Positions 1-33,046 of a stretch of DNA of 33,046 nucleotides are shown here, piece after piece. The position numbers were made by a program, and so were the translations under genes. The notes below the pieces were generated by a model. It saw only the letters and a list, made by a program, of their open reading frames with translations. It ran no database searches and was not told the DNA's origin. The DNA lies in IMG/VR virus record IMGVR_UViG_3300020385_000034, positions 1 to 33,046 of that record. One strand, 5' to 3'. This DNA comes from a virus. Each line of letters begins with the position of its first letter. The stretch's first letter is position 1.

Positions 1-61
1 TGTTCCACTTTGCTTCAAATAACATTTCCATAGACTGTCGGGTTTCTGGTCTCATACTCAT
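1..61 (-). CDS. N-terminal fragment of an unidentified protein, cut by the left edge
   Basis: An ATG at 61 on the minus strand opens a frame that reads MSMRPETRQSMEMLFEAKW and runs off the window. An AAGGAG sequence lies at 75-80, 13 nt before the ATG, which is longer than ideal; a second in-frame ATG lies at 55. A competing 30-codon ORF (15-107, beginning MKIDKDLL) covers the same DNA in another frame and has no ribosome site I could see. Too little is visible to name the protein. It probably belongs to the unit started by the promoter at 382-410. Confidence 0.4.
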   Translation of the reverse strand, partial: MSMRPETRQSMEMLFEAKWN

Positions 62-119
62 AACAATTAAGAATCTCCTTGTATAGTAGGTCTTTATCGA
101 TTTTCATAAAACCTAATAG

Positions 120-156
120 GGCAATTTTTTGCCGGGGTTTTTTTGCCCCGATTTTT
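120..156 (+). terminator. Two abutting hairpins, possible plus-strand terminator
   Basis: Between the 66-aa ORF and the left-edge gene are two adjacent inverted repeats: GGCAA/TTGCC with a T4 loop (120-133) and CGGGG/CCCCG with a T-rich 8-nt loop (133-150), sharing one base. On the plus strand the second is followed by ATTTTT, as in a weak intrinsic terminator. On the minus strand, where the genes are, there is no U-tract. No plus-strand gene is seen upstream, so the role is unclear; it could instead shape the leader of the left-edge gene. Confidence 0.35.
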
Positions 157-178
157 GGAATTAAAAGTCGATTTTCCC

Positions 179-358
179 TCAGAGAGGAGATGCATACTCA
201 ATCACACCCTCGTCTGCTTCTTCACGAACAAACTGAACCAAGTTAAGGAAGGTATTCATATTATCAAAGTCTACGATCTTCTCACTGCCTTGGTCAGAAT
301 ACAGTGAGATTTTCCATTTAAATGGGTCGATGATGACCCTGGAGAGATACTCTTCCAT
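179..358 (-). CDS. Small hypothetical protein (59 aa, or 66 aa from an upstream ATG)
   Basis: A small acidic, soluble protein ending EEADEGVIEYASPL. I do not recognise a family. The frame has ATGs at 379 and 358. The upstream one lies only 2 nt past the -10 of the promoter at 382-410 and so would precede the expected transcription start; I therefore prefer 358. Neither start has a clear Shine-Dalgarno sequence, so translation may begin near the 5' end of a short-leader RNA. It is the first gene after the structural block and appears separately transcribed. Confidence 0.5.
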   Translation of the reverse strand: MEEYLSRVIIDPFKWKISLYSDQGSEKIVDFDNMNTFLNLVQFVREEADEGVIEYASPL

Positions 359-381
359 GTGGTTTGCTTGATTACCCATTT

Positions 382-410
382 AGTATAGCAGAATTACAGT
401 TTAGCGTCAA
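382..410 (-). promoter_or_regulatory. Sigma70-type promoter TTGACG-N17-TATACT
   Basis: On the minus strand a -35 TTGACG (405-410) is separated by exactly 17 nt from a -10 TATACT (382-387), which also has the extended TG one base upstream. That is two mismatches from the bacterial consensus at optimal spacing. It lies inside the last codons of the 281-aa structural gene and points left, to the 59-aa gene and the left-edge gene. It is the kind of promoter a T4-like phage uses early, with host polymerase, placed at the end of a late structural block. Confidence 0.7.
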
Positions 411-1239
411 GGTCTACGGAGTCCACTTTTTCTTCTGGTCTCCTCCACTTAGTTTCTCTGTTACGACTCATACCCAAGAACAACTCATTATCGCCAGGAT
501 AATCATAACAACTATCACCTTCATATACAACGTGAAGTTTTACACTATGGTCCATTGGATTTATCCATCTTGCTGCCCATATTTCATAGAAGCAATCAAT
601 TGCTACGGCATTACCTGATTTAATTTTGACAATTTTACCCCACTCAATCGCATCAACCATCAAATCTTGTGATGTGCGAATTTGAGTAAGTGTTACAGTA
701 ATAGACTCTGGATCAATAAGACCCTCCCAATATTCTGGAAGTTCAATTACATTTTTCCCAGTTAATCTACCCCTGATATAAATTCCTGCCTCCGGTCCTT
801 CGGCAACAATGTGTCTAATTCTTTTCTTTTTATTCTTTACGTGAGGAATATCAAACTCATTAAGTAGTTTATTACCAGATGCCACTCCATTGACGGCACA
901 AAGACCGCCACCTGCACCTGTGAGTGTAGGCACAGATACATCAGTAATAACTTGTAAACTATCAATTCTTGCTGTTCTATGGTAAAACGGATCGCAAGCT
1001 TGTAAGTCTTCATAGTCTGCTTGATTTATATTTCCGTACCAAATATATGGATAAGCATTTGCAGGAATACCAAATCCACCACCCGCACCAGGTTGTTCAG
1101 TATCACATTCCTTTCTACTTGAAGGAATATATTCTCCAGGAAAACTTACTCCTTCTGGTTGTCCTGGTGTTGGAAATGGCGATCCTGTTTCAGGATCTAT
1201 AGTACTTGCTGGTTGTAAAATGTCCGGTTGGTCTGCCAT
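394..1239 (-). CDS. Virion structural protein, tail-fibre type (281 aa)
   Basis: The N-terminal ~95 residues are Pro/Gly-rich. The C-terminal ~140 residues form a domain running from FDIPHVKNKKKRIRHIVAEGPEA through a W-x-G-L-I/V-x-P-x-S-I-T-V-T-L segment to D-C-F-Y and D-Y-P-G-D-N. The same domain ends the adjacent 257-aa protein, so the two are paralogues in this half. I know this domain from tail-fibre and other structural proteins of marine T4-like phages; its precise role is not known to me. An AGGAG site lies just before the ATG, 12 nt after the upstream gene's stop, so the gene is probably co-transcribed with it. The last codons contain the promoter for the next unit. Confidence 0.7.
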   Translation of the reverse strand: MADQPDILQPASTIDPETGSPFPTPGQPEGVSFPGEYIPSSRKECDTEQPGAGGGFGIPANAYPYIWYGNINQADYEDLQACDPFYHRTARIDSLQVITDVSVPTLTGAGGGLCAVNGVASGNKLLNEFDIPHVKNKKKRIRHIVAEGPEAGIYIRGRLTGKNVIELPEYWEGLIDPESITVTLTQIRTSQDLMVDAIEWGKIVKIKSGNAVAIDCFYEIWAARWINPMDHSVKLHVVYEGDSCYDYPGDNELFLGMSRNRETKWRRPEEKVDSVDLDAKL

Positions 1240-1251
1240 AATTATCTCCTA

Positions 1252-2025
1252 TTAAAATGAACCTGATTGTAAGTATTCTGAGTTGTTTCCTGGATAATCT
1301 TTTGGTGATGTACCTGGATATTCGGCAATATTTCTCTCACAATCTATTCTTTCTCCATAGATGTGATAGTAACAATTGATAGGTAACCCACCATTTGATT
1401 GTAAGTGTACGGTATTATCTGAAATTCTCTTAACAATGACCTGTTGATGAGCACCAATTGGAGTTAGACTAACTGTTATTGACGAAGGACTTACTAAATT
1501 CTTCCAGTAAGGTGGGAGAAAAATTTTATTTTTGTTCCTGACCTTACCCCTAGTATATACATCTGCAGTAGGTCCTTCAGGTGCTACATGGCGAAGTCTA
1601 TAACCTTCTTTAGTGGGGTGTGGAATATCAAAATCCTTCTTTGCAGATAAAATATGTCGTCCACAGTTAGACATAATTGGTCCACCAGAAACAATCATAC
1701 CTCCTGCTTGAATCCTAAAATTAACATCTAAGTTTCCCATAACACCCGCATTAGGAGAAACAATTAACGAGTACGGATTACTGAGACCTTGACATAATGC
1801 TCCAGGTGCGAAAGGCGGGAGGCAATCTGGGTCTGGGTTAGCCAAAGGACCAACCATCATTGTTGCAAATGGCGTTGGAAAGTGAACTCCAGCACCAACA
1901 ACCATAGGACCCTCAACAAATGCCGATCCATTAATTTTTGAGTTTCCTTCCTTAATAGCAGGAACAAACCCTTGGCCAACTTTAAGTTGACCACCAATAT
2001 TCATATCATCAAAACCAAATGACAT
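1252..2025 (-). CDS. Virion structural protein, tail-fibre type (257 aa)
   Basis: The N-terminal half is low-charge and Gly/Pro-rich, with short beta-like repeats (G-x-V-V/I-G, I-Q-A-G-G). The C-terminal half is the same domain as in the next gene, here with KKDFDIPHPTKEGYRLRH, L-P-x-Y-W-K-N-L-V, S-I-T-V-S-L-T-P-I-G, I-N-C-Y-Y-H-I-Y-G-E-R and ending near DYPGNNSEY. Sharing a C-terminal domain with different N-termini suggests a common attachment or maturation module with variable partners. An AGGAG lies upstream of the ATG, and only 8 nt separate the gene from the one before it. It probably works in the tail fibre or baseplate periphery, inferred from position after the giant adhesin-like gene. 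Confidence 0.7.
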   Translation of the reverse strand: MSFGFDDMNIGGQLKVGQGFVPAIKEGNSKINGSAFVEGPMVVGAGVHFPTPFATMMVGPLANPDPDCLPPFAPGALCQGLSNPYSLIVSPNAGVMGNLDVNFRIQAGGMIVSGGPIMSNCGRHILSAKKDFDIPHPTKEGYRLRHVAPEGPTADVYTRGKVRNKNKIFLPPYWKNLVSPSSITVSLTPIGAHQQVIVKRISDNTVHLQSNGGLPINCYYHIYGERIDCERNIAEYPGTSPKDYPGNNSEYLQSGSF

Positions 2026-2033
2026 CTCTGCTC

Positions 2034-2666
2034 CTATGCATTGTTATTTTTCTTTTGGATTCGTTGCAAATTATTCTTGGAGTCTTTTACTGAACAAGCA
2101 TCAGTAACACCACGAATAATTGCACCATAGAGTTGTAATTGAGAATTTGCTGCTAACTCAGCATCACCAGAAGTTACCATCGATAGTTTGTTCTTGGCAT
2201 TTAATATAACTTTATTAGCATCAAGAGTGATATTTTCAGATGCATGGAGTCGAATACTTCCTTTTGAACTATCTTCTCCTGTAGCATTTAATTCAATATC
2301 CTTCCCTTCAATCCTTACCTTACCATTCTCAGCAACAATACATATATTACCATTTTTTGCGTGAAGCATCAAGGTGTCTTGTGCCTCTTCGTTATCCTCA
2401 CCACAAGAAATTGTAAAGTTTCCCGGAGATACTGATTGAGTCCAACCTTTTCGTCTTCCCGTTTTATCCATACAGAAAGAATGGCGTCCATCATGTCCTT
2501 GTAAAAGAACTGATGAAGTTACTGAACCATCTTCATGTATATATCCAAATTGAATTGAACCATGATCATTTCCATAACGAATAGCAGTAAAGTTTGCGTC
2601 TGCTTGACCAGAATTTGAATTCTTACTTGGTAATCTTGTTGGTTCTGAGTGTTTTTGTGTTGCCAT
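2034..2666 (-). CDS. Putative beta-helical virion structural protein (210 aa)
   Basis: After a polar N-terminus, residues ~95-180 show repeating short beta-strand units (N-G-N-I-C-I-V, N-G-K-V-R-I-E-G-K-D-I-E-L-N, G-S-I-R-L-H-A, N-I-T-L-D-A-N-K-V-I-L-N-A), the pattern of triple-stranded beta-helices in T4 gp5 C-termini and VgrG spikes. The C-terminus is basic and polar. The gene sits between the 2037-aa protein and the paired tail-fibre genes, with 5 nt to the former. A spike or fibre shaft role is an inference from the repeat pattern; no enzyme motif is visible. The start has no strong Shine-Dalgarno and probably depends on coupling to the upstream gene. Confidence 0.6.
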   Translation of the reverse strand: MATQKHSEPTRLPSKNSNSGQADANFTAIRYGNDHGSIQFGYIHEDGSVTSSVLLQGHDGRHSFCMDKTGRRKGWTQSVSPGNFTISCGEDNEEAQDTLMLHAKNGNICIVAENGKVRIEGKDIELNATGEDSSKGSIRLHASENITLDANKVILNAKNKLSMVTSGDAELAANSQLQLYGAIIRGVTDACSVKDSKNNLQRIQKKNNNA

Positions 2667-2671
2667 TATAC

Positions 2672-5600
2672 TTAAGTTATGTTATCAGGTGTTCCAGGAA
2701 GATTAAGTCTAGGATCATTACTCTGAATGTCCGTACCCTGTCTAAGGATAGCAGAAGGTCTTGTAGTAACCTCTCTAGTGATACTCTCTTGCAAGGTATC
2801 ATAGACACGAACAAGTCCTCCTACTGTCTCATAGACACCAGCATAGCGTAGACCATTCTTAATGAATACCTGACCATAGAATGCTCTACCATCTATATAT
2901 CCAGTCTGCTTGAGACCGACCAAATCTGTTACCTGAATCAAGGTTTGCGGGTCAACTCCAATAGGATCTCTAACTATTTTAAATCTAGGTCTGAGAACAG
3001 CATTAACACCAGTAGCAGAAATAATAGATATTGTTGGTGTTCTTGTAAATCCTGCTCCTGGAGAAAGAATATTAACACCTACAACTGCACCAAATGGTCC
3101 AGTAACAAGACTTAAAACTGGATTTCTACCACCACTATTAGGCACCGGTCTGCCTGTCCCCGGATCTCCTATAACAACATCTCCAGTACCACCAGTACCA
3201 CCAGCACCATCACCAGCACCACCAGTACCTCCACCGCCACCATCTTCACCATCTCCAGCGCCACCATCTCCATCTCCAGCGCCGCCACCGCCTGGTGCTC
3301 CACCGCCACCAGGTCCCCCGCTTGGTGCTCCACCTCCTCCTTTTGGTAGTCCTGGCTCATTGGTGTCATAATTTGGCACGGTTTTCTCAGGATCACCAGT
3401 GAACTGGTAATCTCCAGAAGGAGGAATCAGTGTTCCCCCAGGTCCACCAAGACCAGTATCGTCAGTTATACCACCCGGTGGAGTTGCTGGTTCATTAATA
3501 CCTGGTAGTAAAATATCATCATCCTCAAATCCACCAGTAACTGTGATTGGATCACCTGGTTTATAGTTAATTCCAGGATTCTCAATATCTATATCTTCTA
3601 ATACAAGAGTAACAGGATAACCACCACCAGGATCACCTGTATATCCAACACCAGGAGTTTTAACTACAACATCCTTAATAACACCAATACCACCTATTTC
3701 TTGAGGACATGGTGGAGGGATCAAAATAGCAGAAGCACCAACAGGATTTTGCTTCCAAGAAGATTGATCGCTAATTTCTGTTGGCACATTTGCAAGAATC
3801 TCAAGACCACAATAGACTGGGTTTAAAACGAAGTTAGTTCCTGGTTGATTTGAGTTTTCTAATGTAATCTCAACAGTTTTCTTGCCCTTAGTAAATCTTC
3901 TAGTTTTTTCTTCTATATTTTCTGAAACTTCTGTTCTTTGAACTCTTCTACCATCAACTCTAACGACCATTTTATCATCTGCTTGGGTTCGGAAAGTATA
4001 TCTTCCATCAATAGGGAAATCTACATTTTCCCAGGTAAATACCCACTCTCTTCCTTGGATTTCTTCTGTTGCCTGTCTTCCAAACGCGAAGAACGGCGAT
4101 AGATATGGACCCAAATGGTCTTTTACTTTAACTTTAGTACCCTTTTTTGCGGAGCTTCTGGCAAAACTTTTCTTTTTATAACTTGTAATGAGAGGACCAT
4201 TATAACGTATACTACCTTTTCCTTTAATTCTCTTTGGTTTGTTTGCTTCTTTATCAATCACTGTTGTGAGAATTTTTACATAACTATCTTCACCATCAGA
4301 AGAACCTTCTTCTCTTTCTAGTTTTGCCTTACCACCTTTACCAACTACAACTTGAAGTCTAGTTCCGGCAGGAAGTCTTTTATCAGCATATGCATATGCA
4401 CCACCAGATCCACCGCCACCACCTTTAACCATTTTTTCTTTTACTTCAGTTTTAATTTTGATAACTTGTCTTCTACCATCACCATCATAGTAGAAAGATT
4501 CTCCTTCACCAGTACCAGTTATAGTCTCATACGTATCACCTGCTCTATCAGTATAACCAGATCCACCACCACCAATACATCTGGCTCTAACTGCAGTCAT
4601 ATTTAACTTTCCTGGTTCTGATTTTGGTACTAATACTTCATAAGTTCCTGGTTCTGTATAAGTCACACTTTTTCCTGTGCTACCCCAAATAATCTTAACA
4701 CCACCACCAGCACCATCACCAGCATTGCCAAGACCACGGTTTCCGCCGCCACCAGCACCATACTTAGCACCCTTTCCTCCATCATCATCAGCACTTCTAA
4801 TTTCATTTGCGGTTCCTCTTTCAGAACCCATAAGGTCTGCACCATAACCACCATCGATAGTTCCGCCCTTACCACTTTTCGCTGACCTACCATTTCTTAA
4901 ACCAGCACCACCACCATTGCCACCTTTTTTTCCATCTTGCTGCCCTTCACCAGGACCACCTCTACCACCCTTTCCTTTCTTTACCCTACCTACTTTGTTC
5001 TGTTTCTTACCAGAAGTTCCTCCGAATCCACCACCTGCATGACAGAGCATAGATTCTTTAATAATATCAACATCGATTTCTTTTGCGTTACTGACCCAAT
5101 CAGCAGTGTCAAAAATTACTTTAGGTTTTTTTACAAATGATTTCTGAGCAGCATTTGTCACATTAACTGTAATAGTTGTGCTTCCTTCATTTAAGAAAAC
5201 TTTATTTAAAGATGGAAGTGGTTTTGAAAATGATTCAAGAGCGAAGGTTGCTCCACCAACAGTTATGCTTCCTCCATCATCACAAGCACCTCTAACACCA
5301 TAGAACCCAGCATATGGAACTTTGACATTCCAACTTTTAGAAAATGTTACACCTGATTCAGAACTCTCTGGACTTGACTTTGGTTGTATAGGAGACATCG
5401 CAAAGCGATTCATAAATTTTCCCCATCTCTTATCGTAGACAGGATACCACCTACCACTATCAGATCCATTAAACCTGGTTGTCCACATTGGATTGTTAGG
5501 ACATCTACCCTCCTGTGGTGGTGGAGTTTCTTTTGGAATCGGTGCTCTTGGTGCCTTGATTGCTAACGCAAGACCCATTGGATTCTCTTGCCAACTTTCT

Positions 5601-8600
5601 AAATTTTCATACTCAACTATTTGCTCAGAAGATGCTGTCCTAATTTCCATAGCAATTCCCATAGGGTTGCCATTTTGTATAGTTTTACCCCTCTTCTGGG
5701 TAAGTTCTACTCTAATTCTATAATCTCCTTTAGTAAAGAATGCTAATTCTGTTTTTGGTTCTGTTGCATCAGCTGTGATTACATATTCATCACCACCTCT
5801 TTCCCTATTCCTTAGACCATTTCCAATTGCTTTCTTACCTTTGCCTGACACATTTCCAATTAATATTCTTGCACTGTCATCTGCAGCAGCTTTAATCATA
5901 TAATTGCCATCTTGAGGAAAGGTTATTTTTTCCCATCGGATAACATGCTCTCCTGCATATGAGTCAGTAGAATAAGTAGCTGCTGATTTTTCTTGATCTA
6001 AAATTTTAGTGCTTGTTATGTTTAAATCGGCATTAGTATCATATCCATTATCGATATTATCATCAAAACCAATTTTTACACTATCAATTTGTTTAAACCC
6101 ACTCGTTGGACTACCACCTATCTGCTTGATACGATATCTTTTTCCAGCAGTAAACTCACCAGAACCTTTGATATTGTCCTTTTCCTTACCAACTAAAACA
6201 ATTTGAGCATCATCATCATCATCCCCCGCTACGTTTACCTCTTTGATATCTCTTCGTAATCTCAATAAATCATTATCAGTTTCAATAGAAATTTCACTCA
6301 CAGCAAGACCAGATGTTCTTAGATTATCATCAACTTTCATTTGAAAGTCAATCTTCATTCTGCCTGAACCAGTAACCTTAAGGTAAAGATTGCCACCTTC
6401 ATTCTCAAAGAATGCCTTTGGAGTTTCTGATACAGATTTTATTTTATCGCCCTGAGGGTCAAAAGGAAGTACCCCATACCTATTAAAGAAAGGACCAATC
6501 TTTTTATCTAAAATTGGTTTTGCTCTATACAGTTTTCTATCTGCCTTACCCATAGAAGAACTTGTATCAAAAATACTGTAAGGAGAAGAACTTCCTCTAC
6601 CGGGTTGTGAAGCTTTTGATGAACTACTTGATGAACTACTTGATGAACTAGACTTACTTTTATTAGATTTCATAGTAAAGCTATAGGTGTCATCACCCTT
6701 TTTATCTTTCTTAAGATCTCTTTTTGATCCTAAAAGTTTGAGCTCCTTATTGTTTTCAAAAATTTTAACTCGTTCTACTGCTAGATAATACTTTTTTGGA
6801 TCATCATCCCACCTAAATCTTAGTTTAACTGATCCAGTTCCAATGAGATTATTACCATCTTTAGAAAAAACTACATCACCACTTAAAATTTCAAGATGTG
6901 CGTTAGGATCATCACCATCTTCATCATAGAATTTTATTGTTTTGCCGTTACCACTAACATCTAATGTATTATTTACTGAATTTAACCCAATATAGGCAAT
7001 CTTATATACAATCTTCTCAGATTGTTCTTTCTCCGGAGTCTCCTTAGATTGTTTATTTACTATCGCAGCTGGTGTAACTATTGTTTTAGTTATCGTCTCT
7101 TCACCACCATTTTCAAGTGATGCTGTAATTGTATACAGACCTTCTGTTATAGATTTAGTAACTGAACTTGGAGTTCTTTTTGTTGCATTTTGTTTAGTAA
7201 ATCTTCTAATTTGAGCCGGTGTAAAATCCCAAAGAGTTCCTCCAGAATCACTAAAATTTATATTACAAAAACTATCCCCAATGGCAGTGAAAGTATACTC
7301 CCCATCATAAGGAAAGTATTCTTGCCAAACCATAGTATAAACCTTACCCACATGTGCGCTACCTTCTGCATCACTCTCGGGCACAGGAGATATTGCATAC
7401 TTATTCATAAAAGTATCATCAACAACCTCTATAGGATTTCTCTTGGTTGGATCTCTAAAAGAAAGTCTGTAGGTTAAATCATACGTACTCTCTTTTCTTT
7501 TTTGATTCTCTTTTGTATTAGATTTATTTTTATTTTGTGCCTTTATCGTTTGTTTATTTTTTGCTTTAAATCTACCTCTTTGTGCGGTAAGTTGCAAATC
7601 ATCATTATCATCTCTTGATCCTACATAGTCAGCAAAAATTACTTTACCTTTTCCAGGACCTCTTTCTACAGATTTTCCACCAGATTCCCTTACGAGACCT
7701 TGTTCAATTGCTCTATCAACATTCTTAACCTTTCTTTTTTTATCAGAGGTAACAATATAAGTTGTGTTAACTCTAACTCTTCTAATTACTTTTCTATTTC
7801 CAGAATTTCTAGTTTTGTCTACTTTAAACTCTCTACCAATACCTTTAATACTAAATTTATGAGAACCATCCTCTGCTTCAAAATTAAATTCTAAGTTTCT
7901 ATTTCTTCTTGAACCTTGACTATAAATTTCAAACTCAACAGGAACTAAACCAGTAATCTTATCAGGTTTGAGAAGGTCTCCACCCCAAGTCCAATGGTCA
8001 ACAGGAAAAACTACATTATTATTTTTATTTTCGCCTACAACAATAAGAGGTTTTTGACTTCTACTATCCCACCAAGTTCCTGTTGATTTTCTTTGAACAA
8101 ACTCTTGATATTTTTGAGTCTCTGATCTGATAGGGTCTTGAAAATAATTTGCATAATCACCTGGATTCCAATTACCTATGATTTTACTACTTACAGGGTC
8201 AAGTCTGACACCATATTCATCTTCAAGGAAATTGGGAATTAGAGTTTCTAAATCTAAATTCTCAAACTCATCTTCAGTAGTATAAGTTTCAAGCACAGTT
8301 GCAGTTTGGCCAAGAAATGCCTGAGCATTTACTTTAGTTGCAAATCCAAAAGTATCTTTAATTTCTACAAGTGGTGGATACCTATATCCAAAACCACCAT
8401 GAATTAAATCTACTGCTAAAATAGAACCATCCTTACCAACTACAGCATTAGCCTGAGCTCCAATTCCTCCTCCACCTAAAAAATTAACTTCTATCTTATT
8501 AACATCGTCCAAACCAATACTAGGATCGTTCCCACTAATACCGCCACATGCACCCACATCATTTTTTGGCATAACATCGTCTGGTGTTAATGCATTGACT

Positions 8601-8785
8601 TCATTAATATTTAAATATCTTACTCCATCCCTATTAGCTACAACAAACTGTGTGCCAGGTTCAAGTTTCGCATATCTGTTGGCTTCAAAAATAGTTACGT
8701 TAGAAACGTAACCCCTATCTGCAGAGATATATCCAACTCTAATGTCTTGTTTTCTTGGCGGTCCAAAAAGATCGAATCTTGCCAT
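2672..8785 (-). CDS. Giant adhesin-like virion protein with PA14-like repeats and glycine-rich domain (2037 aa)
   Basis: This is the largest gene in the window. At least four modules share the pattern F-P-x-D-G-x-Y-x-F/V-x(4-5)-D-D or close to it, near WQEYFPYDGEYTF, WEKITFPQDGNYMI, WNVKVPYAGFYGV and WENVDFPIDGRYTF; this resembles PA14-type carbohydrate-binding beta-sandwiches. Three are followed by N-P-M/V-G-x-A. A poly-Ser stretch lies near residue 720. A glycine-rich segment follows the third module, including G-T-Y-E-V-L-V-P and GGGGSGG, as in phage tail glycine-rich adhesin domains; another lies near the C-terminus. Three G-x-G-[FY]-x(3-5)-P motifs also occur. The most likely role is host-surface recognition on tail or baseplate. 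A CATAAATA late-promoter sequence lies 34 nt upstream. Confidence 0.75.
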   Translation of the reverse strand: MARFDLFGPPRKQDIRVGYISADRGYVSNVTIFEANRYAKLEPGTQFVVANRDGVRYLNINEVNALTPDDVMPKNDVGACGGISGNDPSIGLDDVNKIEVNFLGGGGIGAQANAVVGKDGSILAVDLIHGGFGYRYPPLVEIKDTFGFATKVNAQAFLGQTATVLETYTTEDEFENLDLETLIPNFLEDEYGVRLDPVSSKIIGNWNPGDYANYFQDPIRSETQKYQEFVQRKSTGTWWDSRSQKPLIVVGENKNNNVVFPVDHWTWGGDLLKPDKITGLVPVEFEIYSQGSRRNRNLEFNFEAEDGSHKFSIKGIGREFKVDKTRNSGNRKVIRRVRVNTTYIVTSDKKRKVKNVDRAIEQGLVRESGGKSVERGPGKGKVIFADYVGSRDDNDDLQLTAQRGRFKAKNKQTIKAQNKNKSNTKENQKRKESTYDLTYRLSFRDPTKRNPIEVVDDTFMNKYAISPVPESDAEGSAHVGKVYTMVWQEYFPYDGEYTFTAIGDSFCNINFSDSGGTLWDFTPAQIRRFTKQNATKRTPSSVTKSITEGLYTITASLENGGEETITKTIVTPAAIVNKQSKETPEKEQSEKIVYKIAYIGLNSVNNTLDVSGNGKTIKFYDEDGDDPNAHLEILSGDVVFSKDGNNLIGTGSVKLRFRWDDDPKKYYLAVERVKIFENNKELKLLGSKRDLKKDKKGDDTYSFTMKSNKSKSSSSSSSSSSSSKASQPGRGSSSPYSIFDTSSSMGKADRKLYRAKPILDKKIGPFFNRYGVLPFDPQGDKIKSVSETPKAFFENEGGNLYLKVTGSGRMKIDFQMKVDDNLRTSGLAVSEISIETDNDLLRLRRDIKEVNVAGDDDDDAQIVLVGKEKDNIKGSGEFTAGKRYRIKQIGGSPTSGFKQIDSVKIGFDDNIDNGYDTNADLNITSTKILDQEKSAATYSTDSYAGEHVIRWEKITFPQDGNYMIKAAADDSARILIGNVSGKGKKAIGNGLRNRERGGDEYVITADATEPKTELAFFTKGDYRIRVELTQKRGKTIQNGNPMGIAMEIRTASSEQIVEYENLESWQENPMGLALAIKAPRAPIPKETPPPQEGRCPNNPMWTTRFNGSDSGRWYPVYDKRWGKFMNRFAMSPIQPKSSPESSESGVTFSKSWNVKVPYAGFYGVRGACDDGGSITVGGATFALESFSKPLPSLNKVFLNEGSTTITVNVTNAAQKSFVKKPKVIFDTADWVSNAKEIDVDIIKESMLCHAGGGFGGTSGKKQNKVGRVKKGKGGRGGPGEGQQDGKKGGNGGGAGLRNGRSAKSGKGGTIDGGYGADLMGSERGTANEIRSADDDGGKGAKYGAGGGGNRGLGNAGDGAGGGVKIIWGSTGKSVTYTEPGTYEVLVPKSEPGKLNMTAVRARCIGGGGSGYTDRAGDTYETITGTGEGESFYYDGDGRRQVIKIKTEVKEKMVKGGGGGSGGAYAYADKRLPAGTRLQVVVGKGGKAKLEREEGSSDGEDSYVKILTTVIDKEANKPKRIKGKGSIRYNGPLITSYKKKSFARSSAKKGTKVKVKDHLGPYLSPFFAFGRQATEEIQGREWVFTWENVDFPIDGRYTFRTQADDKMVVRVDGRRVQRTEVSENIEEKTRRFTKGKKTVEITLENSNQPGTNFVLNPVYCGLEILANVPTEISDQSSWKQNPVGASAILIPPPCPQEIGGIGVIKDVVVKTPGVGYTGDPGGGYPVTLVLEDIDIENPGINYKPGDPITVTGGFEDDDILLPGINEPATPPGGITDDTGLGGPGGTLIPPSGDYQFTGDPEKTVPNYDTNEPGLPKGGGGAPSGGPGGGGAPGGGGAGDGDGGAGDGEDGGGGGTGGAGDGAGGTGGTGDVVIGDPGTGRPVPNSGGRNPVLSLVTGPFGAVVGVNILSPGAGFTRTPTISIISATGVNAVLRPRFKIVRDPIGVDPQTLIQVTDLVGLKQTGYIDGRAFYGQVFIKNGLRYAGVYETVGGLVRVYDTLQESITREVTTRPSAILRQGTDIQSNDPRLNLPGTPDNIT

Positions 8786-8818
8786 GCTTATAAAAGTATT
8801 TCGCTACTAATATACAAA

Positions 8819-8826
8819 TATTTATG
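8819..8826 (-). promoter_or_regulatory. T4-type late promoter element CATAAATA
   Basis: In the 71-nt gap between the gp5-like gene and the 2037-aa gene the minus strand carries CATAAATA, matching the NATAAATA late-promoter core of T4-like cyanophages. It is correctly oriented about 34 nt ahead of the giant structural gene. A gp33-like coactivator is encoded in this window, consistent with late promoters. It is a short motif in AT-rich DNA, so chance occurrence is possible, but it lies in one of the few real gaps of the structural block. Confidence 0.55.
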
Positions 8827-8856
8827 AGGTTAGTTTAAACTTTAATATCTCCTTGG

Positions 8857-10701
8857 TTAGTATATGTCAAGAGCACCATCAAGACCAGACCTATCACCTG
8901 CTCTTGCTCTTTCAAGTTCCGCGTCAATATCAGCAGATGTCTCAGATCCTAGACCAGATGATGATGAAACATCACTTTGTCCTTTTGCTGGTTTTGCAAA
9001 TGGTATTGTTTCCTCAGCCGCAGGAGTTGCTTCTCCATTAGCAGATGCATTAGTGATAGATTCTGCACTAGGTAGTTGGGTCTGAGACTGACCTCCTCCA
9101 CCACCATCAAGAGTATAGAAATCCGATACTGCTATGTTAGGAGACAAATCACAACCAAATACACTCAACTTTATATTACTAAAAGACAGAGCACCAGAAA
9201 TACTACCAACAATTTTAGATATTTCTTTAGTTATACCATCAACTTGATTAGTAATGCCAGCAATCTGACTCTGAATTTCTCCAACAAATGATTCCAAGTT
9301 AGTTAAAAGTTGATCATTAGCACTACTTACTTCCTCAGCAGTGTTTCTAATAGTAGATGCAACGATATCCTCAGCATAACACATTGGAACTCTTGGTGCT
9401 GTTTCAAACTCAACTCCGTTTCTCACCTGCTGTGCTGCCTTAATCTCAAGACCATCTAAGTCAATACTACTCTGCAACTTACTTAAGATTTGACCAGCAA
9501 GTTTTTGAATAATTTTATTATACAGACAATATGTAAGAGCAGTCATTTTCTCTTTTACATCTGCAAAGAGATGTCTAAAACTAGATGGAATTGTTGATAC
9601 TACAGCAGTTAATCCTTGATTTATAGTCTTCATAATATATTCTGCAATTTTATCAAATATTATCTTCATATATTTTGCCATTGCACTGGCAGCATCTTCA
9701 ATCGTTTTTCTTATATTTTTAATAGTGCTTGATACTTGTTCAACATAACTCTGGAATGTATGCAAATACTTATCAATCTTACTGATAAGATTATCTATAA
9801 CTGTTTGAATGTTTTTAACAGCAGATTCCAAATGGCTATCTGCCTTCATCATAGGAATTTTTTGCTTATATTGATCATCCCTCTTAACAGATGCAGTCTC
9901 AAGTTGATGAACACCATCAACTTGTTCTTTAGTTGCACCTGGTTGTGGTGGAGAAAGAGGAGATTCCTCTCTCTTTTTTTGAGATTTTAAAGATTTTCTT
10001 ACCTGTTTACGAATAAATACGTCACGTTCTATTGCCTTTAATCCTTTTTTTGCTGCTAAATCTTCAGCATCAGAAACATATTGCTGTACTACAGGAACAT
10101 TGGAAGCAGAAGAAGGTAATCCATGTTCATCTACTATAGCTTCTGGTGATGGTTCTAATGTATATGGAGATATACCTGGTTTCGTAGTTTGAAGTGCTTC
10201 ATCAGGTAAGACTTCTCTTATTGCCTCAGACTTTTGAATTTGTCCGTTAGCAATACCACTAGTATTCAGAGAACCAGGTACGGTATCTGTAACGGTAGTT
10301 TTACCAATTGATGTTGCAAGAGTAGACTGTGAATTGTTTCCAAGTACTCCCATAATAACAGGAACTTGCATTTCCTGTCCATCAATAAAGAAACCAAACA
10401 CCATATTACCTTGGCGAAGGTTAGCAGTTGCGAAAGATTCCGTTTGACCACCACCTCCAGTCACAGGATACATTATCTGTGCCCAAGGCAAATCTTCAGA
10501 AGGAATTATTGTTTCCCCCTGGTCATGAAGACCAATGATTCTTACTTTATATCTCCTTCCCCAACCAGGAATTTGACCTGCATTAGCATACTTACCGGGG
10601 AGAATATTATCTCTCCAAACAGAATCATCTGCAATTTGACCAATCCACCAGTTAAAAGATGAACCTAGAAACCCTGGATTAAAGCTAGTATTTCCTTCCA
10701 T
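8857..10701 (-). CDS. 5: Baseplate hub protein gp5-like, without lysozyme domain (614 aa)
   Basis: Residues ~10-125 match the gp5 N-terminal OB-fold: N-W-W-I-G-Q-I, W-G-R-R-Y-K-V-R-I-I-G-L-H, L-P-W-A-Q-I-M-Y-P-V-T-G-G-G and V-F-G-F-F-I-D-G-x-x-M-Q-V-P-V-I-M-G. In T4, gp5 forms the central tail spike with a lysozyme domain and a beta-helix. Here the OB-fold is followed by a charged linker, helical segments (~310-410) and a Gly/Ser-rich C-terminus; I see no lysozyme catalytic region. This matches cyanophage gp5 proteins. Its start overlaps the stop of the CP12-like gene by one base, so translation is likely coupled. Confidence is high for gp5 identity and moderate for the C-terminal interpretation. 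Confidence 0.8.
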   Translation of the reverse strand: MEGNTSFNPGFLGSSFNWWIGQIADDSVWRDNILPGKYANAGQIPGWGRRYKVRIIGLHDQGETIIPSEDLPWAQIMYPVTGGGGQTESFATANLRQGNMVFGFFIDGQEMQVPVIMGVLGNNSQSTLATSIGKTTVTDTVPGSLNTSGIANGQIQKSEAIREVLPDEALQTTKPGISPYTLEPSPEAIVDEHGLPSSASNVPVVQQYVSDAEDLAAKKGLKAIERDVFIRKQVRKSLKSQKKREESPLSPPQPGATKEQVDGVHQLETASVKRDDQYKQKIPMMKADSHLESAVKNIQTVIDNLISKIDKYLHTFQSYVEQVSSTIKNIRKTIEDAASAMAKYMKIIFDKIAEYIMKTINQGLTAVVSTIPSSFRHLFADVKEKMTALTYCLYNKIIQKLAGQILSKLQSSIDLDGLEIKAAQQVRNGVEFETAPRVPMCYAEDIVASTIRNTAEEVSSANDQLLTNLESFVGEIQSQIAGITNQVDGITKEISKIVGSISGALSFSNIKLSVFGCDLSPNIAVSDFYTLDGGGGGQSQTQLPSAESITNASANGEATPAAEETIPFAKPAKGQSDVSSSSGLGSETSADIDAELERARAGDRSGLDGALDIY

Positions 10702-10934
10702 TAATCCTCATAGATTCTACATTCGTCTGCTTCTGGATTTTCATCACAGTACATTTCAAATGCTGTTGGATCATGATGATCACCTGCCTCAATATCCTTC
10801 TTGTGCTCATGAGCATAACGCTCAAGATGCTCTATCTCATCTGTAATGTGTCTACGTCTCTGAGGACTAATACTCCCTTTTTCAAGTTCATTCCTATCAT
10901 CATCAATGTGTTGTTCTATTGTTCTATCAGTCAT
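10701..10934 (-). CDS. CP12-like small protein (77 aa) inside the baseplate cluster
   Basis: The last 15 residues, YCDENPEADECRIYED, match the C-terminal signature of CP12, the redox-controlled protein that binds GAPDH and phosphoribulokinase in the cyanobacterial Calvin cycle; the two cysteines (63 and 72) have the CP12 spacing of eight. The rest is a charged, probably helical stretch (~5-50). The usual N-terminal cysteine pair and A-W-D-x-V-E-E core of full CP12 are absent, so this is a C-terminal-half match only. It lies 5 nt after the gp27-like gene and overlaps gp5 by one base, so it is probably expressed late with baseplate genes. Either it carries CP12-type activity or the motif serves a structural purpose. 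Confidence 0.7.
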   Translation of the reverse strand: MTDRTIEQHIDDDRNELEKGSISPQRRRHITDEIEHLERYAHEHKKDIEAGDHHDPTAFEMYCDENPEADECRIYED

Positions 10935-10939
10935 AAGTT

Positions 10940-12277
10940 TTACCTAGTTTTTGCTATTCTTCCAACAGAGTCTCTTACTAAAAGTAATTTAGTATAAGTT
11001 CCATTAAGATCTAAAAAGTGACATAGTTCAGTTATAATATATAGACCGCCTGATTGCTTATTCATACCGTCAGTTAGTTTGTCTTGTTGCTGAGGCGAAT
11101 CTACATATACTGCGTCACCTGCGTGGAGAGAAAAATCTCCTGGAATTACAACCTCTGCTTTAAAGGAAAAGAATTGGTTGTATCTCATTATAGACTGATT
11201 TAAAACTTTTTCAACCTTTAAGTTTTCATCCTTTGACTTGTCTAACTGTTGCTTAGTTGTTCCACTTGGTAAACTTCCAGTATCCTTCATTACAAACGTC
11301 GTTCTAGAAAAGTTTTTATTTGCGCCAGGTCTAACAAGTTCTGTGTTCTGTGTTGCAAGATCTTTACCACCAGTTGTTATAGAATCTTTAGTTTGTTCTG
11401 AGTTTGGTGTGATTACTTTATAGGTTCCATCAAATGGATTAAAAGTAACTAACCGTGTATCGCGAGCGCCAACTTTTTCCTTATCACCTGTGCTCTGTAT
11501 ATTATTTTTACTAAAAGATAATGCTTTTACATCATATCCCTCCGGTACTTTTTTACCACAATGATCAGGAGTATCATTGTAAATAATACTTTTCTTAGGT
11601 TCTTGTCCTAATAACGTATCAATGGATTTGAAATGATAACCCTCAGATGTTTCCCAGAAAAAGAATCCTGCAGTTTTACCAGAAGCAGTTGCTTCTCCAC
11701 TTACAGCAGGAACTGCTTTCTTAGATACCCAATTTATAGCATAGAAAGGTTTTTTAGAATTACCCATAAAATTATATTCTTCTTCAAAGGTATCATCAAT
11801 TCCAGTAACATTTTTTTCAGTTCCAAGATAATTTGCATCAGTGAGAATCTTCTTTACTGCTATTGATATCTTACCTTTAAATTTCTCATACAATCTTATC
11901 TTTTCATTCAGCAAGTACTCTTTTGATACTGAAGAGATTGAAACTAACTGACCATGAGTATCATCCGATAATGGTGTTATATCATTAGCAAATAATGTTA
12001 CCGTAAGTTCGGTTCCTTGATTATCCTCAATTACAAATTTAGACTTTTCTCCTCCAACTAGAGGTAGACCATCAAGTACAGTCTTTCCATCAACTGCTCC
12101 ACCAGTATCGACATATAAAATATTTGAACTTACAGTATCACTCAATAAACTTTCAAAGTATTGAAGTTTAATGATACCACCAATAAGCTCAGCAGTTTTC
12201 CCCCCATCATTTGAGGCAATGTTATAAGACTTTATTATTGCTGGTGCTGCTAATGATGTTCTTGCGTCCGATGACAT
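10940..12277 (-). CDS. 27: Baseplate hub protein, gp27-like (445 aa)
   Basis: The protein begins with a beta-rich domain (I-I-K-L-Q-Y-F-E-S-L-L-S-D-T, F-V-I-E-D-N-Q-G-T-E-L-T-V-T-L) as in the tube-like domains of T4 gp27 hub proteins. It ends with F-S-L-H-A-G-D-A-V-Y-V-D and G-G-L-Y-I-I-T-E-L-C-H-F-L-D-L-N-G-T-Y-T-K-L, a pattern common at the end of hub proteins. T4 gp27 is 391 aa; this is slightly longer. In T4, a gp27 trimer caps the tail tube and holds gp5. Its place directly before the CP12-like gene and gp5 fits a hub partner. The identity rests on general pattern and order rather than a diagnostic motif. Confidence 0.6.
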   Translation of the reverse strand: MSSDARTSLAAPAIIKSYNIASNDGGKTAELIGGIIKLQYFESLLSDTVSSNILYVDTGGAVDGKTVLDGLPLVGGEKSKFVIEDNQGTELTVTLFANDITPLSDDTHGQLVSISSVSKEYLLNEKIRLYEKFKGKISIAVKKILTDANYLGTEKNVTGIDDTFEEEYNFMGNSKKPFYAINWVSKKAVPAVSGEATASGKTAGFFFWETSEGYHFKSIDTLLGQEPKKSIIYNDTPDHCGKKVPEGYDVKALSFSKNNIQSTGDKEKVGARDTRLVTFNPFDGTYKVITPNSEQTKDSITTGGKDLATQNTELVRPGANKNFSRTTFVMKDTGSLPSGTTKQQLDKSKDENLKVEKVLNQSIMRYNQFFSFKAEVVIPGDFSLHAGDAVYVDSPQQQDKLTDGMNKQSGGLYIITELCHFLDLNGTYTKLLLVRDSVGRIAKTR

Positions 12278-12297
12278 ATCTTATATTTTATTACTAT

Positions 12298-15200
12298 TTA
12301 ACCAACAAAACTTAGAATTTCTTTGAAGTCAATAACCGGTTTAGAAGGCATTGCTGGAGCAGTAGATGATTCTGACTCCATTGGTGCCTGTGCAATGACT
12401 TCTTTACGATCAATCACAACAACTTCACCTGCAGTTGGGTCATTATATGAAGCATAGTTCATTAAAATCTCAACTGCTTTCTGACCCTCGGCTTTATTAA
12501 CAGCACTTAAGAAACCAGGGAAGGCAGTCTGAATTGCCATTGTAGAATCTTTGTCCATAACAAACTCACCACTAGTAAGCATTGCAGGAACTTTATCAAT
12601 ACCTTCCTGCCCATTTACTTCCCCACCAAACTGCATCTTCTGTGCTCTATTTCTAAACTCTGCAGCAATTGAATCAGTATACTTTGTACCTTTAGTTCCA
12701 AATCCATCAGCACCAACGACACCAGTCTTCATCCAGTTTGCAGCACCGCCCATTCCCTGGTTATGGGCATACCCTAGTATCTGAAGTTTTCTTTGCGGAG
12801 TTGAGTCTTTATATTCAGGCACTCCCATCAAGTAAGTATGATTTGCCTTTGTAAATCCAGCAAATAATTTTTCTTGCAACTCAGCATTTTTTCTAAATGA
12901 TTCTCTTGCTACTTCACCATGACCAGGGTCAGAAACACCAGCATATCTAGCACCATCAGTCTTAGCAGCAGCACCAAGTTGATACCTTCCATCATAATGG
13001 CCACCACTACCACCAGCAATATCATACTTGCCACCAGATTCTATCTGCGCCACAGTATTTCTAAATAAATTCCAATCTTCTGACGAAAATCCCATTGATG
13101 AAACAATATCTCCATCAGGTTGTACTGCTCCTGGTGCTTGCCCTGCTGATGTCATAGGAACACCAGTAGCAGAGTCTCTTACTGTTGCTATTGAACCAGG
13201 ACCAGATGTAGACCCACCACCATCAGGTTCAGGTGATATACCCGCCAGACTTTCAATAGCCTGCTTCAGCATTCCTTCAAGTGTTTTTGGAGTTTCCTTA
13301 TTTTTTTTAGTATCTCCAGTTTCCTTCGTAGTTTTTTCTATATTTGGTTTATTCTTAGCAAATAATCCTTTAAAAGTATCTCCAACCCAGCGAGATAAAT
13401 TAGCAGCTGCCAGTGGTCCATCTTGGAGACTGTCTGCAGATACAATTCCACCATCATTATATGCAATTGCTAAGTTATTCTTAAGTTTTCCATCTATAAA
13501 TCCCTTCACCAATAAATTAGAAAATCCAGCACCAATACTCTTATAATCGGATTGAGAGGGGTCGTTTCCTGCAAGTATCTTAGTTGCAGTAGCAAGAATA
13601 GGACCAAAGTAATCTACCTGATTGAATGCTTTTACAGAATCAGAAAACTTAGACTCATCATTATCAGGTTTTACCTGAGGAACTTGCTGAATTCCTTTAC
13701 CATAATTTGGCGTAATAACTTTTTTCTTTGGAGTATCTAAAGGTTTAATACGACCACCTTCTTGACGACCTTGTATCTTTACAGTAGGTGATACCTTCGT
13801 AGGTTCTGTTTCTGCAGGTACAGTTCCACCAAGATTAATCTTAACTATCTTGCCATCACCATCCAACTTATATCCTTCTGGAACGCCACCAAATTGCTCT
13901 ATATCAGATTCAGTTGCCTCTTTATCCTTTGGCGATATTGGTTTTGTGCCATCATAAGTAGGTAATTCTAAACCTCTTCTCTCAAACTCACGTTGAAGCA
14001 TGGGTCTATCGTCACCAGGACCGCCACTGAATGCATCACCCAGCGAAGTATCTTTTAGTTTAGCAGCAGCGTGCTCTGCTTTTAGGTATTCATACGTCAA
14101 CTGTTCAACAGATTGCTTTTGAATTCCAAACCCCATAGAACCATAAACACCACCAACAAAATCCTGAATCTCAGGCATAAAAATATCAGCACCAATCATA
14201 GCAATCGAAAGAAGTCCTCCTTTGCCTACCTTTTTTGGGTTAATATTCTTGAGTCTACTGAGATTGGGGATCTTAAAGTTTTTAAATGGATTCTGGAATC
14301 CACCACCAGAACCAGTAATATTTGGTTTTTGTCTAAATGGATTTGCCTTTCTGAGTGTTTCTTTTATTCCACTCAAAGGACCCCTAGTAGCACCACCAGA
14401 ACCAGTAACATTTGGTTTTTGTTTAAGTGGATTTGTCTTTCTTAGCGATTCTCTTATGCCGCTAAGTGGTCCACTACCAGAACCAGTAATATTTGGTTTT
14501 TGTCTAAATGGATTTCTGATATCAGGTCTATTCAGACCTCTACCACCAGTTGTCGTTACCTTAGGTCTAAATCCTTGTCCTGGTCTTGTAGTTGGGCGAG
14601 TACCACCTCGTCCACCATTTTTTAGTGCTGCTTTTCTAGCACCCTGTGCTATTTTGATCGCCACCATGGCACCAATCAAAACGCCATTTAATAATTTGTT
14701 TACTAATCCAGCAAAATCATCAAACTTTTTAGCACCTTCTTCACCAAAAATATTTTTTACTTGACCTCTTGTCCAATCGTATGCTTTATACCCCCAATCA
14801 ATAAAAGTAACAAGACCATTAAGAAGTTTACCACCAAAATCAATTAACCACTCACCGACCTGCATAATACCTTTAAGGATTGGTGTCAGTAAAGGTGCAA
14901 ACTCTATAAGTCTATAGAGAAGATATCCTCCAAGAACATTCATAATAAATTGTTTTATCCTATCAAGGAAACTCATCCCCGGAACTTTAGGTAGTTCTAA
15001 TTTACCCTTAGTCTTCGGTTTCTTTTCTAACTTTGCTTCCCTTGTTCCTCTTCTCTCTTGCTGTTCCTTTTTCTTCTTATCAGTTTCTTCTTTCTTTTTA
15101 GAAGCAAGAGTTCCCTCTAACAACCCAGCAATAGTAATCAGTTTCTCCTTAATAACTTCTGTCTTCTCTTGTCCCTCTGCTTTATTGTTACTAGAACTTG

Positions 15201-15414
15201 GAAGAAATTTACTCGCAGAGATGACACTCGTCTTTGGTTTTAGAATCGCACCACCTTTATCACCATCTTCTTCTCCTCTTCCAGGAACAATTCTTCCTGG
15301 TTGTTTCTTTTTTCCACGACCTAAAATTTTACCAGCAGCTGCTTTGCCACCAGATTTGACCATGGATTTACCAACTGATTTTGCTCCTGCTCCTAGTAAT
15401 GCGGGTAATGCCAT
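12298..15414 (-). CDS. Large tail protein with transglycosylase-like domain (about 1038 aa)
   Basis: The longest frame begins with TTG at 15426; I prefer the ATG at 15414 (MALPALLGAG). Lys/Arg/Glu-rich N-terminus, hydrophobic helices around residues 155-260, and a basic region with three QKPN-[IV]-TGSG repeats (~300-370). Around residues 781-911 is a lysozyme or lytic-transglycosylase-like domain (V-A-Q-I-E-S-G-G-K-Y with a candidate catalytic Glu near 791, then H-Y-D-G-R-Y-Q-L-G). Next is GIDKVPAMLTSGEFVM, a sequence typical of tape-measure proteins. It is a paralogue of the 1092-aa gene just upstream, whose stop region it overlaps. Likely a hub or tape-measure-associated protein that opens peptidoglycan at infection. 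Confidence 0.65.
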   Translation of the reverse strand: MALPALLGAGAKSVGKSMVKSGGKAAAGKILGRGKKKQPGRIVPGRGEEDGDKGGAILKPKTSVISASKFLPSSSNNKAEGQEKTEVIKEKLITIAGLLEGTLASKKKEETDKKKKEQQERRGTREAKLEKKPKTKGKLELPKVPGMSFLDRIKQFIMNVLGGYLLYRLIEFAPLLTPILKGIMQVGEWLIDFGGKLLNGLVTFIDWGYKAYDWTRGQVKNIFGEEGAKKFDDFAGLVNKLLNGVLIGAMVAIKIAQGARKAALKNGGRGGTRPTTRPGQGFRPKVTTTGGRGLNRPDIRNPFRQKPNITGSGSGPLSGIRESLRKTNPLKQKPNVTGSGGATRGPLSGIKETLRKANPFRQKPNITGSGGGFQNPFKNFKIPNLSRLKNINPKKVGKGGLLSIAMIGADIFMPEIQDFVGGVYGSMGFGIQKQSVEQLTYEYLKAEHAAAKLKDTSLGDAFSGGPGDDRPMLQREFERRGLELPTYDGTKPISPKDKEATESDIEQFGGVPEGYKLDGDGKIVKINLGGTVPAETEPTKVSPTVKIQGRQEGGRIKPLDTPKKKVITPNYGKGIQQVPQVKPDNDESKFSDSVKAFNQVDYFGPILATATKILAGNDPSQSDYKSIGAGFSNLLVKGFIDGKLKNNLAIAYNDGGIVSADSLQDGPLAAANLSRWVGDTFKGLFAKNKPNIEKTTKETGDTKKNKETPKTLEGMLKQAIESLAGISPEPDGGGSTSGPGSIATVRDSATGVPMTSAGQAPGAVQPDGDIVSSMGFSSEDWNLFRNTVAQIESGGKYDIAGGSGGHYDGRYQLGAAAKTDGARYAGVSDPGHGEVARESFRKNAELQEKLFAGFTKANHTYLMGVPEYKDSTPQRKLQILGYAHNQGMGGAANWMKTGVVGADGFGTKGTKYTDSIAAEFRNRAQKMQFGGEVNGQEGIDKVPAMLTSGEFVMDKDSTMAIQTAFPGFLSAVNKAEGQKAVEILMNYASYNDPTAGEVVVIDRKEVIAQAPMESESSTAPAMPSKPVIDFKEILSFVG
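14311..14514 (-). repeat. Three imperfect coding repeats in the 1038-aa tail gene
   Basis: Three copies of a ~33-bp core encoding N-P-[FL]-[RK]-Q-K-P-N-[IV]-T-G-S-G start near plus-strand positions 14311, 14401 and 14482, with periods of about 90 and 81 bp. The spacers between copies also resemble each other (GPLSGI-[RK]-E-[ST]-L-R-K). They encode a basic, unstructured linker, and such repeats can change number by slippage or recombination. Confidence 0.8.
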
Positions 15415-15415
15415 A

Positions 15416-18400
15416 TCAGTAATCAATAATTCCTAAGAGGTTTGCTTTTGCTCTAGATGCAGAAGATGCATTAAAGTCAGGTATCTTATTTCCTGATGGA
15501 GAACGTTTTGGTGCAGAACTTTTCGTCCCACCATCAACAATAGTAACCTTTGGTTTTTGTTTTTCTAGTGGGGTAATTTCTGGGACGGTTAGTTTTGCAG
15601 GTTTCTTAATAACTGTACCACCCTTATTATATGCTACGTGAACATGGTTAGAGTGAGAGTCTGGGTATTCCCTATAACTTCCATAATTTTTATATGAAGG
15701 AGAACCGTGAATAAGTTCAACAGGGTCTACTTTATTCTTTTTATTATAATCAATCAATGATCTAAGAACTGGTGCTTGCTCATCTGTACCAACATTTTTA
15801 GGATTAGATGGTGCCCAACCACCAATATCAAGTGCTCTTCCCTCATAATGATATGAATTGGCACTATGTCCACTCTTACCCCAAGGTAAATGTTTAGGAT
15901 GTCTATGAATACTTCCCATTACTGGCAAAGAAGCCTTTCTCTGCTTCATAAAAGTGCCAAGATCACCTGCAATCTTTTGACCTTCAGAACCATATCCGTC
16001 ACCAAGTTTAGCACCTTGAAGATTTGCTTGTGAATATTCTCTAGTATCTTCTTTCTTACCATCCTTACCACCACCAAGCATAGAACCAATACCAGCCATA
16101 CTATTAATAGCATTGGTTAGCATCTCAACAAGAGTCATAGGTTTGTTCTTTTCATTTGCGGCAGCTGCTTCTCTCTTCTTTGGTGTCGCAACATTAACAT
16201 TTTCAAGTTCTTTATATCCCTTTTCAGAATTTGGTAAGTATGAACCATCTTCTCCAAGTTTTGCTCCAACTGAAGCAGCTGACGCGCCAGCGTGCTCGGC
16301 AAATAATTCATCATGCCCTTCATCTAACATATGATTTTTAAATGTTTGATATGATTGGTTATGTGCATAAGCAACCGTTGCTTTCGGGTCTGTTGCAATA
16401 CTCTTTGGTGGAGTCTCTACTGGAGAACCAGAATCATAACTTGTTATTGTAGATAGTTCCTTCTTAGTATTTGCAGAGTTTAAAACAAGATTCCACTTAT
16501 CAGATTCGGGCGAAACTCCAGTGAGTTTATCTGACCCAAAAACTCCAAGTAGTTTTTTATCAACAACCCTATTCATTTGTTTAACAACCACATCACCATC
16601 AGGTGTTCTAGTATATCCAAGAACATATGTCTCTCCAGTATCACCTGGGTTTTCAATATGTTTACTACTAATCATTCCCTGCCTATAACTTACAGGATCA
16701 AAATCAATCTCACCAACAGGGGCCCCGCCATTAGCATACATCATACCTTCCATAATCTTTGGTTTATTTGTTCCACCACCAGCAGCATTCATTGACATCA
16801 TAGTATCAAGACCATACTTCTGCACAGCACCAGCACTCATTACAAATTCACCGTTGGTAAGCATTGCAGGAACTTTGTCTATACCAGTTTTACCTGTGAC
16901 TTTACCACCCTCTTCATAACCACGCATCTTCTGCATCATTTCTTCTTGCTGCTTTCTTCTATTGTATAGTTTTCCAGCAAGAGTATCGTTACTCACCTCT
17001 CCCAATTCACCTGTGGTTGCTTTCTGTGCATCACCACTAAACCAGGACATTGGATTGAACATATTAAAACTATTACCATCTTTAACTTCACCACCTCCTT
17101 CATAACCACGAAGCATCTTCATTGCTTCTTCTTGTTTTTTTCTTCTATTGTATAGTTTTCCAGCAAGAGTATCGTTACTTACTTTTCCTAACTCACCTTT
17201 GGTTGCTTTCTGTGCATCACCACTAAACCAGGACATTGGATTAAACATATTAAAACTATTATTATCTTGTTTCTTAACAACTCCACCATTATTCATAGCA
17301 AGAATGCTTGAGTCATTACTTACTAATCCACCACCCTTCATTTGTTTTGGTGGGTCTTTTATCTCACCAGAGAAACCATAACTTTTCTCCTTGCCAGTTT
17401 CTAATCTCTGTATTTGCTCTTCTCTTTCTGCTCCTGCTCCAGTAATAAAATCACTAAACGTCTGAAGAGGATTTCTATTTTCATTCTGTGCTTTTAGATC
17501 TGCTATTGTTTTATCTTTTCCTTGCTCTTCTACCGATTCATTTGCTTGCTCATCTGCACTATCCTCAACAGTTTGGGGGGAGATTGCTGGGATCGCAGCA
17601 CCTGCTAGCAAAAGACCTGCACCAGCAACAACCGGATTAGCAAGGAGTGATAAAATTTTTGGTGTAAACAGAAGTAGACTTGTGGTTATACCAGATATTA
17701 ATGATCCAAGTCCTGTTCCAAATATTAAATATCCTCCAAGTAAAGCAGGCCACCAGTCACCCAAAAATCTAATAATACTCTGAATTTTCTTTCCATTCTT
17801 CTCATCACCAAACCAATCAAGTAACTTTACTAGTGCTCTACCTAAAAATATAGTTGCAAAGAATTCAATAATCTTATCAAAGATTGACTTTACAGGAGCA
17901 AGAACTTTCTTTGCTGTCTTCAGTAATACATTATCTTTCTTTTCTAACTTACTTTCTCTTACAGACCTTCTGTCTCTTTCCTCTTTCTTCCTTTCCTTAT
18001 TCGCTTGCTTTTCTTCAAACTTTTGGTCCTTCTTTATGACCTCAAGAATACTATCAATACCCTTAAGAATATCATCAAAATTACTTTTAGATTCTTCTTC
18101 TACTGGATCAACATTAATCTTTGGTTGTTTTGGTACAACTAAGGCACCACCCCTACCATCAAGAGTTTTTGTTTCTTCATTATCAGATTCTTTTTTTCTA
18201 TTCAGAAAGTTTTCAACAAATCTACTGAACTTATCACTATCATTTCTCGTCTTAAATCCTTCCTTTCTCTCTTCACTAGTCAGTTGCTCACCTTCAATGG
18301 TGCCATCTGCTACTAACTCATCACGATACTTGGCATACTTATCCTCACCAAAAAATTTGGAAGGGACAATTGCCGATGCCTTAACTGTAGTTACCTTTGG

Positions 18401-18694
18401 TTCTGGAGTTTCTTCTGCAGGTTCATCTTGAATAGAACCTAACAAGTCATCAAGACCCTCTGGAATATCTTCTTCCTCTTCTTCATCAACCATATCTCTT
18501 GCCATCTCATGCAAGACGGTATCATTACTACCTTGAATGATTTTACTATCAACCTCACTTGTCTCTTTAGCATCTAAAGAATTATAATACTTAGACAGAA
18601 TAGCAATCTGTTCGTCAGAAAGTTTGGCGACAAGATCCTCTCCCAGCTTTATGCTGTAAGTTTCTCTTATCTGTACCTTACTTCTTCTAGCCAT
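15416..18694 (-). CDS. Putative tape-measure or hub protein with M15-like peptidase domain (1092 aa)
   Basis: Acidic N-terminal region, a Lys/Glu-rich coiled-coil stretch (~210-270), then strongly hydrophobic segments (~290-395, Ala/Gly/Leu-rich) as in tape-measure proteins. Two near-identical 62-residue repeats follow, then GIDKVPAMLTNGEFVM. Near the C-terminus, S-Y-H-Y-E-G-R-A-L-D-I-G (His ~947, Asp ~954) and H-S-N-H-V-H-V (~1015) have the H-x(6)-D and H-x-H metal-ligand layout of M15-type peptidoglycan peptidases. Its ATG lies inside the short chaperone ORF (8-nt overlap), reproducing the chaperone-then-tape-measure order of many tailed phages. A CATAAATA late-promoter match lies at 18799-18806. 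gp29-like by position only; I see no direct sequence match. Confidence 0.65.
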   Translation of the reverse strand: MARRSKVQIRETYSIKLGEDLVAKLSDEQIAILSKYYNSLDAKETSEVDSKIIQGSNDTVLHEMARDMVDEEEEEDIPEGLDDLLGSIQDEPAEETPEPKVTTVKASAIVPSKFFGEDKYAKYRDELVADGTIEGEQLTSEERKEGFKTRNDSDKFSRFVENFLNRKKESDNEETKTLDGRGGALVVPKQPKINVDPVEEESKSNFDDILKGIDSILEVIKKDQKFEEKQANKERKKEERDRRSVRESKLEKKDNVLLKTAKKVLAPVKSIFDKIIEFFATIFLGRALVKLLDWFGDEKNGKKIQSIIRFLGDWWPALLGGYLIFGTGLGSLISGITTSLLLFTPKILSLLANPVVAGAGLLLAGAAIPAISPQTVEDSADEQANESVEEQGKDKTIADLKAQNENRNPLQTFSDFITGAGAEREEQIQRLETGKEKSYGFSGEIKDPPKQMKGGGLVSNDSSILAMNNGGVVKKQDNNSFNMFNPMSWFSGDAQKATKGELGKVSNDTLAGKLYNRRKKQEEAMKMLRGYEGGGEVKDGNSFNMFNPMSWFSGDAQKATTGELGEVSNDTLAGKLYNRRKQQEEMMQKMRGYEEGGKVTGKTGIDKVPAMLTNGEFVMSAGAVQKYGLDTMMSMNAAGGGTNKPKIMEGMMYANGGAPVGEIDFDPVSYRQGMISSKHIENPGDTGETYVLGYTRTPDGDVVVKQMNRVVDKKLLGVFGSDKLTGVSPESDKWNLVLNSANTKKELSTITSYDSGSPVETPPKSIATDPKATVAYAHNQSYQTFKNHMLDEGHDELFAEHAGASAASVGAKLGEDGSYLPNSEKGYKELENVNVATPKKREAAAANEKNKPMTLVEMLTNAINSMAGIGSMLGGGKDGKKEDTREYSQANLQGAKLGDGYGSEGQKIAGDLGTFMKQRKASLPVMGSIHRHPKHLPWGKSGHSANSYHYEGRALDIGGWAPSNPKNVGTDEQAPVLRSLIDYNKKNKVDPVELIHGSPSYKNYGSYREYPDSHSNHVHVAYNKGGTVIKKPAKLTVPEITPLEKQKPKVTIVDGGTKSSAPKRSPSGNKIPDFNASSASRAKANLLGIIDY
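16915..17261 (-). repeat. 161-bp near-identical tandem duplication inside the 1092-aa tail gene
   Basis: Plus-strand segments 16915-17075 and 17101-17261 are copies with a 186-bp period and only scattered differences. They encode two repeats containing N-S-F-N-M-F-N-P-M-S-W-F-S-G-D-A-Q-K-A-T and V-S-N-D-T-L-A-G-K-L-Y-N-R-R-K. The in-frame period of 62 codons and the nucleotide similarity point to a fairly recent duplication or ongoing gene conversion between the copies. Confidence 0.85.
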
Positions 18695-18863
18695 TTGCTG
18701 TCTGCTGCTTTAACTTCTCATCTTCAAGATGCGCTTGTAATAAACCAACATAAATGTCTCTTTCCCAAGGGATAAGATTCTCAAGTTCAGTTAATGAATA
18801 TTTATGGTACTGCATTAAGGCAAAATTGAGACGATAATAACTCTCAAGATCCATATGGATCAT
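18687..18863 (-). CDS. Short tail-assembly chaperone ORF, likely read by -1 frameshift from gp26 (58 aa)
   Basis: The ATG at 18863 is 2 nt past the gp26-like stop, in the -1 frame. The protein (M-D-L-E-S-Y-Y-R-L-N-F-A-L-M-Q-Y-H-K-Y-S then L-I-P-W-E-R-D-I-Y-V-G-L-L) is helical and acidic. It has no usable Shine-Dalgarno of its own: the only purine-rich site, GGAGGG at 18888-18893, is 24 nt away. A U_UUU_UUC heptamer before the gp26 stop would fuse it to gp26 as a ~299-aa product. Its end overlaps the start of the 1092-aa gene by 8 nt. By order and layout it corresponds to the T part of lambda G/GT. Independent start by termination-reinitiation is the alternative. Confidence 0.75.
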   Translation of the reverse strand: MIHMDLESYYRLNFALMQYHKYSLTELENLIPWERDIYVGLLQAHLEDEKLKQQTANG

Positions 18864-18893
18864 GCCTACGCGAAAAAACTTGACAGTCCCTCC
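18848..18893 (-). promoter_or_regulatory. Putative -1 programmed frameshift signal at the gp26 end
   Basis: Three elements lie in order on the minus strand: GGAGGG (18893-18888), then 9 nt, the heptamer T_TTT_TTC (18878-18872) with codons AGT TTT TTC in the zero frame, then 10 nt containing the zero-frame stop TAG, then a GATCC-ATAT-GGATC hairpin (18861-18848). After a -1 slip the frame reads CGC GTA GGC ATG and continues open into the 58-codon ORF. The E. coli dnaX frameshift site has the same order of SD-like element, slippery heptamer and hairpin. The hairpin has only five pairs, so its contribution is the weakest point. Confidence 0.75.
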
Positions 18894-19585
18894 AAGACAA
18901 CTACACTTTCTACTTTTGTATTTGGATTAGTTACAGTAATAGAATGAGACAGTTTAGGCATTGTCTCAAAGAACTTTTCAATGTCTTTAAACTGTGTAGA
19001 GTTCATTGACTCAACAAATTCTTTAATCTCTTTCTTAGTACAGTCCGCAGATGCCCAAACTTCTTCCTCAGTATAGATCTTATCAATACAGGATGCAATC
19101 AATTCAAATGATTGATCCATAGCATTTTTATCACTGAAGTCAAAGTTGTTCTTAATGAACTGGTCTAAAGATGGATACTTCATCTCCATCATAATGGTAG
19201 TATCAATCTTAATTTGTTTGCTATGATTTTCATTCTTCTCAATCTTAATATCATCAAGGTCAATTGTCACAGGAACCTGTGTCGTACCATCATCAGGACA
19301 AACAATATTAACTTCAATCTCTTCACCAACAGACTTTCCCCTGATGTTGAGGAATAAGTATTCAATATCAAATGTAGGAAGTTTCTCTACCTTGATACCC
19401 TTTGTAATAATACAATTTTGAATAACTGTTTTGATTGCATTGGTGATTTGTTTAGAATCTTCACTCTCCAAAGCAATAACTAATACCTTTTCTTCTTTAA
19501 CTAGAAAGGGTCTGTATGTGATGCTTTCTTCGGTTGATGGCAACTCAAGTTCATATCTTGGTGTAACAATCTTTGGTAAAGGCAT
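18866..19585 (-). CDS. 26: gp26-like baseplate hub / tail assembly chaperone (239 aa)
   Basis: The sequence fits the T4 baseplate protein family that contains gp26: L-P-S-T-E-E-S-I-T-Y-R-P-F-L-V-K-E-E-K-V-L near residue 15-35, I-E-Y-L-F-L-N-I-R-G-K-S-V-G-E, a V-x-C-P-D-D-G-T segment near 105, and a helical C-terminal half. T4 gp26 (208 aa) acts in hub assembly. Here the gene precedes a short -1-frame ORF and a tape-measure-like gene, which argues for a tail-chaperone role like lambda gpG. An AATAAATA late-promoter match lies about 26 nt upstream, with AGGAT near the ATG. The last codons carry the candidate frameshift heptamer. Family call is confident; function in hub versus tube-length control is inferred. 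Confidence 0.8.
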   Translation of the reverse strand: MPLPKIVTPRYELELPSTEESITYRPFLVKEEKVLVIALESEDSKQITNAIKTVIQNCIITKGIKVEKLPTFDIEYLFLNIRGKSVGEEIEVNIVCPDDGTTQVPVTIDLDDIKIEKNENHSKQIKIDTTIMMEMKYPSLDQFIKNNFDFSDKNAMDQSFELIASCIDKIYTEEEVWASADCTKKEIKEFVESMNSTQFKDIEKFFETMPKLSHSITVTNPNTKVESVVVLEGLSSFFA

Positions 19586-19610
19586 AATATCCTATAAAGT
19601 TCAGTATGAT

Positions 19611-19618
19611 TATTTATT
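19611..19618 (-). promoter_or_regulatory. T4-type late promoter element AATAAATA
   Basis: The minus strand reads AATAAATA about 26 nt ahead of the gp26-like ATG, matching the NATAAATA late-promoter core. It lies between that gene and the open frame trailing the tail-tube-family gene, so it would start the gp26, short chaperone ORF, tape-measure and hub transcription unit. Short AT-rich motif, so position is the main support. Confidence 0.55.
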
Positions 19619-19633
19619 GAGGTTTTTTAAGAA

Positions 19634-19780
19634 TTATCTTACGTTACCTGATGAATCATAAGCAGGTGTTCCATCAGCTTTTAATAATGGTCCATCCGGA
19701 TTTCCTTCTCCTCTAAATCCAGAACCAGAATCTGTGTTTATAAATGGTGTTCCAGGTCCATTAGTGTTTCCAGGTGAATC
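19634..19780 (-). other. In-frame 48-codon extension after the stop of the tail-tube-family gene
   Basis: Directly after the TAA at 19783-19781 the same frame stays open for 48 codons to a second TAA at 19634. The reading is Gly/Pro/Asp/Ser-rich: D-S-P-G-N-T-N-G-P-G-T-P-F-I-N, then G-F-R-G-E-G-N-P-D-G-P-L-L-K and Y-D-S-S-G-N-V-R. It looks like coding DNA, and there is no other gene in this ~195-nt gap. Either the TAA is a recent nonsense change (one base from GAA or CAA), a sequencing error, or is sometimes read through to give a ~255-aa protein with a flexible tail. Confidence 0.6.
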
Positions 19781-20401
19781 TTATTCATTTGTATTTGTTG
19801 ATGGTATAACAGAAGATTCTTTAACTTCAGTATCACCAATAATATATCTAAGATAAGTCATTGATACAGTACATTTTAATAAATCCGTAGACCCATATGA
19901 CAAAGGCATTGAATTTATTGCGATCGGATATGCATCAATGAAAAGATATTTTAAGTCAAAACCACCATCTTTTTCAAATTTTGATACTGTCATACCTGTT
20001 TTATATTTTTCCGGATACTCTACTTTATAATCATACTTAGGAAATTTCCTAATTTCCTTTGAATTATTTCCTACAATAAAATTAATCCATCTTTCAAAGT
20101 ATCTAATCTGCGAATATGTTTCCCCTTCAACATAAAAAGTTAAATCTATTCTATCATCATACATCCTTCTATATGCATTTCTCTCAGTCACACCGTGACG
20201 ATCACCTGTAATCTCTTGGGTATTTAAAGACACTCCAGGAAGAGATGCCTCAGAACAAGACATATGAAACTCATCTACATCTGTCAAATTATAAAAACCC
20301 TCTAACACCGATGGTGGAGTTATAGTAACAAAAAATTTCGATGTTAATGACGGTCTTAATAACGCACTTTTTATTTTTGCTACAGATCTACCGGTTGCCA
20401 T
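19781..20401 (-). CDS. Tail-tube-family protein, gp19/gp54-like (206 aa)
   Basis: The protein resembles the T4 gp19/gp54 family: F-F-V-T-I-T-P-P near residue 23, an S-E-A-S-L-P-G-V segment near 50, an R-R-M-Y-D-D-R-I-D-L-T-F-Y-V stretch, a central W-I-N-F-I-V-G-N, and a C-terminal D-A-Y-P-I-A-I-N-S-M-P-L-S-Y-G followed by the strand motif L-L-K-C-T-V-S-M-T-Y-L-R-Y. Its length lies between T4 gp19 (163) and gp54 (320). It may be a baseplate tube-initiation protein or a second tube subunit; its position beside gp26 favours the baseplate. The gene is divergent from gp4 with only 30 nt between starts. The frame stays open past its stop. Confidence 0.65.
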   Translation of the reverse strand: MATGRSVAKIKSALLRPSLTSKFFVTITPPSVLEGFYNLTDVDEFHMSCSEASLPGVSLNTQEITGDRHGVTERNAYRRMYDDRIDLTFYVEGETYSQIRYFERWINFIVGNNSKEIRKFPKYDYKVEYPEKYKTGMTVSKFEKDGGFDLKYLFIDAYPIAINSMPLSYGSTDLLKCTVSMTYLRYIIGDTEVKESSVIPSTNTNE

Positions 20402-20431
20402 CTAAATAGTTTTTGAGGTTATATACTATGT

Positions 20432-20875
20432 ATGGCGGAAAGTAATAAAAGTAAGTATCATCCTTCTTATCCCAAAAAATATAAAGGTAATCCAAATAAT
20501 ATTATATGTAGAAGTAGTTGGGAAAGAAAGTTTTGTAGATACTGTGACTTGAATGAACAGGTTCTTGAGTGGGGTAGTGAAGAGTTCTACATCCCATACA
20601 TCTCTCCTCTAGATAATAGAGTTCACAAATACTTCCCGGACTTTATTATGAAAGTTAGGGAGAGCACAGGTAAAAATAAAACCTATGTGGTTGAAGTGAA
20701 ACCTAAGAAACAATGTGCTCCACCAAAGAAACCAAAGAGGCAGACAAAAGGTTATCTATATGAAATGAAAACCTATGCTGTCAATCAAGCAAAGTGGAAA
20801 GCAGCACAAGAATTCTGTGATGATAGAAGGATTGAATTTAAAATCATAACAGAAATCGAACTAGGACTCAGATGA
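20432..20875 (+). CDS. 4: Head completion protein gp4-like (147 aa)
   Basis: Length and motifs fit T4 gp4, the head-completion protein (about 150 aa), which has a nuclease-like core: S-S-W-E-R-K-F-C-R-Y-C-D near residue 28, Y-F-P-D-F near 70, and V-V-E-V-K-P-K near 87, a PD-(D/E)XK-like D...E-x-K arrangement. Related phage proteins act on DNA ends when the filled head matures. A GAGG purine site lies a little upstream. It opens the plus-strand island and overlaps the following gene by 4 nt (ATGA), so the two are translationally coupled. The gene is divergent from the tail-tube-family gene. Confidence 0.75.
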   Translation: MAESNKSKYHPSYPKKYKGNPNNIICRSSWERKFCRYCDLNEQVLEWGSEEFYIPYISPLDNRVHKYFPDFIMKVRESTGKNKTYVVEVKPKKQCAPPKKPKRQTKGYLYEMKTYAVNQAKWKAAQEFCDDRRIEFKIITEIELGLR

Positions 20876-21222
20876 ACCGTATCGAACCCATACTTAAGAC
20901 TCTGAATGAAACTACTGATACTGAAAATCAAATGGAAATGATTATGGAGGCATTGAACGATACGGTAACTCCTGCTCCAGATGAAGGAACAATCTGTACG
21001 TTTGTTTATAATGCAAAAACTCCTGGTATTACATATGATCAACATCCTTTAGTCGCTGTGACTGATTTATTTTCTTGGGGATTTCGTGGACTTAATTTTC
21101 ACTGGCAGGAATATCGTCAATATACGTGGGAAGAACTAGCAGGTCAAGTCTATATTTTAAACAGAACTGAACTTGATGACTTGTTGTCAATACAATATGG
21201 AAAATTCATACTAAATAAATAA
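20872..21222 (+). CDS. Conserved-looking hypothetical protein (116 aa)
   Basis: The N-terminal ~40 residues look helical (M-N-R-I-E-P-I-L-K-T-L-N, Q-M-E-M-I-M-E-A-L-N) and are followed by an aromatic-rich region, D-L-F-S-W-G-F-R-G-L-N-F-H-W-Q-E-Y-R. No catalytic motif or membrane segment is apparent, and I do not recognise a family. It overlaps gp4 by 4 nt and precedes gp48 by 12 nt, inside a unit of head and baseplate genes, so a role in virion assembly is plausible but unproven. Confidence 0.65.
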   Translation: MNRIEPILKTLNETTDTENQMEMIMEALNDTVTPAPDEGTICTFVYNAKTPGITYDQHPLVAVTDLFSWGFRGLNFHWQEYRQYTWEELAGQVYILNRTELDDLLSIQYGKFILNK

Positions 21223-21234
21223 AAACCCTGCGTA

Positions 21235-22575
21235 ATGGCAATACAGACAGCAAGCAGAACATTGGGTAGTACTAACCCTCTTGCAACTATTTTAGAAGTT
21301 AATGACGAGACCGGTGAAGCTTCTCTGTATGCAATCGAGTCCTTTAATACCAGAACGTTAATTGCAACAGCAGATAATGTCGGTGATGATTGGAATGTAA
21401 AAGGAAGATTTCGTAGGAGATGGAATGATAGAAATAATCTTAGTTTAGATAATCAGCAATTTTTGGACGTATTTAATGGCGATTTAAAGAAGGCAATCAA
21501 TAAGGATAAAGCAGAACTTATCAATAAATTCTCTAATGATTCACTAAAGAAAACTCTGAAAGATGCTGGTGTTCCTGGAGTAAAAGACCCATCCACAGGA
21601 ACAACTGAATCTGATACAACTAGCACCCCGTCCGAAGCAGATAAGTCAAGTAATCAAGGTGGAGACTCGGATAAAACTTCAAGTAACCCTAGCAATCCTG
21701 ACAAAGAACTTAATATAGAAATTCTTGCAGGAACTGATACTGGGATGCCATCAGGTAAATTGTCGTATCCTAGTGATATAAGTGACAGTATGAATAAACT
21801 TCAGATTAATATTATTGAATATAAACCAAGAGGAATTTCAAGTACGAAAAGTGGTACTAGTTTTGAAACGCCAGCCAGACAAAAGGGAAAAACCTTAGTT
21901 AGTATCTTTTTACCGGTTCCTGGTGGTATTTCAGATCAAAACCAAGTCTCTTGGAATAAAGGTGATATGAATGCTCTACAACAAGCTGCAGCACAAGTTG
22001 CTGCCAATTTTATAGAAGGTGGCCCTGCTGGTGGTGCTCAAGCAGCACAAAATATTGTTGATAAACTGAAAGATAATAGTGAATCGGTAAAAAAATTAGC
22101 TGCTAGTGCAATGGCGGGGCAAGCTTCAGGTCTTGGTCAACAGTTACTTACAAGACAGACTGGTGCTATTATCAATCCAAATACTGAGTTGTTATTTAAT
22201 GGACCAACAATGAGAAATTTTGGGTTCTCATTTAATATGAGTGCAAGAAGTGAACCTGAAGCAAAAGAGATATCCTTAATTATCAGATCACTGAAGCAGG
22301 GAATGTCTGTTCGTAGAAGTAAAAGTGGACTATTTTTACTCTCTCCGCATGTATTTGAACTTAAATATCTTGCAGGATCGAGTACACCAAATCCATATTT
22401 AAATAAGTTCAAGTTGTGTGCTATGACTGGATTGAATGTTAATTACACACCCAATCAGACATTTATGACATTTGCAAATAATATGCCTGTTGCATATCAA
22501 GTTGACATGCAATTCTCAGAACTTGAACCAGTCTTTAATGATGATTATACATCTGATAACTCTATAGGTTTCTAA
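21235..22575 (+). CDS. 48: Baseplate tail-tube cap protein gp48-like (446 aa)
   Basis: The C-terminal ~160 residues carry the gp48 signature: I-I-N-P-N-T-E-L-L-F-N-G-P-T-M-R-N-F-G-F-S-F-N-M followed by R-S-E-P-E-A-K-E-I, then N-P-Y-L-N-K-F-K and N-V-N-Y-T-P-N-Q. A Ser/Thr/Asp-rich linker (~120-160) separates an N-terminal beta-type domain; a small Ala/Gln-rich helical region (~245-305) precedes the signature. In T4, gp48 sits on the baseplate hub and starts the tail tube. It is 12 nt after the previous gene and followed 1 nt later by gp53. An AATAAATA match at 21214-21221 lies very close to the start and may be coincidental. Confidence 0.75.
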   Translation: MAIQTASRTLGSTNPLATILEVNDETGEASLYAIESFNTRTLIATADNVGDDWNVKGRFRRRWNDRNNLSLDNQQFLDVFNGDLKKAINKDKAELINKFSNDSLKKTLKDAGVPGVKDPSTGTTESDTTSTPSEADKSSNQGGDSDKTSSNPSNPDKELNIEILAGTDTGMPSGKLSYPSDISDSMNKLQINIIEYKPRGISSTKSGTSFETPARQKGKTLVSIFLPVPGGISDQNQVSWNKGDMNALQQAAAQVAANFIEGGPAGGAQAAQNIVDKLKDNSESVKKLAASAMAGQASGLGQQLLTRQTGAIINPNTELLFNGPTMRNFGFSFNMSARSEPEAKEISLIIRSLKQGMSVRRSKSGLFLLSPHVFELKYLAGSSTPNPYLNKFKLCAMTGLNVNYTPNQTFMTFANNMPVAYQVDMQFSELEPVFNDDYTSDNSIGF

Positions 22576-22576
22576 C

Positions 22577-23239
22577 ATGTCAAACTATTTCAGAAGATTA
22601 CCCGACCTAGAATATATCAGCAGATTAAAAGATTCTGGATTATCTGATTATATTGTAGTAAAAAATTTATTCAAGAAAGGAATCTTAAGAGAAGATATCT
22701 ATGAAAATATTGCTACGTTTGAAAAGTATAAAATTATCGGTGACGAAAGACCTGATAATGTGGCAAAAAAAGTATACGATAACTCCGAATTAGATTGGTT
22801 AGTATTAGTAACAAACAACATTATTAATATTCAAACCGAATGGCCTATGAGACAGAACGATTTTGACGAACATCTTCTTTTAAAATATGGTACATATGAA
22901 ACCCTATACAGCGAAATACATCACTACGAATCAAAAGAAATTAAAGATGCAAATAACGTAGTTCTTTTACCAGAAGGTCTATGGGTTGATGAAAACTATG
23001 AGTTCATATATACAAATCCTCAAGGTATTCTTGAAAAAAGAAGACCAGGATTGCCAGTTACAAACTATGAACACGAAATAAAACTAGAAGATGATAAGAG
23101 AAATATAAACCTACTCAAACCAAGATACGTCAATCTAGTTATTGACGACCTTGAAGGTATCATGGAATACAAAAAAGGTTCCACTCAGTATGTGAGTAGA
23201 ACCTTGAAGAGAGGAGATAACGCTAAATTATATTCTTAA
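22577..23239 (+). CDS. 53: Baseplate wedge protein gp53-like (220 aa)
   Basis: Length (T4 gp53 is 196 aa) and motifs fit the gp53 family: Y-F-R-R-L-P-D-L-E-Y near the N-terminus, then E-L-D-W-L-V-L-V-T-N-N-I-I-N-I-Q-T-E-W-P around residues 72-90 (the W-x-x-x-x-x-N-N-I...E-W-P hallmark), and a C-terminal E-I-K-L-E-D-D-K-R-N-I-N-L-L-K-P-R-Y. gp53 completes the wedge that lets wedges join into the baseplate. It follows gp48 with no gap. Its stop abuts the stop of gp32 on the other strand, with no terminator, so the two RNAs must overlap unless another signal exists. Confidence 0.8.
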   Translation: MSNYFRRLPDLEYISRLKDSGLSDYIVVKNLFKKGILREDIYENIATFEKYKIIGDERPDNVAKKVYDNSELDWLVLVTNNIINIQTEWPMRQNDFDEHLLLKYGTYETLYSEIHHYESKEIKDANNVVLLPEGLWVDENYEFIYTNPQGILEKRRPGLPVTNYEHEIKLEDDKRNINLLKPRYVNLVIDDLEGIMEYKKGSTQYVSRTLKRGDNAKLYS

Positions 23240-24187
23240 TTACTCATTAGCAAGACGTTGGAAGTATGATAGTGCATCATCTTCATCACGGTCAGTAGAT
23301 GCTTCTGACTTAGCACCAAGGTTGTTCAGTTCAGTCTTCAGGTCTTCAGTCAATTCAGACTGTGGTTGACGTGAGGAGAAGTTAGGTGAGTAAGAACTGC
23401 GATCATTATCTTCATCGTTGGTCTCTTCATCATAGCGAGCAGGTGCTTGCTTCTGACCTAGAACCATCTTCAGACGCTTCTCCAGTTGCTCATAGGACTT
23501 AAACTGGTCAGTAGCAGTCAGAGCAGTCAGTGAATACTGCTTCTTCCACAGTGCTTCCAGGGCATCGTCATCATCTAGTAGAGGGGACACACGGTCAAAC
23601 TCAGAAGAGTCATAGTTCCAGTAACCTGCAACCTTCTTCAGTTTCAGTTTGAAGTTAGCACCCTGCCAGAAGTCAAAAGGATTGATTGGAGTTTCATCCT
23701 CAAACTCAGGTTGCATTGATTCCATGACCTTATCAAAGATCTTCTTACCAAACTTATACAGGAAGACTTTGCCTTCGTTCTGAGGATTTGCTTTGTCCTG
23801 CACAACATAGATGTTGGCATAGTAGGACAGTTTGCGCTTCTGCTTACGAACAGTATCCTTGTCTGCTTCGTTACCACTGTTCCACAGTTCACGGTTGTAT
23901 TCTGACACAGGGTCTTTACCACCGGCAGTAGTCAGTGAGTTCTCAATGTACCAACCACCAGGACCTTGGAAGGCATGGGAGTACATCTTTGCCCAAGGGA
24001 GGTCTTCTCCTTCAGGGGCAGGGAGGAAACGGATGACGGCATAACCGTTGCCAGTCTTGTCCATTTCAGGTTTCCAAAGACGGTCATCGCCACCGCCGCT
24101 GGTATTGTTCATCTTCTCAACTTCCTTTACCAGTTTAGAGGTAAGAGAACCAAGAGAAGATTGCTTTTTAAGATTTGCGAAAGACAT
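23240..24187 (-). CDS. 32: Single-stranded DNA-binding protein gp32-like, cysteine-free (315 aa)
   Basis: N-terminal L-K-K-Q-S-S-L-G-S-L-T-S-K-L resembles the gp32 N-terminal cooperativity region. The core includes D-R-L-W-K-P-E, Y-A-V-I-R-F-L-P-A-P and K-L-S-Y-Y-A-N-I-Y-V-V-Q-D, followed by G-K-V-F-L-Y-K-F-G-K-K-I-F-D. The C-terminus is acidic (D-R-D-E-D-D-A-L), the usual protein-interaction tail. T4 gp32 uses a zinc site with three cysteines; this protein has no cysteine at all. It coats ssDNA and would work with the gp59 loader encoded nearby. The codon preference looks slightly more GC-rich than its neighbours, as expected for a highly expressed gene. Confidence 0.9.
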   Translation of the reverse strand: MSFANLKKQSSLGSLTSKLVKEVEKMNNTSGGGDDRLWKPEMDKTGNGYAVIRFLPAPEGEDLPWAKMYSHAFQGPGGWYIENSLTTAGGKDPVSEYNRELWNSGNEADKDTVRKQKRKLSYYANIYVVQDKANPQNEGKVFLYKFGKKIFDKVMESMQPEFEDETPINPFDFWQGANFKLKLKKVAGYWNYDSSEFDRVSPLLDDDDALEALWKKQYSLTALTATDQFKSYEQLEKRLKMVLGQKQAPARYDEETNDEDNDRSSYSPNFSSRQPQSELTEDLKTELNNLGAKSEASTDRDEDDALSYFQRLANE

Positions 24188-24244
24188 AGGATTTGTTAGA
24201 TTAGTTTGGATTTGGCTTTTGTGGACCTTTTTATTCTACAGACC

Positions 24245-24580
24245 TTAGTCTGCTTTGTCAATCTGGTCCTTCATAACGATAATCATCTTAGACATATTTC
24301 CAAAGATGACGTTCATATCGACATCAGGAGGGAGACCCATTGCTTTAGCAGAATCAAGGATACGTTCCTTCATTTCTTTTGCTTCTGGATCATCAGACAA
24401 ACTCAAACGGGTATACAAAATCTTTTGTTTGTCAAGAAGTTCCTCAAGCATTTCAACATGCCTAAGTTTTTTCTCCCTACTCATTGCAGTAAATGTGAAA
24501 ATGTTTATATAAACACTATCCTGCAATTCCTGAATTTTAGTTAACTCTGCCCGGACAACCTCTGACTCAAAGAAACTCAT
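24245..24580 (-). CDS. DUF1825 family protein (111 aa)
   Basis: M-S-F-F-E-S-E-V-V-R-A-E-L starts the protein, matching the M-x-F-F-D-S-E-[IV]-V start of the DUF1825 proteins of cyanobacteria, and the R-E-K-K-L-R-H-V-E-M-L-E-E-L-L-D-K-Q-K region and the later M-G-L-P-P-D fit as well. The protein is helical and has no catalytic motif. The family is found in cyanobacteria and their phages; its function is not known to me. It overlaps the preceding 62-aa gene by 4 nt, and ~57 nt without a gene separate it from gp32. Good marker for a cyanobacterial host. Confidence 0.7.
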   Translation of the reverse strand: MSFFESEVVRAELTKIQELQDSVYINIFTFTAMSREKKLRHVEMLEELLDKQKILYTRLSLSDDPEAKEMKERILDSAKAMGLPPDVDMNVIFGNMSKMIIVMKDQIDKAD

Positions 24581-24765
24581 TCACCCTCTACGACCTCAGT
24601 CGTAGTTACTTCATTATCTTGTTCCTTACTTGCTTCAATTTGATTTAGCGCATCGAGTGCGCCAACGACTTTAAAGTAAGTGACACGCAGATTTTCCATC
24701 TGCTCTTCAAGTTGCCTCTTCTGTTCATTCAGATTAGTAATGACTTCAGTATTTTCCAGTGACAT
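24577..24765 (-). CDS. Small coiled-coil protein (62 aa)
   Basis: Residues ~8-45 (L-N-E-Q-K-R-Q-L-E-E-Q-M-E-N-L-R) show heptad spacing of a coiled coil, and the C-terminus is acidic (T-E-V-V-E-G-E). No known domain. It lies 12 nt after the gp59 stop and overlaps the DUF1825 gene by 4 nt, so it is likely translated together with it. Similar short coiled-coil proteins occur beside gp32 in T4-like cyanophages as far as I recall; the role is unknown. Confidence 0.65.
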   Translation of the reverse strand: MSLENTEVITNLNEQKRQLEEQMENLRVTYFKVVGALDALNQIEASKEQDNEVTTTEVVEGE

Positions 24766-24777
24766 ATTAAGTTCCGA

Positions 24778-25368
24778 TTAATTGTTAATGATTAATTGCT
24801 TGAGTAACTTCCGATAATGAAGCACTTCAATATTTAGAAAGGGAGAATATTTTTTAATTCTGAGACTTACGGTTTCCCACACAGGGTCCGTAAGTCTCTT
24901 ATCAAAATCCTTTTTGTACCCTAGTATTCTATCACAGATTACTAGAGTTTCAAGTGAAATGTCACCACTCAAATAACTTTTGAGTATGGGAGGATGACCT
25001 GTTCCAGTGAAGACTTTATCTAATTTTTGTTCGGATAAAAGAGAACTCATCTCTTCCTTAAAGACATAAGATAGTGATTGAGTTCTTTTCTTCCAGGCAG
25101 TATATCTACCTTCACCTTCTCGTATCATCTCTCCAATCCATAGTTTACTAGGATCGGTACATGTAATAAAGTTAGAAATAAAAAACTCAATTACTTCTTT
25201 ATCATCTTTGTTTCTGGATAATTTCTCAAACCAGAATCTATCTTTTCTTTTATAAAAAGATTGCACAGTCGCACGACTTTTTCCACAGTATTTGTGGTAG
25301 TCATACTTCTCCTTGGTAAAGTGATTCTTTAAGGAGAGGTATTGCTTATAGGCATCGAACGGCATCAT
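24778..25368 (-). CDS. 59: gp59-like replicative helicase loader (196 aa)
   Basis: Length (T4 gp59 is 217 aa) and sequence fit: P-F-D-A-Y-K-Q-Y-L-S-L-K-N-H-F at the start, D-Y-H-K-Y-C-G-K-S-R, R-K-D-R-F-W-F-E-K-L-S-R, and G-H-P-P-I-L-K-S-Y-L-S-G-D-I-S-L-E-T-L near residue 125-145. gp59 binds ssDNA forks coated by gp32 and loads the gp41 helicase. Two adjacent ATGs (MM) make the start uncertain by one codon. There is a short AT-rich gap of about 55 nt upstream with no promoter I recognise. Confidence 0.8.
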   Translation of the reverse strand: MMPFDAYKQYLSLKNHFTKEKYDYHKYCGKSRATVQSFYKRKDRFWFEKLSRNKDDKEVIEFFISNFITCTDPSKLWIGEMIREGEGRYTAWKKRTQSLSYVFKEEMSSLLSEQKLDKVFTGTGHPPILKSYLSGDISLETLVICDRILGYKKDFDKRLTDPVWETVSLRIKKYSPFLNIEVLHYRKLLKQLIINN

Positions 25369-25423
25369 GAAAAAATCAAAGTGGGCAAAAATTTTGCGGG
25401 AAATTTTTTGGGACGAGAATGGA

Positions 25424-25681
25424 TTACAAAGGCAATTTTGCTCTAGAACTCCGCTTCAAGAAGTTTAATTCCATTGCTTGATACTTAATCTTTTCCTTAA
25501 GTGGTTTGGTAATTAACTTAGGAACCGACTCCACATCAATGCTATTCTTTTCACAGAAGTGAATGATAGCATCTATGTAGTTCATCTCTGGTATAGTTTG
25601 CACCAGCGATTCTATTTCTTGAGTGAATTTAGAAGGGCAATAAAACTTACTTTCTAATACTTTGTCTAGTTCATTCTCCAT
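25424..25681 (-). CDS. 33: Late transcription coactivator gp33-like (85 aa)
   Basis: The start at ATG 25681 (M-E-N-E-L-D-K-V) is preferred because AGGA lies 8 nt before it; a longer frame reaches 25708. The protein shows K-F-T-Q-E-I-E-S-L-V, then M-N-Y-I-D-A-I-I-H-F-C-E-K-N-S-I-D-V-E and L-K-E-K-I-K-Y-Q-A-M-E-L-N-F-L, the pattern I associate with gp33-like late-transcription accessory proteins. In T4, gp33 links the RNA polymerase with the sliding clamp for late promoters. The 11-nt overlap with the nuclease gene suggests coupled translation. NATAAATA late-promoter motifs in this window fit such a protein. Confidence 0.7.
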   Translation of the reverse strand: MENELDKVLESKFYCPSKFTQEIESLVQTIPEMNYIDAIIHFCEKNSIDVESVPKLITKPLKEKIKYQAMELNFLKRSSRAKLPL

Positions 25682-26354
25682 TCTCTGTCCTAGTATTGTG
25701 AGATACAAATTCTTTAATGTAACGAACTAACAATTTAATATAGTCCCCTTTGTTCCTTTTGTCAAATACCTTAACCTCACCACCAGGTGTGACCATGATA
25801 GTGATAAGTTTTTTAACAGGGATATCAGTCAGTTCATAGTATGCAGCAGCATAAAAAGTTTCTTGAACGAAATAATTTTCTAACCAGGCTTCTGGTTTAA
25901 TCTTTTCAGAAGTCTTAAAGTCAATGACTGCAAGTTCTCCTTCGTATTCGCCAATGCAGTCAACCCTACCAGCTAATCCAAGATACTCCGAGTACAGAGT
26001 CCTTTCTATAGCGTGTATGTTATTTATCTTATCTAGATATGGTTTAGCATGATGGAACATAAACTGTGTGAGAGGACGAAAATCATCCCAGTTTATTTCA
26101 TTGTTCCTCATGTATACTTCAACTGCTTCGTGGAAGTCAGTGCCACGGGTAGTTGCTTTTTTTGTGATTTTGTTTGCTTCCTCTATACCAACTCTCTTTC
26201 TCCACTTAACAAAGATTTCTCTGTTATAAAAGGAAGTTACAGACGTAATAGAAGGCACCCAGTCTCCACTAGGAACATTGTAGAGACGGATGCCATTCTT
26301 ATTTTTGCAATTTAATTCAATGTCACCTAAGTAATTATGATGAATAAAGTTCAT
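25671..26354 (-). CDS. PD-(D/E)XK nuclease, RecB/MGME1-like exonuclease (227 aa)
   Basis: Catalytic pattern: T-R-G-T-D-F-H-E-A-V-E (His ~76) after a helical N-terminus, then G-L-A-G-R-V-D-C-I-G (Asp ~131), and L-A-V-I-D-F-K-T-S-E-K (Asp and Lys ~145-148), followed by Q-E-T-F-Y-A-A-A-Y-Y. This is the motif order of RecB-like PD-(D/E)XK exonucleases, single-strand type. It probably serves DNA recombination, repair or host DNA breakdown. It overlaps PhoH by 4 nt and gp33 by 11 nt, so all three are likely one transcript. Confidence 0.8.
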   Translation of the reverse strand: MNFIHHNYLGDIELNCKNKNGIRLYNVPSGDWVPSITSVTSFYNREIFVKWRKRVGIEEANKITKKATTRGTDFHEAVEVYMRNNEINWDDFRPLTQFMFHHAKPYLDKINNIHAIERTLYSEYLGLAGRVDCIGEYEGELAVIDFKTSEKIKPEAWLENYFVQETFYAAAYYELTDIPVKKLITIMVTPGGEVKVFDKRNKGDYIKLLVRYIKEFVSHNTRTENGE

Positions 26355-27100
26355 AGACCAAGTTCGTTTTTAGCAAGTAGATATTCTTTACAGAGACCAG
26401 AGCGAACGATATCTTCAATACCAAACTCAATGATATCCATTGAAGGCATGATACGTAAAACTCTCATGAAGTCTGCGATACCATTCTTCTCATTCTGTTT
26501 TGTTAAATCAGTTTGAGTAGCATCACCACAGAACATAATCTTAGAGTTTTCACCAACACGGGTGATGATACTATCCAGTTCATGATAGTTCAAGTTCTGG
26601 AATTCGTCAACAATGATGACAGCATTATCAAGTGTAGTACCACGGATGAATGATGTAGACCAAAAACTAATCGTTGTCTGTGCTTTAAGATTACCATAAA
26701 GCATTTCAAAGTCTGATTCTGTAGGCATTTCAAACATATACTTTACCATATTCTTATATGGAATTTGGTAAAGAGAGGACTTATCCTCATGGTCTCCGGG
26801 TAGAAAACCAATTTCTCTTGTGGCAACCAGTGACCTTACAAGATAAATTTTCTCATAAGGAGTCCTAGTATCTAATACATCTCTTAGTGCATTGTATAGG
26901 GTGATAAAAGTTTTACCCGTTCCTGCCGCGCCGTAAGCGACAATATTCTGGTCGTTCTTATAACAACGAAAAAGTTCTGCTTGATTATCTGTAAGAGGAT
27001 CTATGGTCCTCATCAAGTCTAAATTAATAGGTTTCTTTCTTTTCATTTGTTTATTACTCATTCCGAACGGTACGGGAGTCTTCGATCTTTTTGCGGTCAT
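26351..27100 (-). CDS. phoH: PhoH-like P-loop ATPase (249 aa)
   Basis: Walker A G-A-A-G-T-G-K-T at residues 57-64 and Walker B V-I-I-V-D-E-F-Q-N-L at 161-170, with F-C-G-D-A-T-Q-T-D-L after it, are the standard PhoH arrangement. PhoH-like genes are near universal in marine cyanophages; the name comes from the E. coli phosphate regulon, but the phage role is uncertain (RNA- or DNA-linked NTPase). It begins 5 nt after the 82-aa gene and ends overlapping the nuclease by 4 nt. N-terminal ~25 residues are basic. Confidence 0.9.
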   Translation of the reverse strand: MTAKRSKTPVPFGMSNKQMKRKKPINLDLMRTIDPLTDNQAELFRCYKNDQNIVAYGAAGTGKTFITLYNALRDVLDTRTPYEKIYLVRSLVATREIGFLPGDHEDKSSLYQIPYKNMVKYMFEMPTESDFEMLYGNLKAQTTISFWSTSFIRGTTLDNAVIIVDEFQNLNYHELDSIITRVGENSKIMFCGDATQTDLTKQNEKNGIADFMRVLRIMPSMDIIEFGIEDIVRSGLCKEYLLAKNELGL

Positions 27101-27105
27101 AAGAT

Positions 27106-27354
27106 TCAGAGTGGTTTGACTGTGGATCCTGGTTGTTTTGATACCTGATGTAATACATCATTCCACCCTGGATGAGTCTTCTTCAGTTTATCTTGGAAGT
27201 CTCCTACTTCTCCGATGCCCGGAAATGTAGTTGGGTCAGAATAATCTCTATCCCACTCAGGGTTATCAGTCTTCCATTGATCCCAATCATGAACACTCAT
27301 AGCAATTTCTTTTTGTTCACCTGTCTTCTTATTGATAATAGGATACGTAGCCAT
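27106..27354 (-). CDS. Small conserved phage protein, possibly FmdB-related (82 aa)
   Basis: Starts M-A-T-Y-P-I-I-N-K-K-T-G-E-Q-K-E-I and has a run of Trp/Pro/Asp residues (V-H-D-W-D-Q-W, N-P-E-W-D-R-D-Y), ending with K-T-H-P-G-W-N-D-V-L-H-Q-V-S-K-Q-P-G. There are no cysteines. The start recalls FmdB-type regulatory proteins, which usually have a zinc ribbon, missing here. It lies between ThyX (27-nt gap with a possible dual promoter) and phoH (5 nt), so it probably goes with phoH. Function unknown. Confidence 0.6.
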   Translation of the reverse strand: MATYPIINKKTGEQKEIAMSVHDWDQWKTDNPEWDRDYSDPTTFPGIGEVGDFQDKLKKTHPGWNDVLHQVSKQPGSTVKPL

Positions 27355-27375
27355 AAATTACATCACATACAACAA

Positions 27376-27386
27376 TATTTATTATA
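27376..27386 (-). promoter_or_regulatory. Overlapping -10 (TATAAT) and late (AATAAATA) elements
   Basis: At the ThyX stop the minus strand reads a perfect -10 TATAAT (27381-27386) running into AATAAATA (27376-27383), the late core. The only -35-like sequence, TTGCTG, is at a short spacing of 15 nt. It would start the unit 82-aa gene, phoH, nuclease, gp33 with either host or phage-modified polymerase. Weak because the -35 is poor. Confidence 0.4.
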
Positions 27387-28026
27387 CCCACTCCATTGCT
27401 TCAGCAACGGCAGGGAACTGTTCACAAAAAACACGCTTGGCATCTAATGCAATGTCCATATGCTCCTTCTGTGTGCCGTTTGAAGAACGCAAATCGATAT
27501 AATGGATCCACGACCTCACAGAACCCGTCATGTAGATTTTAGTGGGCACTGCCAAGGGAAGCACAAAGCGAGCACACTCTTTTGCAATAGACGCATCAAG
27601 CATTTCTTGATACAGTTTCATTCCTTCCTCAAAGTGTTTTTGCATTTTGATTTGGAAGTCTTGACGGACAAACGGGTCAATGTCATCAATAGAATTCTGA
27701 CGATTTTTGGTGTCTTGTCTGCGTAGTTCAGGTAGAGGGATCGTCTCCGCGAGTAAGGAAGAATCAGCATAGCGTTGTGAAAACTCTTGATATGTGAAGG
27801 ACCTATGACGAAGCACTTGAGCTGCGATACCCCTTGTAGTATTCAACTCTAACGTCATATATGCCTGCTCAAAGATGCTCCAGTGCTGATGCTTCACGCA
27901 ATACTTAAGCAGTCCAGAGAACTTCTCATTGTCCTGGTTGTTTGGATTACTCACCCTGGCACAGTATGCCATGTGCTTCTCCGCATCAGGAGTTACGCTA
28001 ATTAGATTTACGCTGTTCTCTTTCAT
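27382..28026 (-). CDS. thyX: Flavin-dependent thymidylate synthase ThyX (214 aa)
   Basis: The ThyX motif R-H-R-x7-S is present: RHRSFTYQEFS at residues 73-83, followed by Q-R-Y-A-D. Other conserved sites include A-R-V-S near 23 and the C-terminal R-S-W-I-H-Y-I-D-L-R region. It makes dTMP from dUMP using FAD and methylenetetrahydrofolate, supplying thymidine for phage DNA synthesis. Length is normal. Its start overlaps the preceding 59-aa gene by 29 nt; the end overlaps a promoter-like TATAAT. Confidence 0.92.
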   Translation of the reverse strand: MKENSVNLISVTPDAEKHMAYCARVSNPNNQDNEKFSGLLKYCVKHQHWSIFEQAYMTLELNTTRGIAAQVLRHRSFTYQEFSQRYADSSLLAETIPLPELRRQDTKNRQNSIDDIDPFVRQDFQIKMQKHFEEGMKLYQEMLDASIAKECARFVLPLAVPTKIYMTGSVRSWIHYIDLRSSNGTQKEHMDIALDAKRVFCEQFPAVAEAMEWV

Positions 28027-28177
28027 CTAGTGTCTCGTTAATAATGTCTTTTAGTTCTTGTCTTTCTAAATCAGTAAAGACATTTCGTTTTGGTATTACC
28101 AATGGTGGATATGTTCTCTTTGATTTTAGTTTACCATCACTAGGCAAACTCATTCCCTGTGTATCTATCTTATCCAT
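27998..28177 (-). CDS. Small hypothetical protein (59 aa)
   Basis: M-D-K-I-D-T-Q-G-M-S-L-P, then a basic stretch (K-L-K-S-K-R-T-Y-P-P-L-V-I-P-K-R) and a charged helix (T-D-L-E-R-Q-E-L-K-D-I-I-N-E-T-L-D). The start at 28177 is chosen because GAGGAA lies 5 nt upstream; a longer frame reaches 28267 but would overlap the preceding gene deeply. It overlaps that gene by 8 nt (ATGGATAA) and ThyX by 29 nt. No family recognised. Confidence 0.6.
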   Translation of the reverse strand: MDKIDTQGMSLPSDGKLKSKRTYPPLVIPKRNVFTDLERQELKDIINETLDEREQRKSN

Positions 28178-28352
28178 CGCTTTCCTCATAAACTTCGTCG
28201 TAATCTGAAATGGGTAGGTAGTAAGATGCAGGGTCGTCAAAATTCTCTTGAGTTGTAGCATATGCATCTACATCTGAATACAATTCAGACTCTAGGTTCT
28301 CTATAAGAGATTTTAGATTACTCACAATCAGTTTGAGTTTTTCTTTGTCCAT
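28170..28352 (-). CDS. Small acidic hypothetical protein (60 aa)
   Basis: M-D-K-E-K-L-K-L-I-V-S-N-L-K-S-L-I-E-N-L-E-S-E-L forms a probable helix, followed by an acidic tail (Y-D-E-V-Y-E-E-S-D-G). The frame extends to 28385, but that ATG lies before the predicted transcript start of the promoter at 28374-28382, so 28352 is the sensible start. First gene of the unit that goes on to the 59-aa gene and thyX. Confidence 0.6.
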   Translation of the reverse strand: MDKEKLKLIVSNLKSLIENLESELYSDVDAYATTQENFDDPASYYLPISDYDEVYEESDG

Positions 28353-28373
28353 AGGAAGCACATACTCAAGGGT

Positions 28374-28382
28374 ATTATAGCA
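28374..28382 (-). promoter_or_regulatory. Extended -10 promoter TGCTATAAT
   Basis: Directly after the terminator at 28384-28409 the minus strand has TG-C-TATAAT, a perfect extended -10. The -35 position falls in the terminator T-tract and stem and has no good match; extended -10 promoters can do without one. It would start the transcript for the 60-aa, 59-aa and thyX genes. Confidence 0.6.
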
Positions 28383-28383
28383 C

Positions 28384-28409
28384 AAAAAAAGCGGGGTAGC
28401 AACCCCCGC
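28384..28409 (-). terminator. Intrinsic terminator after the 61-aa gene
   Basis: On the minus strand GCGGGG and CCCCGC pair as a GC-rich 6-bp stem around a 7-8 nt loop, followed by seven T residues. It lies 8 nt past the stop of the gene at 28417 and insulates it from the next unit, whose promoter follows at once. Confidence 0.85.
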
Positions 28410-28416
28410 GAAAAGT

Positions 28417-28602
28417 TTAATTTATTAAAATCCTTTTACAGATTCTTTTACATATTGATTGTTTATCGTCACAGTCTATAAGACAACTATAATAATCATT
28501 TAAGGCGTCAGACTCTTCTATTGAACGGTTTAAGGTATGAGTCAGTCGTTCTACGCTTTGTTTCCAACCTGCTAACTGATTATAGGAAATGAGATTGTGC
28601 AT
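28417..28602 (-). CDS. Small hypothetical protein (61 aa)
   Basis: Begins M-H-N-L-I-S-Y-N-Q-L-A-G-W-K and ends with a Cys-rich stretch, C-L-I-D-C-D-D-K-Q-S-I-C-K-R-I-C. Four cysteines in the last 20 residues could bind a metal, but the spacing fits no family I know. The start at 28602 is preferred: GGGGGA lies 4 nt upstream. A TATAAT sits at 28613-28618, very close to it, and could give a nearly leaderless RNA. The ~120 nt upstream to 28740 contain no supported gene, only a 10-codon ORF (MKLTISFFQK) with a moderate AGAGG site. Confidence 0.55.
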   Translation of the reverse strand: MHNLISYNQLAGWKQSVERLTHTLNRSIEESDALNDYYSCLIDCDDKQSICKRICKRILIN

Positions 28603-28739
28603 AATATCCCCCATTATACGAATATTTACTTTTGAAAAAATGATATAGTTAATTTCATATCATAAGCACCTCTGTTCTATCAGTATTTAGGTTACTTTGT
28701 GTTTATTCACTAACATTTGTTAAATTGATAGGTAAATAC

Positions 28740-28767
28740 AAAAAAAGAGAGGGTTTGTAGCCCTCTC
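28740..28767 (-). terminator. Intrinsic terminator after the 55-aa riboswitch-linked gene
   Basis: Minus strand: GAGAGGG and CCCTCTC form a perfect 7-bp stem around a 7-nt loop, followed by seven T. It lies about 20 nt past the stop of the gene at 28787 and closes a single-gene unit that starts at the promoter near 29100. Confidence 0.9.
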
Positions 28768-28786
28768 CGCAATGTAAGTTAATAAA

Positions 28787-28954
28787 TCACTTAGCGTATA
28801 CTTGTCCACGATAGCAGAATGTACCGTGAGTCTCCTTTGATTCTACACAACGTGTGTCATAATCTACACCGCGATATGTGGTGTGGTTAATCTGTGCGTT
28901 GTGAAGTGCAGATGCCTTATTGATCTGCTTTCGGATTAGATTAAGTGTGTTCAT
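28787..28954 (-). CDS. 55-aa protein under tandem riboswitch-like RNA, DUF4278-like
   Basis: M-N-T-L-N-L-I-R-K-Q-I-N-K-A-S-A-L-H, then T-Y-R-G-V-D-Y-D-T-R-C-V-E and H-G-T-F-C-Y-R-G-Q-V-Y. The two Y-R-G-x-x-Y units recall the short cyanobacterial and cyanophage proteins of the DUF4278 type. AGGAG lies 7 nt before the ATG. It is a single-gene unit: own promoter, long structured leader, own terminator. As a small peptide following such an RNA it matches the gene context that gave Downstream-peptide RNAs their name. Function unknown; a role in nitrogen-linked host take-over would be inference. Confidence 0.75.
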   Translation of the reverse strand: MNTLNLIRKQINKASALHNAQINHTTYRGVDYDTRCVESKETHGTFCYRGQVYAK

Positions 28955-28988
28955 TTTGTTACTCCTAAAGTAATTGGATTTTTAGGTC

Positions 28989-29077
28989 CGTTCCTTTAGT
29001 CGTTTGCGTCCGTCTGAAGACGGATGAACGATCCGTTCCGCGACTTACTTGCGTCTCACTCTAGAGTGAGATGAACG
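28989..29077 (-). ncRNA. Tandem riboswitch-like aptamers, glnA/Downstream-peptide (glutamine) type
   Basis: Two related units lie head to tail in the leader of the 55-aa gene: A at 29077-29034 (44 nt) and B at 29030-28989 (42 nt). Each begins CGTTCATC and ends GGAACG, which pair as P1 (CGTTC/GAACG). Each has a hairpin after it (A: TCTCACT-CTAG-AGTGAGA; B: TCCGTC-TTCA-GACGGA) and then GACGCAA. The stems differ in sequence but keep pairing, while P1 and GACGCAA are kept. This is the layout I know for glnA and Downstream-peptide RNAs (CGUUC, hairpin, GACGGAAGU, GAAGGAACG), which bind glutamine. Expected RNA start is about 1 nt before unit A. Confidence 0.75.
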
Positions 29078-29084
29078 TATGGTA

Positions 29085-29113
29085 ATTATACCATATATTA
29101 TTTATATTAACAA
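29085..29113 (-). promoter_or_regulatory. Sigma70 promoter TTGTTA-N17-TATAAT with an embedded late TATAAATA
   Basis: A -35 TTGTTA (29108-29113) and a perfect -10 TATAAT (29085-29090) are 17 nt apart. Inside the spacer is TATAAATA (29099-29106), the exact T4 late-promoter core. The first would start RNA at about 29078, exactly at the beginning of the tandem RNA element; the second at about 29092, keeping the element in the transcript too. This would let the 55-aa gene be expressed both early and late. Confidence 0.75.
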
Positions 29114-29130
29114 ACGTCTTGTAACATATG

Positions 29131-29298
29131 TTACCGTTTTCTAAGGTATCCTAGAATCTCTTTCCTAACTTCCATTAGTTCAAGATAACAGTCTTGGTTA
29201 TGAGCATCACCTCGTAGTTCGTGGTCAGGTTTGATAACACTTTCTATGAAGAGATTGAGTGCTCTCCTACGTTTAGCATCTTTGGAAATATCATTCAT
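29131..29298 (-). CDS. Small basic hypothetical protein (55 aa)
   Basis: M-N-D-I-S-K-D-A-K-R-R-R-A-L-N-L-F-I-E-S-V-I-K-P-D-H-E-L-R-G-D and ending R-K-E-I-L-G-Y-L-R-K-R. Two amphipathic helices seem likely. The ATG overlaps the stop of the glutaredoxin-like gene (ATGA), indicating coupled translation. It is the last gene before the promoter at 29085-29113. No family recognised. Confidence 0.6.
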   Translation of the reverse strand: MNDISKDAKRRRALNLFIESVIKPDHELRGDAHNQDCYLELMEVRKEILGYLRKR

Positions 29299-29528
29299 AG
29301 AACTTCTTTTGTTTTAAGGTACTGAAGTGTTTCTTTTATACTACCAATATGTTTATATCCAATAGCTACCTGAGGGAACTCTGCATCTGAACCAAACTCA
29401 GCAGAGAACTGTGAAGTAGTAAAGTCTTTATCCAATTCATACTGATGAAATTCTTCACCAAGACTCTCTAAAAGATGTGTCATACGTTGACATTCTTGAT
29501 TTCCATTGGAATAAATTACTGCTCGCAT
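29295..29528 (-). CDS. Degenerate glutaredoxin-like protein (77 aa)
   Basis: It has the size and pattern of phage glutaredoxins (A-V-I-Y-S at the start, E-F-G-S-D-A-E-F-P-Q-V near the cis-Pro site, H-I-G-S-I-K-E-T-L-Q-Y-L at the end). The active centre, C-P-Y-C in the second glutaredoxin here (32107-32343), is replaced by G-N-Q-E-C: only one cysteine remains. It may act as a single-cysteine protein or as a binding protein without redox function. It overlaps its neighbours by 4 nt and 1 nt, in a chain of coupled small genes. Confidence 0.7.
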   Translation of the reverse strand: MRAVIYSNGNQECQRMTHLLESLGEEFHQYELDKDFTTSQFSAEFGSDAEFPQVAIGYKHIGSIKETLQYLKTKEVL

Positions 29529-29731
29529 TAATCGGTCTCCCTAGATTTGCGGTTAAATTTAATTATATACTTTTCATATTGAGCATTTTCATCACCGTAA
29601 TCATAGCAATTAAAATGCTCAAGACTGCCACCAAGTAATCTCACCACATTATCTAGTTGCCATCCAATAGCAAACTTTTTAAAAGTATCATCAATTCCTT
29701 TTGATGATCCTGGTTCATTAAAATTATCCAT
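29528..29731 (-). CDS. Hypothetical protein (67 aa)
   Basis: Soluble protein with I-D-D-T-F-K-K-F-A-I-G-W-Q-L-D-N-V-V-R-L-L-G-G-S-L-E and a C-terminal K-Y-I-I-K-F-N-R-K-S-R. No family recognised. Its ATG lies within the stop region of the zinc-ribbon gene (overlap of 8 nt), and its stop overlaps the ATG of the glutaredoxin-like gene by 1 nt. Confidence 0.65.
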   Translation of the reverse strand: MDNFNEPGSSKGIDDTFKKFAIGWQLDNVVRLLGGSLEHFNCYDYGDENAQYEKYIIKFNRKSRETD

Positions 29732-29867
29732 TGTTCTTTTTTATCCAGCAAGGTTTACATAACGAATTTGTCCAACTACCATCAGGTGCTTGATGACCTA
29801 TCTGAGGTGCTTTGTTCGCTGGGACCATTTTACCACACTCAACACATTTTGTCTCCCACATTTTCAT
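29724..29867 (-). CDS. Zinc-ribbon-like small protein (47 aa)
   Basis: M-K-M-W-E-T-K-C-V-E-C-G-K-M-V-P then S-L-C-K-P-C-W-I-K-K-N: two C-x-x-C pairs 26 residues apart, typical of a treble-clef or zinc-ribbon metal site. The start at 29867 overlaps the stop of the preceding 99-aa gene (ATGA), and its own stop overlaps the next ATG by 8 nt. The fit of these junctions supports a real gene. A DNA- or protein-binding role is possible but not shown. Confidence 0.65.
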   Translation of the reverse strand: MKMWETKCVECGKMVPANKAPQIGHQAPDGSWTNSLCKPCWIKKNNG

Positions 29868-30163
29868 AATGTTCTTTCTAATCTAGTTTCTGCTTGGTCT
29901 GGGAAGTCTCTAGGTCTACTGTCAGCAGCATTATCAGTCCTAGGAGAACCTTCGTTCTTCTTCATAGTATGTTGATAGTTGGGTCTTGGGTATCTAATAA
30001 TAAATGGGTCGGGCATCCAGTAGGTTACCTGCCATTCTTGATGGGGACATAACTCAAGATGCTTCTCTACAGTGTGAGAGAAACTACCGAGTTGAATATA
30101 CCCATCGTGACTGACACATCTTCCATCGCCAGTGTCAACCAAGAACATCATCTTACTGCTCAT
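29864..30163 (-). CDS. Hypothetical protein (99 aa)
   Basis: N-terminal beta-type sequence (K-M-M-F-L-V-D-T-G-D-G-R-C-V-S-H-D-G-Y) and a central aromatic stretch (W-Q-V-T-Y-W-M-P-D-P-F-I-I-R-Y-P-R-P-N-Y). The last 35 residues are polar and probably unstructured. No known family. Overlaps both neighbours by 4 nt (ATGA junctions), so it belongs to the coupled small-gene chain. Confidence 0.6.
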   Translation of the reverse strand: MSSKMMFLVDTGDGRCVSHDGYIQLGSFSHTVEKHLELCPHQEWQVTYWMPDPFIIRYPRPNYQHTMKKNEGSPRTDNAADSRPRDFPDQAETRLERTL

Positions 30164-30306
30164 AAAACTTTCTGTTCTGGGTTAAGATTTTTTACAAATT
30201 GCACAGGATCAACTTCAGACTTATGAACCCAATGATAGCGCATACATTCAAAGATAGGATCCCAGGTCTGGATACAAACATAATCAATCACGTTGTCTCC
30301 AGTCAT
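30160..30306 (-). CDS. Hypothetical protein (48 aa)
   Basis: Begins M-T-G-D-N-V-I-D-Y-V-C-I-Q-T-W-D-P-I-F-E. The frame extends to 30354, but AGGA lies 8 nt upstream of ATG 30306, giving a modest overlap (23 nt) with the preceding gene, so I take that start. Its end overlaps the next ATG by 4 nt. No family recognised. Confidence 0.55.
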   Translation of the reverse strand: MTGDNVIDYVCIQTWDPIFECMRYHWVHKSEVDPVQFVKNLNPEQKVL

Positions 30307-30598
30307 CAGGTCTATCCTGCTGGAACCAGTCTTTAATATCTTCCGCACTATCAAATCCCCTTCTATGATTGGATGGGTCGGGGTCTCCTAGTCCCATCCT
30401 ATTCAGAAAATCATCTGTACTACCTTCCTCAATATTTTGAGCAGCTTGACGACGTGCTTTTTGCAGCCAATCTCTAGCAAGTGTATGGGACTTAGCAAGT
30501 TTCTGCACCCATACCATATCATCTAATTTAACCTCTTCTCCATTTGCAATTTTTTTGCAAATAAATTCCAGTCGTAGTCTATATTGAGTAGATAACAT
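30284..30598 (-). CDS. Hypothetical protein (104 aa)
   Basis: A helical N-terminal half (L-R-L-E-F-I-C-K-K-I-A-N-G-E-E-V, D-M-V-W-V-Q-K-L-A-K-S-H-T-L-A-R-D-W-L-Q-K-A-R-R) and an acidic polar C-terminus (E-D-I-K-D-W-F-Q-Q-D-R-P-D-D-W). It resembles small helical proteins I associate with cyanophage genomes, but I cannot name a family. A 14-nt gap separates it from the previous stop. Confidence 0.6.
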   Translation of the reverse strand: MLSTQYRLRLEFICKKIANGEEVKLDDMVWVQKLAKSHTLARDWLQKARRQAAQNIEEGSTDDFLNRMGLGDPDPSNHRRGFDSAEDIKDWFQQDRPDDWRQRD

Positions 30599-30612
30599 CT
30601 TAGTTACGCAAA

Positions 30613-30792
30613 TCAGATAGGATCATCTTCAACTTCCTTTACCATTTTACTAATTAAATCTTCCGTTCCATTCATAGTCTTAACGGCAAAGATATTAGAC
30701 TTTTGATATTTCTTTAGATGCTTATATTTCTTCAGAAGTTTATCAATGTCCTCTCTAGGCATCTCAACCTTAACATCAAAACCATCGCTCAT
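30613..30792 (-). CDS. Small charged hypothetical protein (59 aa)
   Basis: M-S-D-G-F-D-V-K-V-E-M-P-R-E-D-I-D-K-L-L-K-K-Y-K-H-L-K-K-Y-Q then K-T-M-N-G-T-E-D-L-I-S-K-M-V-K-E-V-E. Lys/Glu-rich helices. The ATG overlaps the stop of the preceding gene by 4 nt (ATGA), which supports it as a real gene. No family recognised. Confidence 0.6.
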   Translation of the reverse strand: MSDGFDVKVEMPREDIDKLLKKYKHLKKYQKSNIFAVKTMNGTEDLISKMVKEVEDDPI

Positions 30793-31127
30793 CTTTTCTT
30801 TCCATCATTTTTTGGTTTAAATCCCCAAAGTTTAGGATTCATTTGTCCATATCCAAAATCCATCTTTTTAACTGCACCAGGACCATACTTATCATAGTAC
30901 ATATCAAAAAGTTGTGATGTCTTCTTACATCTAGTCAAATCAATCATCTCTACACCATCAACAACATACCAGATTAGTATGGCATCATTGGGGAGAGATT
31001 TGTCATTTGCTTTTTCTAAGGTAGTATTCTCTTGCAGAATCTGACACCCATAGTCGGAGGGAGTAATATTGTTTCCAGTATCCTCTCCGTTAACCATTTC
31101 TTTCTCCTGTTCTACTGCTACTGTCAT
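30789..31127 (-). CDS. Hypothetical protein (112 aa)
   Basis: Start chosen at ATG 31127, which forms an ATGA overlap with the preceding stop; the frame continues to 31142. The C-terminal half, I-W-Y-V-V-D-G-V-E-M-I-D-L-T-R-C-K-K-T-S-Q-L-F-D-M-Y-Y-D-K-Y-G-P-G-A-V-K, looks globular and conserved. The end is basic (P-K-N-D-G-K-K-R). I know no name for it. Confidence 0.6.
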   Translation of the reverse strand: MTVAVEQEKEMVNGEDTGNNITPSDYGCQILQENTTLEKANDKSLPNDAILIWYVVDGVEMIDLTRCKKTSQLFDMYYDKYGPGAVKKMDFGYGQMNPKLWGFKPKNDGKKR

Positions 31128-31684
31128 CCGCGACCTCCCCATTGGATATCAGGATAGGCTGTCTCAACGACATCTTTGGTTATCTTATATTTAGTTTGCA
31201 AAACTTTATCTTTGACTAAACAAAGAACCTGAGATTCCTTTGGGTGAAGTCCCCTCAGTAAGTTGATAAACATCATTTCTCTACGAGTCTTGTTTAAAGA
31301 ATCATTACCACCTTTTATATAATGATAAAGGTTTTGCCATTCTCTGCGAAGAGAAGTTTTACCTCTGCCATCCAAATCTTGACCGGTAGCAGATTCACCG
31401 CCTTTTGTTTCTTTATCTAAGTTTTCAGATAAACTTCCACTGTAAACCGATTGGTCTTCGATGTCTCCATAAGGAACTTCACCTTCAGGCACCACTGACA
31501 CAACAGTGTCATCAAAGTTCCAGATGAAGATTGCCTTAAGAGCATTGTGCTCATATTCTTGTAGAACTTCTACTTTTTTTGCTTTAGTTCTTTGCTTACT
31601 TGCAAGTTCCAGAACTTCAAATACAAACGGGTTTTGTGGGAGAACTTCGTTCTTAATCGTCTTCGTTGTCTTCGTCGGGCTCAT
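31124..31684 (-). CDS. DUF6433-like cyanophage protein (186 aa)
   Basis: Start taken as the ATG at 31684; the longer frame at 31696 would use TTG. Pattern: F-V-F-E-V-L-E-L-A-S-K-Q-R-T-K-A-K-K-V-E-V-L-Q, then V-V-P-E-G-E-V-P-Y, Y-H-Y-I-K-G-G-N-D-S-L-N-K-T-R-R-E-M-M-F-I-N-L-L-R-G-L-H-P-K-E-S, which matches my memory of the DUF6433 proteins of T4-like cyanophages. Function not known. It overlaps the membrane-protein gene by 32 nt and the next gene by 4 nt. Confidence 0.65.
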   Translation of the reverse strand: MSPTKTTKTIKNEVLPQNPFVFEVLELASKQRTKAKKVEVLQEYEHNALKAIFIWNFDDTVVSVVPEGEVPYGDIEDQSVYSGSLSENLDKETKGGESATGQDLDGRGKTSLRREWQNLYHYIKGGNDSLNKTRREMMFINLLRGLHPKESQVLCLVKDKVLQTKYKITKDVVETAYPDIQWGGRG

Positions 31685-31874
31685 AATCGTTTTCAAATCG
31701 TACTGCTAAAATTTCATCAGGTAATACATTTCCGTTTTCATCAAACATCTCTGGATGCATATAAACAGATTGAGTTTGATAAAAATGATCCTTTGCTAAC
31801 CATCCTACTACACCTCCAACAAAAAAGAACATTATTGAAATGAGTGTACTGATGGTGAGAGTTACTGCTAACAT
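31653..31874 (-). CDS. Small single-pass membrane protein (73 aa)
   Basis: M-L-A-V-T-L-T-I-S-T-L-I-S-I-M-F-F-F-V-G-G-V-V-G-W-L-A forms one N-terminal transmembrane helix; the rest is acidic and cytoplasmic or periplasmic (H-P-E-M-F-D-E-N-G-N-V-L-P-D-E-I-L-A-V-R-F-E-N). The start at 31874 has AGGAG 7 nt upstream; the longer frame to 31961 would overlap the preceding gene by 77 nt. The M-F-D-E-N-G-N region recurs in cyanophage proteins as I recall. Function unknown. Confidence 0.65.
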   Translation of the reverse strand: MLAVTLTISTLISIMFFFVGGVVGWLAKDHFYQTQSVYMHPEMFDENGNVLPDEILAVRFENDYEPDEDNEDD

Positions 31875-31884
31875 TTCGATTCTC

Positions 31885-32088
31885 CTACTTTTTTCTAATG
31901 TCCAAGTAAAAGTTAAAGTGTAAAACAATTTCTCTTCGGAGGAAGGAAACCATTTTTCCAAACTTCACTTGAAAAGTCTTTGGTGGTTCTTGCTTCCTCC
32001 TATTTCTTAGTAGCAATTCTACTCCCCGATTTATATGGGGTTCATCATTATTTAGTTTGTCTTTTTCATCGTCTTGGTTTTCTGCCAT
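31885..32088 (-). CDS. Hypothetical protein (67 aa)
   Basis: Acidic N-terminus (E-N-Q-D-D-E-K-D) and a basic, aromatic C-terminal half (P-K-T-F-Q-V-K-F-G-K-M-V-S-F-L-R-R-E-I-V-L-H-F-N-F-Y-L-D-I-R-K-K). The C-terminal half looks amphipathic and may touch membrane or nucleic acid. No known family. Lies between the NrdC-type glutaredoxin and the small membrane protein. Confidence 0.6.
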   Translation of the reverse strand: MAENQDDEKDKLNNDEPHINRGVELLLRNRRKQEPPKTFQVKFGKMVSFLRREIVLHFNFYLDIRKK

Positions 32089-32106
32089 AACTACACTTCT
32101 AAGAAC

Positions 32107-32343
32107 TTAGACTAATTTTTGTTCTCTTAGATGCTTGACTGTTTCAGTACATCCACCAAGAACTTCTTCTCCAAGAATTACTCTAGGGAAAGTTGAACCT
32201 TGACCAAACTTTTCATAGAACTCTCCTCTCGAAAAGTTTTCCCCAAGTTTGTAGACTTCATAATCCAACTTTGCTAACTGTAGCACCTGCTCGACCTTGA
32301 CGCAATAAGGACAACCGTCCCGTGAATAAATTTTGTAAGTCAT
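32107..32343 (-). CDS. Glutaredoxin with CPYC centre (78 aa)
   Basis: Y-K-I-Y-S-R-D-G-C-P-Y-C near residues 3-14 is the canonical dithiol centre; T-F-P-R-V near residue 52 is the cis-Pro site, and G-G-C-T-E-T closes the fold. Full glutaredoxin length. It would reduce ribonucleotide reductase or other disulphides, as the NrdC-type proteins of T4-like phages do. A terminator lies 20 nt upstream at 32363-32386, so it needs a promoter close by; I see only a weak AT-rich sequence. Confidence 0.88.
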   Translation of the reverse strand: MTYKIYSRDGCPYCVKVEQVLQLAKLDYEVYKLGENFSRGEFYEKFGQGSTFPRVILGEEVLGGCTETVKHLREQKLV

Positions 32344-32362
32344 AGTAATTTTATTTAAGGAT

Positions 32363-32386
32363 AAAAAAAAGAGACCCTGAGGTCTC
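32363..32386 (-). terminator. Intrinsic terminator between the 71-aa gene and glutaredoxin
   Basis: Minus strand: GAGACC and GGTCTC form a 6-bp stem with a TCAG loop, followed by eight T. It lies 10 nt past the stop of the 71-aa gene, closing the unit DoxX-like, 84-aa and 71-aa. Confidence 0.9.
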
Positions 32387-32395
32387 TGTAGTATA

Positions 32396-32611
32396 TCAAT
32401 CTTTTTCTTGTTTGTAAAGGTCTTCTAGACGTTCTCTACTAAGATCAACATACATCACCTCTTCACCTGCTTCAGGTGCCTCAGGGTGCTTTGGTCTAGA
32501 TGGTTTGGGTTTCATATCCATTGACATAATATTAGACCACATCATTGCGAATGCAGCGCCACCAATAAGTGCAAAGCATACACCATATACAAAAACTAGA
32601 TAATGATTCAT
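32396..32611 (-). CDS. Small membrane protein (71 aa)
   Basis: The N-terminus (M-N-H-Y-L-V-F-V-Y-G-V-C-F-A-L-I-G-G-A-A-F-A-M-M-W) is a transmembrane helix; the rest is Pro/Lys-rich then acidic (P-K-P-S-R-P-K-H, D-L-S-R-E-R-L-E-D-L-Y-K). No family name known. Overlaps the preceding gene by 4 nt, so translated with it. Confidence 0.65.
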   Translation of the reverse strand: MNHYLVFVYGVCFALIGGAAFAMMWSNIMSMDMKPKPSRPKHPEAPEAGEEVMYVDLSRERLEDLYKQEKD

Positions 32612-32862
32612 GCCTCACCTGTGGTTTGAATTGCTGCCATTGTGTTGTGAAGTTCTCCAATATCACGGAGACCCTCAACGCTAAACCAAGGGGAGTTAGC
32701 CCAACTAAATCCTTCACCCATGGTGCTATCGGGTGCTGTGATATACCAGTGACATGCTGTGTCTGGTACATCAACAGCACACTTACTCCAGTCATCGCTC
32801 CATTGTGGAACTTGAACCCACATGAGAGCAGCAAACATAATACTGTATAGTGCTTTAATCAT
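32608..32862 (-). CDS. Small exported or membrane-associated protein (84 aa)
   Basis: M-I-K-A-L-Y-S-I-M-F-A-A-L-M-W-V-Q-V-P is a short hydrophobic N-terminus like a signal or anchor. The rest has W-S-D-D-W-S-K-C and D-T-A-C-H-W-Y, with two cysteines that could form a disulphide outside the cytoplasm. I have no family name. Its ATG overlaps the stop of the DoxX-like gene by 8 nt, so they are coupled. Confidence 0.65.
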   Translation of the reverse strand: MIKALYSIMFAALMWVQVPQWSDDWSKCAVDVPDTACHWYITAPDSTMGEGFSWANSPWFSVEGLRDIGELHNTMAAIQTTGEA

Positions 32863-33046
32863 TTGTGAGTCTCCGTTTTATGAGATGGTCTATTGAGAAG
32901 TTACCTGGACCACTGAGGACGATACATGCTGCACCTCCCCAGTAAAGAACTAAGAGTTCTAACAAGTAAATGTTAAATCCAGATGTAACTAGAGCATGAT
33001 AAATTGCGAATGATATTGTACCTAAGATTGCCAAGGCACCCAGACG
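32855..33046 (-). CDS. DoxX-family membrane protein, C-terminal part, cut by the right edge
   Basis: 63 residues are visible; the start lies outside the window. Hydrophobic segments (L-G-A-L-A-I-L-G-T-I-S-F-A-I-Y-H, L-L-E-L-L-V-L-Y-W-G-G-A-A-C-I-V-L) alternate with the C-terminal S-G-P-G-N-F-S-I-D-H-L-I-K-R, the G-P-G-x-x-S-I/L-D signature of DoxX-type membrane proteins. DoxX-like genes are known in cyanophages. Overlaps the next gene by 8 nt. Confidence 0.65.
   Translation of the reverse strand, partial: RLGALAILGTISFAIYHALVTSGFNIYLLELLVLYWGGAACIVLSGPGNFSIDHLIKRRLTND

Follow-up and report, generated by a model that had tools for sequence, protein, structure and literature searches.

The 3' end of a gene related to T4 gene 26, in a viral DNA stretch of 33,046 bases taken from IMG/VR (the window), raises the question of whether the short open reading frame (ORF) behind it, in the -1 phase, is translated as an extension of that gene. 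An earlier note on this DNA had proposed that it is, through a -1 ribosomal frameshift like that of the lambda G and GT tail assembly chaperones. The gp26-type gene (18866..19585, minus strand, 239 aa) ends AGT TTT TTC GCG TAG, with the stop codon at 18868-18866. The perfect slippery heptamer described in that note, T_TTT_TTC, was located at 18878-18872 on the minus strand, in the gp26 frame and in X_XXY_YYZ phase, close to where the 0-frame ORF ends. Its proximity to the stop also stood, although the spacer is three bases (GCG) rather than the 4 nt given, a trivial difference. As predicted, the -1 frame was found to be open from 5' of the heptamer through a TAG at 18689-18687 (FFRVGMIHMDLESYY...TANG), with no stop at the junction. 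The extension (18687..18878, minus strand) comprises 63 codons including FF, plus the stop, and a frameshift fusion would be 238 + 61 = 299 aa long, against the approximately 299 aa anticipated. When read from the ATG at 18863, the -1 ORF product is 58 aa; no Shine-Dalgarno sequence lies at a usable distance before it, and the ORF overlaps the ATG (18694-18692) of the next gene, both as had been noted.

That next gene (15416..18694, minus strand) encodes 1,092 aa and is probably the tape-measure gene. The earlier description of it as tape-measure-like agrees with the gene order, in which a tail tube gene (19781..20401, minus strand; phrog_45, 4.2e-31; PF23849, 8.8e-13) is followed by the gp26-type gene and then by the 1,092-aa gene, while the matches to tape-measure profiles were weak (phrog_23013, 2.6e-4; phrog_25241, 2.4e-3). 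The protein also matched phrog_35029, of unknown function (1.6e-75). In addition to the tail tube, T4-like neighbors included genes for head closure, a DNA end protector, a baseplate tail tube cap, baseplate wedge, hub/tail lysozyme, and single-stranded-DNA binding. A CP12-domain gene was also found between the tail genes (10701-10934, minus strand; PF02672, 1.5e-14); CP12 is a host-metabolism gene typical of cyanophages. The T4-like neighbors together with CP12 indicate that the window is most likely a fragment of a T4-like cyanophage.

Across 8,572 codons in 19 long ORFs, 59 in-phase X_XXY_YYZ heptamers were counted in the window. Only one of the 59 was T_TTT_TTC, and it lay 4 codons before the end of the gp26-type gene. 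The junction was then compared among relatives, the check that the earlier note had proposed. Two IMG/VR searches, after removal of duplicates, gave 136 distinct loci including the window. TTTTTTC preceded the gp26 stop by exactly 10 nt in 136/136, and the gp51-type ORF was in the -1 phase in every one of them. For codon analysis, the loci were grouped into 124 clusters under 90% identity. The Phe pair at the heptamer was encoded TTT TTC in all 124, preceded in each case by a codon ending in T, while Phe codons elsewhere in the gp26-type genes were 73% TTT and 27% TTC. No p-value is attached to this bias because the clusters are not independent lineages. The T_TTT_TTC at the end of the gp26-type gene is confirmed, and chance does not account for it. 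The gp26 stop itself was TAG in 117/124 clusters, perhaps owing to the -1-frame codons that it yields or to termination efficiency.

Among named phages, a heptamer of the form U_UUU_UU(C/U/G) with the second ORF in the -1 phase was observed in every cyanophage examined and in Vibrio phages F86 and VH7D, Aeromonas phages AS-zj and Aeh1, Cronobacter phage LPCS28, Pseudomonas phage Astolliot, Stenotrophomonas phage Yut2, Sinorhizobium phage phiM12, Caulobacter phage Cr30, Rhizobium phage RHph_I34, and Melnitz-2, a range that spans Straboviridae, Kyanoviridae, and phages of Rhizobium, Caulobacter, Stenotrophomonas, and Pseudomonas. The Ackermannviridae-like Vibrio phages D503 and 1.255.O had the two ORFs in the -1 phase with no perfect heptamer. 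Both (L165 and L168 in our set) carry a TAATG junction near 3214-3217 and may use another slip or a restart.

In profile searches, the gp26-type protein matched PF12322 (3e-75) and phrog_150 (2.6e-79). The -1 ORF matched phrog_634 (baseplate hub assembly catalyst) at 1.4e-27, and it aligned in addition with the C-terminal end of phrog_150, a profile of 282 positions. Since the gp26-type protein and the -1 ORF each match phrog_150, that profile spans both domains. On these matches, the 58-aa ORF is identified as the gp51 C-terminal domain, predicted to be equivalent to the T-like part of the lambda chaperone (TAC-C). The tblastn alignments of the extension started at FF, upstream of any start codon. 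The sequence thus arranged would give two forms with a common N-terminal domain, the longer one extended. To characterize the N-terminal domain, the AlphaFold model of the gp26-type protein (mean pLDDT, 86.9) was compared with solved structures. Approximately residues 1 to 88 matched the HK97 tail assembly chaperone 2ob9 with a Z score of 7.9 over 84 residues, followed by 3fgx (Z, 7.6) and YqbN 3klu (Z, 7.3), then 5ir0 (Z, 5.4) and unrelated entries at Z 4.0 and below. Foldseek alone ranked 2ob9 only sixth, with a weak E value of 1.1, and the fold match is therefore support rather than proof. A profile search of the gp26 alignment against solved structures returned no match. With moderate confidence, in keeping with a Z score of 7.9 as a moderate match, the N-terminal region appears to carry the TAC-N fold, and the 239-aa product would be a short, lambda gpG-like tail assembly chaperone.

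T4 differs from the window in having two genes in place of one gene plus a slip. Residues 1 to 201 of T4 gp51 (249 aa) matched the gp26-like domain PF12322 (3.9e-52), and residues 147 to 246 matched phrog_634 (1.2e-23) in the same reading frame; T4 gp26, the short form, consists solely of the N-terminal domain. Two PF12322 copies were therefore present in T4, while each of 11 other records had a single copy, all with a slippery site. In the domain tree, which was midpoint rooted so that direction is not proven, the T4-type gp26 domains formed one clade and the gp51 domains another, and the pair was sister to the single-copy forms (95/89). On a simple reading, the ancestors of T4 would have exchanged a single frameshifting gene for two genes, with the opposite order possible too. 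A frameshift route in T4 gene 26 itself was considered and rejected; the gene ends in GLKEFFELL, with the codons GAG TTC TTT GAG, and has no heptamer and no -1 ORF after them. A fold search with a model of T4-type gp51, whose underlying alignment had only 7 rows, gave no chaperone match. Both T4 proteins are listed as hub assembly chaperones in a review, which describes gp51 as required for assembly and absent from the final particle (PMC3004832).

Two candidate stimulators flank the heptamer, and both were located where the earlier note had placed them. The Shine-Dalgarno-like GGAGGG, a possible stimulator, lies 9 nt 5' of the slippery site (18888..18893, minus strand). Codon -8 was GAG in 99/124 clusters, compared with 33% elsewhere in the gp26-type gene. 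The hairpin GATCC-ATAT-GGATC (18848..18861, minus strand), with arms at 18861-18857 and 18852-18848 and an ATAT loop, begins 10 nt downstream of the heptamer and is a probable stimulator on the evidence of covariation and excess folding energy. The mean folding energy of the RNA just 3' of the heptamer was -6.68 kcal/mol, compared with -3.60 ± 0.14 after synonymous recoding and -4.65 ± 0.17 after shuffling of codons within columns, and an energy scan along the locus peaked at approximately +4 to +48 from the heptamer. At the five pairs of the window's hairpin, 85.8% of cells were paired and all five pairs had changed on both sides; pairing dropped to 9 to 52% when the register was slid. Changes on both sides numbered 62, against 12.2 ± 4.4 in shuffles that ignore relatedness (0/500). 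RNAalifold, also when repeated in Python, predicted no consensus pair at the hairpin, an outcome that variation in stem length and register may explain. P-SSM2, P-HM2, and S-CAM1 have strong hairpins at the same place, though of different sequence, and little structure followed the heptamer in S-PM2, AS-zj, and LPCS28. A conserved downstream structure is frequent at programmed -1 frameshift sites but is not required. The hairpin thus appears to be common but not universal, with covariation in the near clade and a putative role as stimulator. A second fold signal was observed within the gp51-type ORF, at 18746-18785 on the minus strand (+94 to +129 from the heptamer), with a mean energy of -6.23 against -4.31 ± 0.10 in codon-column shuffles. 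Its consensus hairpin is GAUG-CUUG-GGAA-CGAG-CAUC, and its covariation was marginal.

Taken together, the conserved heptamer and phase, the codon bias, the covarying hairpin, the relatives without a start codon described below, the joining of both domains within a single frame in T4 gp51, and the fold match to the HK97 chaperone support the proposed -1 frameshift and the chaperone reading. We assign a probability of about 0.93 to the locus being a lambda G/GT-type tail assembly chaperone cassette in which a -1 slip at T_TTT_TTC makes the long form. Under this model, most ribosomes would read gp26 through to TAG and yield the 239-aa short chaperone. A minority would be slowed, behind by contact of GGAGGG with rRNA and ahead by the small hairpin; on T_TTT_TTC these ribosomes would move back by one base and yield the 299-aa long form with the gp51-type domain. 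During tail assembly, the probable task of both forms would be to coat the tape measure or to act as its chaperones. The slipping itself, the slip rate, the action of the stimulators, and the chaperone role are what we infer from these comparisons.

Since an in-frame ATG within the hairpin is retained by most close relatives, a separate short gp51 might be made in addition to the fusion. A locus with three outputs, namely gp26, the fusion, and a stand-alone gp51 from the hairpin-loop ATG, is a doubtful elaboration. If it were true, the covarying hairpin, perhaps with the second one approximately 100 nt downstream, would set the output ratio, and that ratio would set tail assembly in marine T4-like phages.

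Translational coupling without any slip, in which ribosomes terminate at the TAG of gp26 and reinitiate at the ATG at 18863 or 18854 to make a separate gp51 of 52 to 58 aa, with the hairpin tuning restart, is quite unlikely. It would account for the presence of a -1-frame ATG within 10 codons in all but 2/124 clusters, for the near invariance of the loop CATATG among close relatives, and for the annotation of gp51 as a separate gene in public records for S-PM2, P-SSM2, and others. However, the ATG has no Shine-Dalgarno sequence before it, the perfect heptamer with its fixed codons would be left unexplained, and T4 makes the fused form. Protein similarity also continues through FFR[IVL], which precedes any start. 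In L073, a close relative, none of ATG, GTG, and TTG occurs near the junction, and in several other phages the first -1-frame ATG, counted from the heptamer, falls only well inside the domain: at approximately codon 15 in Astolliot, 20 in LPCS28 and Aeh1, 21 in S-CAM1 (with a TTG at 10), and 33 in AS-zj. Normal initiation of a full-length gp51 domain is therefore unlikely in these six. For Aeh1, AS-zj, LPCS28, and S-CAM1, frameshifting would be the only plausible route to the domain.

Transcriptional slippage on the six-T run, giving mixed mRNAs of which some encode the fusion, is very improbable. The site is a homopolymer run, which reaches seven Ts in Cr30, phiM12, and Melnitz-2, but six Ts are short for efficient polymerase slippage, T6C is kept with no longer run in all 136 near loci, and the phase, upstream Shine-Dalgarno-like motif, and downstream hairpin are features of ribosomal frameshifting. 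That no programmed event occurs, the -1 overlap reflecting tight gene packing and FF being retained for protein reasons, is scarcely credible: overlapping ORFs are frequent in phages and T4 gp26 too ends in GLKEFF without a heptamer, yet FF permits TTC TTT, as in T4, while TTT TTC following a T-ending codon is the choice in all 124 clusters, and the hairpin covaries and exceeds codon-preserving nulls.

The favored frameshift cassette resembles known systems in its parts. The slippery heptamer of lambda is G_GGA_AAG, whereas the window has T_TTT_TTC with a Shine-Dalgarno-like motif and a hairpin, and the protein families differ in sequence. The dnaX cassette of Escherichia coli likewise combines an upstream Shine-Dalgarno sequence, a slippery heptamer, and a downstream hairpin; it differs in making a shorter product, in its heptamer (A_AAA_AAG), in its larger stem-loop, and in belonging to an unrelated gene. 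As proposed here, lambda gpG/gpGT consists of a short chaperone and a minor -1 long form (Levin, Hendrix, and Casjens 1993; Xu, Hendrix, and Duda 2004; reviewed in PMC5009743), in which the first gene carries the heptamer at its 3' end and the tape measure follows (PMC5009743). In the tail assembly chaperone frameshift of Vandenendeviridae/Andersonviridae, TAC-N likewise ends in a poly-T motif on which a -1 slip takes place, again in a myovirus, although the motif is GTTTTT and the phage family is different (PMC12846349).

The earlier note was not aware of frameshifting being described for gp26 of T4-like phages, and a 2016 review described G-T frameshifting as a conserved trait of phages with long tails, "except T4" (PMC5009743). 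The novelty suggested in the earlier note did not hold. Vladimirov, Gautam, and Davidson (2022, Virology 566:9, doi 10.1016/j.virol.2021.11.003) reportedly identified T4-like chaperones, and that work is cited elsewhere for slippery poly-T signals in the TAC-N of T4-like phages (PMC12846349) and for T4-likes that have, instead of frameshifting, one short gene and one long fused gene (PMC10885494). From the T4 gp26 and gp51 domain matches, we infer that the genes concerned would be 26 and 51, which likewise pair a short form with a long form carrying a C-terminal extension. Going by these citations, both the frameshift principle and its occurrence in T4-like phages have been published before. 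The covarying hairpin and an explanation of gp51 proteins described as truncated or missing may be new additions. The window also offers a short, clean cassette for frameshifting tests in cyanobacteria.

The explanation concerns a previous genome comparison, in which cyanophage and vibriophage gp51 was described as shorter than T4 gp51 by its first ~200 residues, and as missing in Aeh1 (Sullivan et al. 2010, PMC3037559). The former proteins would appear truncated because gp26 supplies these residues through the frameshift. Many records were found either to annotate gp51 separately or to omit it, which suggests that many T4-like genomes need the same correction. In the Aeh1 locus (L187), the gp51 domain was detected at 1201-1368, in the -1 frame behind TTTTTTC; it is unannotated in the record, as would follow from its late first ATG.
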